Positions 1-64,000 of a stretch of 64,000 nt of DNA are shown here, piece after piece (within the stretch, counting starts at the first letter, position 1; each line of letters starts with the position of its first letter). This stretch comes from Burkholderiales bacterium LSUCC0115 (GTDB lineage Bacteria > Pseudomonadota > Gammaproteobacteria > Burkholderiales > Burkholderiaceae_A). The notes under the pieces were generated by a model, which did no database searches, was not told the origin of the DNA, and saw only the letters and a program-made list of their open reading frames with translations. Both the position numbers and the translations under genes were made by a program. Location: positions 206,547 through 270,546 of the forward strand of contig WJBW01000001.1 of NCBI GenBank assembly GCA_009646425.1, written 5' to 3'.

Positions 1-614
1 TCGAGGCCGCAGGCCCAGTCGACGGTCAGCCTGGGGGCGAGACCGCCGAGGGCGAAGGCAACGGCCGTCGTCGTCGCCGCCGTCGCGGCAGCCGCGGACG
101 TGGTCAGGGCGAAGAGGGTCAACAGACCAACATGGATCTCGCAGCCGATGACTCAGCAGACGCAGCACCTGTGTTCTCCGCTGAGCCCATCGTGGTTCCT
201 GCAGAAGCCATCGCTGTGACGCCCACCATGACGTCCACCATCGCGCCCGCCGTTGCACCAACCGATGCCCCCGTGGCCCCGGTGGTTGTGGCGTCCGAGC
301 CAGTCGTGGTCGCGGCACCAACGCCAGTGGTCGTTGAACCCGTTGCGGCGCCTGCCCCCACGCCGGTGGCCAGCGCACCTGCGCCCACACCGGTGCCCGT
401 CGCCGAGCCTGTCGATCCCGCCAAGCTCAACCAGGTCCTGGATGCGGCCGGTCTGCAATGGGTCCAGACGGACCCCACCAAGGCCCCCGTCGAGGCAGTC
501 GCAGAACCTGCACCCCAGTTGGGTCGTAAGCCCAAGCGCAGCCAGCAAACCGCTGAAGCGGAGCCCCTGGTCATGGTGGAAACCCGCTCGTCGGAGCAGC
601 CCCCAGCAAGTTAA
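1..614 (+). CDS. rne: Ribonuclease E, C-terminal fragment (5' end outside window)
   Basis: The frame is open from the first full codon at position 3 to a TAA at 612-614, so only the C-terminal tail is present. It begins with an acidic/Gly stretch and an arginine block (seven consecutive Arg, then GSRGRG). A long Ala/Pro/Val-rich low-complexity region follows, ending near residues GRKPKRSQQ. This is the composition of the disordered RNA-binding and degradosome-scaffold arm of RNase E. RNase E performs endonucleolytic mRNA decay and rRNA/tRNA processing at the membrane. The catalytic S1/DNase-I-like half lies upstream of the window. Identity rests on composition plus the moaA neighbour, which follows rne in many Burkholderiales. 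An unrelated Arg-rich protein is the alternative. Confidence 0.8.
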   Translation, partial: EAAGPVDGQPGGETAEGEGNGRRRRRRRGSRGRGQGEEGQQTNMDLAADDSADAAPVFSAEPIVVPAEAIAVTPTMTSTIAPAVAPTDAPVAPVVVASEPVVVAAPTPVVVEPVAAPAPTPVASAPAPTPVPVAEPVDPAKLNQVLDAAGLQWVQTDPTKAPVEAVAEPAPQLGRKPKRSQQTAEAEPLVMVETRSSEQPPAS

Positions 615-625
615 CCTACGGGGTT

Positions 626-1747
626 ATGACGGAGCGACAACGCATCATTCCGATACAGCCGGGTAAAGAGAGCCCTCTTCGCCCGGCTGTTTTTGATTCC
701 AAGGCTGCCATTCCAACTGGCCGGGCCACCGACGCCCGTGGCCGCGGCCTGCGCGACCTACGCATCTCCGTCATTGACCAATGCAACCTACGCTGTGGCT
801 ATTGCATGCCGCGCGAGGTCTTCAACCGGGACTATGTCTTTCTCTCGAGACAAGAGCTCCTGAGTTTTGATGAAATCGATCGACTGGCTCGCAGCTTCGT
901 CGCGCTTGGGGTTGAGAAAATACGAATCACGGGCGGCGAACCCCTCCTCAGAAAGCAGCTCGAGGACCTCATTCGACGCCTGGCCAGCCTGATCACCCTA
1001 GAAGGCAGACCACTGGAGCTGGCGCTGACCACCAACGGCCTGCTTCTCAAGGACAAGGCCGCTGCCCTGGCCAAGGCCGGCCTCCACCGAGTCACCGTCA
1101 GCCTGGATGCCCTAGACCCAGCCATCTTTCAGGCCATGGGAGACACACCCGAGGCCTCCCCCGAGCAGGTGCTCGAAGGCATTCGAGCAGCCCAGTCGGC
1201 AGGCCTGAAGGTCAAGGCCAACATGGTGGTCCAGCGCGGCGTGAATGACTCGCAGATCCTGCCCATGGCCAGGGCCTTCCGAGAACTCGGAGCGACCCTT
1301 CGGTTTATCGAATTCATGGACGTGGGCAGCTCCAACGGCTGGAACCCAGAACAAGTGGTGGCCTCGACCGAGATCCTGCACACGCTGTCATCCGAGTTCG
1401 ACCTGGAGCCCTATGGACGAGACATTCCCAGCGAGGTCTCCGAGCGCTGGCGCTACGCCGATGGTCGTGGCGAAGTGGGCTTTATTTCCTCAGTCTCCAA
1501 ACCATTCTGTGGCGAGTGTTCTCGGGCCCGCATATCGGCTGAAGGTGGCCTTTATACCTGTCTGTTCGCCAACACGGGGGTCGATCTTCGGGCCTTGGTC
1601 AGGGCTGAGCAAGACGATGAGCAGCTGCTTCGCGCCCTGTCCCAGGTCTGGCAGCACCGCAACGACCGCTACTCCGAATTGCGTGAGGAACTCATGAAAA
1701 AGGGGCCCGCAGGCCCCAAGGTCGAGATGAGTTATATCGGGGGCTAA
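626..1747 (+). CDS. moaA: GTP 3',8-cyclase (molybdenum cofactor biosynthesis protein A)
   Basis: Radical-SAM enzyme that starts molybdenum cofactor synthesis by converting GTP to 3',8-cyclo-GTP, acting with MoaC. The 373 residues carry the N-terminal radical-SAM cluster motif CNLRCGYC (Cys53, 57, 60), the GGEPLLR SAM-binding motif near 103, and a C-terminal second [4Fe-4S] site (FCGECSR, Cys295 and Cys298, plus Cys312). The protein ends in Gly-Gly, the tail that functional MoaA needs. The ATG lies 11 nt after the rne stop with a short GGGG ribosome-binding site, so co-transcription with rne is likely. No other moa or moe genes are in the window. Confidence 0.97.
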   Translation: MTERQRIIPIQPGKESPLRPAVFDSKAAIPTGRATDARGRGLRDLRISVIDQCNLRCGYCMPREVFNRDYVFLSRQELLSFDEIDRLARSFVALGVEKIRITGGEPLLRKQLEDLIRRLASLITLEGRPLELALTTNGLLLKDKAAALAKAGLHRVTVSLDALDPAIFQAMGDTPEASPEQVLEGIRAAQSAGLKVKANMVVQRGVNDSQILPMARAFRELGATLRFIEFMDVGSSNGWNPEQVVASTEILHTLSSEFDLEPYGRDIPSEVSERWRYADGRGEVGFISSVSKPFCGECSRARISAEGGLYTCLFANTGVDLRALVRAEQDDEQLLRALSQVWQHRNDRYSELREELMKKGPAGPKVEMSYIGG

Positions 1748-1771
1748 CCCCCGAGCACTCGATCGATTGGC

Positions 1772-2110
1772 TTAGCGTCGCTTGCTGGACTTCAGAGGAC
1801 CAGGCAAGGAGGCGTAGTAAGCCGACAAATCAGCGATGTCTTCTTTGGACAAAGCAGCAGCCATACCAGCCATGATGGCGTTCTTACGCTTGCCACTCTT
1901 GTAGTCCGCCAGGGCCCGCTCCAGGTAGTCAGCGTGCTGACCAGCCAGGATGGGATAGGTCTCGTCCAGGCCTTTGACGCCGTCAACACCGTGACAGGCT
2001 GCACAGGCAGCAGACTTCTCTTTGCCGGCTGCAACGTTGCCAGCCTGAGCCACGCCCGCAGTAACCAGCAAGGCAGCAGCAACTGCAGAGATAAATGTGA
2101 TCTTTGCCAT
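1772..2110 (-). CDS. Small periplasmic class I cytochrome c
   Basis: The 112-residue protein has a signal peptide (residues 1-23, cut after VAQA) and one haem c motif, CAACH at 36-40. The likely axial Met lies in the NAIMAGMA stretch. It resembles the monohaem c553/c4-like domains that shuttle electrons to periplasmic or terminal oxidases. It follows a second small cytochrome c gene on the same strand by 9 bp, so the two are probably one transcript, possibly read from htpG further upstream. It is convergent with moaA. The specific redox partner cannot be deduced. Confidence 0.9.
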   Translation of the reverse strand: MAKITFISAVAAALLVTAGVAQAGNVAAGKEKSAACAACHGVDGVKGLDETYPILAGQHADYLERALADYKSGKRKNAIMAGMAAALSKEDIADLSAYYASLPGPLKSSKRR

Positions 2111-2119
2111 GTGGGTTCC

Positions 2120-2488
2120 TTACTTGCTCTGTGCGTAGAACGCAGCCAGATCGGCCATGTCCTGTTCGGTCAGGGACCCGGAGATCGCCTGCATGCTGGG
2201 GTGAGAGCGCTCACCGGACTTGTAGGCCTGGAGAGCCGCCACAAAGTAAGCCTGGTTCTGGCCGGTGATCTTGGGCACACGGTAGAGCACTGGGAAGGCG
2301 GTCTTGTAGTTCTCGATGCCATGGCAGCCAATGCACATGGAGTTCTTTTTGGCACCAGCAGCGGCGTCGCCCTTGACGGCAGGCGCCTGAGCCATGGCCG
2401 AGCCGGACACCAGCATAGCGGCCAGGCCTGCAGCTGCAGCCAGACCGGTCACAGCTGCCTTAAAAGTCGTCTGTTTTGAAACGGACAT
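2120..2488 (-). CDS. Small periplasmic class I cytochrome c
   Basis: The 122-residue protein has a signal peptide (about residues 1-34, cut after AMAQA), one haem-binding motif CIGCH (Cys52, Cys55, His56) and a later HPSMQAI stretch that supplies a candidate axial Met. It is paired with the cytochrome gene immediately downstream; together they resemble the two halves of a dihaem c4 encoded separately. The ATG at 2488 has a good GGGGG ribosome-binding site. It lies 47 bp downstream of htpG on the same strand. Electron carrier in the periplasm; partner unknown. Confidence 0.9.
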   Translation of the reverse strand: MSVSKQTTFKAAVTGLAAAAGLAAMLVSGSAMAQAPAVKGDAAAGAKKNSMCIGCHGIENYKTAFPVLYRVPKITGQNQAYFVAALQAYKSGERSHPSMQAISGSLTEQDMADLAAFYAQSK

Positions 2489-2535
2489 GTCATCCCCCTA
2501 AATTCGGACAGACGAATATTAGCATTTGATTTTTG

Positions 2536-4542
2536 TCAAAGTTTCCCCAGCCCTTTGAGCAGGAACCCGTTGAGACGACGGACAAACTGCGCCGGATCCT
2601 CGGGCTGACCACCCTCTGCCAACAGGGCCTGGTCATGCAGCAGCCAGACCAGGTCACGCAGGGTGTCGGACACGCCATCGGTCACTTGTTGACCATCGGC
2701 ACCAACAATCTGGCCACCAGCCGCCTCGGCCTCAGCGACCAAGGCCTGCACGATGGGATGTTGGGCATTGAGCTCCAGAATGGGCTTGCGATCGGGTGCC
2801 TTCTGGCCGGCAGCCTTCAGGATGCGCTCCAGATGTCCACTCACGTCCTGCTCATCGGAGACCAGGCAGCAGGCGGAGTCCGTCAGGCGCTGGCTGAGGC
2901 GAACACTCTTGACCTTGTCGCCCAGGATCTTCTGGGCTTTTTCCAAAGCGGACTTGGATGTCTTTTCCGCCTCTTTCAGAGCCATCTCAGCGGCCTTCTC
3001 AGCAGCCGAATCCACCGCATCTGACTTGACCTTGCTCAGGTCCAAGTCCCCTTTGGCGACCGACTGCAGGGCCTTGCCCTCAAACTCGTTCAGGAAGGAC
3101 AGCATCCATTCATCGATCCGATCGGTGAGCAGCAGCACCTCGATGCCCTTCTTGCGGAAGACTTCTAGGTGGGGACTGGTTCGGGCGGCCGACAGGCTGT
3201 CTGCCGTGATGTAGAAGACTTTGTCCTGACCATCCTTCATGCGGGCCAGGTAGTCCTTCAGGCTCACATCGGGCTCATCACCTGCGCTGGCCGTGCTGAC
3301 AAACCGGGCCAGACCCGACAGTCGTTCCTTGTTGGCGAAGTCTTCGCCAAAGCCTTCTTTCAGACACTGACCAAACTCTTTCCAGAAGACCTTGTAGTCG
3401 TCTGGCTTGTTGGCAGCCATGTCCTCGAGCAGGCCGAGAATGCGCTTGGTGCATCCCTCACGAATGGCCTTCACATCGCGGCTCTCTTGCAGGATCTCTC
3501 GCGAGACATTCAGGGGCAGATCAGAGCTGTCCACCACGCCACGCACAAAGCGCAGGTAGTTGGGCAGCAGCTGCTCGGCGTCTTCCATGATGAAGACACG
3601 CTTGATGTAGAGCTTCAGGCCATGACGCTGCTGACGATCATAGAGATCAAAAGGCGCCTTGCCTGGAATGTAGAGCAGCTGGGTGTACTCAGACCGCCCC
3701 TCCACTCGATTGTGGGTATAGGCCAGCGGGTCCTCCAGGCCATGGGCAAAGCTCTTGTAAAAGGCCTTGTACTGCTCATCGGTCAGCTCAGACTTGGGTC
3801 GGGTCCACAGGGCCGAGGCCTGGTTGACCACTTCCCACTCGTCCTTCTCCACGTATTCGTTCTTCTTGTCATCCCAGTCGCGCTTGCGCATCTCAATGGG
3901 AATGCCGATGTGATCCGAGTACCGCTTGAGAATCTCTTTAATGGTCCAGTGCGACAACAGGTCGTCATGGCTCTTGGCGTCCTCGCCCTCGCCCTCTGGC
4001 TCACGCAGGTGAAGAATGATGTCGGTGCCGCGCTCGGCGCGCTCGATGCCCTCCAGACTGAACTCGCCCGTGCCATCGCTCTCCCAACGCACGGCATCAC
4101 TGGCTGGCAATCCAGCCCGACGGGTGATCACGGTGACATGGTCGGCCACGATAAAAGACGAATAAAAGCCCACACCGAACTGGCCAATCAGCGATGAGTC
4201 CTTTGCTGAATCGCCAGAGAGCTTGGAGAAGAACTCCTTGGTGCCAGATCGGGCAATGGTGCCCAGGTTGTTGATCACTTCCTCTCGGCTCATGCCAATG
4301 CCGTTATCAGAGATGGTGATGGTCCGCGCCTTGGCATCAAAGCCCACCCGGATCCGCATCCCGGTATCGCCCTCGAATAGCTGATCGTCGGCTAAGGCTT
4401 CCACCCGCAGTTTGTCGCAGGCGTCCGAGGCATTGGAGACCAACTCACGCAGAAAAATGTCTCGGTTGCTGTACAGCGAATGAATCATCAGATGAAGCAG
4501 TTGTTTGACTTCGGTCTGAAAGGCCATTTTTTCTTTGGACAT
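2536..4542 (-). CDS. htpG: Chaperone protein HtpG (bacterial Hsp90)
   Basis: The 668-residue ATP-dependent chaperone acts on late folding intermediates in the cytosol. The N-terminal GHKL ATPase domain is clear: [16 protein letters not shown] near residue 33, DNGIGM near 99, and GQFGVGFYS near 139. The middle domain carries the conserved [10 protein letters not shown] catalytic-loop region, and a C-terminal dimerisation domain follows. It is slightly longer than E. coli HtpG. The first ATG gives the expected N-terminus ([11 protein letters not shown] motif). About 140 bp separate it from the parC stop; I saw no convincing heat-shock sigma-32 promoter there. Confidence 0.98.
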
Positions 4543-4639
4543 ACCAACTCTCCACTTGCAAGGAACAAGGTTAAGACACGGGTTTTATCTGGACTGAAGG
4601 CATTGGCCGGTCGGCCAGAGCCACAGTGCTTGAAAAGAC

Positions 4640-4663
4640 AAATGGGGGCAAATGCCCCCATTT
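4640..4663 (-). terminator. Hairpin at the end of parC
   Basis: A perfect 10-bp stem with a 4-nt loop (AAATGGGGGC / GCCCCCATTT) lies just beyond the parC stop. Read on the minus strand it is followed by TTTGTCTTTTC, a moderate U-tract. It probably ends the parE-parC transcript before htpG. Confidence 0.65.
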
Positions 4664-4686
4664 CAACCCCCCATACCGATCGTTTT

Positions 4687-7071
4687 TCAGGCGGGTCGCA
4701 GCTGCTTGGCCTTGAGCTTGGCCTCCAACGCCTTGCCCTTGCGGGCCCGCTTGCCGACGTGCACCAGCAGGTCCTTGCGGGTCATGGCCAACTCGGTCCA
4801 CTTGCCTGCCCTACCCTCGCCCGCGACCACCAGACCGGACTCGGAGACCGGACTGACATCGAGCAGGCCGTCCTTGGGCCCCTCCAGCGTCACCAGGCTC
4901 ACGCCTCGGCCGCCGGTAGCCAAGACCTTGATCTCGTCTAGACCAAACACCAAGAGTCGCCCCGTAGTGGTCAAGACGGCCAAGGCCCCAGCCCCTGGCT
5001 GCAGTGACCTGAGAACGACCGGTTGGTCGCCAGCGTCCAAGGTCATGAACTGCTTGCCAGCCCGGTTACGGGCCTGAAGGCCGGCCAGCTTGGAGACGAA
5101 ACCCTGGCCACCCTGGGTGGCCAGCACGACGTCCGTATCGGCAGGACCTGCCAAGAAATGGATCAGTCTGCTGCCCGGCTCCAATTCCACCATGGTGGTC
5201 ATGGGGGCACCGTCGCCACGAGCACCGGGCAATCCCGCGACCGAGACGCTGTAAGAGCGACCGGTGTTGGACAGGGCCACCAGCTGATCGGTGGTGCGGC
5301 ATTCGTAGGTGGCGTAGAGCGCGTCACCCGTCTTGAAGTTAAAACCAGCGGGGTCATGGCCATGGCCCTGACGCGATCTCACCCAGCCATTGACTGAGAC
5401 CACCACCGTCACCGGCTCATCGACCACCGGCATGTCCACAGTGGCGCGGCTGGCCTGCTCGATCAGGGTTCGACGATCATCCCCATAGGTCTTGGCGTCT
5501 TCGGCGATCTCTTTGCCAACTGCCTTACGCAGGGCCTTCTCGTTCTCAAGCAGGTGGCGAAGTTTGTCCGCCTTTTCTCGCAACTCCGAGAGCTCCTTTT
5601 CGATCTTGATGGCTTCTAGCCTAGCCAGTTGGCGCAGACGAATCTCAAGGATGTCCTCGGCCTGAATCTCGGTCAATCCGAATCGCTGCATGAGCGCCGG
5701 CTTCGGGTCATCACTCTCGCGAATGACCGCGATGACCTTGTCGATGTGCAGCAGGGCGATCGAGCGGCCCTCTAGGATGTGAATCCGGCGCTCCGCCTGC
5801 TCCAGACGATGGCTGCTTCGACGGCGTACGGTCTGAACCCTAAAGTCCACCCACTGCGACAAGACTTCGGCCAGCGACAGCGAGCGTGGACGGCCCTGAT
5901 AGTCCACTGCCACCAGATTGATGGCCACCGAACTCTCCAGGCTGGTATGGGCCAGCAGGACTTTGACAAACTCCTCTCGATCCACCTTGGAGGTCTTGGG
6001 CTCAAAGACCAGCCTCACCGCTGCATCCTTGCCGGACTCATCCCGCACCGAATCCAAGACCCCCAGCACCAACGATTTCAGCTGCTGCTGATCCGCCGTG
6101 AGGGACTTCTTGCCGGCCTTGACCTTGGGATTGGTAAGCTCCTCAATTTCCTCGAGGACTTTTTGAGACGACACCCCGTGCGGCAACTCCTGCACCACCA
6201 ACTGCCACTGACCCCGGGCCAGATCCTCATAGACCCAACGGGCTCGGGTCTTGATCGAACCACGGCCGGTCTCGTAGGCCTGGGCAATGTCCTGAGCAGA
6301 AGAGATGATCTGGCCGCCGCCCGGAAAGTCAGGACCAGGCATGTGGGACAAGATGGCCGGCACATCTAGGTCTGGCTTCTCCAAGACGGCGATGGCCGCG
6401 GCCGCCACTTCGCTCAGGTTGTGCGGCGGGATCTCAGTGGCCATGCCCACGGCGATGCCTGAAGCACCATTGAGCAGACAGACGGGCAGACGCGCAGGCA
6501 GACGCAGCGGTTCTTGGAAGGAGCCATCGTAATTGGGGCCAAAATCGACTGTGCCCTCATCAATCTCTGAGAGCAGCAACTCAGAGAACTTGGTCAGGCG
6601 CGCCTCGGTGTAGCGCATGGCTGCAGCGCCATCACCGTCTCGCGAACCGAAGTTGCCCTGGCCATCGATCAGAGGGTAGCGAACCGTAAAGCCTTGGGCC
6701 AGCCGCACCAAAGCGTCGTAGGCTGACTGGTCTCCGTGTGGGTGGAACTTGCCCAACACATCACCGACCACCCGGGCGGACTTCACAGGCTTGGCCGCAG
6801 CGTGCAAGGACATGCGATCCATCGCAAACAGGATGCGCCGCTGGACCGGCTTCATGCCATCGCACAGATCAGGCAGGGCCCGCCCTTTGACGACCGACAC
6901 CGCATAGTCCAGGTAGGCCCTCTCGGCAAAATCGGCCAGCGACAGCGGATCGCCGTCGGCATCCACCCCTAGGTGCGGGGTGGGCGGCGGTGGGGAGACG
7001 GGTGCATCGAGCGAGTCAAACAAATCGGCCGTTGGGTCCGGCTGATCACCAGGATGATTCTGTCTGGACAT
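4687..7071 (-). CDS. parC: DNA topoisomerase IV subunit A
   Basis: The 794-residue cleavage-religation subunit of topoisomerase IV decatenates daughter chromosomes together with ParE. The N-terminal half has the type IIA core: [15 protein letters not shown], then VQRRILFAM, and the active-site tyrosine in [10 protein letters not shown]. The quinolone-resistance region ([12 protein letters not shown]) follows the ParC pattern. A C-terminal beta-pinwheel follows without a clear GyrA box, which supports ParC over GyrA. The N-terminus is about 40 residues longer than usual (Asp/Pro-rich). The ATG directly abuts the parE TAA with no spacer, so the two are translationally coupled. Confidence 0.95.
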
Positions 7072-9030
7072 TTAAACGTCTACCTCCACCTCATGGCCTT
7101 TTTCCTCAAGCCAGGCCCGACGGGAAGAGGCCTCGCCTCTGCCCATCAACAAATTGAACCGAGAGACCGTGTCCTCGTTGGAATGCAACCCCAGCGCCAC
7201 TGGCATGAGACGGCGAGTGTCGGGGTTTAGGGTGGTCTCCCACAACTGCTCCGCACTCATTTCGCCTAGGCCTTTGAAGCGGGAGATCGACCAGGCCTTC
7301 TCCGTCAGACCCTCCTGACGAAGCTTGTCGAGCACATGCGTCATTTCGCCCTCATCCAGGGCATAGATCTTGCGCGCAGGCTTTTTGGCGCGCGCCTCGA
7401 CGTCGACCCGGAATAGGGGCGGACGGGCTACAAACACATGACCGGCCGACAAGAGCTGGGGGAAGTGCTTGAAGAAGAGCGTCAGCAGCAACACCTGGAT
7501 GTGAGCCCCATCGACGTCCGCATCAGACAGGATGCAGACCTTGCCGTAACGCAGGCCAGACAGATCGACGGTGTCGTGTGGACCATGCGGGTCGACCCCA
7601 AGCGCGACCGCAATGTCATGGACCTCGGCATTCGCAAACAGTCGGTCACGCTCGGCCTCCCAGGTGTTCAAGACCTTGCCGCGCAGCGGCAGAATCGCCT
7701 GGAACTCCTTGTCACGGCCCATCTTGGCCGAACCACCTGCCGAGTCCCCTTCCACCAGGAAGAGCTCGTTACGAGACAGATCTGTGGATTCACAATCCGT
7801 GAGCTTGCCCGGCAAGACCGCCACGCCCGAGCCTTTTTTCTTCTCCACCTTCTGGGCAGACCGCTGACGGGTCTGTGCCGCCCGAATGGCGAGCTCTGCA
7901 ATTTTCTTGCCGGCCTCTACATCGCTGTGCAGCCAAATCTCGAACGGGCCCTTGACCTGTGAAGACACCAGACGAAGGGCATCACGACTGGTGAGCTTCT
8001 CTTTGGTCTGACCTTGGAACTGAGGATCCAAGACCTTGGCTGAGAGCACGAAGCTGACCCGAGCAAAGACGTCTTCTGGCAAGAGCTTGACGCCCTTGGG
8101 CAGCAGGCTGTGCTGCTCCACAAATCCCTTAACCGCCGCAAAGAGTCCTTCGCGCAGGCCCGCCTCGTGTGTGCCACCGGCAGACGTAGGAATCAAATTA
8201 ACAAACGACTCGCGAACAACGCCGCCCTCTGCGGTAAAGGCCACCACCCACTGGGCGCCTTCACCCTCGGCAAAGGTGTCATCCTGTGCACCCACATACC
8301 CCTCGGCCGCCCAGGCCGGCACCACCAATGGCGCATCGGCCAGCGACTCCATCAGATAGGCTGATAAGCCACCGTCGTATCGCCACCGTTGAACCTGACC
8401 GGTCTTCTCGATGGTGAGCTCGGTGGTGACACCGGGCAACAAGACCGCACGAGCCTTGAGGCTCTTGGCCAGTTCGCCCAGAGGGATGGTCTTGTCATCA
8501 AAGTACTTAGCGTTGGGCCAGACCTGCACCTTGGTACCGTGCTCGCCTTTGGCAGGGGCCAACTTTTTGAGAGGGGCCACCACAGCGCCTTCTTCGAACC
8601 CAATCTGCCACTGGGCGTCGTCTCGCCAGACCGTGACCTGCAGTCGATTGGCCAGCGCGTTGGTCACCGAGACCCCGACGCCGTGCAAGCCGCCCGAGAA
8701 GGCATAAGCCCCGCCACTGCCTTTGTCGAACTTACCGCCCGCATGCAGACGGGTGTAGACGATCTCGACCACCGGCACTTTCTCTTCCGGGTGCGGACCC
8801 ACGGGAATACCCCGACCATCGTCTGCCACGCTGATGCTGCCATCGAGGTGCGCCACCACGGCAATGGTCTTGGCATGACCTGCCAGGGCCTCGTCCGCAG
8901 CGTTGTCTATCACCTCTTGGATGATGTGAAGCGGGTTCTCGGTCCGGGTGTACATGCCCGGCCGCTGCTTAACAGGTTCTAGCCCTTTGAGGACTCGAAT
9001 GGAGGATTCGTTATAGCTACTCTTGGCCAC
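7072..9030 (-). CDS. parE: DNA topoisomerase IV subunit B
   Basis: The 652-residue ATPase subunit of topoisomerase IV pairs with the adjacent parC. GHKL ATPase motifs are present (IDNAADEALAGHA near residue 41, DDGRGIPVG near 72, GGLHGVGVSVTNAL near 113). The TOPRIM domain carries VEGDSAGGSAKMGRD and the DADVDGAHI metal-binding motif, and the C-terminus has the FKGLGEM motif. TOPRIM spacing and length (about 650, not about 800 residues) fit ParE over proteobacterial GyrB. The 167-bp upstream gap to rraA contains an AT-rich block and should hold the promoter. Confidence 0.95.
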   Translation of the reverse strand: MAKSSYNESSIRVLKGLEPVKQRPGMYTRTENPLHIIQEVIDNAADEALAGHAKTIAVVAHLDGSISVADDGRGIPVGPHPEEKVPVVEIVYTRLHAGGKFDKGSGGAYAFSGGLHGVGVSVTNALANRLQVTVWRDDAQWQIGFEEGAVVAPLKKLAPAKGEHGTKVQVWPNAKYFDDKTIPLGELAKSLKARAVLLPGVTTELTIEKTGQVQRWRYDGGLSAYLMESLADAPLVVPAWAAEGYVGAQDDTFAEGEGAQWVVAFTAEGGVVRESFVNLIPTSAGGTHEAGLREGLFAAVKGFVEQHSLLPKGVKLLPEDVFARVSFVLSAKVLDPQFQGQTKEKLTSRDALRLVSSQVKGPFEIWLHSDVEAGKKIAELAIRAAQTRQRSAQKVEKKKGSGVAVLPGKLTDCESTDLSRNELFLVEGDSAGGSAKMGRDKEFQAILPLRGKVLNTWEAERDRLFANAEVHDIAVALGVDPHGPHDTVDLSGLRYGKVCILSDADVDGAHIQVLLLTLFFKHFPQLLSAGHVFVARPPLFRVDVEARAKKPARKIYALDEGEMTHVLDKLRQEGLTEKAWSISRFKGLGEMSAEQLWETTLNPDTRRLMPVALGLHSNEDTVSRFNLLMGRGEASSRRAWLEEKGHEVEVDV

Positions 9031-9197
9031 AAAAATATTTTTTAAAAAAGTTATCCCCAGCTGGTGTGGAAAACCTGGGGAAATGTTTCAGAAAGATCAC
9101 CAGTCATGGGCATCAGGCTGGTTTGGTCACTTTTTGACCACCACACCCCACTCAACTTGACACCCTTTTTTTTGCTGTTCTCGATGCCCTTGTTCAA

Positions 9198-9779
9198 CTA
9201 GGAAATCGGGCGGTCTGATATCAACACACCATCCGCATCGGCCAGGCACCACTCACCGGGACGCACGATCACACCGGCAATATCCAAGACCAGGTCTGTA
9301 TGCCCCTGCCCTGCCCGAAGGCTGCGTCGGGGATGCGTGGCAATCGCCCAAATGCCCACCTGACAGTCGATCATCTCGGCCACATCGCGCACGCAACCAT
9401 GCACCAGGACGCCGGCCCACCCATTTCGCTCGGCCAACTGGGCCAGGTTACCGCCGACCAGCGCACAGCGATCGCTGCCACCACCATCGACCACCAGAAC
9501 GCGTCCCTCCCCTGGGGTCTCCAGCATCTGGCGGACCATGGCGTTGTCCTCAAAGACCTTCATGGTCACGATGGGCCCGGACATCACCTCGGCCCCGCCA
9601 TAGTTCTGAAACACGGGTGGCAACACCCTGAGGCTCCCAGAGAGAAGACGGTCCTCAGAGGCATCACAGACATCCGGGGTGGCGGGTGGCTTGGCGGACT
9701 GCCGGGCTGACCCCCTGTTGCCTTGGCCGCCGTGGGCACCCTGAGGGCCTCGGGCCCGTCCATCCTGTTGATGTTTCAT
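9198..9779 (-). CDS. rraA: RraA-family protein (RNase E activity regulator / aldolase-like)
   Basis: The RraA fold runs from about residue 34 ([13 protein letters not shown]) to the end. It keeps the family signatures [17 protein letters not shown] (about 95-111), [13 protein letters not shown] (about 118-130) and a CLADADGVL tail. RraA binds and inhibits RNase E in E. coli; relatives are 4-hydroxy-4-methyl-2-oxoglutarate aldolases, so biochemical identity is not certain. The N-terminus carries an unusual extension of about 33 Gly/Gln/Arg-rich residues. No alternative start codon lies in frame nearer the domain, and the ATG at 9779 has a GGGGAG ribosome-binding site, so the extension is probably real. 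Confidence 0.85.
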
Positions 9780-9935
9780 GATTTGTCATGCTCCCCTGCT
9801 CTAAATTGACCCAAAGTATGCCTGAGCCAGGGATGCGCCCGGCCGCCCGTCCGGGCTCACCGGCTTTGCGTTGGATCAACAAGCCTTTGTTCGGGCATGG
9901 GTTTTGCCCAGAAACGCGCCACAATAGGACCCCAT

Positions 9936-10994
9936 ATGAGCTCACTCTTTGAATCCCTCTCCACCGGGCAGGTCGCTGTCCTTCTTGGCATCTTGGTTGG
10001 GCTGATGTTTGGCGCACTGGCCCAGCAAAGCCGCTTTTGCCTGCGGTCGGCCTGTATTGAGTTCTGGCGTAACAAGCCATCGGCGAAGTTCGCCATCTGG
10101 CTCTTTACCTTTTCCACGGCCCTCTTGCTCACCCAATGGATGATCCAGGCCGGTCACTTGAACACGGGCAGCATCCGCCAACTCGCATCCACCGGGTCGA
10201 TGAGCGGGGCCATCGTTGGAGGAACCTTGTTTGGCATCGGCATGATTCTGGCCAGGGGTTGTGCCAGTCGTCTGTTGGTGCTGTCTGGTACGGGTAACCA
10301 GCGTGCCCTGATTGCGGGCCTGATTGTGACCGTGGTCTCACAGGCCTCACTGCGCGGCGTGCTCTCCCCCCTTCGCGAGGACATCTCGACATGGTGGTTG
10401 GTGGATGCCAGTCAACGCAATCTCGCTCTGTTCCTGCCCTCATGGGCGCCCGTGGCCCTGGCCGTTGTCCTATTCCTCGCGGCGATCTGGCTGGCCACTC
10501 GCGCCACTCAGAAGGAACCACGCTGGCATCAAATCGCAGCCATTGGCGTGGGGGCCTCGGTGGCGTTGGGCTGGGGCCTGACGGCCTGGCATGCGAGCTG
10601 GTCCTTCGATGTCGTGCCCATCAAGAGCGTGAGCTTTACGGGACCCTCGGCAGACACCCTGATGGGCCTGATCAATGAGCCGGCCCTGCCCCTATCATTT
10701 GACATTGGCATTGTCGTGGGCGTCTTTGCAGGCGCTTTCTTTGCTTCAGTCTTGGCCGGTGAATTCAAGCTGCAGGTCTTTACCAGTGAGACCGGCCTGT
10801 CGCGCTACATCTTCGGCGCAGTGCTCATGGGCTTTGGCGGCATGCTGGCCGGTGGCTGCGCGGTTGGGGCTGGTGTCACGGGCGGCGCCGTGATGGCGCT
10901 CACAGCCTGGGTGGCCTTGCTCTTTATGTGGCTGGCAGCTGGGCTGACCGATGCCCTCGTCGACAAGAAAAGAGAGCTGGCAGCTGGGCATTAG
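9936..10994 (+). CDS. YeeE/YedE-family sulfur-compound transporter
   Basis: The 352-residue polytopic membrane protein holds both halves of the YeeE/YedE fold. The family's conserved cysteine motifs are visible: ILARGCASRLLVLSGTGN in the first half and GGMLAGGCAVGAGVTGG in the second. In thiosulfate transporter TsuA equivalent cysteines relay thiosulfate through the membrane, so uptake of thiosulfate or a related sulfur anion is the likely role. I chose the ATG at 9936 rather than an upstream in-frame ATG at 9897, because the shorter form begins directly with the amphipathic N-terminus seen in relatives. It is divergent from rraA and convergent with the DUF3429 gene. Confidence 0.85.
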   Translation: MSSLFESLSTGQVAVLLGILVGLMFGALAQQSRFCLRSACIEFWRNKPSAKFAIWLFTFSTALLLTQWMIQAGHLNTGSIRQLASTGSMSGAIVGGTLFGIGMILARGCASRLLVLSGTGNQRALIAGLIVTVVSQASLRGVLSPLREDISTWWLVDASQRNLALFLPSWAPVALAVVLFLAAIWLATRATQKEPRWHQIAAIGVGASVALGWGLTAWHASWSFDVVPIKSVSFTGPSADTLMGLINEPALPLSFDIGIVVGVFAGAFFASVLAGEFKLQVFTSETGLSRYIFGAVLMGFGGMLAGGCAVGAGVTGGAVMALTAWVALLFMWLAAGLTDALVDKKRELAAGH

Positions 10995-11017
10995 GCCCAG
11001 CTTCAAAAACTGCAGAA

Positions 11018-11485
11018 CTAGGCAATCGCCAGGCTGCCTGGCCCTACCAAGGCCAGGACCGCACCAGTGGTCAGCTGAGACCGCAGGCGAAGCCAATCCT
11101 GCGGCAGACCCAGGCTCTGGTAGTGCGTGCTGTCAAACACAAAGACAGCACCATAGGCCAGAGCCAGACCCAATAGCCGGTAACCGCCCGGCAAAAAGAA
11201 CAAGCTACAGCCCACCAGGGCGGGCAGCACGCCAAACACCAATAACTTCTTGCGCAGATCAGCCGACAAATCTGGTGCAGTCATGGCGAACCCCCAGTGA
11301 ACCGCACCCAGAAAAGCCAGAATCGCCACGGCGTAGACCGACAGCCCGACAAAGGCCAGGTTGCGCAGATTGGCGTCCTGAGAAAACAGCACCGCAATGC
11401 TGAGTGCGTAAAAAGGCACCAGGCCGCCAAACCCCAGGATTCTCATCAAAGGCATTTGTCCGTGCAGGTCATTGCTTGCCGCCAT
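11018..11485 (-). CDS. DUF3429 family membrane protein
   Basis: The 155-residue protein has about five predicted membrane segments and the DUF3429 pattern: a small N-terminal segment (ILGFGGLVPFYAL), AFLGAVHWGFAM in the middle and GAVFVFDSTHY near the end. Function is unknown; relatives are common in proteobacteria. The frame is open to 11650, but the ATG at 11485 is preceded by a clear AAGGGA ribosome-binding site, and a longer form would overlap the divergent SDR gene. Starts of the two genes are 40 bp apart, so they share a small promoter region. Confidence 0.85.
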   Translation of the reverse strand: MAASNDLHGQMPLMRILGFGGLVPFYALSIAVLFSQDANLRNLAFVGLSVYAVAILAFLGAVHWGFAMTAPDLSADLRKKLLVFGVLPALVGCSLFFLPGGYRLLGLALAYGAVFVFDSTHYQSLGLPQDWLRLRSQLTTGAVLALVGPGSLAIA

Positions 11486-11525
11486 GGTCTGGGTTCCCTT
11501 ACTGTTATCGGATCCTGAATATGCC

Positions 11526-12272
11526 ATGACCGCTCGACCCATGTCATCGCCATCCCAACCCACACCGCTCGAACTCCGAAGCCTGCCAGGTCCTTTCAAA
11601 GCCCTCGTGCTTGGCGCCTCGGGCACCATCGGGTCTGCATTTGTTAACACCCTGAGTCAGATGCCCAGTTGTGCGCAGGTGATCGGCCTGCACCGCTCCT
11701 CTTCACCAGCCATCGACCTGGAACAGGAGGACACGCTTCGACACGCCGCCCATTGGCTGGCCGACCAAGGGCCCTTTGCCCTGATTCTCGATGCCACTGG
11801 TGCGCTCACCATCGATGGAACAGGGCCCGAGAAGAGTCTCTCGCAGTGCAAGCCGCAGGTCTTGACCAAGAGTTTTGCCATCAATGCCATCGGCCGCGCA
11901 CTGGTGCTCAAGCACTTCTCCCCGCTGCTGCCCAAACACGGCCGATCACTGTTTGGCGTCTTGTCCGCCCGGGTGGGCAGCATCGAGGACAACCGACTGG
12001 GGGGCTGGTATGGCTATCGTGCGAGCAAGGCGGCCGGCAACATGATTCTGCAGAATGCCGCCATCGAGATTCACCGCACCAAGCCAGAAGTGGTGTTCGC
12101 CGCGCTGCAACCGGGTACCGTTGACTCCAAGCTGTCTTCGCCCTTTAACAAAGGGCATGACCTCACCTCGGCCCAGGAAGCAGCCACTGGCCTGTTGCTG
12201 GCACTCGACCGTCTCCATGCAAAGGGCAGTGCCTGGTTTGTCGACTTCAGAGGAGAAGAAATCCCTTGGTAA
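11526..12272 (+). CDS. Short-chain dehydrogenase/reductase (CsgA-like SDR)
   Basis: The 248-residue classical Rossmann SDR has the nucleotide-binding motif GASGTIGSAF near residue 30 and the catalytic YxxxK in YGYRASKAAG near 162, with the serine expected in VLSARVGS just before. The overall pattern resembles C-factor/CsgA-like SDRs found as single genes beside membrane proteins. The substrate is unknown. The start at 11526 was chosen because upstream in-frame starts lie inside the divergent DUF3429 gene; 11541 is an alternative. Confidence 0.85.
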   Translation: MTARPMSSPSQPTPLELRSLPGPFKALVLGASGTIGSAFVNTLSQMPSCAQVIGLHRSSSPAIDLEQEDTLRHAAHWLADQGPFALILDATGALTIDGTGPEKSLSQCKPQVLTKSFAINAIGRALVLKHFSPLLPKHGRSLFGVLSARVGSIEDNRLGGWYGYRASKAAGNMILQNAAIEIHRTKPEVVFAALQPGTVDSKLSSPFNKGHDLTSAQEAATGLLLALDRLHAKGSAWFVDFRGEEIPW

Positions 12273-12363
12273 AACCCCAGGTATTCGCACAGCCCTAGGG
12301 TATTCCAGAGGCTATAGCGGACATAAGCACAAACAATTGGTCACAGTATCTTCATGTAAATAA

Positions 12364-14568
<2,205 letters not shown>

Positions 14569-14591
14569 GACCCCGGGGAGTTCTCCCCAGA

Positions 14592-14625
14592 GCCCGGCCA
14601 GAGCGATCTGGTCGGGCTTTTTATT
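14592..14625 (+). terminator. Rho-independent terminator of katG
   Basis: A GC-rich 10-bp stem (GCCCGGCCAG / CTGGTCGGGC with one mismatch) has a 6-nt loop and is followed by TTTTTATTT. It starts 24 bp after the katG stop. Confidence 0.85.
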
Positions 14626-14663
14626 TGACGAACGCCAGAAAATTGCCAAGACTCCAAGGCCTC

Positions 14664-16211
14664 ATGACCAAGATTCGCCACCTGGTTCTCATTCTGGGAG
14701 ACCAACTCGACCACCAGGGCCCAGCCCTGTCTGGATTCGACAACCACCATGACGTGATCTGGATGGCTGAGGTCGCCGAAGAATCTGAGCATGTGCCTTC
14801 TTCCAAGATCCGGACCGCTCTCTTTCTGAGTGCCATGCGGCACTTTGCCAAGGCACAGCAGGAGTTGGGCCGGACGGTTCAGTACGTCCAGCTAGACGAC
14901 CCCGACAACACCCAGACCCTGGCAGGGGAACTGGCGCGGACCCTGAAGGCGTCTGCGCCGGAGCGAGTGGTCATGACCGAGCCCGGCGACTACCGGGTGC
15001 TCAAGGCCATTGAGCAGTGCGCGGCCGATCAAGGCTGCACCCTTCGCGTACTCGCCGACAGCCACTTCGTCACGTCGCTCGAAGAATTCAAAGCGCATGC
15101 CAAAGGTCGCAAGCAGCTGCGGCTGGAATACTTCTACCGAGAGGTTCGTCACACGACTGGTCTGTTGATGCAAGGCTCAGAGCCAGTCGGCGGGCAGTGG
15201 AATTTTGATGTCGACAACCGAGGCGCCTTTGGCAAAGAGGGTCCGGGCCTGGTGCCGCCACCTGTGCAGTTTGCCCCCGATGAGATCACCCAAGACGTGA
15301 TCGGTCTGGTGGACTCTCGCTTCAAAGGCCACGTCGGTGACCTGAGCCATTTCAACTGGCCTGTCAGTCGAGCCCAGGCGCTAGAAGCCCTGCAGGCTTT
15401 TGTCCGAGAAAGACTGCCCCTCTTTGGTCGCTACCAAGACGCCATGTGGTCCGGCCAGGCCTGGCTCTATCACTCGCACCTGTCCTCTAGTCTGAATCTC
15501 AAACTCATCAGCCCACTGGAGGTCGCCCAGGCTGCTGAGCAGGCCTACCAGCGTGAGGATGTCCCCATCGAGGCTGCCGAGGGTTTCATTCGTCAGGTCA
15601 TTGGCTGGCGAGAGTACGTTCGGGGCCTCTACTGGCTCAAGATGCCTGGCTATGCAGACCTCAATGAACTGGGTGCAGACCAGCCACTGCCTTCGTTCTA
15701 TTGGAGCGGTCAGACGGACATGGCCTGTATGCGAGATGCCCTAGACCACACCCTGCGCCTAGGCTACTCACACCACATTCAGCGACTGATGGTCACCGGC
15801 CTCTATGCCCTGCTCTTTGGCGTGAGACCAAAGGCCATCCATGAGTGGTACTTGTCGGTCTATGTAGATGCGGTGGAGTGGGTGGAGTTGCCCAACACAC
15901 TGGGCATGAGCCAATTTGCCGATGGCGGCCAGATGGCCAGCAAGCCCTATGCCGCCAGCGGGGCCTACATCGATCGCATGAGCAACCACTGTAACGGCTG
16001 CCGCTACAAACCAAAAGAAAAGTTAGGCCCCTCGGCCTGCCCTTTCACGACGCTATATTGGGATTTCTTGATCCGGCACAAGGACCGACTGGCCAAAAAC
16101 CCCAGAATGGTCATGCAGATCAAGAACGTCAATCGACTGGACCAAGCCACCCAAGGCCAGATCAGCCTGCAGGCCAACGAGCATCGAGCGTCTGTTCTCG
16201 CTGGCGCATAA
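14664..16211 (+). CDS. FeS-BCP class (prokaryotic 6-4) photolyase / cryptochrome-related protein
   Basis: The 515-residue protein of the deoxyribodipyrimidine-photolyase-related family (COG3046, prototype Agrobacterium PhrB) repairs UV (6-4) photoproducts using FAD and light. It begins with the family N-terminus LVLILGDQLD. Four cysteines fit the [4Fe-4S] ligands: Cys355 (TDMACMRDAL), Cys443 and Cys446 (NHCNGCRY) and Cys459 (GPSACPFTTLYW). The FAD-binding helical domain includes the GWREYVRGLYW region. The ATG at 14664 gives the expected N-terminus, although the frame extends upstream into katG. It follows the katG terminator, so it should have its own promoter. A photoreceptor role is possible but less likely than repair. 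Confidence 0.93.
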   Translation: MTKIRHLVLILGDQLDHQGPALSGFDNHHDVIWMAEVAEESEHVPSSKIRTALFLSAMRHFAKAQQELGRTVQYVQLDDPDNTQTLAGELARTLKASAPERVVMTEPGDYRVLKAIEQCAADQGCTLRVLADSHFVTSLEEFKAHAKGRKQLRLEYFYREVRHTTGLLMQGSEPVGGQWNFDVDNRGAFGKEGPGLVPPPVQFAPDEITQDVIGLVDSRFKGHVGDLSHFNWPVSRAQALEALQAFVRERLPLFGRYQDAMWSGQAWLYHSHLSSSLNLKLISPLEVAQAAEQAYQREDVPIEAAEGFIRQVIGWREYVRGLYWLKMPGYADLNELGADQPLPSFYWSGQTDMACMRDALDHTLRLGYSHHIQRLMVTGLYALLFGVRPKAIHEWYLSVYVDAVEWVELPNTLGMSQFADGGQMASKPYAASGAYIDRMSNHCNGCRYKPKEKLGPSACPFTTLYWDFLIRHKDRLAKNPRMVMQIKNVNRLDQATQGQISLQANEHRASVLAGA

Positions 16212-16236
16212 AAAAGGGAGGCAGGCGCCTCCCTTT
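16210..16236. terminator. Bidirectional terminator between photolyase and rhodanese genes
   Basis: A perfect 10-bp hairpin (AAAGGGAGGC / GCCTCCCTTT, loop AGGC) sits between two convergent genes. On the minus strand it is followed by six U, a strong terminator for the rhodanese gene; on the plus strand only three U follow. Confidence 0.8.
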
Positions 16237-16255
16237 GATCGTGGCGTTGACAGGC

Positions 16256-16846
16256 TTAAAACTCGTCTTTGACCGAGGTCAGACCCAAGGCGTCCCAATC
16301 GAGCATGCCGCCACGGTAGTAATAGATCTTGTCGGCGGGAAAGCCATCGCGGGTCATGGCACGAATGGCCATGGGGCTCTGGGGACAGGCTGGTCCGTTG
16401 CAAAAAGCATAGACCTTCTTGGCCTTGCCGCAATTCCACTTGGCACCGGTCTTGGTGCAGCCCAACTCGTTCATACGAGAGGCGACCTCGGTGTAGGGAA
16501 TGCCAACGGAGCCAGGGATGGTGCCCTTGACGCGGTCATTGGTGTCCCGCATGTCCAACACGATAGAGCCGGCATCACCAAGGGCCGCGATAACCTCAAT
16601 CTCGGCCACGGGATGAACGCCCTTAACGGGCACCAGGGGCTGCATCACGCCGCCGTTCTTGCCACAGGCCGTCATCTTGCGGGTGATGGTCACTGGACCC
16701 TTGGCGGTCTTGATGGTGATCTGCTCGGGCTGACCATCCAGAATCTTCAGGGGGGTACCAACGGCGATGGTGGCAGCCTGCGCTAAGGCCCACTGGCTCA
16801 TCAGCAGGCCGGCTAGGCCCACCAATACGGACATCATCTTTTTCAA
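16256..16846 (-). CDS. Secreted rhodanese-domain protein
   Basis: The 196-residue protein has a signal peptide (residues 1-22, cut after ALAQA), an unassigned region to about residue 85, and a rhodanese domain from about 90. The domain shows IVLDMRD, GTIPGSVGIPY and the active-site loop YAFCNGPACPQS with Cys149 as the probable persulfide-forming residue and Cys154 nearby. Periplasmic sulfur transfer is the likely role; substrate unknown. It is divergent from the TonB-like gene and convergent with the photolyase. Confidence 0.87.
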   Translation of the reverse strand: MKKMMSVLVGLAGLLMSQWALAQAATIAVGTPLKILDGQPEQITIKTAKGPVTITRKMTACGKNGGVMQPLVPVKGVHPVAEIEVIAALGDAGSIVLDMRDTNDRVKGTIPGSVGIPYTEVASRMNELGCTKTGAKWNCGKAKKVYAFCNGPACPQSPMAIRAMTRDGFPADKIYYYRGGMLDWDALGLTSVKDEF

Positions 16847-16948
16847 AACAAGTCTCCTCAGACTGGGGTGTAAAGTTCGACCATGGTTCTTAGCCAGTGG
16901 TCTGGTTGTGAATCGTTCCTGAGATTAATGAGTTCCTGACGCCCTACT

Positions 16949-17731
16949 TTGATCTTTGTCAAAAATCCAACCATCCCGGTCAACCTAGCCCTGGCGCTGG
17001 GTGTTCACCTGGCCATCCTGCTCTTGGTTCTGGTACTGACGGGGCAACTGGTATGGCCAGAGGCCAAGGCACCAGCCCTCGACTCACTCAAAGTCGAGGT
17101 CATTCGTCTCGCGCCATCGACCCCGCCCAGCAAACCAGCCCCTGGACCAGCCAGCAAGGCGGCCCCGCCGGCGCCCACCGCCGAGGACTGGGCCTTGGCC
17201 TCGACCTACACGCTCAAAAACAGCAAGCGGTACCGCAACACCTGGGGGCAGCAGGTTCGCAGCATGATGGGTACGGCTATCGAGGGCCCCGACCAGGGCG
17301 CGGTGCGGTTTGCCATTGAGATTGCGCCAGACGGCAGACTCGCCAAATTGCAGACCATCTGGTCTACCTCCGACAAAGCGGAGCAACTGGCCCGTCAGGC
17401 GATTGTCAACCTGCCGCCGCTACCCCCTACCCCAACCGGACAGCCACTGGTCTTTGAGAAGACCATTTCGTTTCAGCCCTTTGACGACGGCTGGCCACCG
17501 ATCTATAAGTTTGATTGTCTGCCCGATCCACCGCGTTACAGCAACCCCTTCGGATGGGATGGGCGATCGGCTTTTGTCGCAAAGCCACCACCAGCAAGAC
17601 CGGACCCGAATCAGCCCATGCCAACCGAGTGCCCCGACGCGCCTGAGGATTCCCTCGAGGCCGAGGCCGCCGACATGCAACGGCAGGTCGACCTATGGGA
17701 ATCCAGCCGACTCAAGACTCACCCCCAGTAG
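16949..17731 (+). CDS. TonB-like energy-transducer family protein (putative)
   Basis: The 260-residue protein has a single N-terminal membrane anchor (NLALALGVHLAILLLVLVL), a Pro/Ala-rich spacer (about 55-80) and a TonB C-terminal-like region (GAVRFAIEIAPDGRLAKLQ to about 165). A Pro-rich tail with three Cys follows. The pattern resembles TonB/TolA-type periplasm-spanning proteins, but no exbB or exbD is nearby, so coupling to an energy source is unproven. The only start in the right place is a TTG at 16949; an in-frame upstream ATG is followed at once by a stop. I am sure of an anchored periplasmic protein, less of TonB function. Confidence 0.65.
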   Translation: MIFVKNPTIPVNLALALGVHLAILLLVLVLTGQLVWPEAKAPALDSLKVEVIRLAPSTPPSKPAPGPASKAAPPAPTAEDWALASTYTLKNSKRYRNTWGQQVRSMMGTAIEGPDQGAVRFAIEIAPDGRLAKLQTIWSTSDKAEQLARQAIVNLPPLPPTPTGQPLVFEKTISFQPFDDGWPPIYKFDCLPDPPRYSNPFGWDGRSAFVAKPPPARPDPNQPMPTECPDAPEDSLEAEAADMQRQVDLWESSRLKTHPQ

Positions 17732-17746
17732 ACCACTGGGCCCAGA

Positions 17747-18760
17747 TCAGCGTTGGTCGCTGCTGTCTTTGGGCTTGAAGGGGAAGGCCGTTCCAACATG
17801 CCCCGGTTTGGCCGGAATGCGAAGAGACAAGACCATGGTCACGGCCAGCGTCAGGACGGTAAAGCCCAGAGACCAGGCGATGGGGATCTTGTAGAGATCG
17901 ATCAGCAGCATCTTGGTGCCGATGAAGACCAAGACAATGGCCAAGCCGTATGACAACAGATGAAAACGCTCGTGCATGCCGGCCAGCAAGAAGTACATGG
18001 CGCGCAGTCCCAGAATGGCAAAGACGTTGGAGGTCAGCACAATGAAGGGATCCGTGGTAATGGCAAAGATGGCTGGAATGGAGTCCACCGCAAAGACCAG
18101 GTCGACAAAGCCAATCAGCAGAATCACCACAAACAAAGGTGTGGCCATCTTCACGCCATTGACCACTGTGAAGAACTTTTCGCCATCGTAGTCAGGCGAG
18201 ATCTTCATGCGGCCACGAATCCATTTGAGCGCCGGGTTGTTCTCCAGGTCTGGTTCCTGACCAGCCGCCCACCACATCTTGATCCCTGTGATGACCAGGA
18301 AGGCACCGAAGACGTACATGACCCAATGAAACTTCACGATCAGCCAGGCGCCGACGAGAATCATGACGGCCCGCAGAACCAGTGCCCCCAGAATGCCAAA
18401 CATCAGGACGCGCTTTTGGAACTCGGCTGGCACCGCAAAATAGGTAAACAGCATCAGGAAGACAAAGATGTTGTCGACAGCTAGCGCCTTTTCGACGACA
18501 TAGCCGGTTATGAACTCCAAGGCCTTGCCATCAGCCAGCGCCTTGGCCGTGACGTCATCGCCCAGGCCTCCCAGGTGCCACCAGAGCCAGCCGACAAACA
18601 AGAACGAAACTGCCACCCAGATCAGAGACCAGATGGTGGCCTCTTTCATGGTGACAGCATGAGCACCCTGCTTGTTCAGGGCCAAGAAATCAATCGCCAA
18701 GGCGATCAAGACGAATAGGACGAACAACGTCCACAGCAACGGCGTACCGATGGAGATCAT
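17747..18760 (-). CDS. TerC-family membrane protein (Alx-like, probable Mn2+ exporter)
   Basis: The 337-residue polytopic protein (about nine membrane segments) has the TerC hallmarks FVFLMLFTYFAVP and FVDLVFAVDSIPAIFAIT, the latter carrying conserved metal-coordinating acidic residues. Relatives such as E. coli Alx move Mn2+ or load it on exported enzymes. The ATG at 18760 has an AGAGG ribosome-binding site. The mRNA leader carries a yybP-ykoY manganese riboswitch, strong independent evidence for a manganese role. The frame continues upstream into the riboswitch but has no support there. Confidence 0.93.
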   Translation of the reverse strand: MISIGTPLLWTLFVLFVLIALAIDFLALNKQGAHAVTMKEATIWSLIWVAVSFLFVGWLWWHLGGLGDDVTAKALADGKALEFITGYVVEKALAVDNIFVFLMLFTYFAVPAEFQKRVLMFGILGALVLRAVMILVGAWLIVKFHWVMYVFGAFLVITGIKMWWAAGQEPDLENNPALKWIRGRMKISPDYDGEKFFTVVNGVKMATPLFVVILLIGFVDLVFAVDSIPAIFAITTDPFIVLTSNVFAILGLRAMYFLLAGMHERFHLLSYGLAIVLVFIGTKMLLIDLYKIPIAWSLGFTVLTLAVTMVLSLRIPAKPGHVGTAFPFKPKDSSDQR

Positions 18761-18764
18761 GTGA

Positions 18765-18774
18765 GAAGCCTCTC
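18765..18774 (-). promoter_or_regulatory. TerC ribosome-binding region, complement of riboswitch 5' strand
   Basis: On the mRNA this reads GAGAGGCTTC and includes the AGAGG ribosome-binding core 8 nt before the ATG. It is an exact reverse complement of GAAGCCTCTC at the 5' edge of the riboswitch (18941-18950), so it can be masked when the aptamer's outer helix is not formed. Confidence 0.7.
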
Positions 18775-18810
18775 TGTCCAGACTGGCCAGATCTGGTGGT
18801 TTATTGAAAA

Positions 18811-18950
18811 CTCCTCGCCAGTCTTGTTCCCCGTCCAAAAATGACGGTTGGCGGTACCGAGCGATGGTGGGGCCACCACCAGACGCTGTATTGACGATAT
18901 CGCCGCACGGCTAACAAAGGCCGTGTGAACTACTCCCTTTGAGAGGCTTC
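18811..18950 (-). promoter_or_regulatory. yybP-ykoY manganese riboswitch
   Basis: Read on the minus strand, this leader contains the conserved elements of the yybP-ykoY class in order: an AAAGGGAGTAG box (18930-18941), a CACGGC/GCCGTG hairpin, the ATCGTCAATACAG L3 motif (18886-18898), a long central helix, and the closing GAACAAGACT element (about 18820-18829). It ends about 50 nt before the TerC start. Ten nucleotides at its 5' edge (18941-18950) are perfectly complementary to the region around the TerC ribosome-binding site (18765-18774). That suggests switching by sequestration and release of the ribosome-binding site, with Mn2+ binding switching expression on. The class is certain to me from the motifs; the mechanism is inference. 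Confidence 0.92.
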
Positions 18951-19010
18951 GAGATTCTTATCGATCTGCAGGACGGCGTCAACTGATGCCGCCCACAGAC
19001 CCATCAAAGG

Positions 19011-19466
19011 TTAATGCTTGGACTGGGCACCCGCTGCCCGTGCATTCGCATCCAGGCCGCCCTTGGCCTTCCACTCCTCAAAGCCACCCTGCAGAATTTT
19101 GACGTTGTCGTAGCCAGCGAGGCGCAGCGCAAGGCCGGCCTGGGCACTCAGACTGCCGGTATTGCAGTAGATCAAGACCATCTTGTCTTTGGGGATCTTG
19201 GAACGCTGCTCGAGCACCTTGCGCCATTCAATGTTGACGGCACCCGGAATATGAGCCCTGGAGAACTGACCAGCATCGCGGGCGTCGATCACCATCATCT
19301 TGGAATACTCAGCGCGGGGAATCTGCTCTGCAAAAATCACCGCACCACCGTAGTCAATAAATTCCAGATAGCCAGAGATCTCGTCGATCAGAACGGCCTT
19401 GGAATCCGCCATCGCGGGGGTACTGATCGCCATGGCTGCTGCCACTAACACTTGTGCGAATTTCAT
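19011..19466 (-). CDS. Secreted rhodanese-domain protein
   Basis: The 151-residue protein has a signal peptide (1-20, cut after PAMA) and a single rhodanese domain: MVIDARDAGQF near 58, AHIPGAVNIEW near 71, and active-site loop YCNTGSLSAQ with Cys101. It lies 9 bp downstream of the MBL-fold gene on the same strand, so the two probably act together on a periplasmic sulfur compound or persulfide. The ATG at 19466 is preferred over an in-frame TTG at 19472 because its AGGA site is correctly spaced. Confidence 0.88.
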   Translation of the reverse strand: MKFAQVLVAAAMAISTPAMADSKAVLIDEISGYLEFIDYGGAVIFAEQIPRAEYSKMMVIDARDAGQFSRAHIPGAVNIEWRKVLEQRSKIPKDKMVLIYCNTGSLSAQAGLALRLAGYDNVKILQGGFEEWKAKGGLDANARAAGAQSKH

Positions 19467-19475
19467 GTCCAAATC

Positions 19476-20426
19476 CTATGGATTGGCTTCAAAGTCTACG
19501 AACACCCGATTCATATTAGCCCGATGCAGGTCTGCAAAGTTCTCCAAATGCATGAATTGTTTGGGCTTGGCGAACTTGTCCAAGGTCTCGCCGATGGAAT
19601 CCATGTTCCGAGCCGCTGCACCCACATTGGCAATTAAATAGTCGTAGTAATCCCCCGTATCCCGCTTGGCCTGAACCAGATCGGTCACCCGTCCATGACC
19701 CGGAACGATGTGCTTAGGATTAAGCGTTACAAGCCGCTGAAAGACAGCCCGAGCCTTGCGAACATTGGACGGCGGCAGAATGCCTAGGATTCGGTCGACA
19801 TAGACCAAGTCGCCGGTAAAGACGACCGACGCGTCCGGCAGATGAATCATCGTGTCGCCGGGGTAATGAGCGCTGGTCTCAATCCACTGAATCCGAATCC
19901 CATCAATCGTCAAGGCCTTCTCTGGTGCAGGGTGAACCTGGTTGGCCTGCATGGCAATCGTGCCCTTCATCTGCTGCCCAACAAACCGCTCAAGGCCCTG
20001 AAGCTGCTGCTGAAAGAACGCCTTCTGAGTCTTGACCGTGTTGGCCATGGCATGCACCTCGGCACCTCGTTTGGCAAAGTAATCGTTGCCCAGCCAGCGA
20101 TGGTCCTGAGAGCCTGTGTTGAGCACCCAACGAATAGGCTTGGGCGTGATCTCTTTCACAGCCTTCTCCAGCATGGCCGCGCTATGCGCGCTAGCGCCAC
20201 TGTCAATCAAAATCACACCACTCGACGTGACGATGAACCCATAGTTGGCATTCAGCCCTGCATTGGCCTCACTTCGCTGGCCCAACGGGCCGACGATGGC
20301 GTAGACGCTCTGAGTCACCAACTGGGCCTTCGGTCGATAAATAGGCTCATTGGCCTGCGACATCTGAAGGACTAAGAAGGGCGTCAGTAAAGCCAGCTTT
20401 AAGAACGTGCGTTTTATGCTCATCAT
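19476..20426 (-). CDS. Secreted MBL-fold metallohydrolase-like protein with altered first metal motif
   Basis: The 316-residue protein has a signal peptide (1-25) and a metallo-beta-lactamase fold. The second half keeps metal ligands typical of the fold: His187 (SAHYPGDT), Asp206 (VFTGDLVY) and His244 (VPGHGRV). The first motif, normally HxHxDH after an Asn-Thr, reads NTGSQDHRWLGN (103-114): the first two His are missing and the spacing is one residue short. This may define a subfamily with one metal or altered chemistry. It is relative to the SoxH/quinoprotein-associated hydrolases and paired with a rhodanese. Start: ATG at 20426 or 20423; the frame's upstream TTG is poor. Confidence 0.85.
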   Translation of the reverse strand: MMSIKRTFLKLALLTPFLVLQMSQANEPIYRPKAQLVTQSVYAIVGPLGQRSEANAGLNANYGFIVTSSGVILIDSGASAHSAAMLEKAVKEITPKPIRWVLNTGSQDHRWLGNDYFAKRGAEVHAMANTVKTQKAFFQQQLQGLERFVGQQMKGTIAMQANQVHPAPEKALTIDGIRIQWIETSAHYPGDTMIHLPDASVVFTGDLVYVDRILGILPPSNVRKARAVFQRLVTLNPKHIVPGHGRVTDLVQAKRDTGDYYDYLIANVGAAARNMDSIGETLDKFAKPKQFMHLENFADLHRANMNRVFVDFEANP

Positions 20427-20630
20427 CGTTTTAGTCTCTACTCTGCTATTCGGGTAGCGAGGCAACAGTCCGGCAAATCTGGCATGTCACGGTTCTACGT
20501 CGACTAGGCAAATGTCTCAATATTCGAAAGCTTACCGCGCCACAAACAACAGAGGTTCCTCGTGAACCAAATGGTCAGCCTCCAAGAAAATCTCTAGCGA
20601 GAACTCGGTCGCAGCGACCATTGAACCGAG

Positions 20631-21170
20631 CTACCACAGTGCCGGGTTGCTGAAGGCACCGACGCAGGTGGATGGACCTTTGAGAGCAGACCAAGGCTGG
20701 CCGGACAGGCATAGCCTGAGCCAGCCCTGGGGAAACTGCAGTGCGTATGGCGGCGGCGCGTCCGCCTCTGCCACCCACTCAAAGCCCACCTTGCTGTAGA
20801 AACTTGGATCGCCGTACGTCATCACAACATCGACGTCGCCCTTGCGCATCACGTCCAAGCCATACGAGATCAGCTGTTGGCCAATGCCCTTCCCTTGGTG
20901 CTCAGGGATCACCGCCACAGGCGCCAATAAAAATACACATCGGTTGTCGTTCTTAAACAGCAGTTCGGTGAGAATGCAGGCCGCTACCAACGTCCCGTCC
21001 ATCTCTGCGGCAACGGTGTGTATGTCGTCTTTCGGGGTGTCGGCCAATAGCGCTGTGACCAGCCCACCAATGAGGTCACCCTCGGCAGCACCCTCAGACT
21101 GAGTAAAGGTCAACTTAAACAGGCTGACGAATTCAGGGTCGCGATCCTGTGGATTCAGGAGAAACTTCAT
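20631..21170 (-). CDS. GNAT family N-acetyltransferase
   Basis: The 179-residue protein has the GNAT acetyl-CoA-binding signature LAPVAVIPEHQGKGIGQQLI (about 81-100) and the FYSKVGFEWV beta-strand near 127, as in YhbS-type acetyltransferases. The substrate cannot be inferred. It is a single gene between tRNA-Ser (upstream on the same strand) and the MBL-fold gene. The ATG at 21170 follows the natural N-terminus MKFLLNPQDRD. Confidence 0.9.
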   Translation of the reverse strand: MKFLLNPQDRDPEFVSLFKLTFTQSEGAAEGDLIGGLVTALLADTPKDDIHTVAAEMDGTLVAACILTELLFKNDNRCVFLLAPVAVIPEHQGKGIGQQLISYGLDVMRKGDVDVVMTYGDPSFYSKVGFEWVAEADAPPPYALQFPQGWLRLCLSGQPWSALKGPSTCVGAFSNPALW

Positions 21171-21249
21171 ATTTGACCTATTGGGCGATCACCGGACTCT
21201 TCGGGGTGATCGGGACGGCTCTGAGCCGTATACAGCACTTTGTGGGTAG

Positions 21250-21339
<90 letters not shown>

Positions 21340-21350
21340 GCGAAGGGCGG

Positions 21351-21356
21351 ATTATA
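21351..21356 (-). promoter_or_regulatory. -10 element for tRNA-Ser
   Basis: A perfect TATAAT on the minus strand ends 11 bp before the tRNA 5' end, a suitable distance for a transcription start a few bases upstream. No good TTGACA-like -35 box is seen at 16-18 bp. Confidence 0.5.
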
Positions 21357-21394
21357 GCCCGAGGCCGTAAACCCCACCGAAAAGACTGTTGCCC

Positions 21395-22393
21395 ATGACC
21401 CAAACCAAACGATCCATTGCCATTGTTGGCGCTGGCCTGGCCGGCGTGACCTGCGCCCTTCGGCTGCAATCAGCCGGGCACTCTGTTGTGCTCTACGAGA
21501 AAAGCCGTGGCGCGGCGGGCCGCATGAGCACCAGACGGAGCGACGATTGGCAGGCCGATCACGGCGCCCAGTACTTCACCGCAAGAGGCGACGCCTTCCA
21601 GACCCAGGTGGACCAGTGGGCCTCAGCTGGCCTGGTCTCGACATGGAACGCACGGATCGGTGAACTCACCTCTGTCCAACCCTTTCAGTGGGCCGCCAAA
21701 TCGGGACCAAGACGCTACGTTGCCAACCCAGGCATGAACAGCCTGGTCAGATCCTTGGCCGACCAACTGAACCTGCAGATCAATACCACCATCACCCGCA
21801 TCGAGCGGGCAGAGGAAGGCTGGCTGCTCTACTCAAAGGAACAGGATGCTGCCCTGCCCATCGTCCAGGCCGTGGTCTTCGCCATCCCGGCCCCTCAGCT
21901 GCTGGCCTTTGATTCGGTCTTGCCCAGCCCATGGATCGCCCAGGCTAGCCAGACTCGTTTCGACCCCTGCTGGGCCAGCCTGGTGGGCTTTGACCAGCCG
22001 CTGGACCTGCCATTTGATGCCTTGTTTATCAACGAGGGGCCGCTGCGCTGGATCGCCCGAAATCACTCCAAGCCCGGCCGCACAGGACCCGAGACCTGGA
22101 CCCTGCATGCCAGTCCGGAGTTCAGCGCCCAGACCATTGAATCCGATGGCCAAGACATCCAATCGACATTACTAGCTGCCTTTGCGCAGATCACAACCGT
22201 ACAGCCCGTGTGGACCCAGATTCACAAATGGCGCTACGCGCTGAGCCATCCGGCTGGGGAGTCAGGTGAGCCGGCCCTGTGGGATGCCCAGATGCGCCTG
22301 GGTGTCTGTGGTGACTGGCTCGCAGATGGTCGAATCGAAGGGGCCTGGCTCAGTGGCCAGGCCTGCGCCAAGGGGGTCATCCAGAACGAGTAA
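21395..22393 (+). CDS. Renalase-like NAD(P)/FAD-dependent oxidoreductase
   Basis: The 332-residue flavoprotein has an N-terminal Rossmann dinucleotide motif (IAIVGAGLAGVTCALRL, about 8-24), then EKSRGAAGRMSTRR and DHGAQYFT, the amine-oxidase/renalase pattern (COG3380). The C-terminal FAD motif GDWLADGRIEGAWLSG is present. Renalases oxidise aberrant dihydro-NAD(P) forms; other members are uncharacterised. The ATG at 21395 is preferred to a TTG two codons earlier. It is convergent with the cryptochrome-like gene, 11 bp apart at the stops. Confidence 0.85.
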   Translation: MTQTKRSIAIVGAGLAGVTCALRLQSAGHSVVLYEKSRGAAGRMSTRRSDDWQADHGAQYFTARGDAFQTQVDQWASAGLVSTWNARIGELTSVQPFQWAAKSGPRRYVANPGMNSLVRSLADQLNLQINTTITRIERAEEGWLLYSKEQDAALPIVQAVVFAIPAPQLLAFDSVLPSPWIAQASQTRFDPCWASLVGFDQPLDLPFDALFINEGPLRWIARNHSKPGRTGPETWTLHASPEFSAQTIESDGQDIQSTLLAAFAQITTVQPVWTQIHKWRYALSHPAGESGEPALWDAQMRLGVCGDWLADGRIEGAWLSGQACAKGVIQNE

Positions 22394-22404
22394 CACCGGC
22401 CTTG

Positions 22405-23643
22405 TTACCGCAACTCCCGTACTGCCCTGATGTAAGACGAGAACGACTGGCAGGGACGGGAGGGGGTCGTCAGCCACGGAATCGGCTCCTCCCAGCTCGG
22501 ACGCAAGCCGGCTATCGCCTCTCGAGTGAGGGGACTGCCCGGGCTATCTAGACACAACAGAGATTGAGTGCAGGATAAGGCGGGTTGCAATGACGTGACG
22601 TCGCCCATGAAGACCGCATCGCAGACCTCCCGCATGCGGCTGATCACAAATTGCCAACGCCCGTGTGACCAGGGCCAGTCTCGATGCGCGGGCAGGTGAA
22701 TCAGACCCAATCGAAGTGGTTTGGTGCCCGTCGTCACTGTTGAGGAGACGGCCGAGCGAAGCGCCCAGGCGTGGACCAATTCGACTCGGGACAGGTCGCT
22801 GGCCCATGCACTGCTGGCCAGCCATGCCTGTAGGTCAGAGACAGAGCAAAGAGCCCCCTGCTGTAACTCGGGTGGCGGAACCTGATGCAAAAGAGGTTCC
22901 GCCAGCGCGTCCGAACGCTGCCTGGCGTATCGAGAAAGGGATTCGAACTTGCCCCGCCCATCCTCGTCCAGACCACGGGCCATGCGCTCCAAGACCTCAT
23001 AGCTGGTATCCAGTGGGGTCCCCGGGCACTGCCAAACAGCCGGTGCAAATTTGGCCACATTGTCGGCATTAAACAAATAAGGCTTGACGCTGAAGGTGCC
23101 TGCAACCCACTGCCAAGACAGATGGTTGGATGCCAGATCACCGTCCAACAAGTGGCCAAACATCCAGTCAGCCCCGGCTCGCCAATTCACATGGCGCAGA
23201 TGCACCACGTAACTCGCCAGCCACATCCGCGCATGGTTGTGCAGATAGCCGGTCTCATAAAGTGCGGCGACTGCCTGATCAATGACCGCCAGTCCTGTTC
23301 GCCCCTCCCGAATATCTGCAGGAAGCTCGCTGCGATAACGGATACCGGGCAGTCCCGGCCGCATGTCCTTGAAGATGCCATCACCAGCCCACTCCCAGAC
23401 ATGGTGAAAAAAGGACCGCCAGGCGAGTTCTGCGAAGAGTTTGTCCATGGCCTCAAGCCGACTGTGACTGCGGACCCCTGCAACAGCCTCTTGCAGGCCA
23501 AGAAAACCATGGGTCAAGTAGGGGGAGATACGAGAGACCGCACCTTGCAGATGGTTCCGTGTTTTTGCATAGACCTGAGGATTCAGGTCTGCCAGACGAC
23601 TCTGCCAAGCTTGATTCGTTGGCGGGAAACTGGTCTCTACCAC
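22405..23643 (-). CDS. Cryptochrome/photolyase FAD-binding-domain protein lacking the N-terminal antenna domain
   Basis: The 412-residue protein starts directly in the helical FAD-binding domain of the photolyase family: YAKTRNHLQGAVSRISPYLTHG (24-45), LAWRSFFHHVWEW (73-85), TGYLHNHARMWLASY (132-146) and DGDLASNHLSWQWVAG (168-183). The usual N-terminal alpha/beta antenna domain (about 120 residues) is absent. Instead about 130 C-terminal residues follow, with a short alpha/beta-like stretch (LRLGLIHLPAHRDW). The GTG start lies one base after the serS TGA, so translation is coupled. DNA repair or light sensing is possible; it is not a standard CPD photolyase. Confidence 0.85.
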   Translation of the reverse strand: MVETSFPPTNQAWQSRLADLNPQVYAKTRNHLQGAVSRISPYLTHGFLGLQEAVAGVRSHSRLEAMDKLFAELAWRSFFHHVWEWAGDGIFKDMRPGLPGIRYRSELPADIREGRTGLAVIDQAVAALYETGYLHNHARMWLASYVVHLRHVNWRAGADWMFGHLLDGDLASNHLSWQWVAGTFSVKPYLFNADNVAKFAPAVWQCPGTPLDTSYEVLERMARGLDEDGRGKFESLSRYARQRSDALAEPLLHQVPPPELQQGALCSVSDLQAWLASSAWASDLSRVELVHAWALRSAVSSTVTTGTKPLRLGLIHLPAHRDWPWSHGRWQFVISRMREVCDAVFMGDVTSLQPALSCTQSLLCLDSPGSPLTREAIAGLRPSWEEPIPWLTTPSRPCQSFSSYIRAVRELR

Positions 23644-23644
23644 C

Positions 23645-26222
<2,578 letters not shown>

Positions 26223-26226
<4 letters not shown>

Positions 26227-26919
26227 TGCGAGATGACCTCTGTGCCAGCAGGGATCACCAGCTGGAATTGACTCGCGGGGATGGACTGGTTGATGCGGAC
26301 CTGCGAGAAACGAATCTTGAGGCTACGCCCAAGGCCGTCAAGGGAATCAAAGGCCTTGACCACACCGCTGGCATCCAGGCCAATGCCAATGTGGACCAGG
26401 GCCTGATCGGCCTGCCTGGGCACCAGCCGAACCCAGGCCAGGTCCTCGCGTGGTGGCTGCCCCGACATGAGAAACTGTTCGGTCAGTGTCTTGGCCACCT
26501 GATCCTCTGCACCCAACAAGAGTCCAGCAGGAGTTGCCGAAAAGGCCTTGGTCAGGCTGCGTTTGGTGACCTGCGCCAAATCAGGATCAAACAAAACAAA
26601 GGTCTGCCCCTCGATCAGATGGGTCTGCGAATAGGGCTTCTCGATCTTCCAGAGCAACTGACCTGGCCGCTTGACCCAGAGCTGCCCTGACATGCGGGTA
26701 CTGCGCCCCGAGGGACTGACCTGGGTCTGCTCAAATCGGGCGTAGAACGTCTTGGTCTTTTCAAGTGCGGCAATGAGCCTGGCCTCTGGACTGGCCTCTA
26801 CCGTCACAACCGCCCCGCTGTTGGTGGCCGTCGACTCAGCCGCCATCGAGGCTCCCGCGCTGAGAACCGACAAGGCCAGACAGACGGCCAGCGAGCGAGC
26901 CCGCAAGACAGCCCTGCGG

Positions 26920-26927
<8 letters not shown>
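26223..26927 (-). CDS. lolA: Outer-membrane lipoprotein carrier protein LolA
   Basis: The 234-residue periplasmic chaperone accepts lipoproteins from LolCDE and delivers them to LolB. It has a signal peptide (about 1-28), then the LolA beta-barrel: [51 protein letters not shown] and a [15 protein letters not shown]-terminal strand. The true start is the ATG at 26927, overlapping the ftsK stop by 8 bp. The frame is open further upstream only because it shadows ftsK. The ftsK-lolA-rarA order is standard in betaproteobacteria. Confidence 0.95.
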
Positions 26928-32894
<5,967 letters not shown>

Positions 32895-32908
32895 TGCTGA
32901 ATTATCGC

Positions 32909-34111
32909 ATGCAGGTCCTGCCGGACTTTGCATCCCTGTCTGTCGAGCAGGCCGAGGCCTGGGATCGTCTCTGGGCCCTGAGTCCAGAGCCGACCCCCTT
33001 CACCCACCGACTCTTTCTGACCGCCCTTGAGACCTCGGGCAGTGCCGTGTCCAAGACTGGCTGGCAGGCCCATCCAGTGTTATTGCGAGACCAAAACGAC
33101 AAGGCCCTGGCCGCCACACCCCTCTATGGCAAATCCCACAGCTATGGGGAATACGTATTTGACTGGGCCTGGGCCCAGGCCTATGAGCAGACCGGACGGG
33201 CTTATTTCCCCAAATGGCTGATTGCCAGTCCTTTTAGCCCAGTACCCGGCTCCCGTCTTCTCGGCGAAGAGCCCCTGGCGAGACAGGCACTGGCCCAGCA
33301 ACTGACCGAATTGGCCCAGTCTAGTGGTCTGTCATCGATGCATTGCCTGTTTGGGAGTAAGGTGGACCACCAGGCCCTCAGCGAGTCGGGCTGGCTCACC
33401 CGTCAAGGCGTTCAGTTTCACTGGCATAACCGTGGCTACAACAGCTTTGAGGACTTCTGCCAGACGCTCACCCAACCCCGACGCAAAAAAATCAGGGCAG
33501 AGCGTCGCAAGGTTGAGCAAGCCGGGATCCGAACACAAGTGCTGACGGGCCTACAGATCACCGAGGCCCAGTGGCAGTTTTTCTATGACTGCTACGAGGC
33601 CACCTATCTGGCCCACGGCAATCCCCCTTACCTCAAGCCGGCCTTCTTCAAAGAAGTGGCCAAGACCATGCCCTGGGCCTGGGTCATGGCCCTTGGGCTG
33701 GACCCGCACGACCAGCCGGTCGGTGCAGCCCTACTGGCGCATCAGCCAGCCAAAGAACAACTCGCGGCAGCCCTATCCAACCCTTCTGAATGGGACTTCA
33801 AAGGTGGCGCACTCTACGGCCGCTACTGGGGCAGCCTGCGCAGCATCGACTGCCTGCACTTTGAATTGGCCTACTACACACCGATGGCCTGGGCCATCGA
33901 CCATGGCATTACTCGGTTCGAGGGCGGGGCCCAAGGGGAGCACAAGGTCTGGCGAGGCTTTGAGCCAGTCACCACACAGTCCTCTCACTGGCTGGCCGAG
34001 AAGCAGTTTGAATCGGCCGTCGCGCGATTCCTAGAGCGGGAAAAACAAGGGCTGTCTGGTTACCTGAGCGAACTCAGCGACCGACAGCCCTATCGCAACC
34101 AAGCAAGCTAG
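32909..34111 (+). CDS. COG3146 / DUF482 GNAT-fold protein
   Basis: The 400-residue protein belongs to the peptidogalycan biosynthesis/recognition family (PF04339), which has a FemAB-like tandem GNAT fold. Typical segments are visible: PVLLRDQNDKALAATPLY, QFHWHNRGYNSFEDFC (the family's QFHW motif), LTQPRRKKIRAERRKV and FEGGAQGEHKVWRGFEPV. Members are predicted aminoacyl- or acyl-transferases; no reaction is established. The ATG at 32909 is preferred to a TTG at 32894. It is convergent with ppa. Confidence 0.88.
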   Translation: MQVLPDFASLSVEQAEAWDRLWALSPEPTPFTHRLFLTALETSGSAVSKTGWQAHPVLLRDQNDKALAATPLYGKSHSYGEYVFDWAWAQAYEQTGRAYFPKWLIASPFSPVPGSRLLGEEPLARQALAQQLTELAQSSGLSSMHCLFGSKVDHQALSESGWLTRQGVQFHWHNRGYNSFEDFCQTLTQPRRKKIRAERRKVEQAGIRTQVLTGLQITEAQWQFFYDCYEATYLAHGNPPYLKPAFFKEVAKTMPWAWVMALGLDPHDQPVGAALLAHQPAKEQLAAALSNPSEWDFKGGALYGRYWGSLRSIDCLHFELAYYTPMAWAIDHGITRFEGGAQGEHKVWRGFEPVTTQSSHWLAEKQFESAVARFLEREKQGLSGYLSELSDRQPYRNQAS

Positions 34112-34117
34112 GTTGGC

Positions 34118-34657
34118 TTACGCACCCATCTCCTGGGCGTACCGGGCCAAGCCACGGTTGATTTCTTCGTGAGCAGCGTCAGGGCCTTCCCAGCCCTTGA
34201 CCTTAACCCACTTGCCTTTCTCTAGGTCTTTGTAATGCTCAAAGAAGTGCTGAATGGAGTGAAGACGCTCAGGCGCAATGTCCTCAGGCTTTTTCCAGTG
34301 CTTATAAATGGGCAGGATCTTGTCGGTTGGCACGGCCAAGAGCTTGGCATCACCACCAGCCTCGTCTTCCATCTGCAAAATGCCGATCGCGCGACAGGCC
34401 ACCACGGCACCTGGTTGAACTGGGAATGGGGTGATCACGAGCACATCCACCGGGTCCCCATCGTCGGCCACCGTGTTGGGGATATAGCCGTAGTTACAGG
34501 GGTAGTGCATGGACGTCATCATGAAGCGGTCCACGAACAGCGCGCCCGATTCCTTGTCGACTTCGTACTTGATGGGGTCTGAATGCGCTGGAATCTCGAT
34601 GATGACGTTGAATTCCTCTGGCAGCTTGTTGCCAGCCGGAACATTGTTTAAAGCCAT
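34118..34657 (-). CDS. ppa: Inorganic pyrophosphatase (family I)
   Basis: The 179-residue cytosolic enzyme hydrolyses PPi to 2 Pi. The conserved acidic cluster is present: [17 protein letters not shown] near 29, the signature DGDPVDVLV (about 66-74), and the later [14 protein letters not shown]. Length is typical of hexameric bacterial PPases. It is divergent from the membrane pyrophosphatase hppA across 120 bp, so soluble and ion-pumping PPi hydrolysis share a control region. Confidence 0.98.
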
Positions 34658-34777
34658 GAAAAGCCTCCCGGGTTAATTGTCTGGCTATTTTAAGGGATTC
34701 CCCCAATCTCACGGGCGGGGTAAAAGTTTGAGCATGGGTGGGCAGTCCCATAACTACAAAACCACCCAGGAGAAAAC

Positions 34778-36805
34778 ATGCACGACGGCCTCACCTTAGC
34801 CCTGATCTGCGGGGCTCTGGCCATTGTCTATGGCCTTGTATCGAGTAAGTGGATTCTGGCCCAACCGGCCGGCAACGCCCGCATGCAAGAGATCGCTGCG
34901 GCCATCCAGGACGGCGCCTCAGCCTACCTCAGCCGACAGTACAAGACCATTGCCCTAGTCGGCGTGGCGATCTTCGTGCTGATCGCGCTGGTGCCGGGTC
35001 TGGGCTTTTCGGCCGCCATCGGCTTTGCGGTCGGCGCCATTTTGTCCGGTGCCGCTGGCTTCATCGGCATGAACATCAACGTTCGAGCCAACGTGCGAAC
35101 CGCTGAGGCGGCAAAGGGCGGAATCAACCCCGCGTTGGCGATTGCTTTCCGGGGCGGCGCCATCACCGGCATGTTTGTGATCGGTCTGGGCCTGCTAGGC
35201 GTCACCATCTTCTACATGGTCATGCGAAGCCAGACGCCCAACGTCACAGATGCCCTGCATCCACTCATTGGCTTTGCCTTTGGCTCCTCTCTCATCTCCA
35301 TCTTCGCCCGATTGGGCGGCGGCATTTTCACCAAAGGTGCAGACGTCGGTGCCGACCTGGTCGGTAAGGTAGAGGCCGGCATCCCCGAGGACGACCCGCG
35401 TAACCCCGCGGTGATCGCCGACAACGTGGGCGACAACGTCGGTGACTGCGCTGGCATGGCCGCTGACCTCTTTGAGACCTATGCCGTCACCGTGATCGCC
35501 ACCATGCTGCTGGGTGCCCTGACTCTGAAGGGTCTGGGCGACACGGCAGCGATCTACCCCTTGGCACTTGGTGGCGTTTCGATCATCGCCTCGATCATCG
35601 GCTGCTACTTCGTTAAATACAGCGGAACCGGCAAGATCATGAATGCCCTGTACAAGGGCCTGATTGTGGCGGCCGTGCTGGCGGTCATCGCCTTTTGGTT
35701 TGTCACCAACTGGCTATTTGCCGGTCAGGCCGGTGCGCCATCAGTGATGAGTCTGTGGCTGTCGTGCGTGGTGGGTATTGTGCTAACCGGTGCCATGGTG
35801 ATCATCACCGAGTACTACACCGCCACCGAATATGCCCCGGTCCAGCACGTGGCTAAGGCCTGTGAGACCGGCCATGCCACCAACATCATCGCCGGCATCG
35901 CCGTCTCGATGAGATCGACCGCCTGGCCGGTGATGGCCGTGGTCTTGGCGATTCTGGCGGCCTTTAGCCTGGCGGGCCTCTACGGCATTGCCATTGCAGC
36001 CACTGCCATGCTGTCCATGGCTGGCATCATCGTGGCCCTGGATGCCTATGGTCCGATCACCGACAACGCCGGTGGCATTGCCGAAATGGCGGAACTGCCC
36101 CCTGAAATCCGCAACGTGACCGATCCACTGGATGCCGTCGGCAACACCACCAAGGCTGTGACCAAAGGTTACGCCATCGGCTCGGCGGGTCTGGCAGCAC
36201 TGGTGCTCTTTGCGGACTACACCCACGCCTTGGAAACCGCTGGCCAGGCCATTCGGTTTGATCTTTCAGATCACATGGTGATCGTGGGCCTGTTCATCGG
36301 TGGTCTGATCCCCTTTCTGTTCGGTGCCATGGCCATGGAGGCGGTTGGTCGTTGTGCGGGCGCTGTGGTCACCGAAGTTCGTCGCCAGTTCCGCGAGATC
36401 AAAGGCATCATGGAAGGAACGGCCAAACCCGAGTATCACAAGGCTGTGGACATGCTCACCACTGCAGCCATCAAAGAGATGATCGTGCCCTCTCTGCTGC
36501 CTGTGATCGTGCCCATTGCAGTCGGCTTGTTGCTGGGACCCAAGGCATTGGGTGGTCTGCTCATGGGGACGATCGTCACGGGACTGTTTGTGGCGATCTC
36601 CATGTGTACTGGTGGTGGCGCCTGGGACAACGCCAAGAAATACATCGAAGACGGTCACCATGGTGGCAAGGGCTCAGAGGCCCACAAGGCTGCCGTAACG
36701 GGTGACACGGTTGGCGACCCTTACAAGGACACAGCTGGTCCTGCGGTCAATCCCTTGATCAAGATCATCAACATCGTGGCACTGCTGATCGTGCCGATTC
36801 TCTAG
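34778..36805 (+). CDS. hppA: K+-independent H+-pumping membrane pyrophosphatase
   Basis: The 675-residue integral membrane PPase (about 16 TM) uses PPi hydrolysis to pump ions. The catalytic loop [20 protein letters not shown] and the [19 protein letters not shown] segment are intact, as is the C-terminal [21 protein letters not shown]. The diagnostic position after GNTT is Lys ([17 protein letters not shown]), which marks the K+-insensitive H+-pumping subfamily; K+-dependent forms have Ala there. The ribosome-binding site AGGAGA precedes the ATG. It can save energy from biosynthetic PPi under starvation or light/dark change. Confidence 0.96.
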
Positions 36806-36818
36806 AAGCACCCCGACG

Positions 36819-38030
36819 CTAGCGAAGCATCTCCGAAGCCCTGCGCCAATAGGCCAGGGCTTTTTCTTCGTCCCCCATCTCGTGGGCGGTTTCACCCAGG
36901 GCCAGGCAAATCTTGAGGCTGGGTCGAAGTTCCAAGGCATGTTCCAAATGAACATGGGCCTTGCCCCACAAGCCTTGGGCCTGTGAGAGTCGCCCCAGGG
37001 CCCAGTGCAAGGCGACTGTACGGGTCTGGCCAACGGCCCACTTCTCTAGGTTGTTGTACTGCTGAGCCGGTTCGTCATGACACTCGGCGTAAGCCTCGAG
37101 CAGTCGATCATCCAGCTGGGATTTAAGGGCCGGCTCCAACAGGGCTCTTGCCTTATCCTGCAGGCCAAAGGCCAACAGGGCCCGAGCTGCTAGCGCGGCC
37201 AACTCAGGGTCGTGGCGCTCTTGACGTGACAAGCTATCGATGACGGCCTGAGTGGCCTTGACTTGCTGATTGGCCTGCTGGAGCAAGGCCGAGAAGGCCT
37301 TTGCCTTGGTCTTGCGTCCCACCACCTCGTGCAGTGCCTTGCGGTTCTCCAGTAGACGCACCACTCGAAGAACCTCAGACCAATGGCCCGCCTGCTCGTG
37401 AGCCCGAAGCATGAGGCGCATGGCATAGATGTGCTTGCGGTCACTCTTCATGACCGGCGCCAGTATCTCGACCGCCTCTTCCCCACGCTGCTCGTCCAAC
37501 GCGAACTCCGCCTGCAGCAGCGGTTTGAGCTGGGGGTGAGGCAGATCAGGCGTGCCCATGTCTTCAATCTGAGCCATGAAGCCATCACGCGCCTGTCGAT
37601 CCGACAAGGCGTGCGCCGCCCGCGCCGCCATGGCGTTGACCCATCGCATCACGGCCTGGCGAGACCCGGGTACATCCTCAAACTGTCGATCGAACCGGGT
37701 GGCCTCCTTCAGAACCCTGGCGTAGCGGCCTTCCGAATAATCCAAACCCAGGTCTGACAAGACACGCACCCTTTTAAGGTCACGCTGACGTGAACGGTAG
37801 GCCCTAAAACGCCCTGGCAGTCCAAACAGCCAGGTCGACCATCGGTTCAACCAGACAAAGACCAGGGCCAAACCGACCAACAAGAAGACCGCTGTCGACA
37901 AGGCAAAGTCGACGCGAACATCAGACCACCAGATGCTGACCGCACCACCCTGAGATTGCAGGCCTAACACCAGTCCGACAAAGACCGCTGCTATGAGCAG
38001 CCAGGCCAAGAGTCGGCGAATGCTGCTCAT
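36819..38030 (-). CDS. hemY: HemY-like TPR membrane protein
   Basis: The 403-residue protein has two N-terminal membrane segments (about 8-24 and 44-64) around WWSDVRVDFALS, the HemY N-terminal domain, followed by about 300 residues of TPR-like helices. It is the proteobacterial HemY (heme biosynthesis-associated, function undefined), not the protoporphyrinogen oxidase of Gram-positives. The start overlaps the hemX stop by ATGA. Last gene of the hemC-hemD-hemX-hemY operon; convergent with hppA. Confidence 0.9.
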   Translation of the reverse strand: MSSIRRLLAWLLIAAVFVGLVLGLQSQGGAVSIWWSDVRVDFALSTAVFLLVGLALVFVWLNRWSTWLFGLPGRFRAYRSRQRDLKRVRVLSDLGLDYSEGRYARVLKEATRFDRQFEDVPGSRQAVMRWVNAMAARAAHALSDRQARDGFMAQIEDMGTPDLPHPQLKPLLQAEFALDEQRGEEAVEILAPVMKSDRKHIYAMRLMLRAHEQAGHWSEVLRVVRLLENRKALHEVVGRKTKAKAFSALLQQANQQVKATQAVIDSLSRQERHDPELAALAARALLAFGLQDKARALLEPALKSQLDDRLLEAYAECHDEPAQQYNNLEKWAVGQTRTVALHWALGRLSQAQGLWGKAHVHLEHALELRPSLKICLALGETAHEMGDEEKALAYWRRASEMLR

Positions 38031-38884
38031 GGCTGACCTGGCAGGGAGGTCAGCACAGCGGTGAGTCTCTCAGCAAAAGCCTGAACCGCCGAGTCGTCGG
38101 TTCGAAAGAACTTGGGTAACAAACCTTGGGCCGCCAACAAGTCGGCCCGGGCCTGCCGGGGCTGATCCATCATCAGACTCATACGAGCCGACAGCAACAA
38201 GAGTCGAAGCTCTTGGCGAGCCAGACGATCGCCTGCCTCGTCGAGCATCGGCTGGGCCGAGGGTGAGAGGCGGCGAACCACAAAGAGCTCGGACAGGCTG
38301 TCGGACAAACGCGACCAGAGGCTTGGTCCAGCCAAGGGGTCCTGGACGGGTGAGGCAGATCCCAATGGCGAGGTGGAAGGCGCGATCAGTGGCTCTTGCG
38401 GGGCGGAGGCTTGCGGGGACGGAGCCGGAGCCTGGGCCTGCTGCGGTTGTGCGGGTGGCGTCAAATTAGGGGGCTGCGCCAGACTTGGCAAGCCTTGTAC
38501 CTGCCCGATCAAGGCCTGGATCTGATCCTGCTGCTGGGCGTAAGGCACCACAGGCTTGGCCGGTGCCGGCGCAACGGCTGGCGCACTGCTCGCCGAGACC
38601 GTGGCTGCCGAGGGGCTGGCGTCAGACGAAGGGGCGGAGCCAGCGCCCGCCTGGGACGCCTCGCCAGGCTCGGTTGATACCGAAGTCTGCAACGAGCCGG
38701 TCGTGGGGAGGCGAACACCCAATCGATCCAGAACAAACAAGACCAGGGCTGCGGCCAACAGCAGGCCCACGATCAAAGACCAGAATCGACTGCCCTTGGA
38801 GGCCTTGGGCTTGGCCTTTGAGAGGTCTGAGGAAACGTCTGCGTCGACAGGAATCGATGGGTCCGGCGGGATGGCGCTGTTCAT
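38027..38884 (-). CDS. hemX: HemX-like protein (uroporphyrinogen-III C-methyltransferase family, non-enzymatic)
   Basis: The 285-residue protein has a cytosolic N-tail, one membrane segment (about 33-52), a long Ala/Pro/Gln-rich region (70-185) and a C-terminal helical part (FVVRRLSPSAQPMLDEAGDRL, then the LLLLSARMSLMMDQPRQARADL segment) typical of HemX. No methyltransferase motifs are visible, so the historical name is misleading; a scaffolding role in the haem pathway is proposed for the family. It overlaps hemD and hemY by ATGA at both ends. Confidence 0.85.
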   Translation of the reverse strand: MNSAIPPDPSIPVDADVSSDLSKAKPKASKGSRFWSLIVGLLLAAALVLFVLDRLGVRLPTTGSLQTSVSTEPGEASQAGAGSAPSSDASPSAATVSASSAPAVAPAPAKPVVPYAQQQDQIQALIGQVQGLPSLAQPPNLTPPAQPQQAQAPAPSPQASAPQEPLIAPSTSPLGSASPVQDPLAGPSLWSRLSDSLSELFVVRRLSPSAQPMLDEAGDRLARQELRLLLLSARMSLMMDQPRQARADLLAAQGLLPKFFRTDDSAVQAFAERLTAVLTSLPGQP

Positions 38885-39723
38885 ACCCTCAGTTTAATGC
38901 CGTCAACAATCTTGTCGACCTCAAGGCTATCGACCTGCAGACAATCCGCTTGGGGCAACCGGGCCTGCAGGGCTCGAATGATGGCGGGGTGATGCGCCAT
39001 CCAGATCACAACGTCAGTGGCCAGGCCCTGCTGCTCGCAGCCTTCGATGGCCGGGCCCACCAGGGATGAACTCGTGACCAAGACGAATGTGGGCGCTGTA
39101 GGCCTGGGCGACAACACCGGCATCGGCAGGGTCTCGCGCCGGTAGATGGGCAGCCGCACCACCTGCCGGCATAGGGGCGCCAGACCTACTGCCAAGTCAT
39201 CTCGATTCTGGCTGGCCTCTAGCAACACCATGGCGTCGGCTGTGATCGGCTTGTCGGACACCCAACTCAGATAGGCACTGGCATCGGCACTGGTCACACT
39301 TAGTTTGCCGCTCGCCGCCTGAGCAGACGAGGCCTTGGCCTCTGGCGCGCAGACCTCAGCCGCCTGCCCGCTGTCCTCCATCCATCGAATGAGCGGCAAC
39401 ATAGAGGCACGACCAATGCCGCTGATGACCAGGCGGCCATCCCTCACCACCTTTTGCAGATCCTTTAAAAGTGCAGCCTGCTGGACGAAGGCATAGGCCG
39501 CTGACGGGCTGCTGCTGACCAGCCAAACCCGTTCAGACTGAGACTTTTTCAGACAAGCCTGCCACTGCTCCCGCAGATCGAGATCCAAGGGTTGGGAGAC
39601 GAATCGCTGAAGGGGCGCCGAGAACAAGTCCACCCCAACGGCCTGCAGACCGCGGGCCAACTCAACGGTATAGGCATTCAGTGGATGCGGCCAGCCAGGT
39701 CGAGTGAGCACCAGACTGGGCAA
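38881..39723 (-). CDS. hemD: Uroporphyrinogen-III synthase
   Basis: The 280-residue enzyme cyclises hydroxymethylbilane to uroporphyrinogen III. The family has weak sequence conservation. Visible markers are the N-terminal LVLTRPG and two-lobed layout with VWLVSSSPSAAYAF in lobe one and LPIYRRE linking to a lobe with FVLVTSSSLVG. It lies 13 bp after hemC and overlaps hemX, and this context makes the call secure. Slightly longer than the usual 240-260 residues. Confidence 0.9.
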   Translation of the reverse strand: MPSLVLTRPGWPHPLNAYTVELARGLQAVGVDLFSAPLQRFVSQPLDLDLREQWQACLKKSQSERVWLVSSSPSAAYAFVQQAALLKDLQKVVRDGRLVISGIGRASMLPLIRWMEDSGQAAEVCAPEAKASSAQAASGKLSVTSADASAYLSWVSDKPITADAMVLLEASQNRDDLAVGLAPLCRQVVRLPIYRRETLPMPVLSPRPTAPTFVLVTSSSLVGPAIEGCEQQGLATDVVIWMAHHPAIIRALQARLPQADCLQVDSLEVDKIVDGIKLRV

Positions 39724-39736
39724 ACCGAATCGCTCC

Positions 39737-40651
39737 CTAGTGCTCGGCCAAGGCCGAGATGATCTCGGCAGCGCCTTGGCCCATGAGGTCTTGAGAGACC
39801 CCTAGACCAAGCGCCTCAGGGTCAGAGCCCGACATCTGGCTCTTGCAAGACTTCGAGCCGTCTGGCATGGCAATCCTGGCTCTCAGAACCAACTGTCCGG
39901 TCGCGAGATCGGTCACACAGTAAGCGGCCAGCGGCACCTGACAGCTACCGCCCAAGGCGCGCGAGACTGCTCGTTCGGCACTGACCTCGCGGAAAGTCTG
40001 CTCGTGCATGAGTGTGGCGACCAGATCCGCACTGGCCTGATCGTTGGCGCGAATCTCGATGCCCAGTGCCCCCTGCCCTGCTGCCGGCAGCATGACCTCT
40101 GGTGCAATGATCTGAGCGATGCGATTGGCCAAGCCCAGCCGTTTGAGACCAGCTGCGGCCAGGATAATGGCCTGCATCTCGCCCTTGTCGAGTTTGCCCA
40201 GCCGCGTATCCAGGTTGCCACGCAGGGGCACCACCTTCAGATGAGGATAGAGCGCCCGGAGCTGAGACTCTCGACGCAGCGAGGACGTCCCAACGACCGA
40301 GCCGGCCGGCAGATCTTCAAGTTTGGTGAAGTCATTGGAGACAAAAGCATCCCGCGGGTCCTCCCGCTTCATGACCGCCTGCAGGGCAAAGCCCTCTGGC
40401 ATCACCATTGGAACGTCTTTGAGCGAATGGACGGCCAGATGGGCCCGACCCTCAGCCAGGGCCGTCTCCAGCTCTTTGACAAACAGGCCCTTGCCGCCCA
40501 CTTTGGAGAGGCTGCGATCCAGAATCTGGTCGCCCCGGGTGGTCATGCCCAGAATCGAGACGGGCTGACCCGAGGACGCCGCCAGTAGGTCCCGGACATG
40601 TTCGGCCTGCCACATGGCCAGGCGACTCTCACGCGATGCAATAATCCACAT
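39737..40651 (-). CDS. hemC: Porphobilinogen deaminase (hydroxymethylbilane synthase)
   Basis: The 304-residue enzyme polymerises four porphobilinogens. Signatures: [17 protein letters not shown], the catalytic Asp region [18 protein letters not shown], the phosphate-like Arg cluster [13 protein letters not shown] and the dipyrromethane-cofactor cysteine in [12 protein letters not shown]. The ATG at 40651 gives the standard N-terminus; an open frame continues upstream over the argH leader but is unsupported. First gene of the hem operon, divergent from argH across 54 bp. Confidence 0.97.
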
Positions 40652-40705
40652 AATGCGCAGTGTATAGGAGCGCCAAAAAAACCTCTGATAGAAAAAGGCA
40701 CCCCC

Positions 40706-42106
40706 ATGAGCAACGCCCTGAATCAAAAAGACAAAGCCTGGTCCGGCCGCTTCTCTGAGCCCGTCTCCGAGCTGGTTCAGCGCTACACGGCCTCGGTCAC
40801 CTTTGACCAGCGACTGGCCTTGTTTGACATTCAGGGCTCACTGGCTCACGCAGGCATGCTGGCCTCGGTTGGGTTGCTCTCTGCCAAGGACCTGGCCGAC
40901 ATCCAAAAGGGGATGGCCCAGATTCAGCAGGAGATTGAGTCCGGGCAGTTTCAGTGGTCCATCGCCCTGGAGGACGTTCACCTCAACATTGAGAAACGAC
41001 TGACCGACCTGATTGGTGATGCCGGCAAACGTCTGCACACCGCACGGTCGCGCAATGACCAGGTCGCCACCGACATTCGCCTGTGGCTGCGGGCCACCAT
41101 CGATGAGATTCGCAAGGCGCTGGCCCAGGTCCGTTTGGCGCTGATCAACCAGGCTGAGCAGCACACCCAGACCATCATGCCCGGCTTCACCCACCTGCAG
41201 GTTGCCCAGCCCATCAGCTTTGGCCATCACCTGCTGGCCTACGCAGCCATGTTCGCTCGCGATGATGAGCGCCTGGTCGATGCCCGCAAGCGGGTCAACC
41301 GTCTGCCCCTGGGGGCCGCGGCGTTGGCGGGCAGCTCCTTTCCCATCGACCGAGAGATGGTCGCCAAGACCCTTGGATTCGAGGGCGTCTGTGAGAACTC
41401 TCTGGATGCGGTCAGCGATCGAGACTTCGCCATTGAATTCACCCACACGGCCTCGCTGATCATGATGCACATCTCCCGTCTGTCCGAGGAGCTCATTTTG
41501 TGGATGACTTCTCGCTATGGGTTTGTCGTGCTGCCAGATCGCTTTTGTACCGGCTCGTCCATCATGCCGCAGAAGAAAAACCCGGATGTGCCCGAGCTGG
41601 CCCGAGGCAAGACAGGCCGAGTCTATGGCCACCTGATGGGCCTGCTCACGCTCATGAAGGGGCAGCCCCTGGCCTACAACAAGGACAACCAGGAAGACAA
41701 AGAGCCGCTCTTTGACACAGCCGACACGGTCTTGGACACCCTACGCGCATTCGCCGAGATGATCGAGGGCATGCAGCCCCAGCCCAAGGCCATGCGCCAG
41801 GCGGCCCTGGAAGGCTACGCCACCGCCACCGACTTGGCCGACTACCTGGTCAAAAAAGGCCTGCCATTTCGGGATGCCCACGAGGCGGTGGCCCATGCAG
41901 TTCGCGCGGCCGTAGAGAAAAAATGTGGCTTAGAAGATCTGAGTCTGGAAGACCTCAAGGCCTTCAGTCCACTGGTCGAGGCCGATGTGCACCAGGTCTT
42001 GACGCTAGAGGGCTCACTGAACGCAAGAAATCACCTCGGTGGGACCGCACCGGAACAAGTGAAGGCCCAAGCCCAAAAGGCCAGAGCAGCACTGCCCAAA
42101 CTCTAG
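40706..42106 (+). CDS. argH: Argininosuccinate lyase
   Basis: The 466-residue enzyme splits argininosuccinate to arginine and fumarate. The fumarase/ASL superfamily signature [12 protein letters not shown] contains the mobile catalytic serine loop (near residue 285). The N-terminal [19 protein letters not shown] and [17 protein letters not shown] are typical. The ATG at 40706 has an AAAAAGG site; earlier in-frame starts overlap the hemC promoter. The hemC-argH divergent arrangement is common in betaproteobacteria. Confidence 0.98.
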
Positions 42107-42108
42107 GC

Positions 42109-42142
42109 AAAAAAAAGCCAGCCCGCCTGTGGACGGACTGGC
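42109..42142 (-). terminator. Terminator of the aceE-aceF-lpdA operon
   Basis: On the minus strand a 9-bp stem (GCCAGTCCG / CGGGCTGGC, one mismatch) is followed directly by eight U. It lies 24 bp past the lpdA stop and ends the pyruvate dehydrogenase transcript; read from argH it is a weaker hairpin. Confidence 0.85.
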
Positions 42143-42165
42143 ATAAGACCGGTGAAGGAGGAGAC

Positions 42166-43989
42166 TTAACGTCGCTTCGCCGGAGGGAGGTCTGTACAGG
42201 ACCCTTCGAAGACTTCGGCCACCATGCCGATGGACTCTCCAAGGGTCGGATGCGGGTGAATGGTCTTGGCAATGTCGTCTGGCGTACAGCCCATCTCGAT
42301 GGCCAGCGCGAATTCACCAATCATGTCGCCTGCATGGGTTCCCACGATGCCACCGCCCACCACTCGATGGGTATTGGGGTCAACCAGTAACTTGGTGAAT
42401 CCCTCGTCACGACCATTGGCGATGGCTCGTCCAGAGGCCGCCCAGGGGAACACGGCCTTTTGGACAGGCAGGCCCTTGGCCTTGGCCTCGTCCTCGGTCA
42501 GGCCCACCCAGGCCACCTCAGGGTCTGTGTAGGCCACGGATGGAATGACATGGGCATCGAAGTGCGCCTTGTGCCCTGCAGCAGCTTCTGCCGCCACATG
42601 GCCCTCATGGACTGCCTTGTGGGCCAGCATGGGCTGGCCAACGATGTCCCCGATGGCAAAGATGTGGCCCTGAGCCGTTCTCATCTGGCTGTCGACGGCC
42701 AGGAATCCGCGCTCATCGACCGGCAGGCCAGCGGCTTCAGCCCCGATCGCCTTGCCATTGGGACGACGACCAACCGCCTGAAGAACGAGGTCGTATTTCT
42801 GGGGTTCCTTGGGAGCTGACTCGCCCTCAAAACCCACATAGATGCCGTCCTTCTTGGCCTCAGCCGACACCGTCTTGGTCTTCAACCAGACGTTGTCAAA
42901 ACGATGCTCGTTGAATTTCTGCCAGACCTTGGTTAGGTCGCGGTCTGCGCCCATCATCAGGCCATCCATCATTTCCACCACATCGACGCGAGCACCCAGC
43001 GTTGAGTAGACCGTGGCCATCTCCAGGCCGATGATGCCGCCGCCGATGACCAGCATGCGCTTGGGACGAGACCGCAACTCCAGGGCGCCGGTTGAGGTCA
43101 CCACCCTTGGGTCATCCGGCAGGAAAGGCAGCTTCACAGCCTGCGATCCTGCAGCCACGATGGCCTGAGAGAACTTGATCACGGTCTTCTTGCCATCGGC
43201 CGCTGTGACTTCCAGATGGAAGGAGTCCAAGAAACGACCCTCGCCCTGCACCACCTGAACCTTACGGGCCTTGGCCATGCCGGCCAGACCAGTCGTCAGC
43301 TTGCCGATGACCTTTTCCTTGTGACTGCGCAGCTTGTCCAGATCCAGCGTGGGCTCCGCGAAGCTCACCCCAACATCGGCGAAATGCTTGACCTCGTCCA
43401 TGACAGCAGCCACGTGAAGCAGGGCCTTGGAAGGAATACAGCCCACATTCAGGCAGACACCGCCCAGGGTGCTGTAACGCTCGACCAGGACGGTCTGAAG
43501 CCCCAGGTCAGCGGCGCGGAAGGCAGCCGAGTAGCCGCCAGGACCCGCACCCAAGACCATCATCTGGGCCTCGATGTCCACCGGGCCGCTGTAACTACGG
43601 ATGGGGGGGGTGGCCTCGGGAGACGCCGATGCGACAGATGCCGCAGCCGTTGGAGCCGAGGGGGTTACGCCGGTCGGCGGTGAGGCCGTGATTCCATCGG
43701 CCGAGACGCGATCGGCGTCTCCCGAGGCCTTAGCAGCAGTCGAGGCGCCATCGGCCAGCTCGATCATGCCGAGCACGCTGCCCTCGCTCACCTTGTCGCC
43801 CAGCTTCACACTGAGACTCACCAGCTTGCCCGCATGCGACGACGGAATCTCCATCGACGCCTTGTCACTCTCCACCGTGATCAGACTCTGCTCAAGACCC
43901 ACCACATCACCAGCCTTGACCAACACCTCAATCACCTCTACCTCTTTAAAGTCCCCAATGTCCGGAACCTTCAACTCAATCGTGGCCAT
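42166..43989 (-). CDS. lpdA: Dihydrolipoyl dehydrogenase (E3) with N-terminal lipoyl domain
   Basis: The 607-residue E3 of the pyruvate dehydrogenase complex reoxidises dihydrolipoamide with NAD+. The first 82 residues are a lipoyl domain (lipoyl-Lys in ESDKASMEIP). A Ala/Thr/Ser-rich linker follows to about 130, then the flavoprotein: MMVLGAGPGGYSAAFRAADLG, redox disulfide GGVCLNVGCIPSKAL, NAD motif LVIGGGIIGLEMATVY, and the C-terminal His-Glu pair in IHPHPTLGES. The lipoyl-coding DNA is identical to that of aceF. Third gene of the operon; ATG 9 bp after the aceF stop. Confidence 0.97.
   Translation of the reverse strand: MATIELKVPDIGDFKEVEVIEVLVKAGDVVGLEQSLITVESDKASMEIPSSHAGKLVSLSVKLGDKVSEGSVLGMIELADGASTAAKASGDADRVSADGITASPPTGVTPSAPTAAASVASASPEATPPIRSYSGPVDIEAQMMVLGAGPGGYSAAFRAADLGLQTVLVERYSTLGGVCLNVGCIPSKALLHVAAVMDEVKHFADVGVSFAEPTLDLDKLRSHKEKVIGKLTTGLAGMAKARKVQVVQGEGRFLDSFHLEVTAADGKKTVIKFSQAIVAAGSQAVKLPFLPDDPRVVTSTGALELRSRPKRMLVIGGGIIGLEMATVYSTLGARVDVVEMMDGLMMGADRDLTKVWQKFNEHRFDNVWLKTKTVSAEAKKDGIYVGFEGESAPKEPQKYDLVLQAVGRRPNGKAIGAEAAGLPVDERGFLAVDSQMRTAQGHIFAIGDIVGQPMLAHKAVHEGHVAAEAAAGHKAHFDAHVIPSVAYTDPEVAWVGLTEDEAKAKGLPVQKAVFPWAASGRAIANGRDEGFTKLLVDPNTHRVVGGGIVGTHAGDMIGEFALAIEMGCTPDDIAKTIHPHPTLGESIGMVAEVFEGSCTDLPPAKRR
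43742..43989 (-). repeat. Lipoyl-module direct repeat, copy 1 (5' end of lpdA)
   Basis: 248 bp identical base for base to 45059-45306 (offset 1317). It covers the start codon and the lipoyl domain. Sequence diverges abruptly on both sides, just before the ATG and at the start of the linker. Confidence 0.97.
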
Positions 43990-43998
43990 GGTGACTCC

Positions 43999-45306
43999 TT
44001 AAAGGGCAATGCGACGGAAGTCGCCCAGCAGTTGGACCAGCGTGGCGTTAAACCGAGCACCAGCAGCCCCGTCAATCACGCGATGGTCATACGAGAGTGA
44101 CAGCGGCAGGATCAGACGCGGCACAAATTCTTTGCCATTCCAAACGGGCTTCATCAAAGACTTGGACACGCCCAAGATGGCCACCTCTGGTGCGTTGATG
44201 ATCGGTGTGAAGTGCGTGCCACCAATACCGCCCAGAGACGAAATTGAGAAGCATCCCCCGGTCATCTCTGCAGGCGAGAGCTTGCCGTCACGGGCCTTCT
44301 TGGCTAGCTCGGAGGTCTCCTGGGCAATCTGAATCACACCCTTCTTGTCAGCGTCTTTGATCACAGGCACCACCAGGCCATTGGGCGTATCTGCCGCAAA
44401 GCCAATGTGGAAGTACTGCTTGAGCACCAGGTTGTCACCATCCAGAGAAGCATTGAACTCTGGGTATTTCTTCAGGGCAGCCACGACAGCCTTCACCAAG
44501 AACGCCAGCATGGTCAACTTGACGCCCGACTTCTCGTTCTCTTTATTGAGCTGAACACGCAGGGCCTCCAGATCAGTGATGTCAGCCTCATCGTTACCGG
44601 TGACATGGGGAATCATCACCCAGTTGCGATGGAGGTTGGCACCCGAAATCTTCTTGATGCGAGACAGCGGCTTGGCCTCGACTGGGCCAAACTTGGCGAA
44701 GTCCACCTTGGGCCAGGGCAAGAGGTCCAGGCCACCGCCACTGCCACCCGCAGGCGCACCGGCGACAGCGGTCGAGCCAGACATGACACCCTTCACAAAG
44801 CCGCGTACATCCTCGGGGGTGATGCGGCCGTTGGGGCCAGAGCCCTTGACTTGGGTGAGGTCTACACCGAGCTCTCTTGCGAACTTCCTCACCGAGGGCG
44901 AGGCGTGGGGCAGCTGCCCGGCGTGCGCCGCGGTCTGGATGGGGGCGACTGACGTAACAGCCTCGGCTTTGGAGGCTGAGACCGTTGTGGCGGCAGGCGA
45001 CGAGACTGTGATTCCATCAGTCGAGGCGCTGTCGCCACCGGTCGAAGCTTTAGAAGCGGAGGCGCCATCGGCCAGCTCGATCATGCCGAGCACGCTGCCC
45101 TCGCTCACCTTGTCGCCCAGCTTCACACTGAGACTCACCAGCTTGCCCGCATGCGACGACGGAATCTCCATCGACGCCTTGTCACTCTCCACCGTGATCA
45201 GACTCTGCTCAAGACCCACCACATCACCAGCCTTGACCAACACCTCAATCACCTCTACCTCTTTAAAGTCCCCAATGTCCGGAACCTTCAACTCAATCGT
45301 GGCCAT
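43999..45306 (-). CDS. aceF: Dihydrolipoamide acetyltransferase (E2 of pyruvate dehydrogenase)
   Basis: The 435-residue core enzyme transfers acetyl from lipoate to CoA. Layout: one lipoyl domain (1-82, ESDKASMEIP), flexible Ser/Thr/Ala linker, peripheral-subunit-binding domain (ASPSVRKFARELGVDLTQVKG, about 128-165), and a catalytic CAT-like domain ending with the active-site motif YDHRVIDGAAGARF near 412. Many proteobacterial E2p proteins have two or three lipoyl domains; this one has a single copy, with the other carried by E3. It is 18 bp downstream of aceE. Confidence 0.97.
   Translation of the reverse strand: MATIELKVPDIGDFKEVEVIEVLVKAGDVVGLEQSLITVESDKASMEIPSSHAGKLVSLSVKLGDKVSEGSVLGMIELADGASASKASTGGDSASTDGITVSSPAATTVSASKAEAVTSVAPIQTAAHAGQLPHASPSVRKFARELGVDLTQVKGSGPNGRITPEDVRGFVKGVMSGSTAVAGAPAGGSGGGLDLLPWPKVDFAKFGPVEAKPLSRIKKISGANLHRNWVMIPHVTGNDEADITDLEALRVQLNKENEKSGVKLTMLAFLVKAVVAALKKYPEFNASLDGDNLVLKQYFHIGFAADTPNGLVVPVIKDADKKGVIQIAQETSELAKKARDGKLSPAEMTGGCFSISSLGGIGGTHFTPIINAPEVAILGVSKSLMKPVWNGKEFVPRLILPLSLSYDHRVIDGAAGARFNATLVQLLGDFRRIAL
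45059..45306 (-). repeat. Lipoyl-module direct repeat, copy 2 (5' end of aceF)
   Basis: Identical over 248 bp to 43742-43989, including synonymous positions. Both copies are in the same orientation and reading frame within neighbouring genes. Confidence 0.97.
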
Positions 45307-45324
45307 CTTTTTGCTCCTCTGAGG

Positions 45325-48030
45325 TTAGGCGAACGCGGGGTTCATGCGGTCGGTGTCAATGTTGTACTTCTTAATAGCCTTGGCCACGTCCTCAGGCTTG
45401 ATGGCGCCGTCCTTCATCAGACCGTAAAGGGCTGCGACCGCCACATACCGGCGATCGACCTCAAAGTGCTCACGCAGCTTGGCGCGAGAGTCCGAGCGGC
45501 CGAAGCCATCCGTGCCCAGCACCATGTAACGACGTCCCTCTGGCATGAAAGGCCGAATCTGATCGGCAAAGGACTTCATGTAGTCGGTCGCCGCCACCAC
45601 TGGGCCCGCATGCTTATCCAGCTGCTGGGTCACGAAAGGCAGCCTGGGCTTGGCAGTTGGGTGCAGCAGGTTGTGACGCTCAGCATCCAATCCCTCACGA
45701 CGCAGCTCGTTAAAGCTTGGGCAGCTCCAGACATCGCTGGCAATGCCAAAGTCTTGGGCCAGCAGGCGGGCGCCTTCCTGGACCTCTCGCAAAATGGTGC
45801 CGCTACCCAACAGCTGAACACGCTGCTTGGCCTTGGCCTCTCCGACCTGCTCGAGCAGGTACATGCCCTTGAGAATCTGCTCCTCTGTGCCCGGCTTCAG
45901 ACCGGGGTGAGCGTAGTTCTCGTTCATCAGGGTGATGTAGAAGAAGACGTCCTCTTGGTTCGCCACCATGCGCTTGAGACCGCTGTGCAGAATCACAGCC
46001 ACCTCGTGGGCGAAGGTGGGGTCATAGGACACGCAGTTCGGAATGGTCGAGGCCAGAATCTGGCTATGGCCATCCTCGTGCTGAAGGCCCTCACCGTTCA
46101 GGGTGGTACGACCCGCCGTGCCCCCCAGCAGAAATCCCCGGGCCCGCATGTCACCAGCCGCCCAGGCCAGGTCGCCCACGCGCTGCAGGCCAAACATGGA
46201 GTAGTAAATGTAGAACGGGATCATGATCCGGTTGTTGGTCGAGTAAGAGGTCGCTGCTGCGATCCAAGAACTCATGCCACCGGCTTCGTTGATGCCCTCT
46301 TGTAGGATCTGACCCTTGATGTCCTCGCGGTAGTACATCACCTGGTCACGGTCGACCGGCTCGTATTTCTGACCCTCGACCGAGTAAATGCCAATCTGAC
46401 GGAACAAGCCCTCCATGCCGAAGGTGCGGGCCTCGTCCACCAAGATGGGAACGACACGTGGGGCCAGCTCCTTGTCGCGCAGCAGCTGGGTCAGGCAGCG
46501 GACATAAGCCTGCGTGGTCGAAATCTCACGGCCCTCAGGGGTCGGCTCCAACACAGGCGCAAACAGATCTAAGCCGGGCACACTCAGCTTCTCCTCGGCC
46601 TTCTCACGACGATGGGGCAGATAGCCTCCCAAGGCCTTACGACGCTCATGCAGGTACTGCATCTCGGGGGCATCCGGCGATGGCTTAAGTAGGGGAACCG
46701 ACGGCAACTGCTCATCCGAGACGGGAATGCCAAAGCGGTCGCGGAACTCTTTGATGGACTGGTCATCAAGCTTCTTGGTCTGGTGGGCCGTGTTGCGGCC
46801 TTCGGCGACCTTACCCATGCCAAAGCCTTTGATGGTCTTGACCAGGATCACGGTTGGCTGACCCTTGTGACGAACCGCGGCCGAGAAGGCCGAGTAAATC
46901 TTGTGAGGATCGTGGCCACCACGGTTCAGGCGCCAGATGTCATCGTCTGACATCTTGGCCACCATCTCCAGGGTCTTGGGGTGCTTGCCAAAGAAATGTT
47001 TGCGGACATAGGCACCGTCATTGGCCTTGTAGTTCTGGTACTCGCCATCGACGGTTTCCATCATGATCTTTTTCAGAATGCCGTCGGTGTCTTTGGCCAG
47101 TAGCTCATCCCAGTAGCCGCCCCAGATCACCTTGATCACGTTCCAGCCGGCACCACGGAAGTCGCTCTCGAGCTCCTGGATGATCTTGCCATTGCCACGA
47201 ACTGGTCCATCCAGGCGCTGCAGGTTGCAGTTCACCACCATGACCAGGTTGTCGAGCTTTTCGCGAGCGGCCATGCCAATCGCACCCATGGACTCCGGCT
47301 CGTCCATCTCGCCGTCGCCACAGAAGGCCCAGACTTTGCGCTCAGCCGTATCGGCCAGGCCACGGGCATGCATGTATTTCAAGAAACGCGCCTGGTAGAT
47401 GGCCATGATCGGGCCAAGGCCCATCGAGACCGTGGGGAACTGCCAGAAATTCGGCATGAGCTTGGGGTGTGGGTAACTGGAGAGCCCTTTGCCATCCACC
47501 TCGCGTCGGAAGTTGTTGAGCTGGTCCTCGGTGAGACGCCCCTCTAAAAAGGCACGGGCGTAAATACCGGGTGAAGAGTGGCCCTGAATAAAGAGCAGAT
47601 CCTGACCCTTGGGATGCTCAGGACCCTTCCAAAAGTGGTTAAAGCCAACGCCCAACATATTGGCCAAGGAGGCGAAGCTTGAAATGTGCCCACCCAGATC
47701 GCCGTCAGCCCGGTTGGCCCTGACCACCATGGCCATGGCGTTCCAGCGCATCCAGGAGCGCAACCGCTCCTCGTATTCCAGGTTGCCCGGGCAATGCTCC
47801 TCGGCGGATGGTGGGATGGTGTTGACATAGGCCGTCGCTGCCGAGAATGGCACCGACCCACCCGAACGACGCGTCTTATCGATCAGCGCCTCCAGCAAAA
47901 ACTGCGCACGATCCGGTCCCTCAGCAGCAATCACGGCATCCAGAGCCGAGAGCCATTCCTGGGTCTCTTGCGGATCGGTATCGGCCGCCGTATTGATCTG
48001 TTCGGTGATGTGGGCAGGCAATGTCGACAT
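45325..48030 (-). CDS. aceE: Pyruvate dehydrogenase E1 component (homodimeric type)
   Basis: The 901-residue thiamine-diphosphate enzyme decarboxylates pyruvate and acetylates lipoate on E2. Clear features: HISSFASLANMLGVGFNHFW near 105, the ThDP/Mg motif GDGEMDEPES with NCNLQRLDGPVRGN (about 230-270), and the C-terminal GTDGFGRSDSRAKLREHFEVD. Start: ATG at 48030 with an AAGGA site; the frame is open further upstream into the intergenic region without support. It leads the aceE-aceF-lpdA operon and is divergent from the PAS kinase gene. Confidence 0.98.
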   Translation of the reverse strand: MSTLPAHITEQINTAADTDPQETQEWLSALDAVIAAEGPDRAQFLLEALIDKTRRSGGSVPFSAATAYVNTIPPSAEEHCPGNLEYEERLRSWMRWNAMAMVVRANRADGDLGGHISSFASLANMLGVGFNHFWKGPEHPKGQDLLFIQGHSSPGIYARAFLEGRLTEDQLNNFRREVDGKGLSSYPHPKLMPNFWQFPTVSMGLGPIMAIYQARFLKYMHARGLADTAERKVWAFCGDGEMDEPESMGAIGMAAREKLDNLVMVVNCNLQRLDGPVRGNGKIIQELESDFRGAGWNVIKVIWGGYWDELLAKDTDGILKKIMMETVDGEYQNYKANDGAYVRKHFFGKHPKTLEMVAKMSDDDIWRLNRGGHDPHKIYSAFSAAVRHKGQPTVILVKTIKGFGMGKVAEGRNTAHQTKKLDDQSIKEFRDRFGIPVSDEQLPSVPLLKPSPDAPEMQYLHERRKALGGYLPHRREKAEEKLSVPGLDLFAPVLEPTPEGREISTTQAYVRCLTQLLRDKELAPRVVPILVDEARTFGMEGLFRQIGIYSVEGQKYEPVDRDQVMYYREDIKGQILQEGINEAGGMSSWIAAATSYSTNNRIMIPFYIYYSMFGLQRVGDLAWAAGDMRARGFLLGGTAGRTTLNGEGLQHEDGHSQILASTIPNCVSYDPTFAHEVAVILHSGLKRMVANQEDVFFYITLMNENYAHPGLKPGTEEQILKGMYLLEQVGEAKAKQRVQLLGSGTILREVQEGARLLAQDFGIASDVWSCPSFNELRREGLDAERHNLLHPTAKPRLPFVTQQLDKHAGPVVAATDYMKSFADQIRPFMPEGRRYMVLGTDGFGRSDSRAKLREHFEVDRRYVAVAALYGLMKDGAIKPEDVAKAIKKYNIDTDRMNPAFA

Positions 48031-48181
48031 GGTGTGTCTTCCTTGTTGTTGTGGGCTTTGACGTCTTTTGAGGATTGTTGTGCTGAGCCTGCGGAAAGGC
48101 AATCGTTTTTCCGCTATGCAGAACATCATTTCATATTAAGAAATAAGGGGGTGGGTTTTCCTCAGGCGATACACTCCCCTG

Positions 48182-49729
48182 GTGAGCTTTCGCCTATCCC
48201 ACCTCTTCACCCTGCGGGCCCGCCCAGACCCGGCCCGAACGCAGCGCCAGACCGAGGCCGAGCTCTCTCGAGAGATCGCCTTCCGACGGGCCATGGAGAA
48301 CTCCATGCCAACTGGTATGCGGGTGATCGACCTAGAAGGGCGGATCAGCTACGTCAACCCCGCCTTTTGTCGGCTGGTCGGCATGACCCAGGACGAGCTA
48401 CTCGGACAGACGCCTCCCTATAGTTACTGGCCGCCGGAGCAGCTCGAGCAGCATCGACTCAACATCAAGCGGCTTTTGCAAGGCGAGATCAAGAGCCTCA
48501 ATACACAGATCCCCGTGATGCACCGGGACGGTTCTCGACTGATCTGCCGCATGTATACCTCTCCCCTTGAGGACGCCCAGGGCAAGCAGGTGGGCTGGAT
48601 GACCTCGGTGACCGACATCACCGAACCCAGCAGGATTCGCCTGGAGCTGGCCCAGGCGCAAGAGCGGTTCATCACAGTCTTACAGTCCTTGGACGCGGCT
48701 GTATCAGTAGCGGCCCAGGCTCCGGATGACGAGCTGCTGTTTGCAAACGAGGCCTATCGAAAGTGGTTTGGCAACAGCCTGCAGGCCGGTCACCGTCCTA
48801 TGGCGGATGCCCACCGAGCCCCTTGGAGTGACACACGGGAGTACTTCCACGAACAAGTGGCCCGCTGGTTCGATGTCCGGGTGCGCAGCATTCAATGGGT
48901 CGACGGTCGGGTCGTGCAACTCCTCGTGGCCACGGACATTACCCAAAAGCGTATTGCCGATGACAACCAACGCCTGCAGTACGAGCGTCTGCAACAGACC
49001 TCACGGTTGATCAACATGGGAGAGATGGCTTCGTCGCTTGCGCATGAGCTCAACCAGCCCCTGACCGCCATCAACAACTACCTGATGGGGGCGGTAGCCC
49101 GCATTCGCTCCGCAGAGAACCGACAAGAAACCGTCGCAGCCGATGACCTCATCGAGATGCTCACCAAAACCGCCAAGCAGGCTGAGCGAGCAGGGACGGT
49201 CATTCAACGGATCCGTGGTTTTGTGAAGCGTAGCGACCCCATTCGCAAGTTCATCGACCCGGCCGCGCTGGTCGCAGAGGCTGTCGGGCTGGCCGAAATC
49301 GACGGCCGTGCCCTGGGTGTGCAAGTCCTGCAGGAACTCGACCCCGACCTGCCCTCCATTAACGTGGACCCCATCCTCATTGAGCAGGTGCTGGTGAACC
49401 TGGTTAAAAACGGGATCGACGCCATGCGAGACGCGAGCATCAAGGTCCTTCGCGTTCGGGTTCGGATCGCTGAAAACCAAATCCTGTTCTCAGTGAAAGA
49501 CCGTGGTCATGGTGTCGAACCCAGCATACGAGACCGACTCTTTGACTCCTTCTACACGACCAAAGCCGAGGGCATGGGCATGGGCCTGAACATCTGTCGG
49601 TCTATTATTGAGTCCCATCAGGGCCGACTCTGGTTTGAGGACAATGCCGATGGCGGCAGTACCTTCAAATTCTCTCTACCATTAGAGCCTGACAACCCCA
49701 TTCAAGAACTCAACGGAGAAGCGGTATGA
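48182..49729 (+). CDS. Cytosolic PAS-domain sensor histidine kinase
   Basis: The 515-residue kinase has no membrane segment. Layout: PAS domain (about 37-150, ending TSVTDITEPSR), a second PAS-like domain (about 160-255, ending LLVATDITQKR), a HisKA dimerisation domain with H-box ASSLAHELNQPLTAI (phospho-acceptor His288) and an HATPase domain with N-box VNLVKNGIDAM, KDRGHGVEPSIRDRLF and GMGMGLNICRSIIESH. It resembles FixL/DctB-type kinases. GTG start; stop overlaps the regulator's ATG. Its position opposite aceE suggests it senses pyruvate or redox state and controls the PDH operon, which is inference. Confidence 0.92.
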   Translation: MSFRLSHLFTLRARPDPARTQRQTEAELSREIAFRRAMENSMPTGMRVIDLEGRISYVNPAFCRLVGMTQDELLGQTPPYSYWPPEQLEQHRLNIKRLLQGEIKSLNTQIPVMHRDGSRLICRMYTSPLEDAQGKQVGWMTSVTDITEPSRIRLELAQAQERFITVLQSLDAAVSVAAQAPDDELLFANEAYRKWFGNSLQAGHRPMADAHRAPWSDTREYFHEQVARWFDVRVRSIQWVDGRVVQLLVATDITQKRIADDNQRLQYERLQQTSRLINMGEMASSLAHELNQPLTAINNYLMGAVARIRSAENRQETVAADDLIEMLTKTAKQAERAGTVIQRIRGFVKRSDPIRKFIDPAALVAEAVGLAEIDGRALGVQVLQELDPDLPSINVDPILIEQVLVNLVKNGIDAMRDASIKVLRVRVRIAENQILFSVKDRGHGVEPSIRDRLFDSFYTTKAEGMGMGLNICRSIIESHQGRLWFEDNADGGSTFKFSLPLEPDNPIQELNGEAV

Positions 49730-50340
49730 ACGAGATGGTCTACGTGTTGGACGATGATGAAGCAGTTCGAGACTCGCTCCGCTGGCTCCTGGAAGGCCAT
49801 GGGTTTCGGGTCACGAGCTTCGAATCTGCAGACCGTTTCCTTGCTCAGTTCCCCGTTGGCCAGACACCGCCTCGGGCCTGCCTGATTTTGGATGTGCGCA
49901 TGCCCGGCATGACAGGGCCCGAACTACAGGAAGAACTCCTGCGCCGCGAAGTCCATCTGCCCATCATCTTCATCACCGGTCATGGCACGGTGCCCATGGC
50001 GGTCGACAGCATGAAAAAAGGTGCAGTCGATTTTCTGGAAAAGCCCTTTAGCGATGAACTGCTGTGTGCTCGCGTGGCCAATGCCTTCGAGACCCTGCGT
50101 GGTGAGTCCGAGAAACTCGATGCCTGCAAGCGTGCAGCCGATCTGATCGCCCGCCTGACCCCAAGAGAGGCCCAGGTGCTCGACCGCATTGTGGCCGGCC
50201 GCCTTAACAAGCAGATTGCCGATGACCTCAACATCAGCATCAAGACGGTAGAGGCCCATCGAGCCAACATCATGGACAAGATCGAGGCCCGCACCATGGC
50301 GGACCTGATGAAGACGGCTCTCGCAGCCAAGAGTGCGTAA
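49726..50340 (+). CDS. FixJ/NarL-type response regulator
   Basis: The 204-residue regulator has a receiver domain (residues 4-118; phospho-acceptor Asp56 in LILDVRMPGMTGP, conserved Lys in LEKPF) and a C-terminal LuxR-type helix-turn-helix (LTPREAQVLDRIVAGRLNKQ, then ISIKTVEAHRANIMDK, about 143-185). It overlaps the kinase gene by ATGA, so the two form a two-component system. The likely target is the adjacent divergent promoter of aceE and the system itself; unproven. Confidence 0.93.
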   Translation: MNEMVYVLDDDEAVRDSLRWLLEGHGFRVTSFESADRFLAQFPVGQTPPRACLILDVRMPGMTGPELQEELLRREVHLPIIFITGHGTVPMAVDSMKKGAVDFLEKPFSDELLCARVANAFETLRGESEKLDACKRAADLIARLTPREAQVLDRIVAGRLNKQIADDLNISIKTVEAHRANIMDKIEARTMADLMKTALAAKSA

Positions 50341-50389
50341 GCCAACACAAGCGATCGCAAGAGGAGTCGAATCAACGTCTTCTTCGTGC

Positions 50390-50395
50390 TAGAAT
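50390..50395 (+). promoter_or_regulatory. Probable -10 element of tRNA-Arg
   Basis: TAGAAT lies 16 bp before the tRNA 5' end and is followed by a GC-containing discriminator (CACGG), as in stringently controlled tRNA promoters. The -35 region (TCGAAT, 17 bp upstream) is a weak match. Confidence 0.4.
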
Positions 50396-50411
50396 CACGG
50401 TCTTTCGTGAT

Positions 50412-50488
50412 GCGGCTGTAGCTCAGTTGGATAGAGTACCTGGCTACGAACCAGGGGGTCGTGGGTTCGAATCCTGCCAGCCGCGCCA
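50412..50488 (+). tRNA. tRNA-Arg (anticodon ACG)
   Basis: Acceptor GCGGCTG pairs with CAGCCGC, the D arm GCTC-AGTTGGATA-GAGT is typical, and the anticodon arm CCTGG-CTACGAA-CCAGG gives ACG (wobble A becomes inosine, reading CGU/CGC/CGA). The T loop is TTCGAAT. CCA is encoded (50486-50488). Confidence 0.97.
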
Positions 50489-50516
50489 TCTCTCCCCTCA
50501 TCACGGGGAACAGCTC

Positions 50517-50538
50517 AAAGCCAGACCACTGGCTTTTT
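50517..50538 (+). terminator. Terminator after tRNA-Arg
   Basis: A perfect 8-bp hairpin AAAGCCAG-ACCA-CTGGCTTT is followed by further T residues, 29 bp after the tRNA. It ends only about 15 bp before the first plausible start codon of the next gene. Confidence 0.8.
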
Positions 50539-50553
50539 TCGACCTATTTAATT

Positions 50554-51309
50554 TTGTACAAATATTTCAACAAAAACAGAATCCTCTTTACCGATCTCGA
50601 TGGCACTCTGCTGGGCGGCACGCGCCAGGACAGAGACCGCCTGACCGACTGGCTATGGTCCCAAAACGGCCAGATCAAGCTGGTGTTCGCTACTGGCCGC
50701 TCCTTCGAAAACATTGCGCCCCTGATTCAGGCTGGCGAATTGCCAGAACCCGATGCCATCATCGGCGACGTCGGCACCAGTCTGATGCTGGCCAATGGCG
50801 ACCCCATCTGCCCCAGGATTCACGCCGAGATCGACACCCTGTGGGCCCTGCCCTCACAGCTGGTTGAACAACAACTAGCAGGCATCCAAGGACTCGTGGC
50901 CCAACACAAGACTGGACCGCGTCGACAGTCGTTCACGTTCACGCCGCCAATCGATCTGCAGCGAGCCTGCCAGGCCATCGAGGCCATCGGCGCCGATGCC
51001 TTGGTGTCGGATAACCAATATTTTGATGTACTGCCCAAAGGCATCCACAAAGGATGGGCCGTCCGGCGCCTCATGGACCATTGGCAAGTCAAACCGGAGC
51101 ACGCCGTGGTCGCTGGTGACACCCTCAACGACCTGGCCATGTTCCAGGTTGGGGTCCCCGCGATCGTGGTGGGCAATGCAGAGCCAGCCCTTCGCCAGGC
51201 ACTCCCCTCCAATAGCCCGCACATCTTCCAAGCCCAGGCTCATGGTGCCGCCGGCATCTGGCAGGGCCTCAGTCATTTCGGTTGGCATCAATACCCTCAG
51301 GAGAATTGA
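50554..51309 (+). CDS. HAD-superfamily phosphatase, probable glucosylglycerol-3-phosphate phosphatase
   Basis: The roughly 251-residue HAD-IIB phosphatase (Cof/sucrose-phosphatase type) has motif I FTDLDGTLL (Asp14, Asp16), motif II in VFATGRSFEN, the motif III lysine region KGIHKGWAVRRL and motif IV GDTLNDLAMF. It sits 1 bp upstream of a GgpS-type synthase, so removal of phosphate from glucosylglycerol-phosphate is the natural role. In Pseudomonas and Stenotrophomonas a HAD domain of this type is fused to the N-terminus of GgpPS; here it is separate. The start is uncertain: the frame is open back into tRNA-Arg, and the TTG at 50554 is the last start codon before motif I. No ribosome-binding site is visible. 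Confidence 0.75.
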   Translation: MYKYFNKNRILFTDLDGTLLGGTRQDRDRLTDWLWSQNGQIKLVFATGRSFENIAPLIQAGELPEPDAIIGDVGTSLMLANGDPICPRIHAEIDTLWALPSQLVEQQLAGIQGLVAQHKTGPRRQSFTFTPPIDLQRACQAIEAIGADALVSDNQYFDVLPKGIHKGWAVRRLMDHWQVKPEHAVVAGDTLNDLAMFQVGVPAIVVGNAEPALRQALPSNSPHIFQAQAHGAAGIWQGLSHFGWHQYPQEN

Positions 51310-51310
51310 C

Positions 51311-52801
51311 ATGGCCCGCACCATCATCGTTTACCACCGCCAGCCCTTCCAAGAAATCATCGACGCCAATGGCGTGTCCACCTTTAGGCCCCATAGCAGT
51401 CCCAACGGCATCGTCCCCACACTGCGAGGCTACATCGCCAGCCTGCCGGATCCCACCGAGGCCTTGTGGCTGGCCTGGACCCAGGTCGAGAAACAAGACA
51501 ACGGTCGTCTGCTCGGCGAAGTCGTGTTACCCAAGAGCCCACCACTAGCCCCCAGCGAGATGCGGGTTCAGCGAATCGGCCTCTCGGCCGAGCTGGTCCG
51601 ATCGTTCTACCACGTCACCTCAAAGGCCACGCTCTGGCCGATCCTGCATTCCTTTCCTGGTCGATTCGACTATGACGCCGCACAGTGGGCCGATTTTCGG
51701 GAGGTGAATCAGATCTTTGCCGACGGCGTCTGCGAGGCAGCCGACACTGGAGCCGTGGTCTGGGTCCACGACTACAACCTGTGGCTGGTGCCTGGGCTGG
51801 TTCGCGCCAAACGACCAGACCTCACCATTGGCTTTTTCCTGCACACGCCCTTTCCGTCCGCAGATGTCTTTGGCATCCTGCCTTGGCGTGAGGAGATCAT
51901 CGGCAGCCTGCTGGCCTGTGACCGAATTGGCTTTCACATCCCCCGTTACGCCGAAAACTTCGCCGCCTGTGCCGAGGCCTTCTGCAGGGCCAAGCCCGCG
52001 CGGCGACAGGCGACCAGCCGGGCGTATGCCCAAGTCGGCAGCGTGCTGCACCAGCCGGCCTACACCAGTCAGCTGAGCAAAAATGGCCACACCACGCATT
52101 TGGATGTTGCGCCGATTGGCATTGACACGGGGCTTATCAGTCGAACCCTTCAACGAAAATCCATCGCCGAGATCCGCGGACGCATCCGAGAAACCCTTGG
52201 GGTTGAGAAGATGCTGCTGTCCGTGGGCCGAGTTGATTACACCAAAGGCACCTGCGAGATGCTCGATGCCTATGACCGCCTGCTCAGCCGACGACCGGAG
52301 TTGCAAGGCAAGGTCAAGCTCTGTCTGACCAGTGTGGCACCAGCTGCTGGCATGAACCATTACGCCGACATTCAGAACGACATCGAGCAGCGCGTGGGCA
52401 GTATCAATGGCCGTTACTCACGGCTGGGGTGGACCCCCATCTTGCTCTTCACCACACCGATCGCCTTTGATGAGCTGGTCGCATGGTACCGAGCTGCCGA
52501 CATCTGCTGGATCACGCCGCTTCGGGATGGACTCAACCTGGTAGCCAAAGAGTTCGTGGCCTGCCAGCGGGACGGGCATGGTGTATTGGTCTTATCGGAC
52601 TTCACCGGTGCAGTGATCGAATTGGACCAGGCTATTCATGTGAACCCCTATTCCACGCGCAGCATGGATGCCGCCATTGACGAGGCCCTGGATATGCCGG
52701 TCCAGGAGGCTCGTCTGCGAATGCAGGCCATGGTCGAACAGGTGACCCAGCACAACATCAAGACCTGGACCAAAAAGATGGTGAAGCTGCTAGCCGGGTA
52801 G
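51311..52801 (+). CDS. ggpS: Glucosylglycerol-phosphate synthase (GT20 family)
   Basis: The 496-residue GT-B glycosyltransferase joins ADP-glucose and glycerol-3-phosphate. It is closer to cyanobacterial GgpS than to trehalose-phosphate synthase: N-terminal IIVYHRQPF and SPNGIVPTLRGY, then FYHVTSKATLWPILHSFPG (OtsA has a different YNGFSN-type segment here), VWVHDYNLWLVPGL, FLHTPFPSADVFGILPWRE, GRVDYTKGTCEMLDAY and DICWITPLRDGLNLVAKEF. The product glucosylglycerol is a compatible solute. ATG at 51311 with a good AGGAG site. Trehalose-6-phosphate synthase is the alternative; the motifs above favour GgpS. Confidence 0.88.
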   Translation: MARTIIVYHRQPFQEIIDANGVSTFRPHSSPNGIVPTLRGYIASLPDPTEALWLAWTQVEKQDNGRLLGEVVLPKSPPLAPSEMRVQRIGLSAELVRSFYHVTSKATLWPILHSFPGRFDYDAAQWADFREVNQIFADGVCEAADTGAVVWVHDYNLWLVPGLVRAKRPDLTIGFFLHTPFPSADVFGILPWREEIIGSLLACDRIGFHIPRYAENFAACAEAFCRAKPARRQATSRAYAQVGSVLHQPAYTSQLSKNGHTTHLDVAPIGIDTGLISRTLQRKSIAEIRGRIRETLGVEKMLLSVGRVDYTKGTCEMLDAYDRLLSRRPELQGKVKLCLTSVAPAAGMNHYADIQNDIEQRVGSINGRYSRLGWTPILLFTTPIAFDELVAWYRAADICWITPLRDGLNLVAKEFVACQRDGHGVLVLSDFTGAVIELDQAIHVNPYSTRSMDAAIDEALDMPVQEARLRMQAMVEQVTQHNIKTWTKKMVKLLAG

Positions 52802-52811
52802 ACTCTTGGGC

Positions 52812-53489
52812 ATGGACTTTGCCCAAATCGCCCAGACCGTCTCGGTCTACGCATTGCCAGTCTTGCTGGCCATCACCCTGCACGAGGCGGCCCATGGCTA
52901 CGCCGCCAAGCGATTCGGCGACACCACCGCCGAACGGGCCGGGCGCATCAGCCTCAACCCCTTCTCGCACATCGATCCGATCGGCACCATCCTGGTTCCC
53001 ATCGGGCTCTACCTCATGACTGCTGGCGCCTTTTTGTTTGGCTATGCCAAGCCCGTCCCCGTCAACTTTGGCGCACTTCGCAACCCCAAACGCGACATGA
53101 TCTGGGTGGCCTTGGCCGGACCCGGCAGCAACCTCTTTCAGGCGTTGATCTGGGCCTGTCTGTTCATTCTGCTCAAGGCCTTTGACATCCAAGAGCCCTT
53201 CTTCACCGCCGTCGCCCGCGCTGGCATTCTGGTCAATGTGGTGATGTTCGTCTTCAACCTGCTGCCCCTGCCGCCCATGGATGGTGGTCGGATCCTGGTG
53301 GGACTTCTGCCCTGGCGTGCTGCCATGACGGTGTCACGTGTTGAGCCCTATGGCTTTTTTATTCTGCTGGCCTTGTTACTGGCGGGATTGGTCTCTGAGT
53401 GGTGGATGCGGCCTCTCATGTCTCTCACCTACCAAGCGCTAGACTGGCTCGTCTGGCCGCTGCGTCTGCTGCTGAGTTGGGTGCTGTAG
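52812..53489 (+). CDS. Site-2 protease family (M50) membrane metalloprotease
   Basis: The 225-residue membrane protease has about five to six TM segments. The zinc motif HEAAH (His24, Glu25, His28) lies in the first TM segment, and the third ligand is in NLLPLPPMDGGRIL near 150. The short form without PDZ or CBS domains matches the YwhC/MJ0392-like group found widely in betaproteobacteria; substrate unknown. The ATG at 52812 is preferred over a TTG two codons upstream. It follows ggpS by 10 bp, and the next gene starts immediately after its stop. Confidence 0.9.
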   Translation: MDFAQIAQTVSVYALPVLLAITLHEAAHGYAAKRFGDTTAERAGRISLNPFSHIDPIGTILVPIGLYLMTAGAFLFGYAKPVPVNFGALRNPKRDMIWVALAGPGSNLFQALIWACLFILLKAFDIQEPFFTAVARAGILVNVVMFVFNLLPLPPMDGGRILVGLLPWRAAMTVSRVEPYGFFILLALLLAGLVSEWWMRPLMSLTYQALDWLVWPLRLLLSWVL

Positions 53490-54692
53490 GTGGGCAAGCG
53501 AGGCGATCCCGTTCTCATCGTTGGCGCGGGCATTGGGGGGCTTGCAGCTGGCATCGCCCTGACACAGCGAGGCATTGCCTGCCGAATGATTGAGCAAGCT
53601 GCGCAGCCACGGGTGACCGGCGCCGGTCTGCAGCTCGCCCCCAACGCGGTGCGCATCCTCAAGGCGCTTGGTCTGGCCAAACCCCTGACTCAAAAAGCCT
53701 TCGCCCCAAGCGCACTGCGCATTCGGAACCTCATGACTGGTCGGTCTATCGGCTGCCTGCCACTGGGTGAGCGTTGTAAGGCCCACTATGGCGATGCCTA
53801 TCTCACCATGCACCGGGCCGACCTGGCCCAGGCGCTGCTAGACCAAGCGCAGGCTCTCAACATCCCGATTGCGTGGGGAGAGCAACTGCTCAGCCTCACG
53901 CAGGATGCTCATAGCACCAACGTCCAAACCACCCACCATCAGATTCAGGCACCGATCGTCGTCGGGGCCGATGGGCTCTGGAGCCGAGTCCGCCCATCCG
54001 TGCCGCTGGCCAGCCCGCCGACGCCGGTTGGACAGGAGGCCTTGCGAGCAGTCTTGATGGATCGCAAGCGTGACCCATCCATCGACCAGGAGGTTACGGT
54101 CTGGGTTGGTGCTGGCCGGCATGTGGTCGGATATCCAATTCAGGCCGGCCAGGCCTACAGCCTGGTCGTTGTGCGCCATCAGTCCTCTGCCTATCCAAAT
54201 GACTGGGACCACCGACTCAGCCCGCAGACCATCGGTGATCTCTGTGTATCGAGCAATCCCTTGTTGAGGGACCTGCTGCAGACGGCCGATGAGTGGCATG
54301 GCTGGCCCTTGAGTGCCTGCGTGCCAGTCTCTGCGGCCGAGGCCTTTGGTTCAGGACGCGTTGCCCTGGTCGGTGATGCCGCTCATTCACTCAGACCTCA
54401 CATGGCCCAGGGCGCTGCAATGGCCCTAGAGGACGCCTGGCGACTGGCCGACAACCTGGCCTGGAAAGACTACCAGCTGGACGATCCCATCGAGTCGATC
54501 AGGCGTTATGGGGAACAACGCTGGAGGCGCGTCGCCCGCGTGCAGAGACAGTCTGAGAAGGCTGGCAAAGTGTTTCAGTTAAGAGGACCCCTGGGCTGGG
54601 CCAGAAACCTGGCGCTGCGCATGGCAGCCACCCCGCTGCTCGACCAGCCCTGGCTCTACAGTGTCTCGGGTTCGAACAGCCGCGAGCACTAA
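53490..54692 (+). CDS. FAD-dependent aromatic-ring hydroxylase-like monooxygenase
   Basis: The 400-residue class A flavoprotein monooxygenase (PF01494) has the FAD motif VLIVGAGIGGLAAGIAL (8-24), the DG motif VVGADGLWSRVR near 157 and the second FAD motif VALVGDAAHSLRPHMAQGAA near 290. The pattern resembles salicylate and 3-hydroxybenzoate 6-hydroxylases, but no aromatic catabolic genes are nearby, so the substrate is unknown. The GTG start directly abuts the protease stop, implying coupled translation. It is convergent with the ABC transporter genes. Confidence 0.87.
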   Translation: MGKRGDPVLIVGAGIGGLAAGIALTQRGIACRMIEQAAQPRVTGAGLQLAPNAVRILKALGLAKPLTQKAFAPSALRIRNLMTGRSIGCLPLGERCKAHYGDAYLTMHRADLAQALLDQAQALNIPIAWGEQLLSLTQDAHSTNVQTTHHQIQAPIVVGADGLWSRVRPSVPLASPPTPVGQEALRAVLMDRKRDPSIDQEVTVWVGAGRHVVGYPIQAGQAYSLVVVRHQSSAYPNDWDHRLSPQTIGDLCVSSNPLLRDLLQTADEWHGWPLSACVPVSAAEAFGSGRVALVGDAAHSLRPHMAQGAAMALEDAWRLADNLAWKDYQLDDPIESIRRYGEQRWRRVARVQRQSEKAGKVFQLRGPLGWARNLALRMAATPLLDQPWLYSVSGSNSREH

Positions 54693-54701
54693 AAGGCCCG
54701 C

Positions 54702-55508
54702 TTAGAGCTTCTCGGTCTCCCCGGCGGTGGGCTGCCAACGCATCAGTCGACGCTCAACCCGAGTCACCACACCATCGAGCACCAGGGCAAAGGCCGTCAG
54801 GACCAATATGCCCGCAAAGACGGTGTTGACGTCAAACAGGCCTTCGGCCTGAAGAATCAGATAGCCAACGCCGGCTGCTGAGCCCAGGTACTCCCCCACC
54901 ACGGCACCAACAAAGGCCAGACCCACACTGGTGTGCAGGCTGGAGAAGACCCAGCTGGTTGCACTGGGCAGATAGACATGCCGCAACAGGTTGCGCTTGT
55001 CGGCCCCCAGCATGCGAGCGTTCGCAATCAGCGTGGGGCTGACTTCGCGAACGCCTTGATAGACATTGAAAAAGACAATGAAGAACACAAGGGTCACACC
55101 AAGGGCCACCTTGGACCAAACGCCCAAGCCAAACCAGACCGCAAAAATGGGCGCCAGGATCACCCGGGGCATTGAGTTCAAGGCCTTGATGTAGGGATCC
55201 AGCACCGCGGAGGCGGTCGGGCTGAGCGCGAGCCAGAGACCCATACCCAGGCCTGCAATGGTGCCAATGCCAAAGGCCATCATGGTCTCAAAGAGCGTAA
55301 TGCCAAGGTGTTTATAGATGCTGCCGCCAGCAAACCACTCCCAGATCACGGCAAAGACCTTGATGGGCTGACCAAAGAAAAAGGCCGCCTGATTGGGGTT
55401 GTCGAAATAGAAGTTGGGGATCAGCTCTGGCTCGGTCATCACGTACCAAGTGACCATGATAGCCGCGAAAACAGCCAACTGGGCCAGTCTCAGTGGCAGT
55501 CCTCTCAT
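54702..55508 (-). CDS. ABC transporter permease (nitrate/sulfonate/taurine type)
   Basis: The 268-residue BPD-type permease has about six membrane segments and the EAA loop region (GVREVSPTLIANARMLGADKRNLLRHVYLPSA). It is of the SsuC/TauC/ThiX family. The start overlaps the ATPase stop by ATGA. Together with the two genes upstream on this strand it forms a complete importer. The substrate is not determined by sequence alone. Confidence 0.92.
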   Translation of the reverse strand: MRGLPLRLAQLAVFAAIMVTWYVMTEPELIPNFYFDNPNQAAFFFGQPIKVFAVIWEWFAGGSIYKHLGITLFETMMAFGIGTIAGLGMGLWLALSPTASAVLDPYIKALNSMPRVILAPIFAVWFGLGVWSKVALGVTLVFFIVFFNVYQGVREVSPTLIANARMLGADKRNLLRHVYLPSATSWVFSSLHTSVGLAFVGAVVGEYLGSAAGVGYLILQAEGLFDVNTVFAGILVLTAFALVLDGVVTRVERRLMRWQPTAGETEKL

Positions 55509-56323
55509 GCTGCGCTCCCCATCTGCTGGGCATAGCCTTTAAGGACTTCATCGCGAAGCACGGCCCAGATGTCTGAGTGCAGCTCTACAAATCTGGCGTT
55601 GCTGCGCACCTCTGCCACATCACGAGGCCGCGGCAGGTCAATGATGAACTCACCGATGGGACGGGAGCCGGGACCAGCTGACAAGACCAGGACCCGATCT
55701 GACATGGCGATGGCCTCGTCCAGATCGTGGGTGATAAACAGCACAGCCTTTTGCTTTTCCTGCCACAGGTTGAGCAGCTCGTTTTCCATCAGCTGGCGCG
55801 TCTGAATGTCCAGCGCAGAAAAGGGTTCATCCATCAAGATGATGTCCGGATCCATGATCAGGGTCTGGGCCATGGCCGTGCGCTTGCGCATGCCACCCGA
55901 CATCTGATGCGGATAGCGATCCCCAAAACCACCCAGGCCCACCCGCTTGAGCCACTGGTCGCTCATCTCCTTGGCCTGCGCAGCCGGCACACCGGTGAAC
56001 TCAAGACCAGCCATCACGTTCTGCTCGGCGGTCCGCCAAGGCAACAAGGCTTCCGCCTGAAACATGTAGCCGGCCCGTCGGTTAACCCCCGAAATGGCCT
56101 GACCAAAGATCTCTATACGACCAGATGATGGCGCCAGCAGACCAGCGGCCACATTCAAAAGCGTGGACTTGCCACAGCCGGTGGGGCCCACCACCGATAC
56201 AAACTCTCCAGCAGCAATCTCAAAACTCACATCCCTGACCGCGGTGTAGCGCTGCGATGGGTTGTGACGATCGGTGAACGTGCAAGTGACGTCCTGAAAA
56301 CGAACTGCTGCTGGAGAAGCCAT
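55505..56323 (-). CDS. ABC transporter ATP-binding protein (nitrate/sulfonate/taurine type)
   Basis: The 272-residue ATPase has Walker A VVGPTGCGKSTLL, Q-loop region near YMFQAEALLPWRT, signature MSGGMRKRTAMAQ, Walker B PDIILMDEPFSALD and switch His in FITHDLDEA. It is SsuB/TauB-like. It begins 2 bp after the substrate-binding protein gene and overlaps the permease gene. Confidence 0.94.
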   Translation of the reverse strand: MASPAAVRFQDVTCTFTDRHNPSQRYTAVRDVSFEIAAGEFVSVVGPTGCGKSTLLNVAAGLLAPSSGRIEIFGQAISGVNRRAGYMFQAEALLPWRTAEQNVMAGLEFTGVPAAQAKEMSDQWLKRVGLGGFGDRYPHQMSGGMRKRTAMAQTLIMDPDIILMDEPFSALDIQTRQLMENELLNLWQEKQKAVLFITHDLDEAIAMSDRVLVLSAGPGSRPIGEFIIDLPRPRDVAEVRSNARFVELHSDIWAVLRDEVLKGYAQQMGSAA

Positions 56324-56325
56324 GC

Positions 56326-57351
56326 TTACTTGGGCGCCTTTTCCACGAACTGGTTGGTGTAAGTGCGCTTGAGCTCAATGGTCTTGGGGTCAAACTTGGG
56401 ATCAAAAGCTGCCAGGGCCTTGAGCGCAGTCTCGGCACCGCTCGGGGAGATCACGCCATCGGGCGACATGGCCTCCTTCACATTCAGGAAGGTCGCCTTG
56501 TAGAGCGCGGGGTCACCCAGGTGGTAGCTGGCCGGCACGGCCTTGAGCACGTCGTCCGCACTGGCCTTAGCAATCCAACGGTTGGCTTTGACGATGGCAT
56601 TGGTCAGGGCCTGAGTCGCCTTGGGATACTTCTTGATGAAGTCTTCCGGAGCATACAAAGAACCCGCTGGCATGTCACCACCAAAGACCTTGCGAGTGGC
56701 GTCCATCTTCCGGGTGTCGGTTACCACCTTGATCGCGCCATCTTTCTCAAGCGTCGAGATGACGGGGTCTAGGTTGGAGATCGCATCGATCTGCCCGGAT
56801 TTCATGGCTGCAACAGCCCCGGCACCGGCACCCACACCAATAAACGAAACATCACTGGGCTTCACGCCACCGGCATCCAATACGAAACTCGCCACCATGT
56901 TCGTCGAAGAGCCGGGTGCGGTCACGCCAATTTTTTTACCCTTCAGGTCGGCGATGCCCTTGTAGTTGGCCATGGTCTTGGTGGAGACGGCCAACACGAT
57001 CTGGGGTGCGCGGGCCTGCTGCACAAAAGCAGTGAAGTATTGCTTCTTGGACTGCAGCTTGATGGTGTGCTCATAGGCGCCAGAGACCACATCGGCAGAA
57101 CCACCGACAACAGCCTGCAGGGCCTTGGAGCCGCCAGCGAAGTCAATGATCTCAACATTCACGCCCTCTTCCTTGAAGTAACCACGCTGCTCAGCAATGG
57201 TCAGGGGCAGGTAGTAGAACAGGCCCTTGCCGCCGACGGCGATGGTGACCTTGTCTTTGTCCGAGGCGGCCATGGCACTGGGCGCCAACAAAGCAGCCAA
57301 CAGTCCCAAGACTCCGCATTTGACGGACATGGATAGAAATGAGCGACGCAT
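56326..57351 (-). CDS. ABC transporter periplasmic substrate-binding protein (SsuA/THI5-like)
   Basis: The 341-residue protein has a signal peptide (about 1-28) and an NMT1/SsuA-type binding fold: LTIAEQRGYFKEEGVNVEI, DFAGGSKALQAVVGGSADVVSG, and LKGKKIGVTAPGSSTNMVAS. Ligands of the family include aliphatic sulfonates, nitrate, pyrimidine precursors of thiamine and aromatic acids. No TPP riboswitch was seen upstream, so thiamine precursors are not specially favoured. ATG at 57351 with a GAGGGG site; divergent from the CoA-transferase gene, which hints that the solute may feed that pathway. Confidence 0.9.
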   Translation of the reverse strand: MRRSFLSMSVKCGVLGLLAALLAPSAMAASDKDKVTIAVGGKGLFYYLPLTIAEQRGYFKEEGVNVEIIDFAGGSKALQAVVGGSADVVSGAYEHTIKLQSKKQYFTAFVQQARAPQIVLAVSTKTMANYKGIADLKGKKIGVTAPGSSTNMVASFVLDAGGVKPSDVSFIGVGAGAGAVAAMKSGQIDAISNLDPVISTLEKDGAIKVVTDTRKMDATRKVFGGDMPAGSLYAPEDFIKKYPKATQALTNAIVKANRWIAKASADDVLKAVPASYHLGDPALYKATFLNVKEAMSPDGVISPSGAETALKALAAFDPKFDPKTIELKRTYTNQFVEKAPK

Positions 57352-57516
57352 GGAGATCCCCTCGTGTTGTGTGGTGTGAAGAGTCAAAGTATGACCACCA
57401 CCCGCCAAAATGTTAGGTGTGCCCGACCCGGGATTTCCCTGAAGTGGCAAGCCTAAAGGTCCTGTTGCTACAGCGGATGACAACCATTGTTCAGGCGGCT
57501 CGGCATAGAATTTCGC

Positions 57517-58701
57517 ATGCTTCCTCTCTCAGACCTCAAAGTCCTGGAAATGGGCCAGCTCATCGCTGGTCCTTTCTGTGCCAAAACTCTGGCTGATTTC
57601 GGTGCCCAGGTGATCAAACTAGAGCCCCCTGAGGGCGGTGACCCGCTTCGCAACTGGCGGGTCATGCGCAACGACGTCTCGCTCTGGTGGCATATCCAAT
57701 CTCGAAACAAACAATCCGTGGGAGTCGACCTGCGTCAGCCCGAGGGCCAGGCCATTGCCCGACAGCTCGCCGCCCACACCGACATCCTGATTGAGAACTT
57801 CAGCCCCGGGACCCTCGAGAAATGGGGCATGGACTACGAGAGCCTCTCCAAGGACAACCCAGGACTGATCATGGTCCGCATCTCGGGCTTCGGTCAGACC
57901 GGCCCCTACCGCAAGAACCCTGGTTTCGGCGTAATCGGCGAGGCCATGGGAGGCCTGCGCTACCTCAGCGGCGAACCCGGCCGCAAGCCCGTTCGCGTCG
58001 GGATCTCCATTGGTGACACTCTTGCAGCCCTGCATGCGGTGGTCGGCATCTTTGCGGCACTGGAGGCTCGGCGCAAGACCGGCAAAGGACAGGTGGTGGA
58101 CGTGGCCCTGTCCGAGTCGGTCTTCAATGTCATGGAGAGTCTTCTGCCCGAATACTGTCAGGCCGGTATCGTTCGTGAGCCTGCTGGCTCTGCCCTGCCT
58201 GGCATCACGCCATCGAATGCCTACAGCTGCGTGGACGGGCTGGTTCTGATTGCCGGTAATGGTGACGGCATTTACCGCCGCCTCATGGAGACCATCGGTC
58301 GCGAAGACCTGAGAGACGATCCAGAACTGGCCAACAATGCGGGCCGGGCCAAACAAGCCGATCGCATCGATAGCGCCATTGGCGAGTTCACGGCTGGCCG
58401 CACCGTAACGGATGTCATCGCCCTACTCGAGGCGGCCCGTGTACCGGTGGGTCGCGTCTATACCGCGAAGGACATTGCCGAAGATCCGCAGTACCAAGCC
58501 CGTGAGATGCTGATTCAGACCACAGCCTACGATGGCGAGCCCCTCACCCAGCCCGGCATCGTGCCCAAACTCTCGGCTACCCCCGGTCAGATCGTCCATC
58601 GTGCGCCCACGATCGGTGAACACACAGACCAGGTCCTCAAAGAGGCAGGCTTCGACGAATCAGCACTGGCCGAACTTCGGCAAAAAGGAGTCATCAAGTG
58701 A
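57517..58701 (+). CDS. Family III CoA-transferase (CaiB/BaiF)
   Basis: The 394-residue enzyme moves CoA between carboxylic acids. Typical features: LEMGQLIAGPFCAKTLADFGA, EPPEGGDPLRNW, the DLRQPEGQ segment and catalytic Asp167 in VGISIGDTLAALHA; also RKTGKGQVVDVALSES. ATG at 57517; an upstream in-frame ATG lacks support. The stop overlaps the GTG of the lyase gene, so the two form an operon, probably activating a dicarboxylic or branched acid to its CoA ester for cleavage. The acid is unknown. Confidence 0.93.
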   Translation: MLPLSDLKVLEMGQLIAGPFCAKTLADFGAQVIKLEPPEGGDPLRNWRVMRNDVSLWWHIQSRNKQSVGVDLRQPEGQAIARQLAAHTDILIENFSPGTLEKWGMDYESLSKDNPGLIMVRISGFGQTGPYRKNPGFGVIGEAMGGLRYLSGEPGRKPVRVGISIGDTLAALHAVVGIFAALEARRKTGKGQVVDVALSESVFNVMESLLPEYCQAGIVREPAGSALPGITPSNAYSCVDGLVLIAGNGDGIYRRLMETIGREDLRDDPELANNAGRAKQADRIDSAIGEFTAGRTVTDVIALLEAARVPVGRVYTAKDIAEDPQYQAREMLIQTTAYDGEPLTQPGIVPKLSATPGQIVHRAPTIGEHTDQVLKEAGFDESALAELRQKGVIK

Positions 58702-59633
58702 CCAATCAATTTCCACCCAGCGTCGTTCTCTGCGACGTATCACCCCGCGACGGCCTGCAAAACGAATGCAAGCCGATTGCCACTGCTGACAAGATCGCAT
58801 TGGTTCAAGGGTTGATTGATGCTGGCATGCCCCGTGTAGAGGTAACCTCTTTTGTCTCACCCAAGGCCATCCCGCAGATGGCCGATGCGCAAGAGGTCAT
58901 GCTGGGCCTTCAGCGAAAGCCCGGCGTGGAGCTGGTCGTCCTGGTGCCCAACCAGAAAGGCGCCGAGCGGGCCTTGGCCTGCCGACCCGATGAACTCAAC
59001 CTGGTGATGTCAGTGACCGAATCTCACAGTCGAGCCAACCTGCGCATGAGCCCGCAAGAGTCCTTCGAAAAACTCAAAGAGGTCGTGACCGCAACTCGAG
59101 ATCAGGTCAAGCTCAATGTGTCCTTGTCTTGCAGTTTCGGCTGCCCCTTCGAAGGCGATGTGGCGACCGATCAGGTGCTGCACTGGGTCAAGGCCTTCGC
59201 GGACCTGGGCGTGACTGGCGTGTCGCTCTGTGACACCACGGGCATGGCTTTTCCGAGCCAGGTCAGAGAGCTGGTGGGACGGGTGCAAGACCAATCACCA
59301 GCCACGCGCATCACCCTGCACTTTCACAACAGCCGAGGGCTTGGGCTGACCAATGTCTTTGAGGGATTAAGGGCTGGTGTGCAGCACTACGATGCCTGCA
59401 CGGGCGGGATTGGTGGCTGCCCCTATGCGCCCGGTGCGAGCGGAAACGCCTGCATGGAGGACATCGTTCACGCCCTGCACTGCGAGGGGATTCAGACTGG
59501 GGTCGACCTGAACAAGCTGCTGCAGGTCTCGAAGGGTCTTGGGGAATTGTTAGAGCACCCGCTCAGCGGACAGGTGGTCTATGCGGGCCCCCGATCCAGG
59601 ACCTACGCCCTGGATCAGGCCAAAGCCCAATAA
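58698..59633 (+). CDS. Hydroxymethylglutaryl-CoA lyase family protein
   Basis: The 311-residue TIM-barrel lyase has the DVSPRDGLQNE N-terminal metal/Arg motif (13-23), the TSFVSPKAIPQMADA segment, the metal-binding HFHNSRG near 205, and the HMG-CoA-lyase signature with catalytic Cys in GGIGGCPYAPGASGN near 236. It cleaves 3-hydroxy-3-methylglutaryl-CoA or a close analogue to acetyl-CoA plus a keto acid. GTG start overlaps the CoA-transferase stop. Such transferase-lyase pairs occur in leucine, itaconate-like or aromatic side-chain catabolism. Confidence 0.9.
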   Translation: MTNQFPPSVVLCDVSPRDGLQNECKPIATADKIALVQGLIDAGMPRVEVTSFVSPKAIPQMADAQEVMLGLQRKPGVELVVLVPNQKGAERALACRPDELNLVMSVTESHSRANLRMSPQESFEKLKEVVTATRDQVKLNVSLSCSFGCPFEGDVATDQVLHWVKAFADLGVTGVSLCDTTGMAFPSQVRELVGRVQDQSPATRITLHFHNSRGLGLTNVFEGLRAGVQHYDACTGGIGGCPYAPGASGNACMEDIVHALHCEGIQTGVDLNKLLQVSKGLGELLEHPLSGQVVYAGPRSRTYALDQAKAQ

Positions 59634-59639
59634 GCAGCC

Positions 59640-60062
59640 TTAGGGCTTGAGGTAGGCAAAGCCCTGTTTGAGCTGCAGGGTAGCCACCTCAGCAACGCCG
59701 GACGGCACCATAACGGCCTCGGGCGAGAGGGTCTTGGTATCCAGGTTGCGAGACTTGAAGGTGTTGGCGCAAGCGCGGAACTCTACGCCACGGGCTTTCA
59801 GAGTCTGCATGGTGGCCTCGAAAGGATTGCCGTTTTTATCCTTGGCTCCTTCCAGCATGAAATCGATCCCCTTGCTGTGTCCCACCACAACGACCTTGGT
59901 GTCCTTGGGCATGGCATTGAGCAGGTTCTTGACGTTGTTCAAAACGGCCGGGGCTTTATCGGTTCCCTCGTTGATGTGCACAACGACTTTTTCTGCCGCC
60001 ATGGCAGCAGCCGAACTGATCATCAGGGCGGTGGCAATGACTGCGGATTGAATGGCCTTCAT
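59640..60062 (-). CDS. Secreted DsrE-like protein
   Basis: The 140-residue protein has a signal peptide (about 1-23) and a DsrE/DsrF-like fold: KVVVHINEGTDKAPAVLNNVKNLL, VVVVGHSKGIDFML and a single conserved cysteine (Cys98 in VEFRACANTF). The DsrE family carries sulfur as cysteine persulfide; exported members are poorly characterised. It is divergent from the single-Cys redoxin gene and convergent with the lyase gene. Confidence 0.85.
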   Translation of the reverse strand: MKAIQSAVIATALMISSAAAMAAEKVVVHINEGTDKAPAVLNNVKNLLNAMPKDTKVVVVGHSKGIDFMLEGAKDKNGNPFEATMQTLKARGVEFRACANTFKSRNLDTKTLSPEAVMVPSGVAEVATLQLKQGFAYLKP

Positions 60063-60178
60063 GTTTTTCAGTCTCCTGGTTGTTGAAGTTTTTGAGTGTA
60101 TGAACTTTTCTTTTGAAATGGATTCATATCGTCAGAACTGTAACTCAGACACCGATCAACCGACCAATCGCCCAGATC

Positions 60179-60814
60179 ATGCACTGCAAAAACAAGCCCA
60201 TCCAGACCACCAAACGCACCGTCCTGCAAGTCGGCTTGGCCCTGTCGCTGCTGCCCTTCGGACAGGCCGCACTGGCTGTGTCGGCGGGCCAGCCCGCACC
60301 GACCATTGCCCTGCAGACTCTCGATGGCAAACCGATTGGATCAGCCGATCTCAAGAACAAATGGGTTGTGTTGGAGTGGACCAACCCTGGCTGCCCCTTT
60401 GTTCAGAAGCATTACCAGGCTGGCAACATGCAGGCGACTCAGGCGGCTGTTTTGAAGGCAGGCTTTACCTGGGTGCAGATCAACTCCACCAACCCTGGTC
60501 ATCAGGATTACAAAGCCCCCAATGACATGGCCGCCTGGAATAGCCAGATGAAGGCCCAGGTCAGCCTGGCCACTTTGGATCCCAATGGGGTGACTGGCAA
60601 AGCCTTCGGTGCCAAAACGACTCCCCAAATGGTCATCATCAACCCCCAGGGCACAGTGGTCTACAACGGTGCCATCGACAGCATTCGCTCAGCCAGCCAA
60701 GCCGATATCTCAAAAGCAACCAACTATGTCTTGAAGGCAGTCACCGAGATCAAGGCAGGCAAGCCGGTCTCAGAGCCCGAGACCACCCCCTACGGCTGCT
60801 CGATCAAGTACTAG
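60179..60814 (+). CDS. Secreted thioredoxin-fold (redoxin/AhpC-TSA) protein
   Basis: The roughly 211-residue protein has a basic N-region and signal peptide (about 1-33) and a redoxin domain: APTIALQTLDGKPIGSADLKNK, WTNPGCPFVQKHY with Cys72 as the only thiol in the active-site loop (CxxV rather than CxxC), and KTTPQMVIINPQGTVVYNGAID. It ends with a conserved-looking YGCSIKY. The CPFV motif is seen in exported thiol-peroxidase-like relatives. The ATG at 60179 is preferred to a TTG at 60113; no strong ribosome-binding site is visible for either. Confidence 0.85.
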   Translation: MHCKNKPIQTTKRTVLQVGLALSLLPFGQAALAVSAGQPAPTIALQTLDGKPIGSADLKNKWVVLEWTNPGCPFVQKHYQAGNMQATQAAVLKAGFTWVQINSTNPGHQDYKAPNDMAAWNSQMKAQVSLATLDPNGVTGKAFGAKTTPQMVIINPQGTVVYNGAIDSIRSASQADISKATNYVLKAVTEIKAGKPVSEPETTPYGCSIKY

Positions 60815-60829
60815 AGGAAAAGGACTGGT

Positions 60830-61279
60830 CTATTTGGCTGCAGGGTTTGAGCCGCCGAAAGTGGCGGGCAGCTCGAGCCCCTGGGCCACCAGCGACAAGG
60901 CGCTGTTCTGCGCCACATTGCCGGCGATCTCGAGATCGCTGGTCTGCTGACCAGCACAAGCCGATTTGATCTTGGCAGCATCGACCTGATCATAGGTATC
61001 CAACACTGCATTGGTCGCAATCACCGGCAGGGCCAACAGGCCGCCAGAGAGCACAATCAGAGTGGGACCAGCAATCAGCCGCGAGGTCTTGATGGTCTCG
61101 TGGGTGTTCACCGAGGCCAACGCACCTTTGCAAGAATTGGACTGAAAATCGGCATGCTCGGTATCCAATGACTTCGCCACCCGTGCGGATTGGCTGGCGC
61201 AACCGGTCAGTACCAATGCCGCGCCGAAGACTGCCAGCACGAGCTTGAAAGACCTGCTTCTGTGACCGAAAGATGCCAA
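60830..61279 (-). CDS. Small putative lipoprotein
   Basis: A protein of about 149 residues with a lipoprotein signal: Arg-containing N-region, hydrophobic LVLAVFGAALVL and lipobox LTGC with the acylated Cys near residue 27. A helical membrane-like stretch (LIVLSGGLLALPVIATNAVLD) lies in the middle. No family recognised. The open frame reaches 61399, but the TTG at 61279 gives the best signal peptide; start confidence is low. It is convergent with the redoxin gene. Confidence 0.65.
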   Translation of the reverse strand: MASFGHRSRSFKLVLAVFGAALVLTGCASQSARVAKSLDTEHADFQSNSCKGALASVNTHETIKTSRLIAGPTLIVLSGGLLALPVIATNAVLDTYDQVDAAKIKSACAGQQTSDLEIAGNVAQNSALSLVAQGLELPATFGGSNPAAK

Positions 61280-61388
61280 AGCGAGCCCACCATGGATACC
61301 AAGGCCGTCCAGACTACCGCAGAATAAAGTGTCTAGACAACTGACCGTCCGATGAATTGGACATCTTTGGGTTGCGCTCAGACAACAA

Positions 61389-61410
61389 AAAGCCCTCATC
61401 TGAGGGCTTT
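61389..61410 (-). terminator. Terminator of a lost leftward tRNA-type unit
   Basis: A perfect 9-bp stem AAAGCCCTC / GAGGGCTTT with a 4-nt loop; on the minus strand it is followed by TTTTGTTG. It lies one base beyond the CCA end of the tRNA-like fragment, the normal place for a tRNA terminator. Confidence 0.75.
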
Positions 61411-61411
61411 G

Positions 61412-61425
61412 TGGCGGAGACGGAG
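61412..61425 (-). other. tRNA-Ser-like 3' end, possible attachment-site remnant
   Basis: On the minus strand this reads CTCCGTCTCCGCCA. CGTCTCC plus G plus CCA is what the 3' acceptor strand, discriminator and CCA of a tRNA-Ser starting GGAGACG would look like. No T arm (TTCGA) precedes it: it is joined to AT-rich DNA. The last nine bases match the 3' end of the tRNA-Ser(CGA) at 21250. Interpreted as an att half-site left when an element inserted into a tRNA-Ser gene. Confidence 0.5.
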
Positions 61426-61500
61426 TCCGCTCTTTTAAAATTACTAAGCACTTGATTTATATGGTAAAATATTTTTTATTGGCGCTCATTGCTTGATTAT

Positions 61501-61516
61501 GTACCACATGTTGTAC
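61501..61516. repeat. 16-bp near-palindrome
   Basis: GTACCACATGTTGTAC is palindromic except for one mismatched pair. It lies 76 bp inside the putative island edge and could be an operator or a recombinase arm site. Function unknown. Confidence 0.45.
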
Positions 61517-61745
61517 CACCCTGATCGCTAGTAGCACCGGCCTGACAGATTCACGGTCACCCCGAATATGGCGCCCATGCGCTGCTTGATGGGGGGGTGG
61601 GGTAGCGTCGAACTGCGACTGTAATTGGCACCCTCCCAGCCACAAAAATGCGCGCCCGATCCTCCGACCCCCCCAAAAAAAAACGATCATATAGCTCTTA
61701 GAGGTACCATGATCCAAGAGCTCTGCGAACCATGGGGGAACGACG

Positions 61746-63548
61746 ATGGCACTACTCCGAACCAACGAATACTTCGGAACAACAGGAAATGACTCCCTGG
61801 TCTCTTCGAGCAACAGCACCACGTTCGGCCTGAGCGGAAATGACACCCTAACCTCATTGGCATACACGAGCTATAACTTCCTAGCTGGAGGCGCCGGCAA
61901 TGACACCTACTACGTTGGGTACGGAGCCGCTATTACGATCGTAGATACGGGGGGAACAGATCGGATCGTCGCTAGTCGACTAGGCTTTTACGACGCCTAC
62001 ACATATGCATTTACGGTGGATGGCGGAAAGCACATAGTCGCCTTTAGCGAGTACTACGGAGATCAAGTAGCGATCGCTAACTGGCGAGATTCCACTTTTG
62101 CCGTCGAATCAATCACCCTGAAAGACGGGACCTACTCTTTTGACTACATAGCCTCCGTACTACCCAGCACCACCGGCTATCTCGGAGACTTTTCATCAGA
62201 GTACCTTGCAGCGAACGGCATCCTACCCGTCGGAACGACCAGTAGTGATGTTCTTGAATTCATCAACCACGTTTCAACAACAGAACAAGAAAAAAATGCA
62301 GCTCTCTCCCGGCCTACCTACGTAATAACGGGACCGTCCTCTATAGATGAAGGCTCCACCGGGTCCTTCCTGCTGCAAACAACAGGACTATCAAGCGGTG
62401 CGTCAGTAACCTATTCTGTGTCCGGAGTTTCTTCTGATGATATTGATTCTGGCTCGCTTACGGCGACGGCCACTGTCAACAACTCCGGTCAAGCGACAAT
62501 CAGTTTGGGAATCAAAGAGGACCAATTGACTGAAGGGCGTGAGCAGCTAACTATCTCCGTAGCCAACGGTGCTGCTGCCACCTCAACCTACATCAACGAT
62601 ACATCAACTACCCCTATCAATCCGACAGTAACCATCCGCGCTGATGCCCAATCTTATCTTGAAGGAGAGGAAGCAACCTTTACAGTGGAAACAACCGGAT
62701 ACTCGGAAGGAACCGAGATTCCCTGGTATGTGATGTTCAACGCCCTGTCCATTAATGAGCATTCATTTCAATTACAAGACATTGCAGGCACAAACGGCGA
62801 AGCGGCAGCAAACATTGATGACCGGGGTTACGCAACCATCGATGTAAATGGACGCGCAACAATTTCGATTCCAATAAAACTTGACAGCGTCTCTGAGGAT
62901 ACGGAAGTCCTACAAGTAACGGTGCAGAGACCAAACTCGCTATCAGTATCATCCGTATTCGTTGATATCTTTGATGTCCAGGCGGGTTCCCCACCCACAT
63001 CTAATCTTGTCTCAAAGAGCTACTCAGTGTCGTCTACCGCAGCAACAGTGCGATCATCGGATGGCGGACAGACATGGACCGTAATGACTCCATCAGGAAC
63101 CGAGACACTCTCCAATTACGATCGCCTCAGCTTCTCAGACAAAACAATCGCACTGGACTTTGATGAGGGCGAAGCTGGTTATAACGCTGCCACCATGATC
63201 GGAGCAGCTTTCGGTGCTGAGTACATTGACCAGTACTTTGGGACTGGAGTCACTCTCTTTGATGCCGGCATGACCGTGTCACAGATCGCCCAGCTGATCG
63301 TCGATACAGGTTTGATTGAGGGAATGGTTGGTTCGACGAACAAAGCTTGGATTGATCACGTCTACGAAAACGTTGTTGGAGCCGCTCCCGATGCGTTTAC
63401 GTCCGCCGCCTTCAGTACCCTACTTTCCAATGGCACTTACACGAAGGCAGGTCTTCTCGAGCTAGCAGCAGGCGTAGACGCCCTCGAAACGCAAATAGAT
63501 CTTGTAGGGCTGCAGAGTTACGGCCTGGACTACCTGTCATTCATATAG
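61746..63548 (+). CDS. RTX/Calx-beta-like surface or type I-secreted protein
   Basis: The 600-residue protein has no N-terminal signal. The N-terminus has degenerate RTX-type motifs (TTGNDSL at 12, LSGNDTLTS at 29, GGAGNDTYYVG at 48), then a beta-rich region. Two Ig/Calx-beta-like modules follow, each beginning with a Pro/Val strand and a glutamate-rich turn (SSIDEGSTGSFLLQTTG near 198 and QSYLEGEEATFTVETTG near 303) and including an EDQLTEGREQLTI-type strand. The C-terminal part (from YDRLSFSDKTIALDFDEG near 460) is the helical tail seen in some RTX type I substrates, and the protein ends hydrophobic (GLDYLSFI). Probably an adhesin or S-layer-like secreted protein. Lower G+C than neighbours. 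Confidence 0.75.
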   Translation: MALLRTNEYFGTTGNDSLVSSSNSTTFGLSGNDTLTSLAYTSYNFLAGGAGNDTYYVGYGAAITIVDTGGTDRIVASRLGFYDAYTYAFTVDGGKHIVAFSEYYGDQVAIANWRDSTFAVESITLKDGTYSFDYIASVLPSTTGYLGDFSSEYLAANGILPVGTTSSDVLEFINHVSTTEQEKNAALSRPTYVITGPSSIDEGSTGSFLLQTTGLSSGASVTYSVSGVSSDDIDSGSLTATATVNNSGQATISLGIKEDQLTEGREQLTISVANGAAATSTYINDTSTTPINPTVTIRADAQSYLEGEEATFTVETTGYSEGTEIPWYVMFNALSINEHSFQLQDIAGTNGEAAANIDDRGYATIDVNGRATISIPIKLDSVSEDTEVLQVTVQRPNSLSVSSVFVDIFDVQAGSPPTSNLVSKSYSVSSTAATVRSSDGGQTWTVMTPSGTETLSNYDRLSFSDKTIALDFDEGEAGYNAATMIGAAFGAEYIDQYFGTGVTLFDAGMTVSQIAQLIVDTGLIEGMVGSTNKAWIDHVYENVVGAAPDAFTSAAFSTLLSNGTYTKAGLLELAAGVDALETQIDLVGLQSYGLDYLSFI

Positions 63549-63639
63549 GTCGGATCCTGTCGTTATCACCATCTCTAATAGCCGTGCAAATCTGGCCGCA
63601 CCCGCGCCTCAAAGTCTGTCAATTGATGGGGAATTGGTA

Positions 63640-64000
63640 ATGCAAATATTAAGAGTTGGTTTGTTCATCTTGAGCCTGTGTGTATGTCTAACTGCGCACG
63701 CATCGCCACGGGTTGGCGACAAGCTCTCATCAGAAATCAAGGTTGAGACCGATATTGGAATCAAGCGAATTCCTCTGCCAAATGGCGAATGGACAACCGT
63801 CAGCACCAGAAATCTTCCATCCACTCCAACATTTGGTGGGAGCGAGGCAAATAAATTCACAGAACTAATTTTTGCCAAATCACATAACGGCATCATGACT
63901 CACTTGCTCTACGTTTACCTCAACACAACTTCGGGAGTAAGTCGTTATTCAAACGAGTTATGTAAGAAAAAGGTTGAAGGCAGATTCTATGAGAACAAAT
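63640..64000 (+). CDS. Secreted protein of unknown function (3' end outside window)
   Basis: The frame runs from an ATG at 63640 to the window end with no stop (120 codons visible). A clear signal peptide (ILRVGLFILSLCVCLTAHA, cut near residue 22) is followed by RVGDKLSSEIKVETDIG and PNGEWTTVSTRN. No family is recognised. A GGGG-type ribosome-binding site precedes the ATG. G+C is low (about 45 %), as for the RTX-like gene 91 bp upstream, so it is probably part of the same acquired segment. Confidence 0.7.
   Translation, partial: MQILRVGLFILSLCVCLTAHASPRVGDKLSSEIKVETDIGIKRIPLPNGEWTTVSTRNLPSTPTFGGSEANKFTELIFAKSHNGIMTHLLYVYLNTTSGVSRYSNELCKKKVEGRFYENK

Follow-up and report, generated by a model that had tools for sequence, protein, structure and literature searches.

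The window, by which we mean the whole stretch of 64,000 nucleotides that was analysed, comes from a Burkholderiales bacterium, in keeping with the betaproteobacterial origin given in the first-pass annotation, and carries a tRNA-Arg gene with two adjoining genes behind it, one for a HAD phosphatase and one for a glycosyltransferase of family GT20. The features of the locus are as follows.

48182..50340, plus strand: genes for a FixL-like sensor kinase and a FixJ-like response regulator, both below the specific cut-offs; the upstream flank of the tRNA, conserved where it is seen in the genus
50412..50488, plus strand: tRNA-Arg(ACG) gene (Rfam RF00005, 64.8 bits); the left boundary of the variable site
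50554 (TTG)..51309 (TGA), plus strand: HAD-IIB phosphatase, S6PP-like, 251 aa; the proposed heterotroph-type glucosylglycerol-phosphate phosphatase
51311 (ATG)..52801 (TAG), plus strand: predicted glucosylglycerol-phosphate synthase (GgpS), GT20, 496 aa, assigned from TIGR02398, trees and the acceptor residues N156 and A345
52799..52811, plus strand: TAGACTCTTGGGC, common to the sister genome G002, where it stands directly before the ATG of the M50 gene; the right boundary of the presence/absence difference
52806..53489, plus strand, ATG at 52812: M50-type membrane metalloprotease-like gene with weak NCBIfam matches; it follows the tRNA in genomes without the pair

We take the last of these genes to be of the M50 type from its HEAAH motif. 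The HAD gene starts 65 bp behind the tRNA, its stop codon is separated from the GgpS start by a gap of 1 bp, and the GgpS stop codon is formed by the first three bases of TAGACTCTTGGGC. The first-pass annotation had described a HAD and GT20 pair, 1 bp apart, behind a tRNA-Arg, and both its coordinates and the two motifs that it quoted were right. The family matches of the two genes, given below, are far beyond chance, and the pair also recurs in other genomes. By eye, TTG 50554 is the sole ATG, GTG or TTG in the HAD frame between the tRNA and motif I, and no Shine-Dalgarno sequence was seen before it. A search for sigma-70-like sites near the pair found none, the Rfam scan placed the tRNA alone above the gathering score, PADLOC gave no match, and we saw no evidence of control of the pair by the FixL/FixJ-like genes. 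A TAGACT box in the region 52799-52811 lies 7 bases 5ʹ of the M50 ATG, and is common to G002 and, before a different gene, to G004. It might act as the promoter of a transcript that has no leader; 7 of 39 ORFs have TANNNT at the same distance, as a raw count, and we dropped the idea.

What is the GT20 protein? It is the single GT20 match in a 1.84-Mb genome that is 99.96% complete. It scores 612.3 bits against TIGR02398, the model for glucosylglycerol-phosphate synthase (cut-off 569), and 404.5 bits against the OtsA model TIGR02400, 160 bits short of the cut-off of 564.85. GgpS and OtsA stand apart (SH-aLRT 100) in a 101-row tree with 16 OtsA rows, further OtsA-like rows having been thinned out. 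This tree has long branches (L010, L129, L114 and the M. thermoresistibile row), and a 39-row tree rebuilt without them separates GgpS from OtsA at 100/99. The acceptor pocket gives a similar picture. In the part of the source consulted, Arg324 and Gln146 of M. thermoresistibile OtsA are described as contacting glucose 6-phosphate (PMC6879718). Read from an alignment with the solved OtsA chain 5jij, the donor residues Arg286, Lys291, Asp385 and Glu393 of OtsA are kept in the window GgpS as R307, K312, D406 and E414, and the acceptor residues are changed, Gln146 to N156 and Arg324 to A345. Arginine at OtsA position 324 occurs in none of 84 GgpS rows and in all 28 OtsA-like rows, which are so named solely by a score below the TIGR02398 cut-off. 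Position 146 is Asn in 84 of 84 GgpS rows and in 0 of 28 OtsA-like rows, all 28 of which have His or Gln there. These residue counts leave aside L145 (under 400 aa) and L011 (the same gene as L009).

Above the TIGR02398 cut-off, below that for OtsA, within the GgpS clade and lacking the acceptor arginine, the GT20 protein is best identified as GgpS. The first-pass annotation had called it GgpS-type rather than OtsA-type and had proposed a phylogeny and a look at the acceptor pocket as checks. Family score, trees and pocket residues all agree with that call: the protein falls outside the OtsA clade, with GgpS, and both the Gln/His and the Arg that bind glucose 6-phosphate in OtsA are replaced. 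A trehalose pathway, with the GT20 protein as trehalose-phosphate synthase and the HAD protein as trehalose-phosphate phosphatase, would fit membership of GT20 and the fact that the nearest solved relatives by sequence are OtsA enzymes (the best being M. thermoresistibile OtsA 5jij, 1.3e-84). However, the OtsA score, the position outside the OtsA clade and the lost acceptor residues all weigh against it, as do the 20.7 bits that the trehalose-phosphatase model gives the HAD protein, and we accord it next to no probability. OtsA identity was rejected on score, acceptor residues and both trees.

The acceptor residues speak against OtsA chemistry; glycerol 3-phosphate as the acceptor remains a prediction. 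An enzyme of the GgpS family might have shifted to another phosphorylated acceptor, the product then being a different heteroside. Few acceptor positions were read, and the window GgpS is 45–50% identical to cyanobacterial GgpS among the matches listed, both of which leave room for such a shift. The positions that were read nonetheless match cyanobacterial GgpS, and the score lies above an equivalog cut-off. We consider a shifted acceptor improbable, and return to GgpS acting on glycerol 3-phosphate as the preferred reading.

The HAD protein is less sharply defined by family models. It scores 157.8 bits against Pfam S6PP (PF05116) and 69.4 bits against the general HAD-IIB model TIGR01484 (cut-off 41.8); no specific equivalog scored above its cut-off, and TIGR02399, the model for cyanobacterial GgpP, gave no match. 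The HAD motifs D-x-D-G-T, T/S-G-R, K and G-D-x-x-N-D are intact in all rows with letters there (60 or 61 of 61). Pairwise distances of HAD and GgpS are correlated over 61 pairs, with L014 and L120 dropped for HAD proteins under 200 aa (r = 0.917; 0 of 1000 shuffles reach this value), and r is 0.715 among row pairs with a GgpS distance above 0.35. We searched 51 genomes for TIGR02399: all 28 cyanobacterial and 22 of the 52 non-cyanobacterial loci among the best 80 of 423 GgpS loci, plus the window genome (G000). None of the 23 non-cyanobacterial genomes asked, G000 included, had it above the cut-off, and G000 had no match at all. Since TIGR02399 is absent from these 23, no known candidate other than the S6PP-like HAD is left for the second step outside cyanobacteria.

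Among the 28 cyanobacterial genomes, TIGR02399 is above the cut-off in 18, with fragments in 2 more. The 21 without a neighbouring HAD comprise 14 above the cut-off, 2 with fragments and 5 with nothing. In seven cyanobacterial loci (L031, L041, L054, L059, L065, L066 and L074) an S6PP-like HAD lies upstream of ggpS. Because three of these seven genomes have no TIGR02399 match and the other four also have TIGR02399, the S6PP-like HAD is not a plain replacement of that GgpP in cyanobacteria.

HAD-IIB enzymes are often promiscuous. The HAD protein of the window might serve another substrate, with a different phosphatase completing the pathway, and the four cyanobacteria that carry both enzymes are in keeping with this. 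Against it, HAD adjoins GgpS in 51 of the 52 non-cyanobacterial loci among the best 80 of 423, co-evolves with it and is fused to it in GgpPS, and the TIGR02399 phosphatase is absent in 23 of 23 non-cyanobacterial genomes asked. We regard a different substrate as very improbable, and the S6PP-like HAD as the probable second enzyme.

In the parts of two papers that were consulted, heterotrophs are described as carrying a fused GgpPS, with two genes in nearly all producing cyanobacteria (PMC10873239, on Marinobacter), and some heterotrophs as also harbouring fusions (PMC6753628). We counted HAD genes within 400 bases of GgpS in the best 80 of 423 GgpS loci. At 58 of these 80 a HAD homologue is encoded upstream as a separate frame, namely at 51 of 52 non-cyanobacterial and 7 of 28 cyanobacterial loci. 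The one non-cyanobacterial locus without it, L021, is on a contig that starts 37 bases before the match. There were 0 fused loci among the 80, but these best 80 of 423 are weighted towards close relatives of the window GgpS, and fused GgpPS is under-represented in them. Within this set, the nearest non-cyanobacterial GgpS loci are as a rule split. The first-pass annotation was right that the genes are separate, but the arrangement is not, as it had suggested, unusual among heterotrophs, being split in 51 of the 52 nearest non-cyanobacterial loci of the best 80. GgpS itself is rare in the class, being above the cut-off in 4 of 369 evenly drawn genomes, G000 included. In the other three, too, GgpS is unfused and a HAD match lies upstream; in one of them the HAD frame ends 594 bases ahead. 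Two sister genera gave no match in 14 genomes.

Eleven genomes of the genus were compared. Five have the split pair (G000, G004, G005, G006 and G010), one has a fused gene (G008), and no GgpS was found in the remaining five, which are 83–97% complete. The fused GgpPS of G008 is 769 aa long, scores 632.5 bits against TIGR02398 and has an S6PP-like N-terminal domain, which the window HAD resembles. Its synthase part is 39–40% identical to the window GgpS; in the 101-row tree it sits on a long branch that falls outside the split rows. Because the fused copy is so distant and so placed, the two forms present in the genus, a split pair and a fused GgpPS, differ in descent. In G008 the fused gene (L114:6174-9530) stands directly behind a gene for an MscS-like mechanosensitive channel, an osmotic-stress pairing. 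The same contig also carries what we take, from the frames, to be urease genes.

The site behind the tRNA-Arg differs among these genomes. In G001, G003 and G007 the order is FixJ, tRNA-Arg and M50, with no pair between, and the left flank of the empty site is visible in all three. In G002 the tRNA-Arg also adjoins M50; the contig stops at the tRNA's first base, and the left flank lies outside it. In G004, G005 and G006, FixJ is followed by a tRNA-Arg(ACG), whose acceptor stem differs somewhat, and then by the pair; in G004 and G006 an FAD gene follows and M50 is on other contigs. No such site could be located in G008 and G009, which gave no M50 match, and in G010 the contig starts within the HAD gene. 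The RpoB tree pairs G000 with G002 as sisters (100/100), and their RpoB proteins are 96.5% identical. From the tRNA to the shared TAGACTCTTGGGCATGG there are 19 bp in G002 and 2310 bp in G000, a difference of 2291 bp.

Is the pair a recent mobile insertion at the tRNA-Arg gene? The 19 bp in so close a sister and the three further genomes with tRNA and then M50 favour one. However, the search between 50380 and 53000 found no repeat of the tRNA end beyond a 17-bp match at 82%, the GC (0.59–0.60) and GC3 (0.70–0.73) of the pair are within the range of the neighbours, and the block behind the tRNA-Arg holds no gene besides HAD and GgpS, so no integrase. Moreover, G004, G005 and G006 have a homologous pair in the same place behind tRNA-Arg(ACG), with GgpS 64% identical. 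A recent insertion is therefore possible but doubtful. Between G000 and G004, identity is 64% for GgpS, 78% for FixJ, 70% for FixL, 57% for M50, 46% for HAD and 36% for the FAD gene. Because the value for GgpS lies within the spread of the other proteins, very recent transfer from the G004 clade is unlikely. For the same reason, and because the homologous pair is in the same place, an account as likely as recent insertion is vertical descent with losses on several occasions, or recombination across the conserved flanks. Mapped on the RpoB tree, “split” requires two or more changes, which would fit either a double gain at one site or a single gain followed by several losses. The idea of a tRNA-borne genomic island was rejected, with no att-like repeat, no further gene and unremarkable GC.

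In the 39-row tree the GgpS of the genus forms one clade (97/92), next to an uncultured proteobacterium and then to Gemmatimonadaceae and a further member of the class. Other Burkholderiales GgpS lie elsewhere: Variovorax groups with Agaricicola and Ancylobacter, L049 groups with Stella, Tistrella and Oceanibaculum, and Thiomonas and Thiobacillus take a third place. Constraining the eleven Burkholderiales rows to one clade was rejected (p-AU 2.2e-6), in a test that left out L015 and L029, proteobacteria of untold order among the Burkholderiales rows, which could sharpen the rejection falsely. Thiobacillus (L071) was counted as Burkholderiales on what we presume to be its GTDB placing. The best tree has three changes for Burkholderiales origins and 0% of 200 bootstrap trees have one, although the starred branches of the 39-row tree do not by themselves force more than one origin. 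Lateral transfer of GgpS at depth is supported, as judged from the trees, because a single Burkholderiales clade is rejected by the AU test. The possible lateral transfer raised by the first-pass annotation is thus supported at depth, but a mobile element at the tRNA is not, given the lack of a tRNA-end repeat beyond the 17-bp match and the ordinary GC and GC3. The split pair is also carried by the 1.13-Mb plasmid pTM3 of Tistrella mobilis (L068), a possible vehicle for spread. Separately, the GgpS proteins of marine Synechococcus and Prochlorococcus cluster with the window clade (SH-aLRT 89 in the 101-row tree, 91/95 in the 39-row tree) and not with other cyanobacteria, a hint that GgpS in that lineage has an origin of its own.

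Which glucose donor would the window GgpS use? In the excerpts consulted, Synechocystis GgpS is reported to require ADP-glucose and not to take UDP-glucose (PMC6004087); the need for ADP-glucose is also given in PMC8168540 and in a review (PMC4390839). In the 99.96% complete window genome we found no GlgC above the cut-off, the three weak matches being RfbA, MurU and GalU. GlgA and sucrose synthase gave no match of note in this genome, and sucrose synthase was rejected as a source of ADP-glucose on that ground. There was also no match to GH13 (PF00128), and therefore, by that model, neither a glycogen branching enzyme nor a GH13 glucosylglycerol phosphorylase. Set beside the need of Synechocystis GgpS for ADP-glucose, these negative searches weigh against the glucosylglycerol reading of the pair. 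Only two of the eleven genus genomes have GlgC and GlgA above the cut-off, G004 (with GgpS) and G003 (without). We also looked for GlgC in the genomes of 41 of the 52 non-cyanobacterial loci in the best 80 of 423, and in those of 8 of the 28 cyanobacterial ones. All 8 cyanobacterial genomes have GlgC. The 41 others divide into 11 with GlgC above the cut-off, one (G432) with it in two pieces on two contigs, and 29 with none, in a sample that contains several incomplete MAGs, four members of the window genus and G448, possibly a poor genome, which yielded not a single match. The 29 include isolates (Stella vacuolata and Tistrella mobilis) and many MAGs.

The donor-pocket residues do not follow the presence of GlgC. 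Residues L319, V363 and E367 of mycobacterial OtsA are described as setting the preference for ADP- or UDP-glucose (PMC6879718, as far as consulted). They correspond to T340, I384 and E388 in the window GgpS; as an example, Thiomonas delicata, without GlgC, shares the same set of residues with the WY1.70 MAG, which has it. Donor choice varies among OtsA relatives (PMC6879718 and PMC5247666, in the parts consulted), and a donor shift would therefore hardly be surprising for such a fold. Two explanations fit: GgpS uses some other nucleotide glucose, or an unrecognised route supplies ADP-glucose. UDP-glucose would be the likeliest other donor, because GalU, which makes it, is present and GlgC was not found in the genome. 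We propose, at what we judge to be even chances, that ADP-glucose is not the donor of the window GgpS and of much of the non-cyanobacterial split clade, UDP-glucose made by GalU being the most likely substitute, in a pathway free of glycogen metabolism.

Taken as a whole, the gene pair very probably represents a two-step pathway for the compatible solute glucosylglycerol, with UDP-glucose as the likeliest donor. GgpS would join the glucose of a nucleotide sugar to glycerol 3-phosphate, and the HAD enzyme would then remove the phosphate to give glucosylglycerol. The pair would belong to a split-operon lineage that transfer has carried into Alphaproteobacteria, Burkholderiales, Gemmatimonadota and other groups. 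In the genus it lies behind one tRNA-Arg, where it is present or absent as a block. The family, the active-site signature, the co-evolution and the absence of another known phosphatase were computed; the product, the role in salt stress and co-transcription we infer. Saline adaptation through the pair is plausible from the pathway.

In the usual account, glucosylglycerol is a solute of cyanobacteria and of a few heterotrophs with a fused enzyme. The genomes searched here hold split HAD–GgpS operons in several bacterial groups, with a phosphatase unlike the cyanobacterial one. Glucosylglycerol synthesis genes are listed among the most numerous osmolyte genes in 30 MAGs of hydrocarbon degraders (PMC13410759, in the part consulted), and the trait outside cyanobacteria is therefore not new. 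As a split locus the pair offers little that is new; its main interest lies in the donor question. If many hosts lack a source of ADP-glucose, the textbook donor fails for the family as a whole, and, if this is true, such enzymes could yield glucosylglycerol from UDP-glucose, which would be useful in engineering. G000 and G002 form a natural pair for asking whether the operon widens the salt range.

How does the locus compare with known systems? It resembles the cyanobacterial GgpS and GgpP of the Synechocystis sp. PCC 6803 type in having separate genes, a homologous GgpS and the same acceptor residues at the positions read. It differs in that its phosphatase is an S6PP-like HAD-IIB protein rather than TIGR02399 and adjoins GgpS, and in that the genome lacks GlgC. 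The fused GgpPS of Stenotrophomonas, Pseudomonas, Azotobacter and Marinobacter, likened here by its description in the consulted part of PMC10873239, has both functions in the same order, phosphatase first, whereas the locus here encodes two proteins, with a stop codon and 1 bp between the frames. A search of the open-access literature found, among the titles and abstract openings listed, no description of split HAD–GgpS operons in Burkholderiales, or of GgpS with another donor. The split pairs of Thiomonas, Thiobacillus, Stella, Tistrella, Variovorax, Hyphomicrobium and others have the same order and families; the pair described here differs from them in sequence and site, and its GgpS forms, with that of the genus, a clade of its own.
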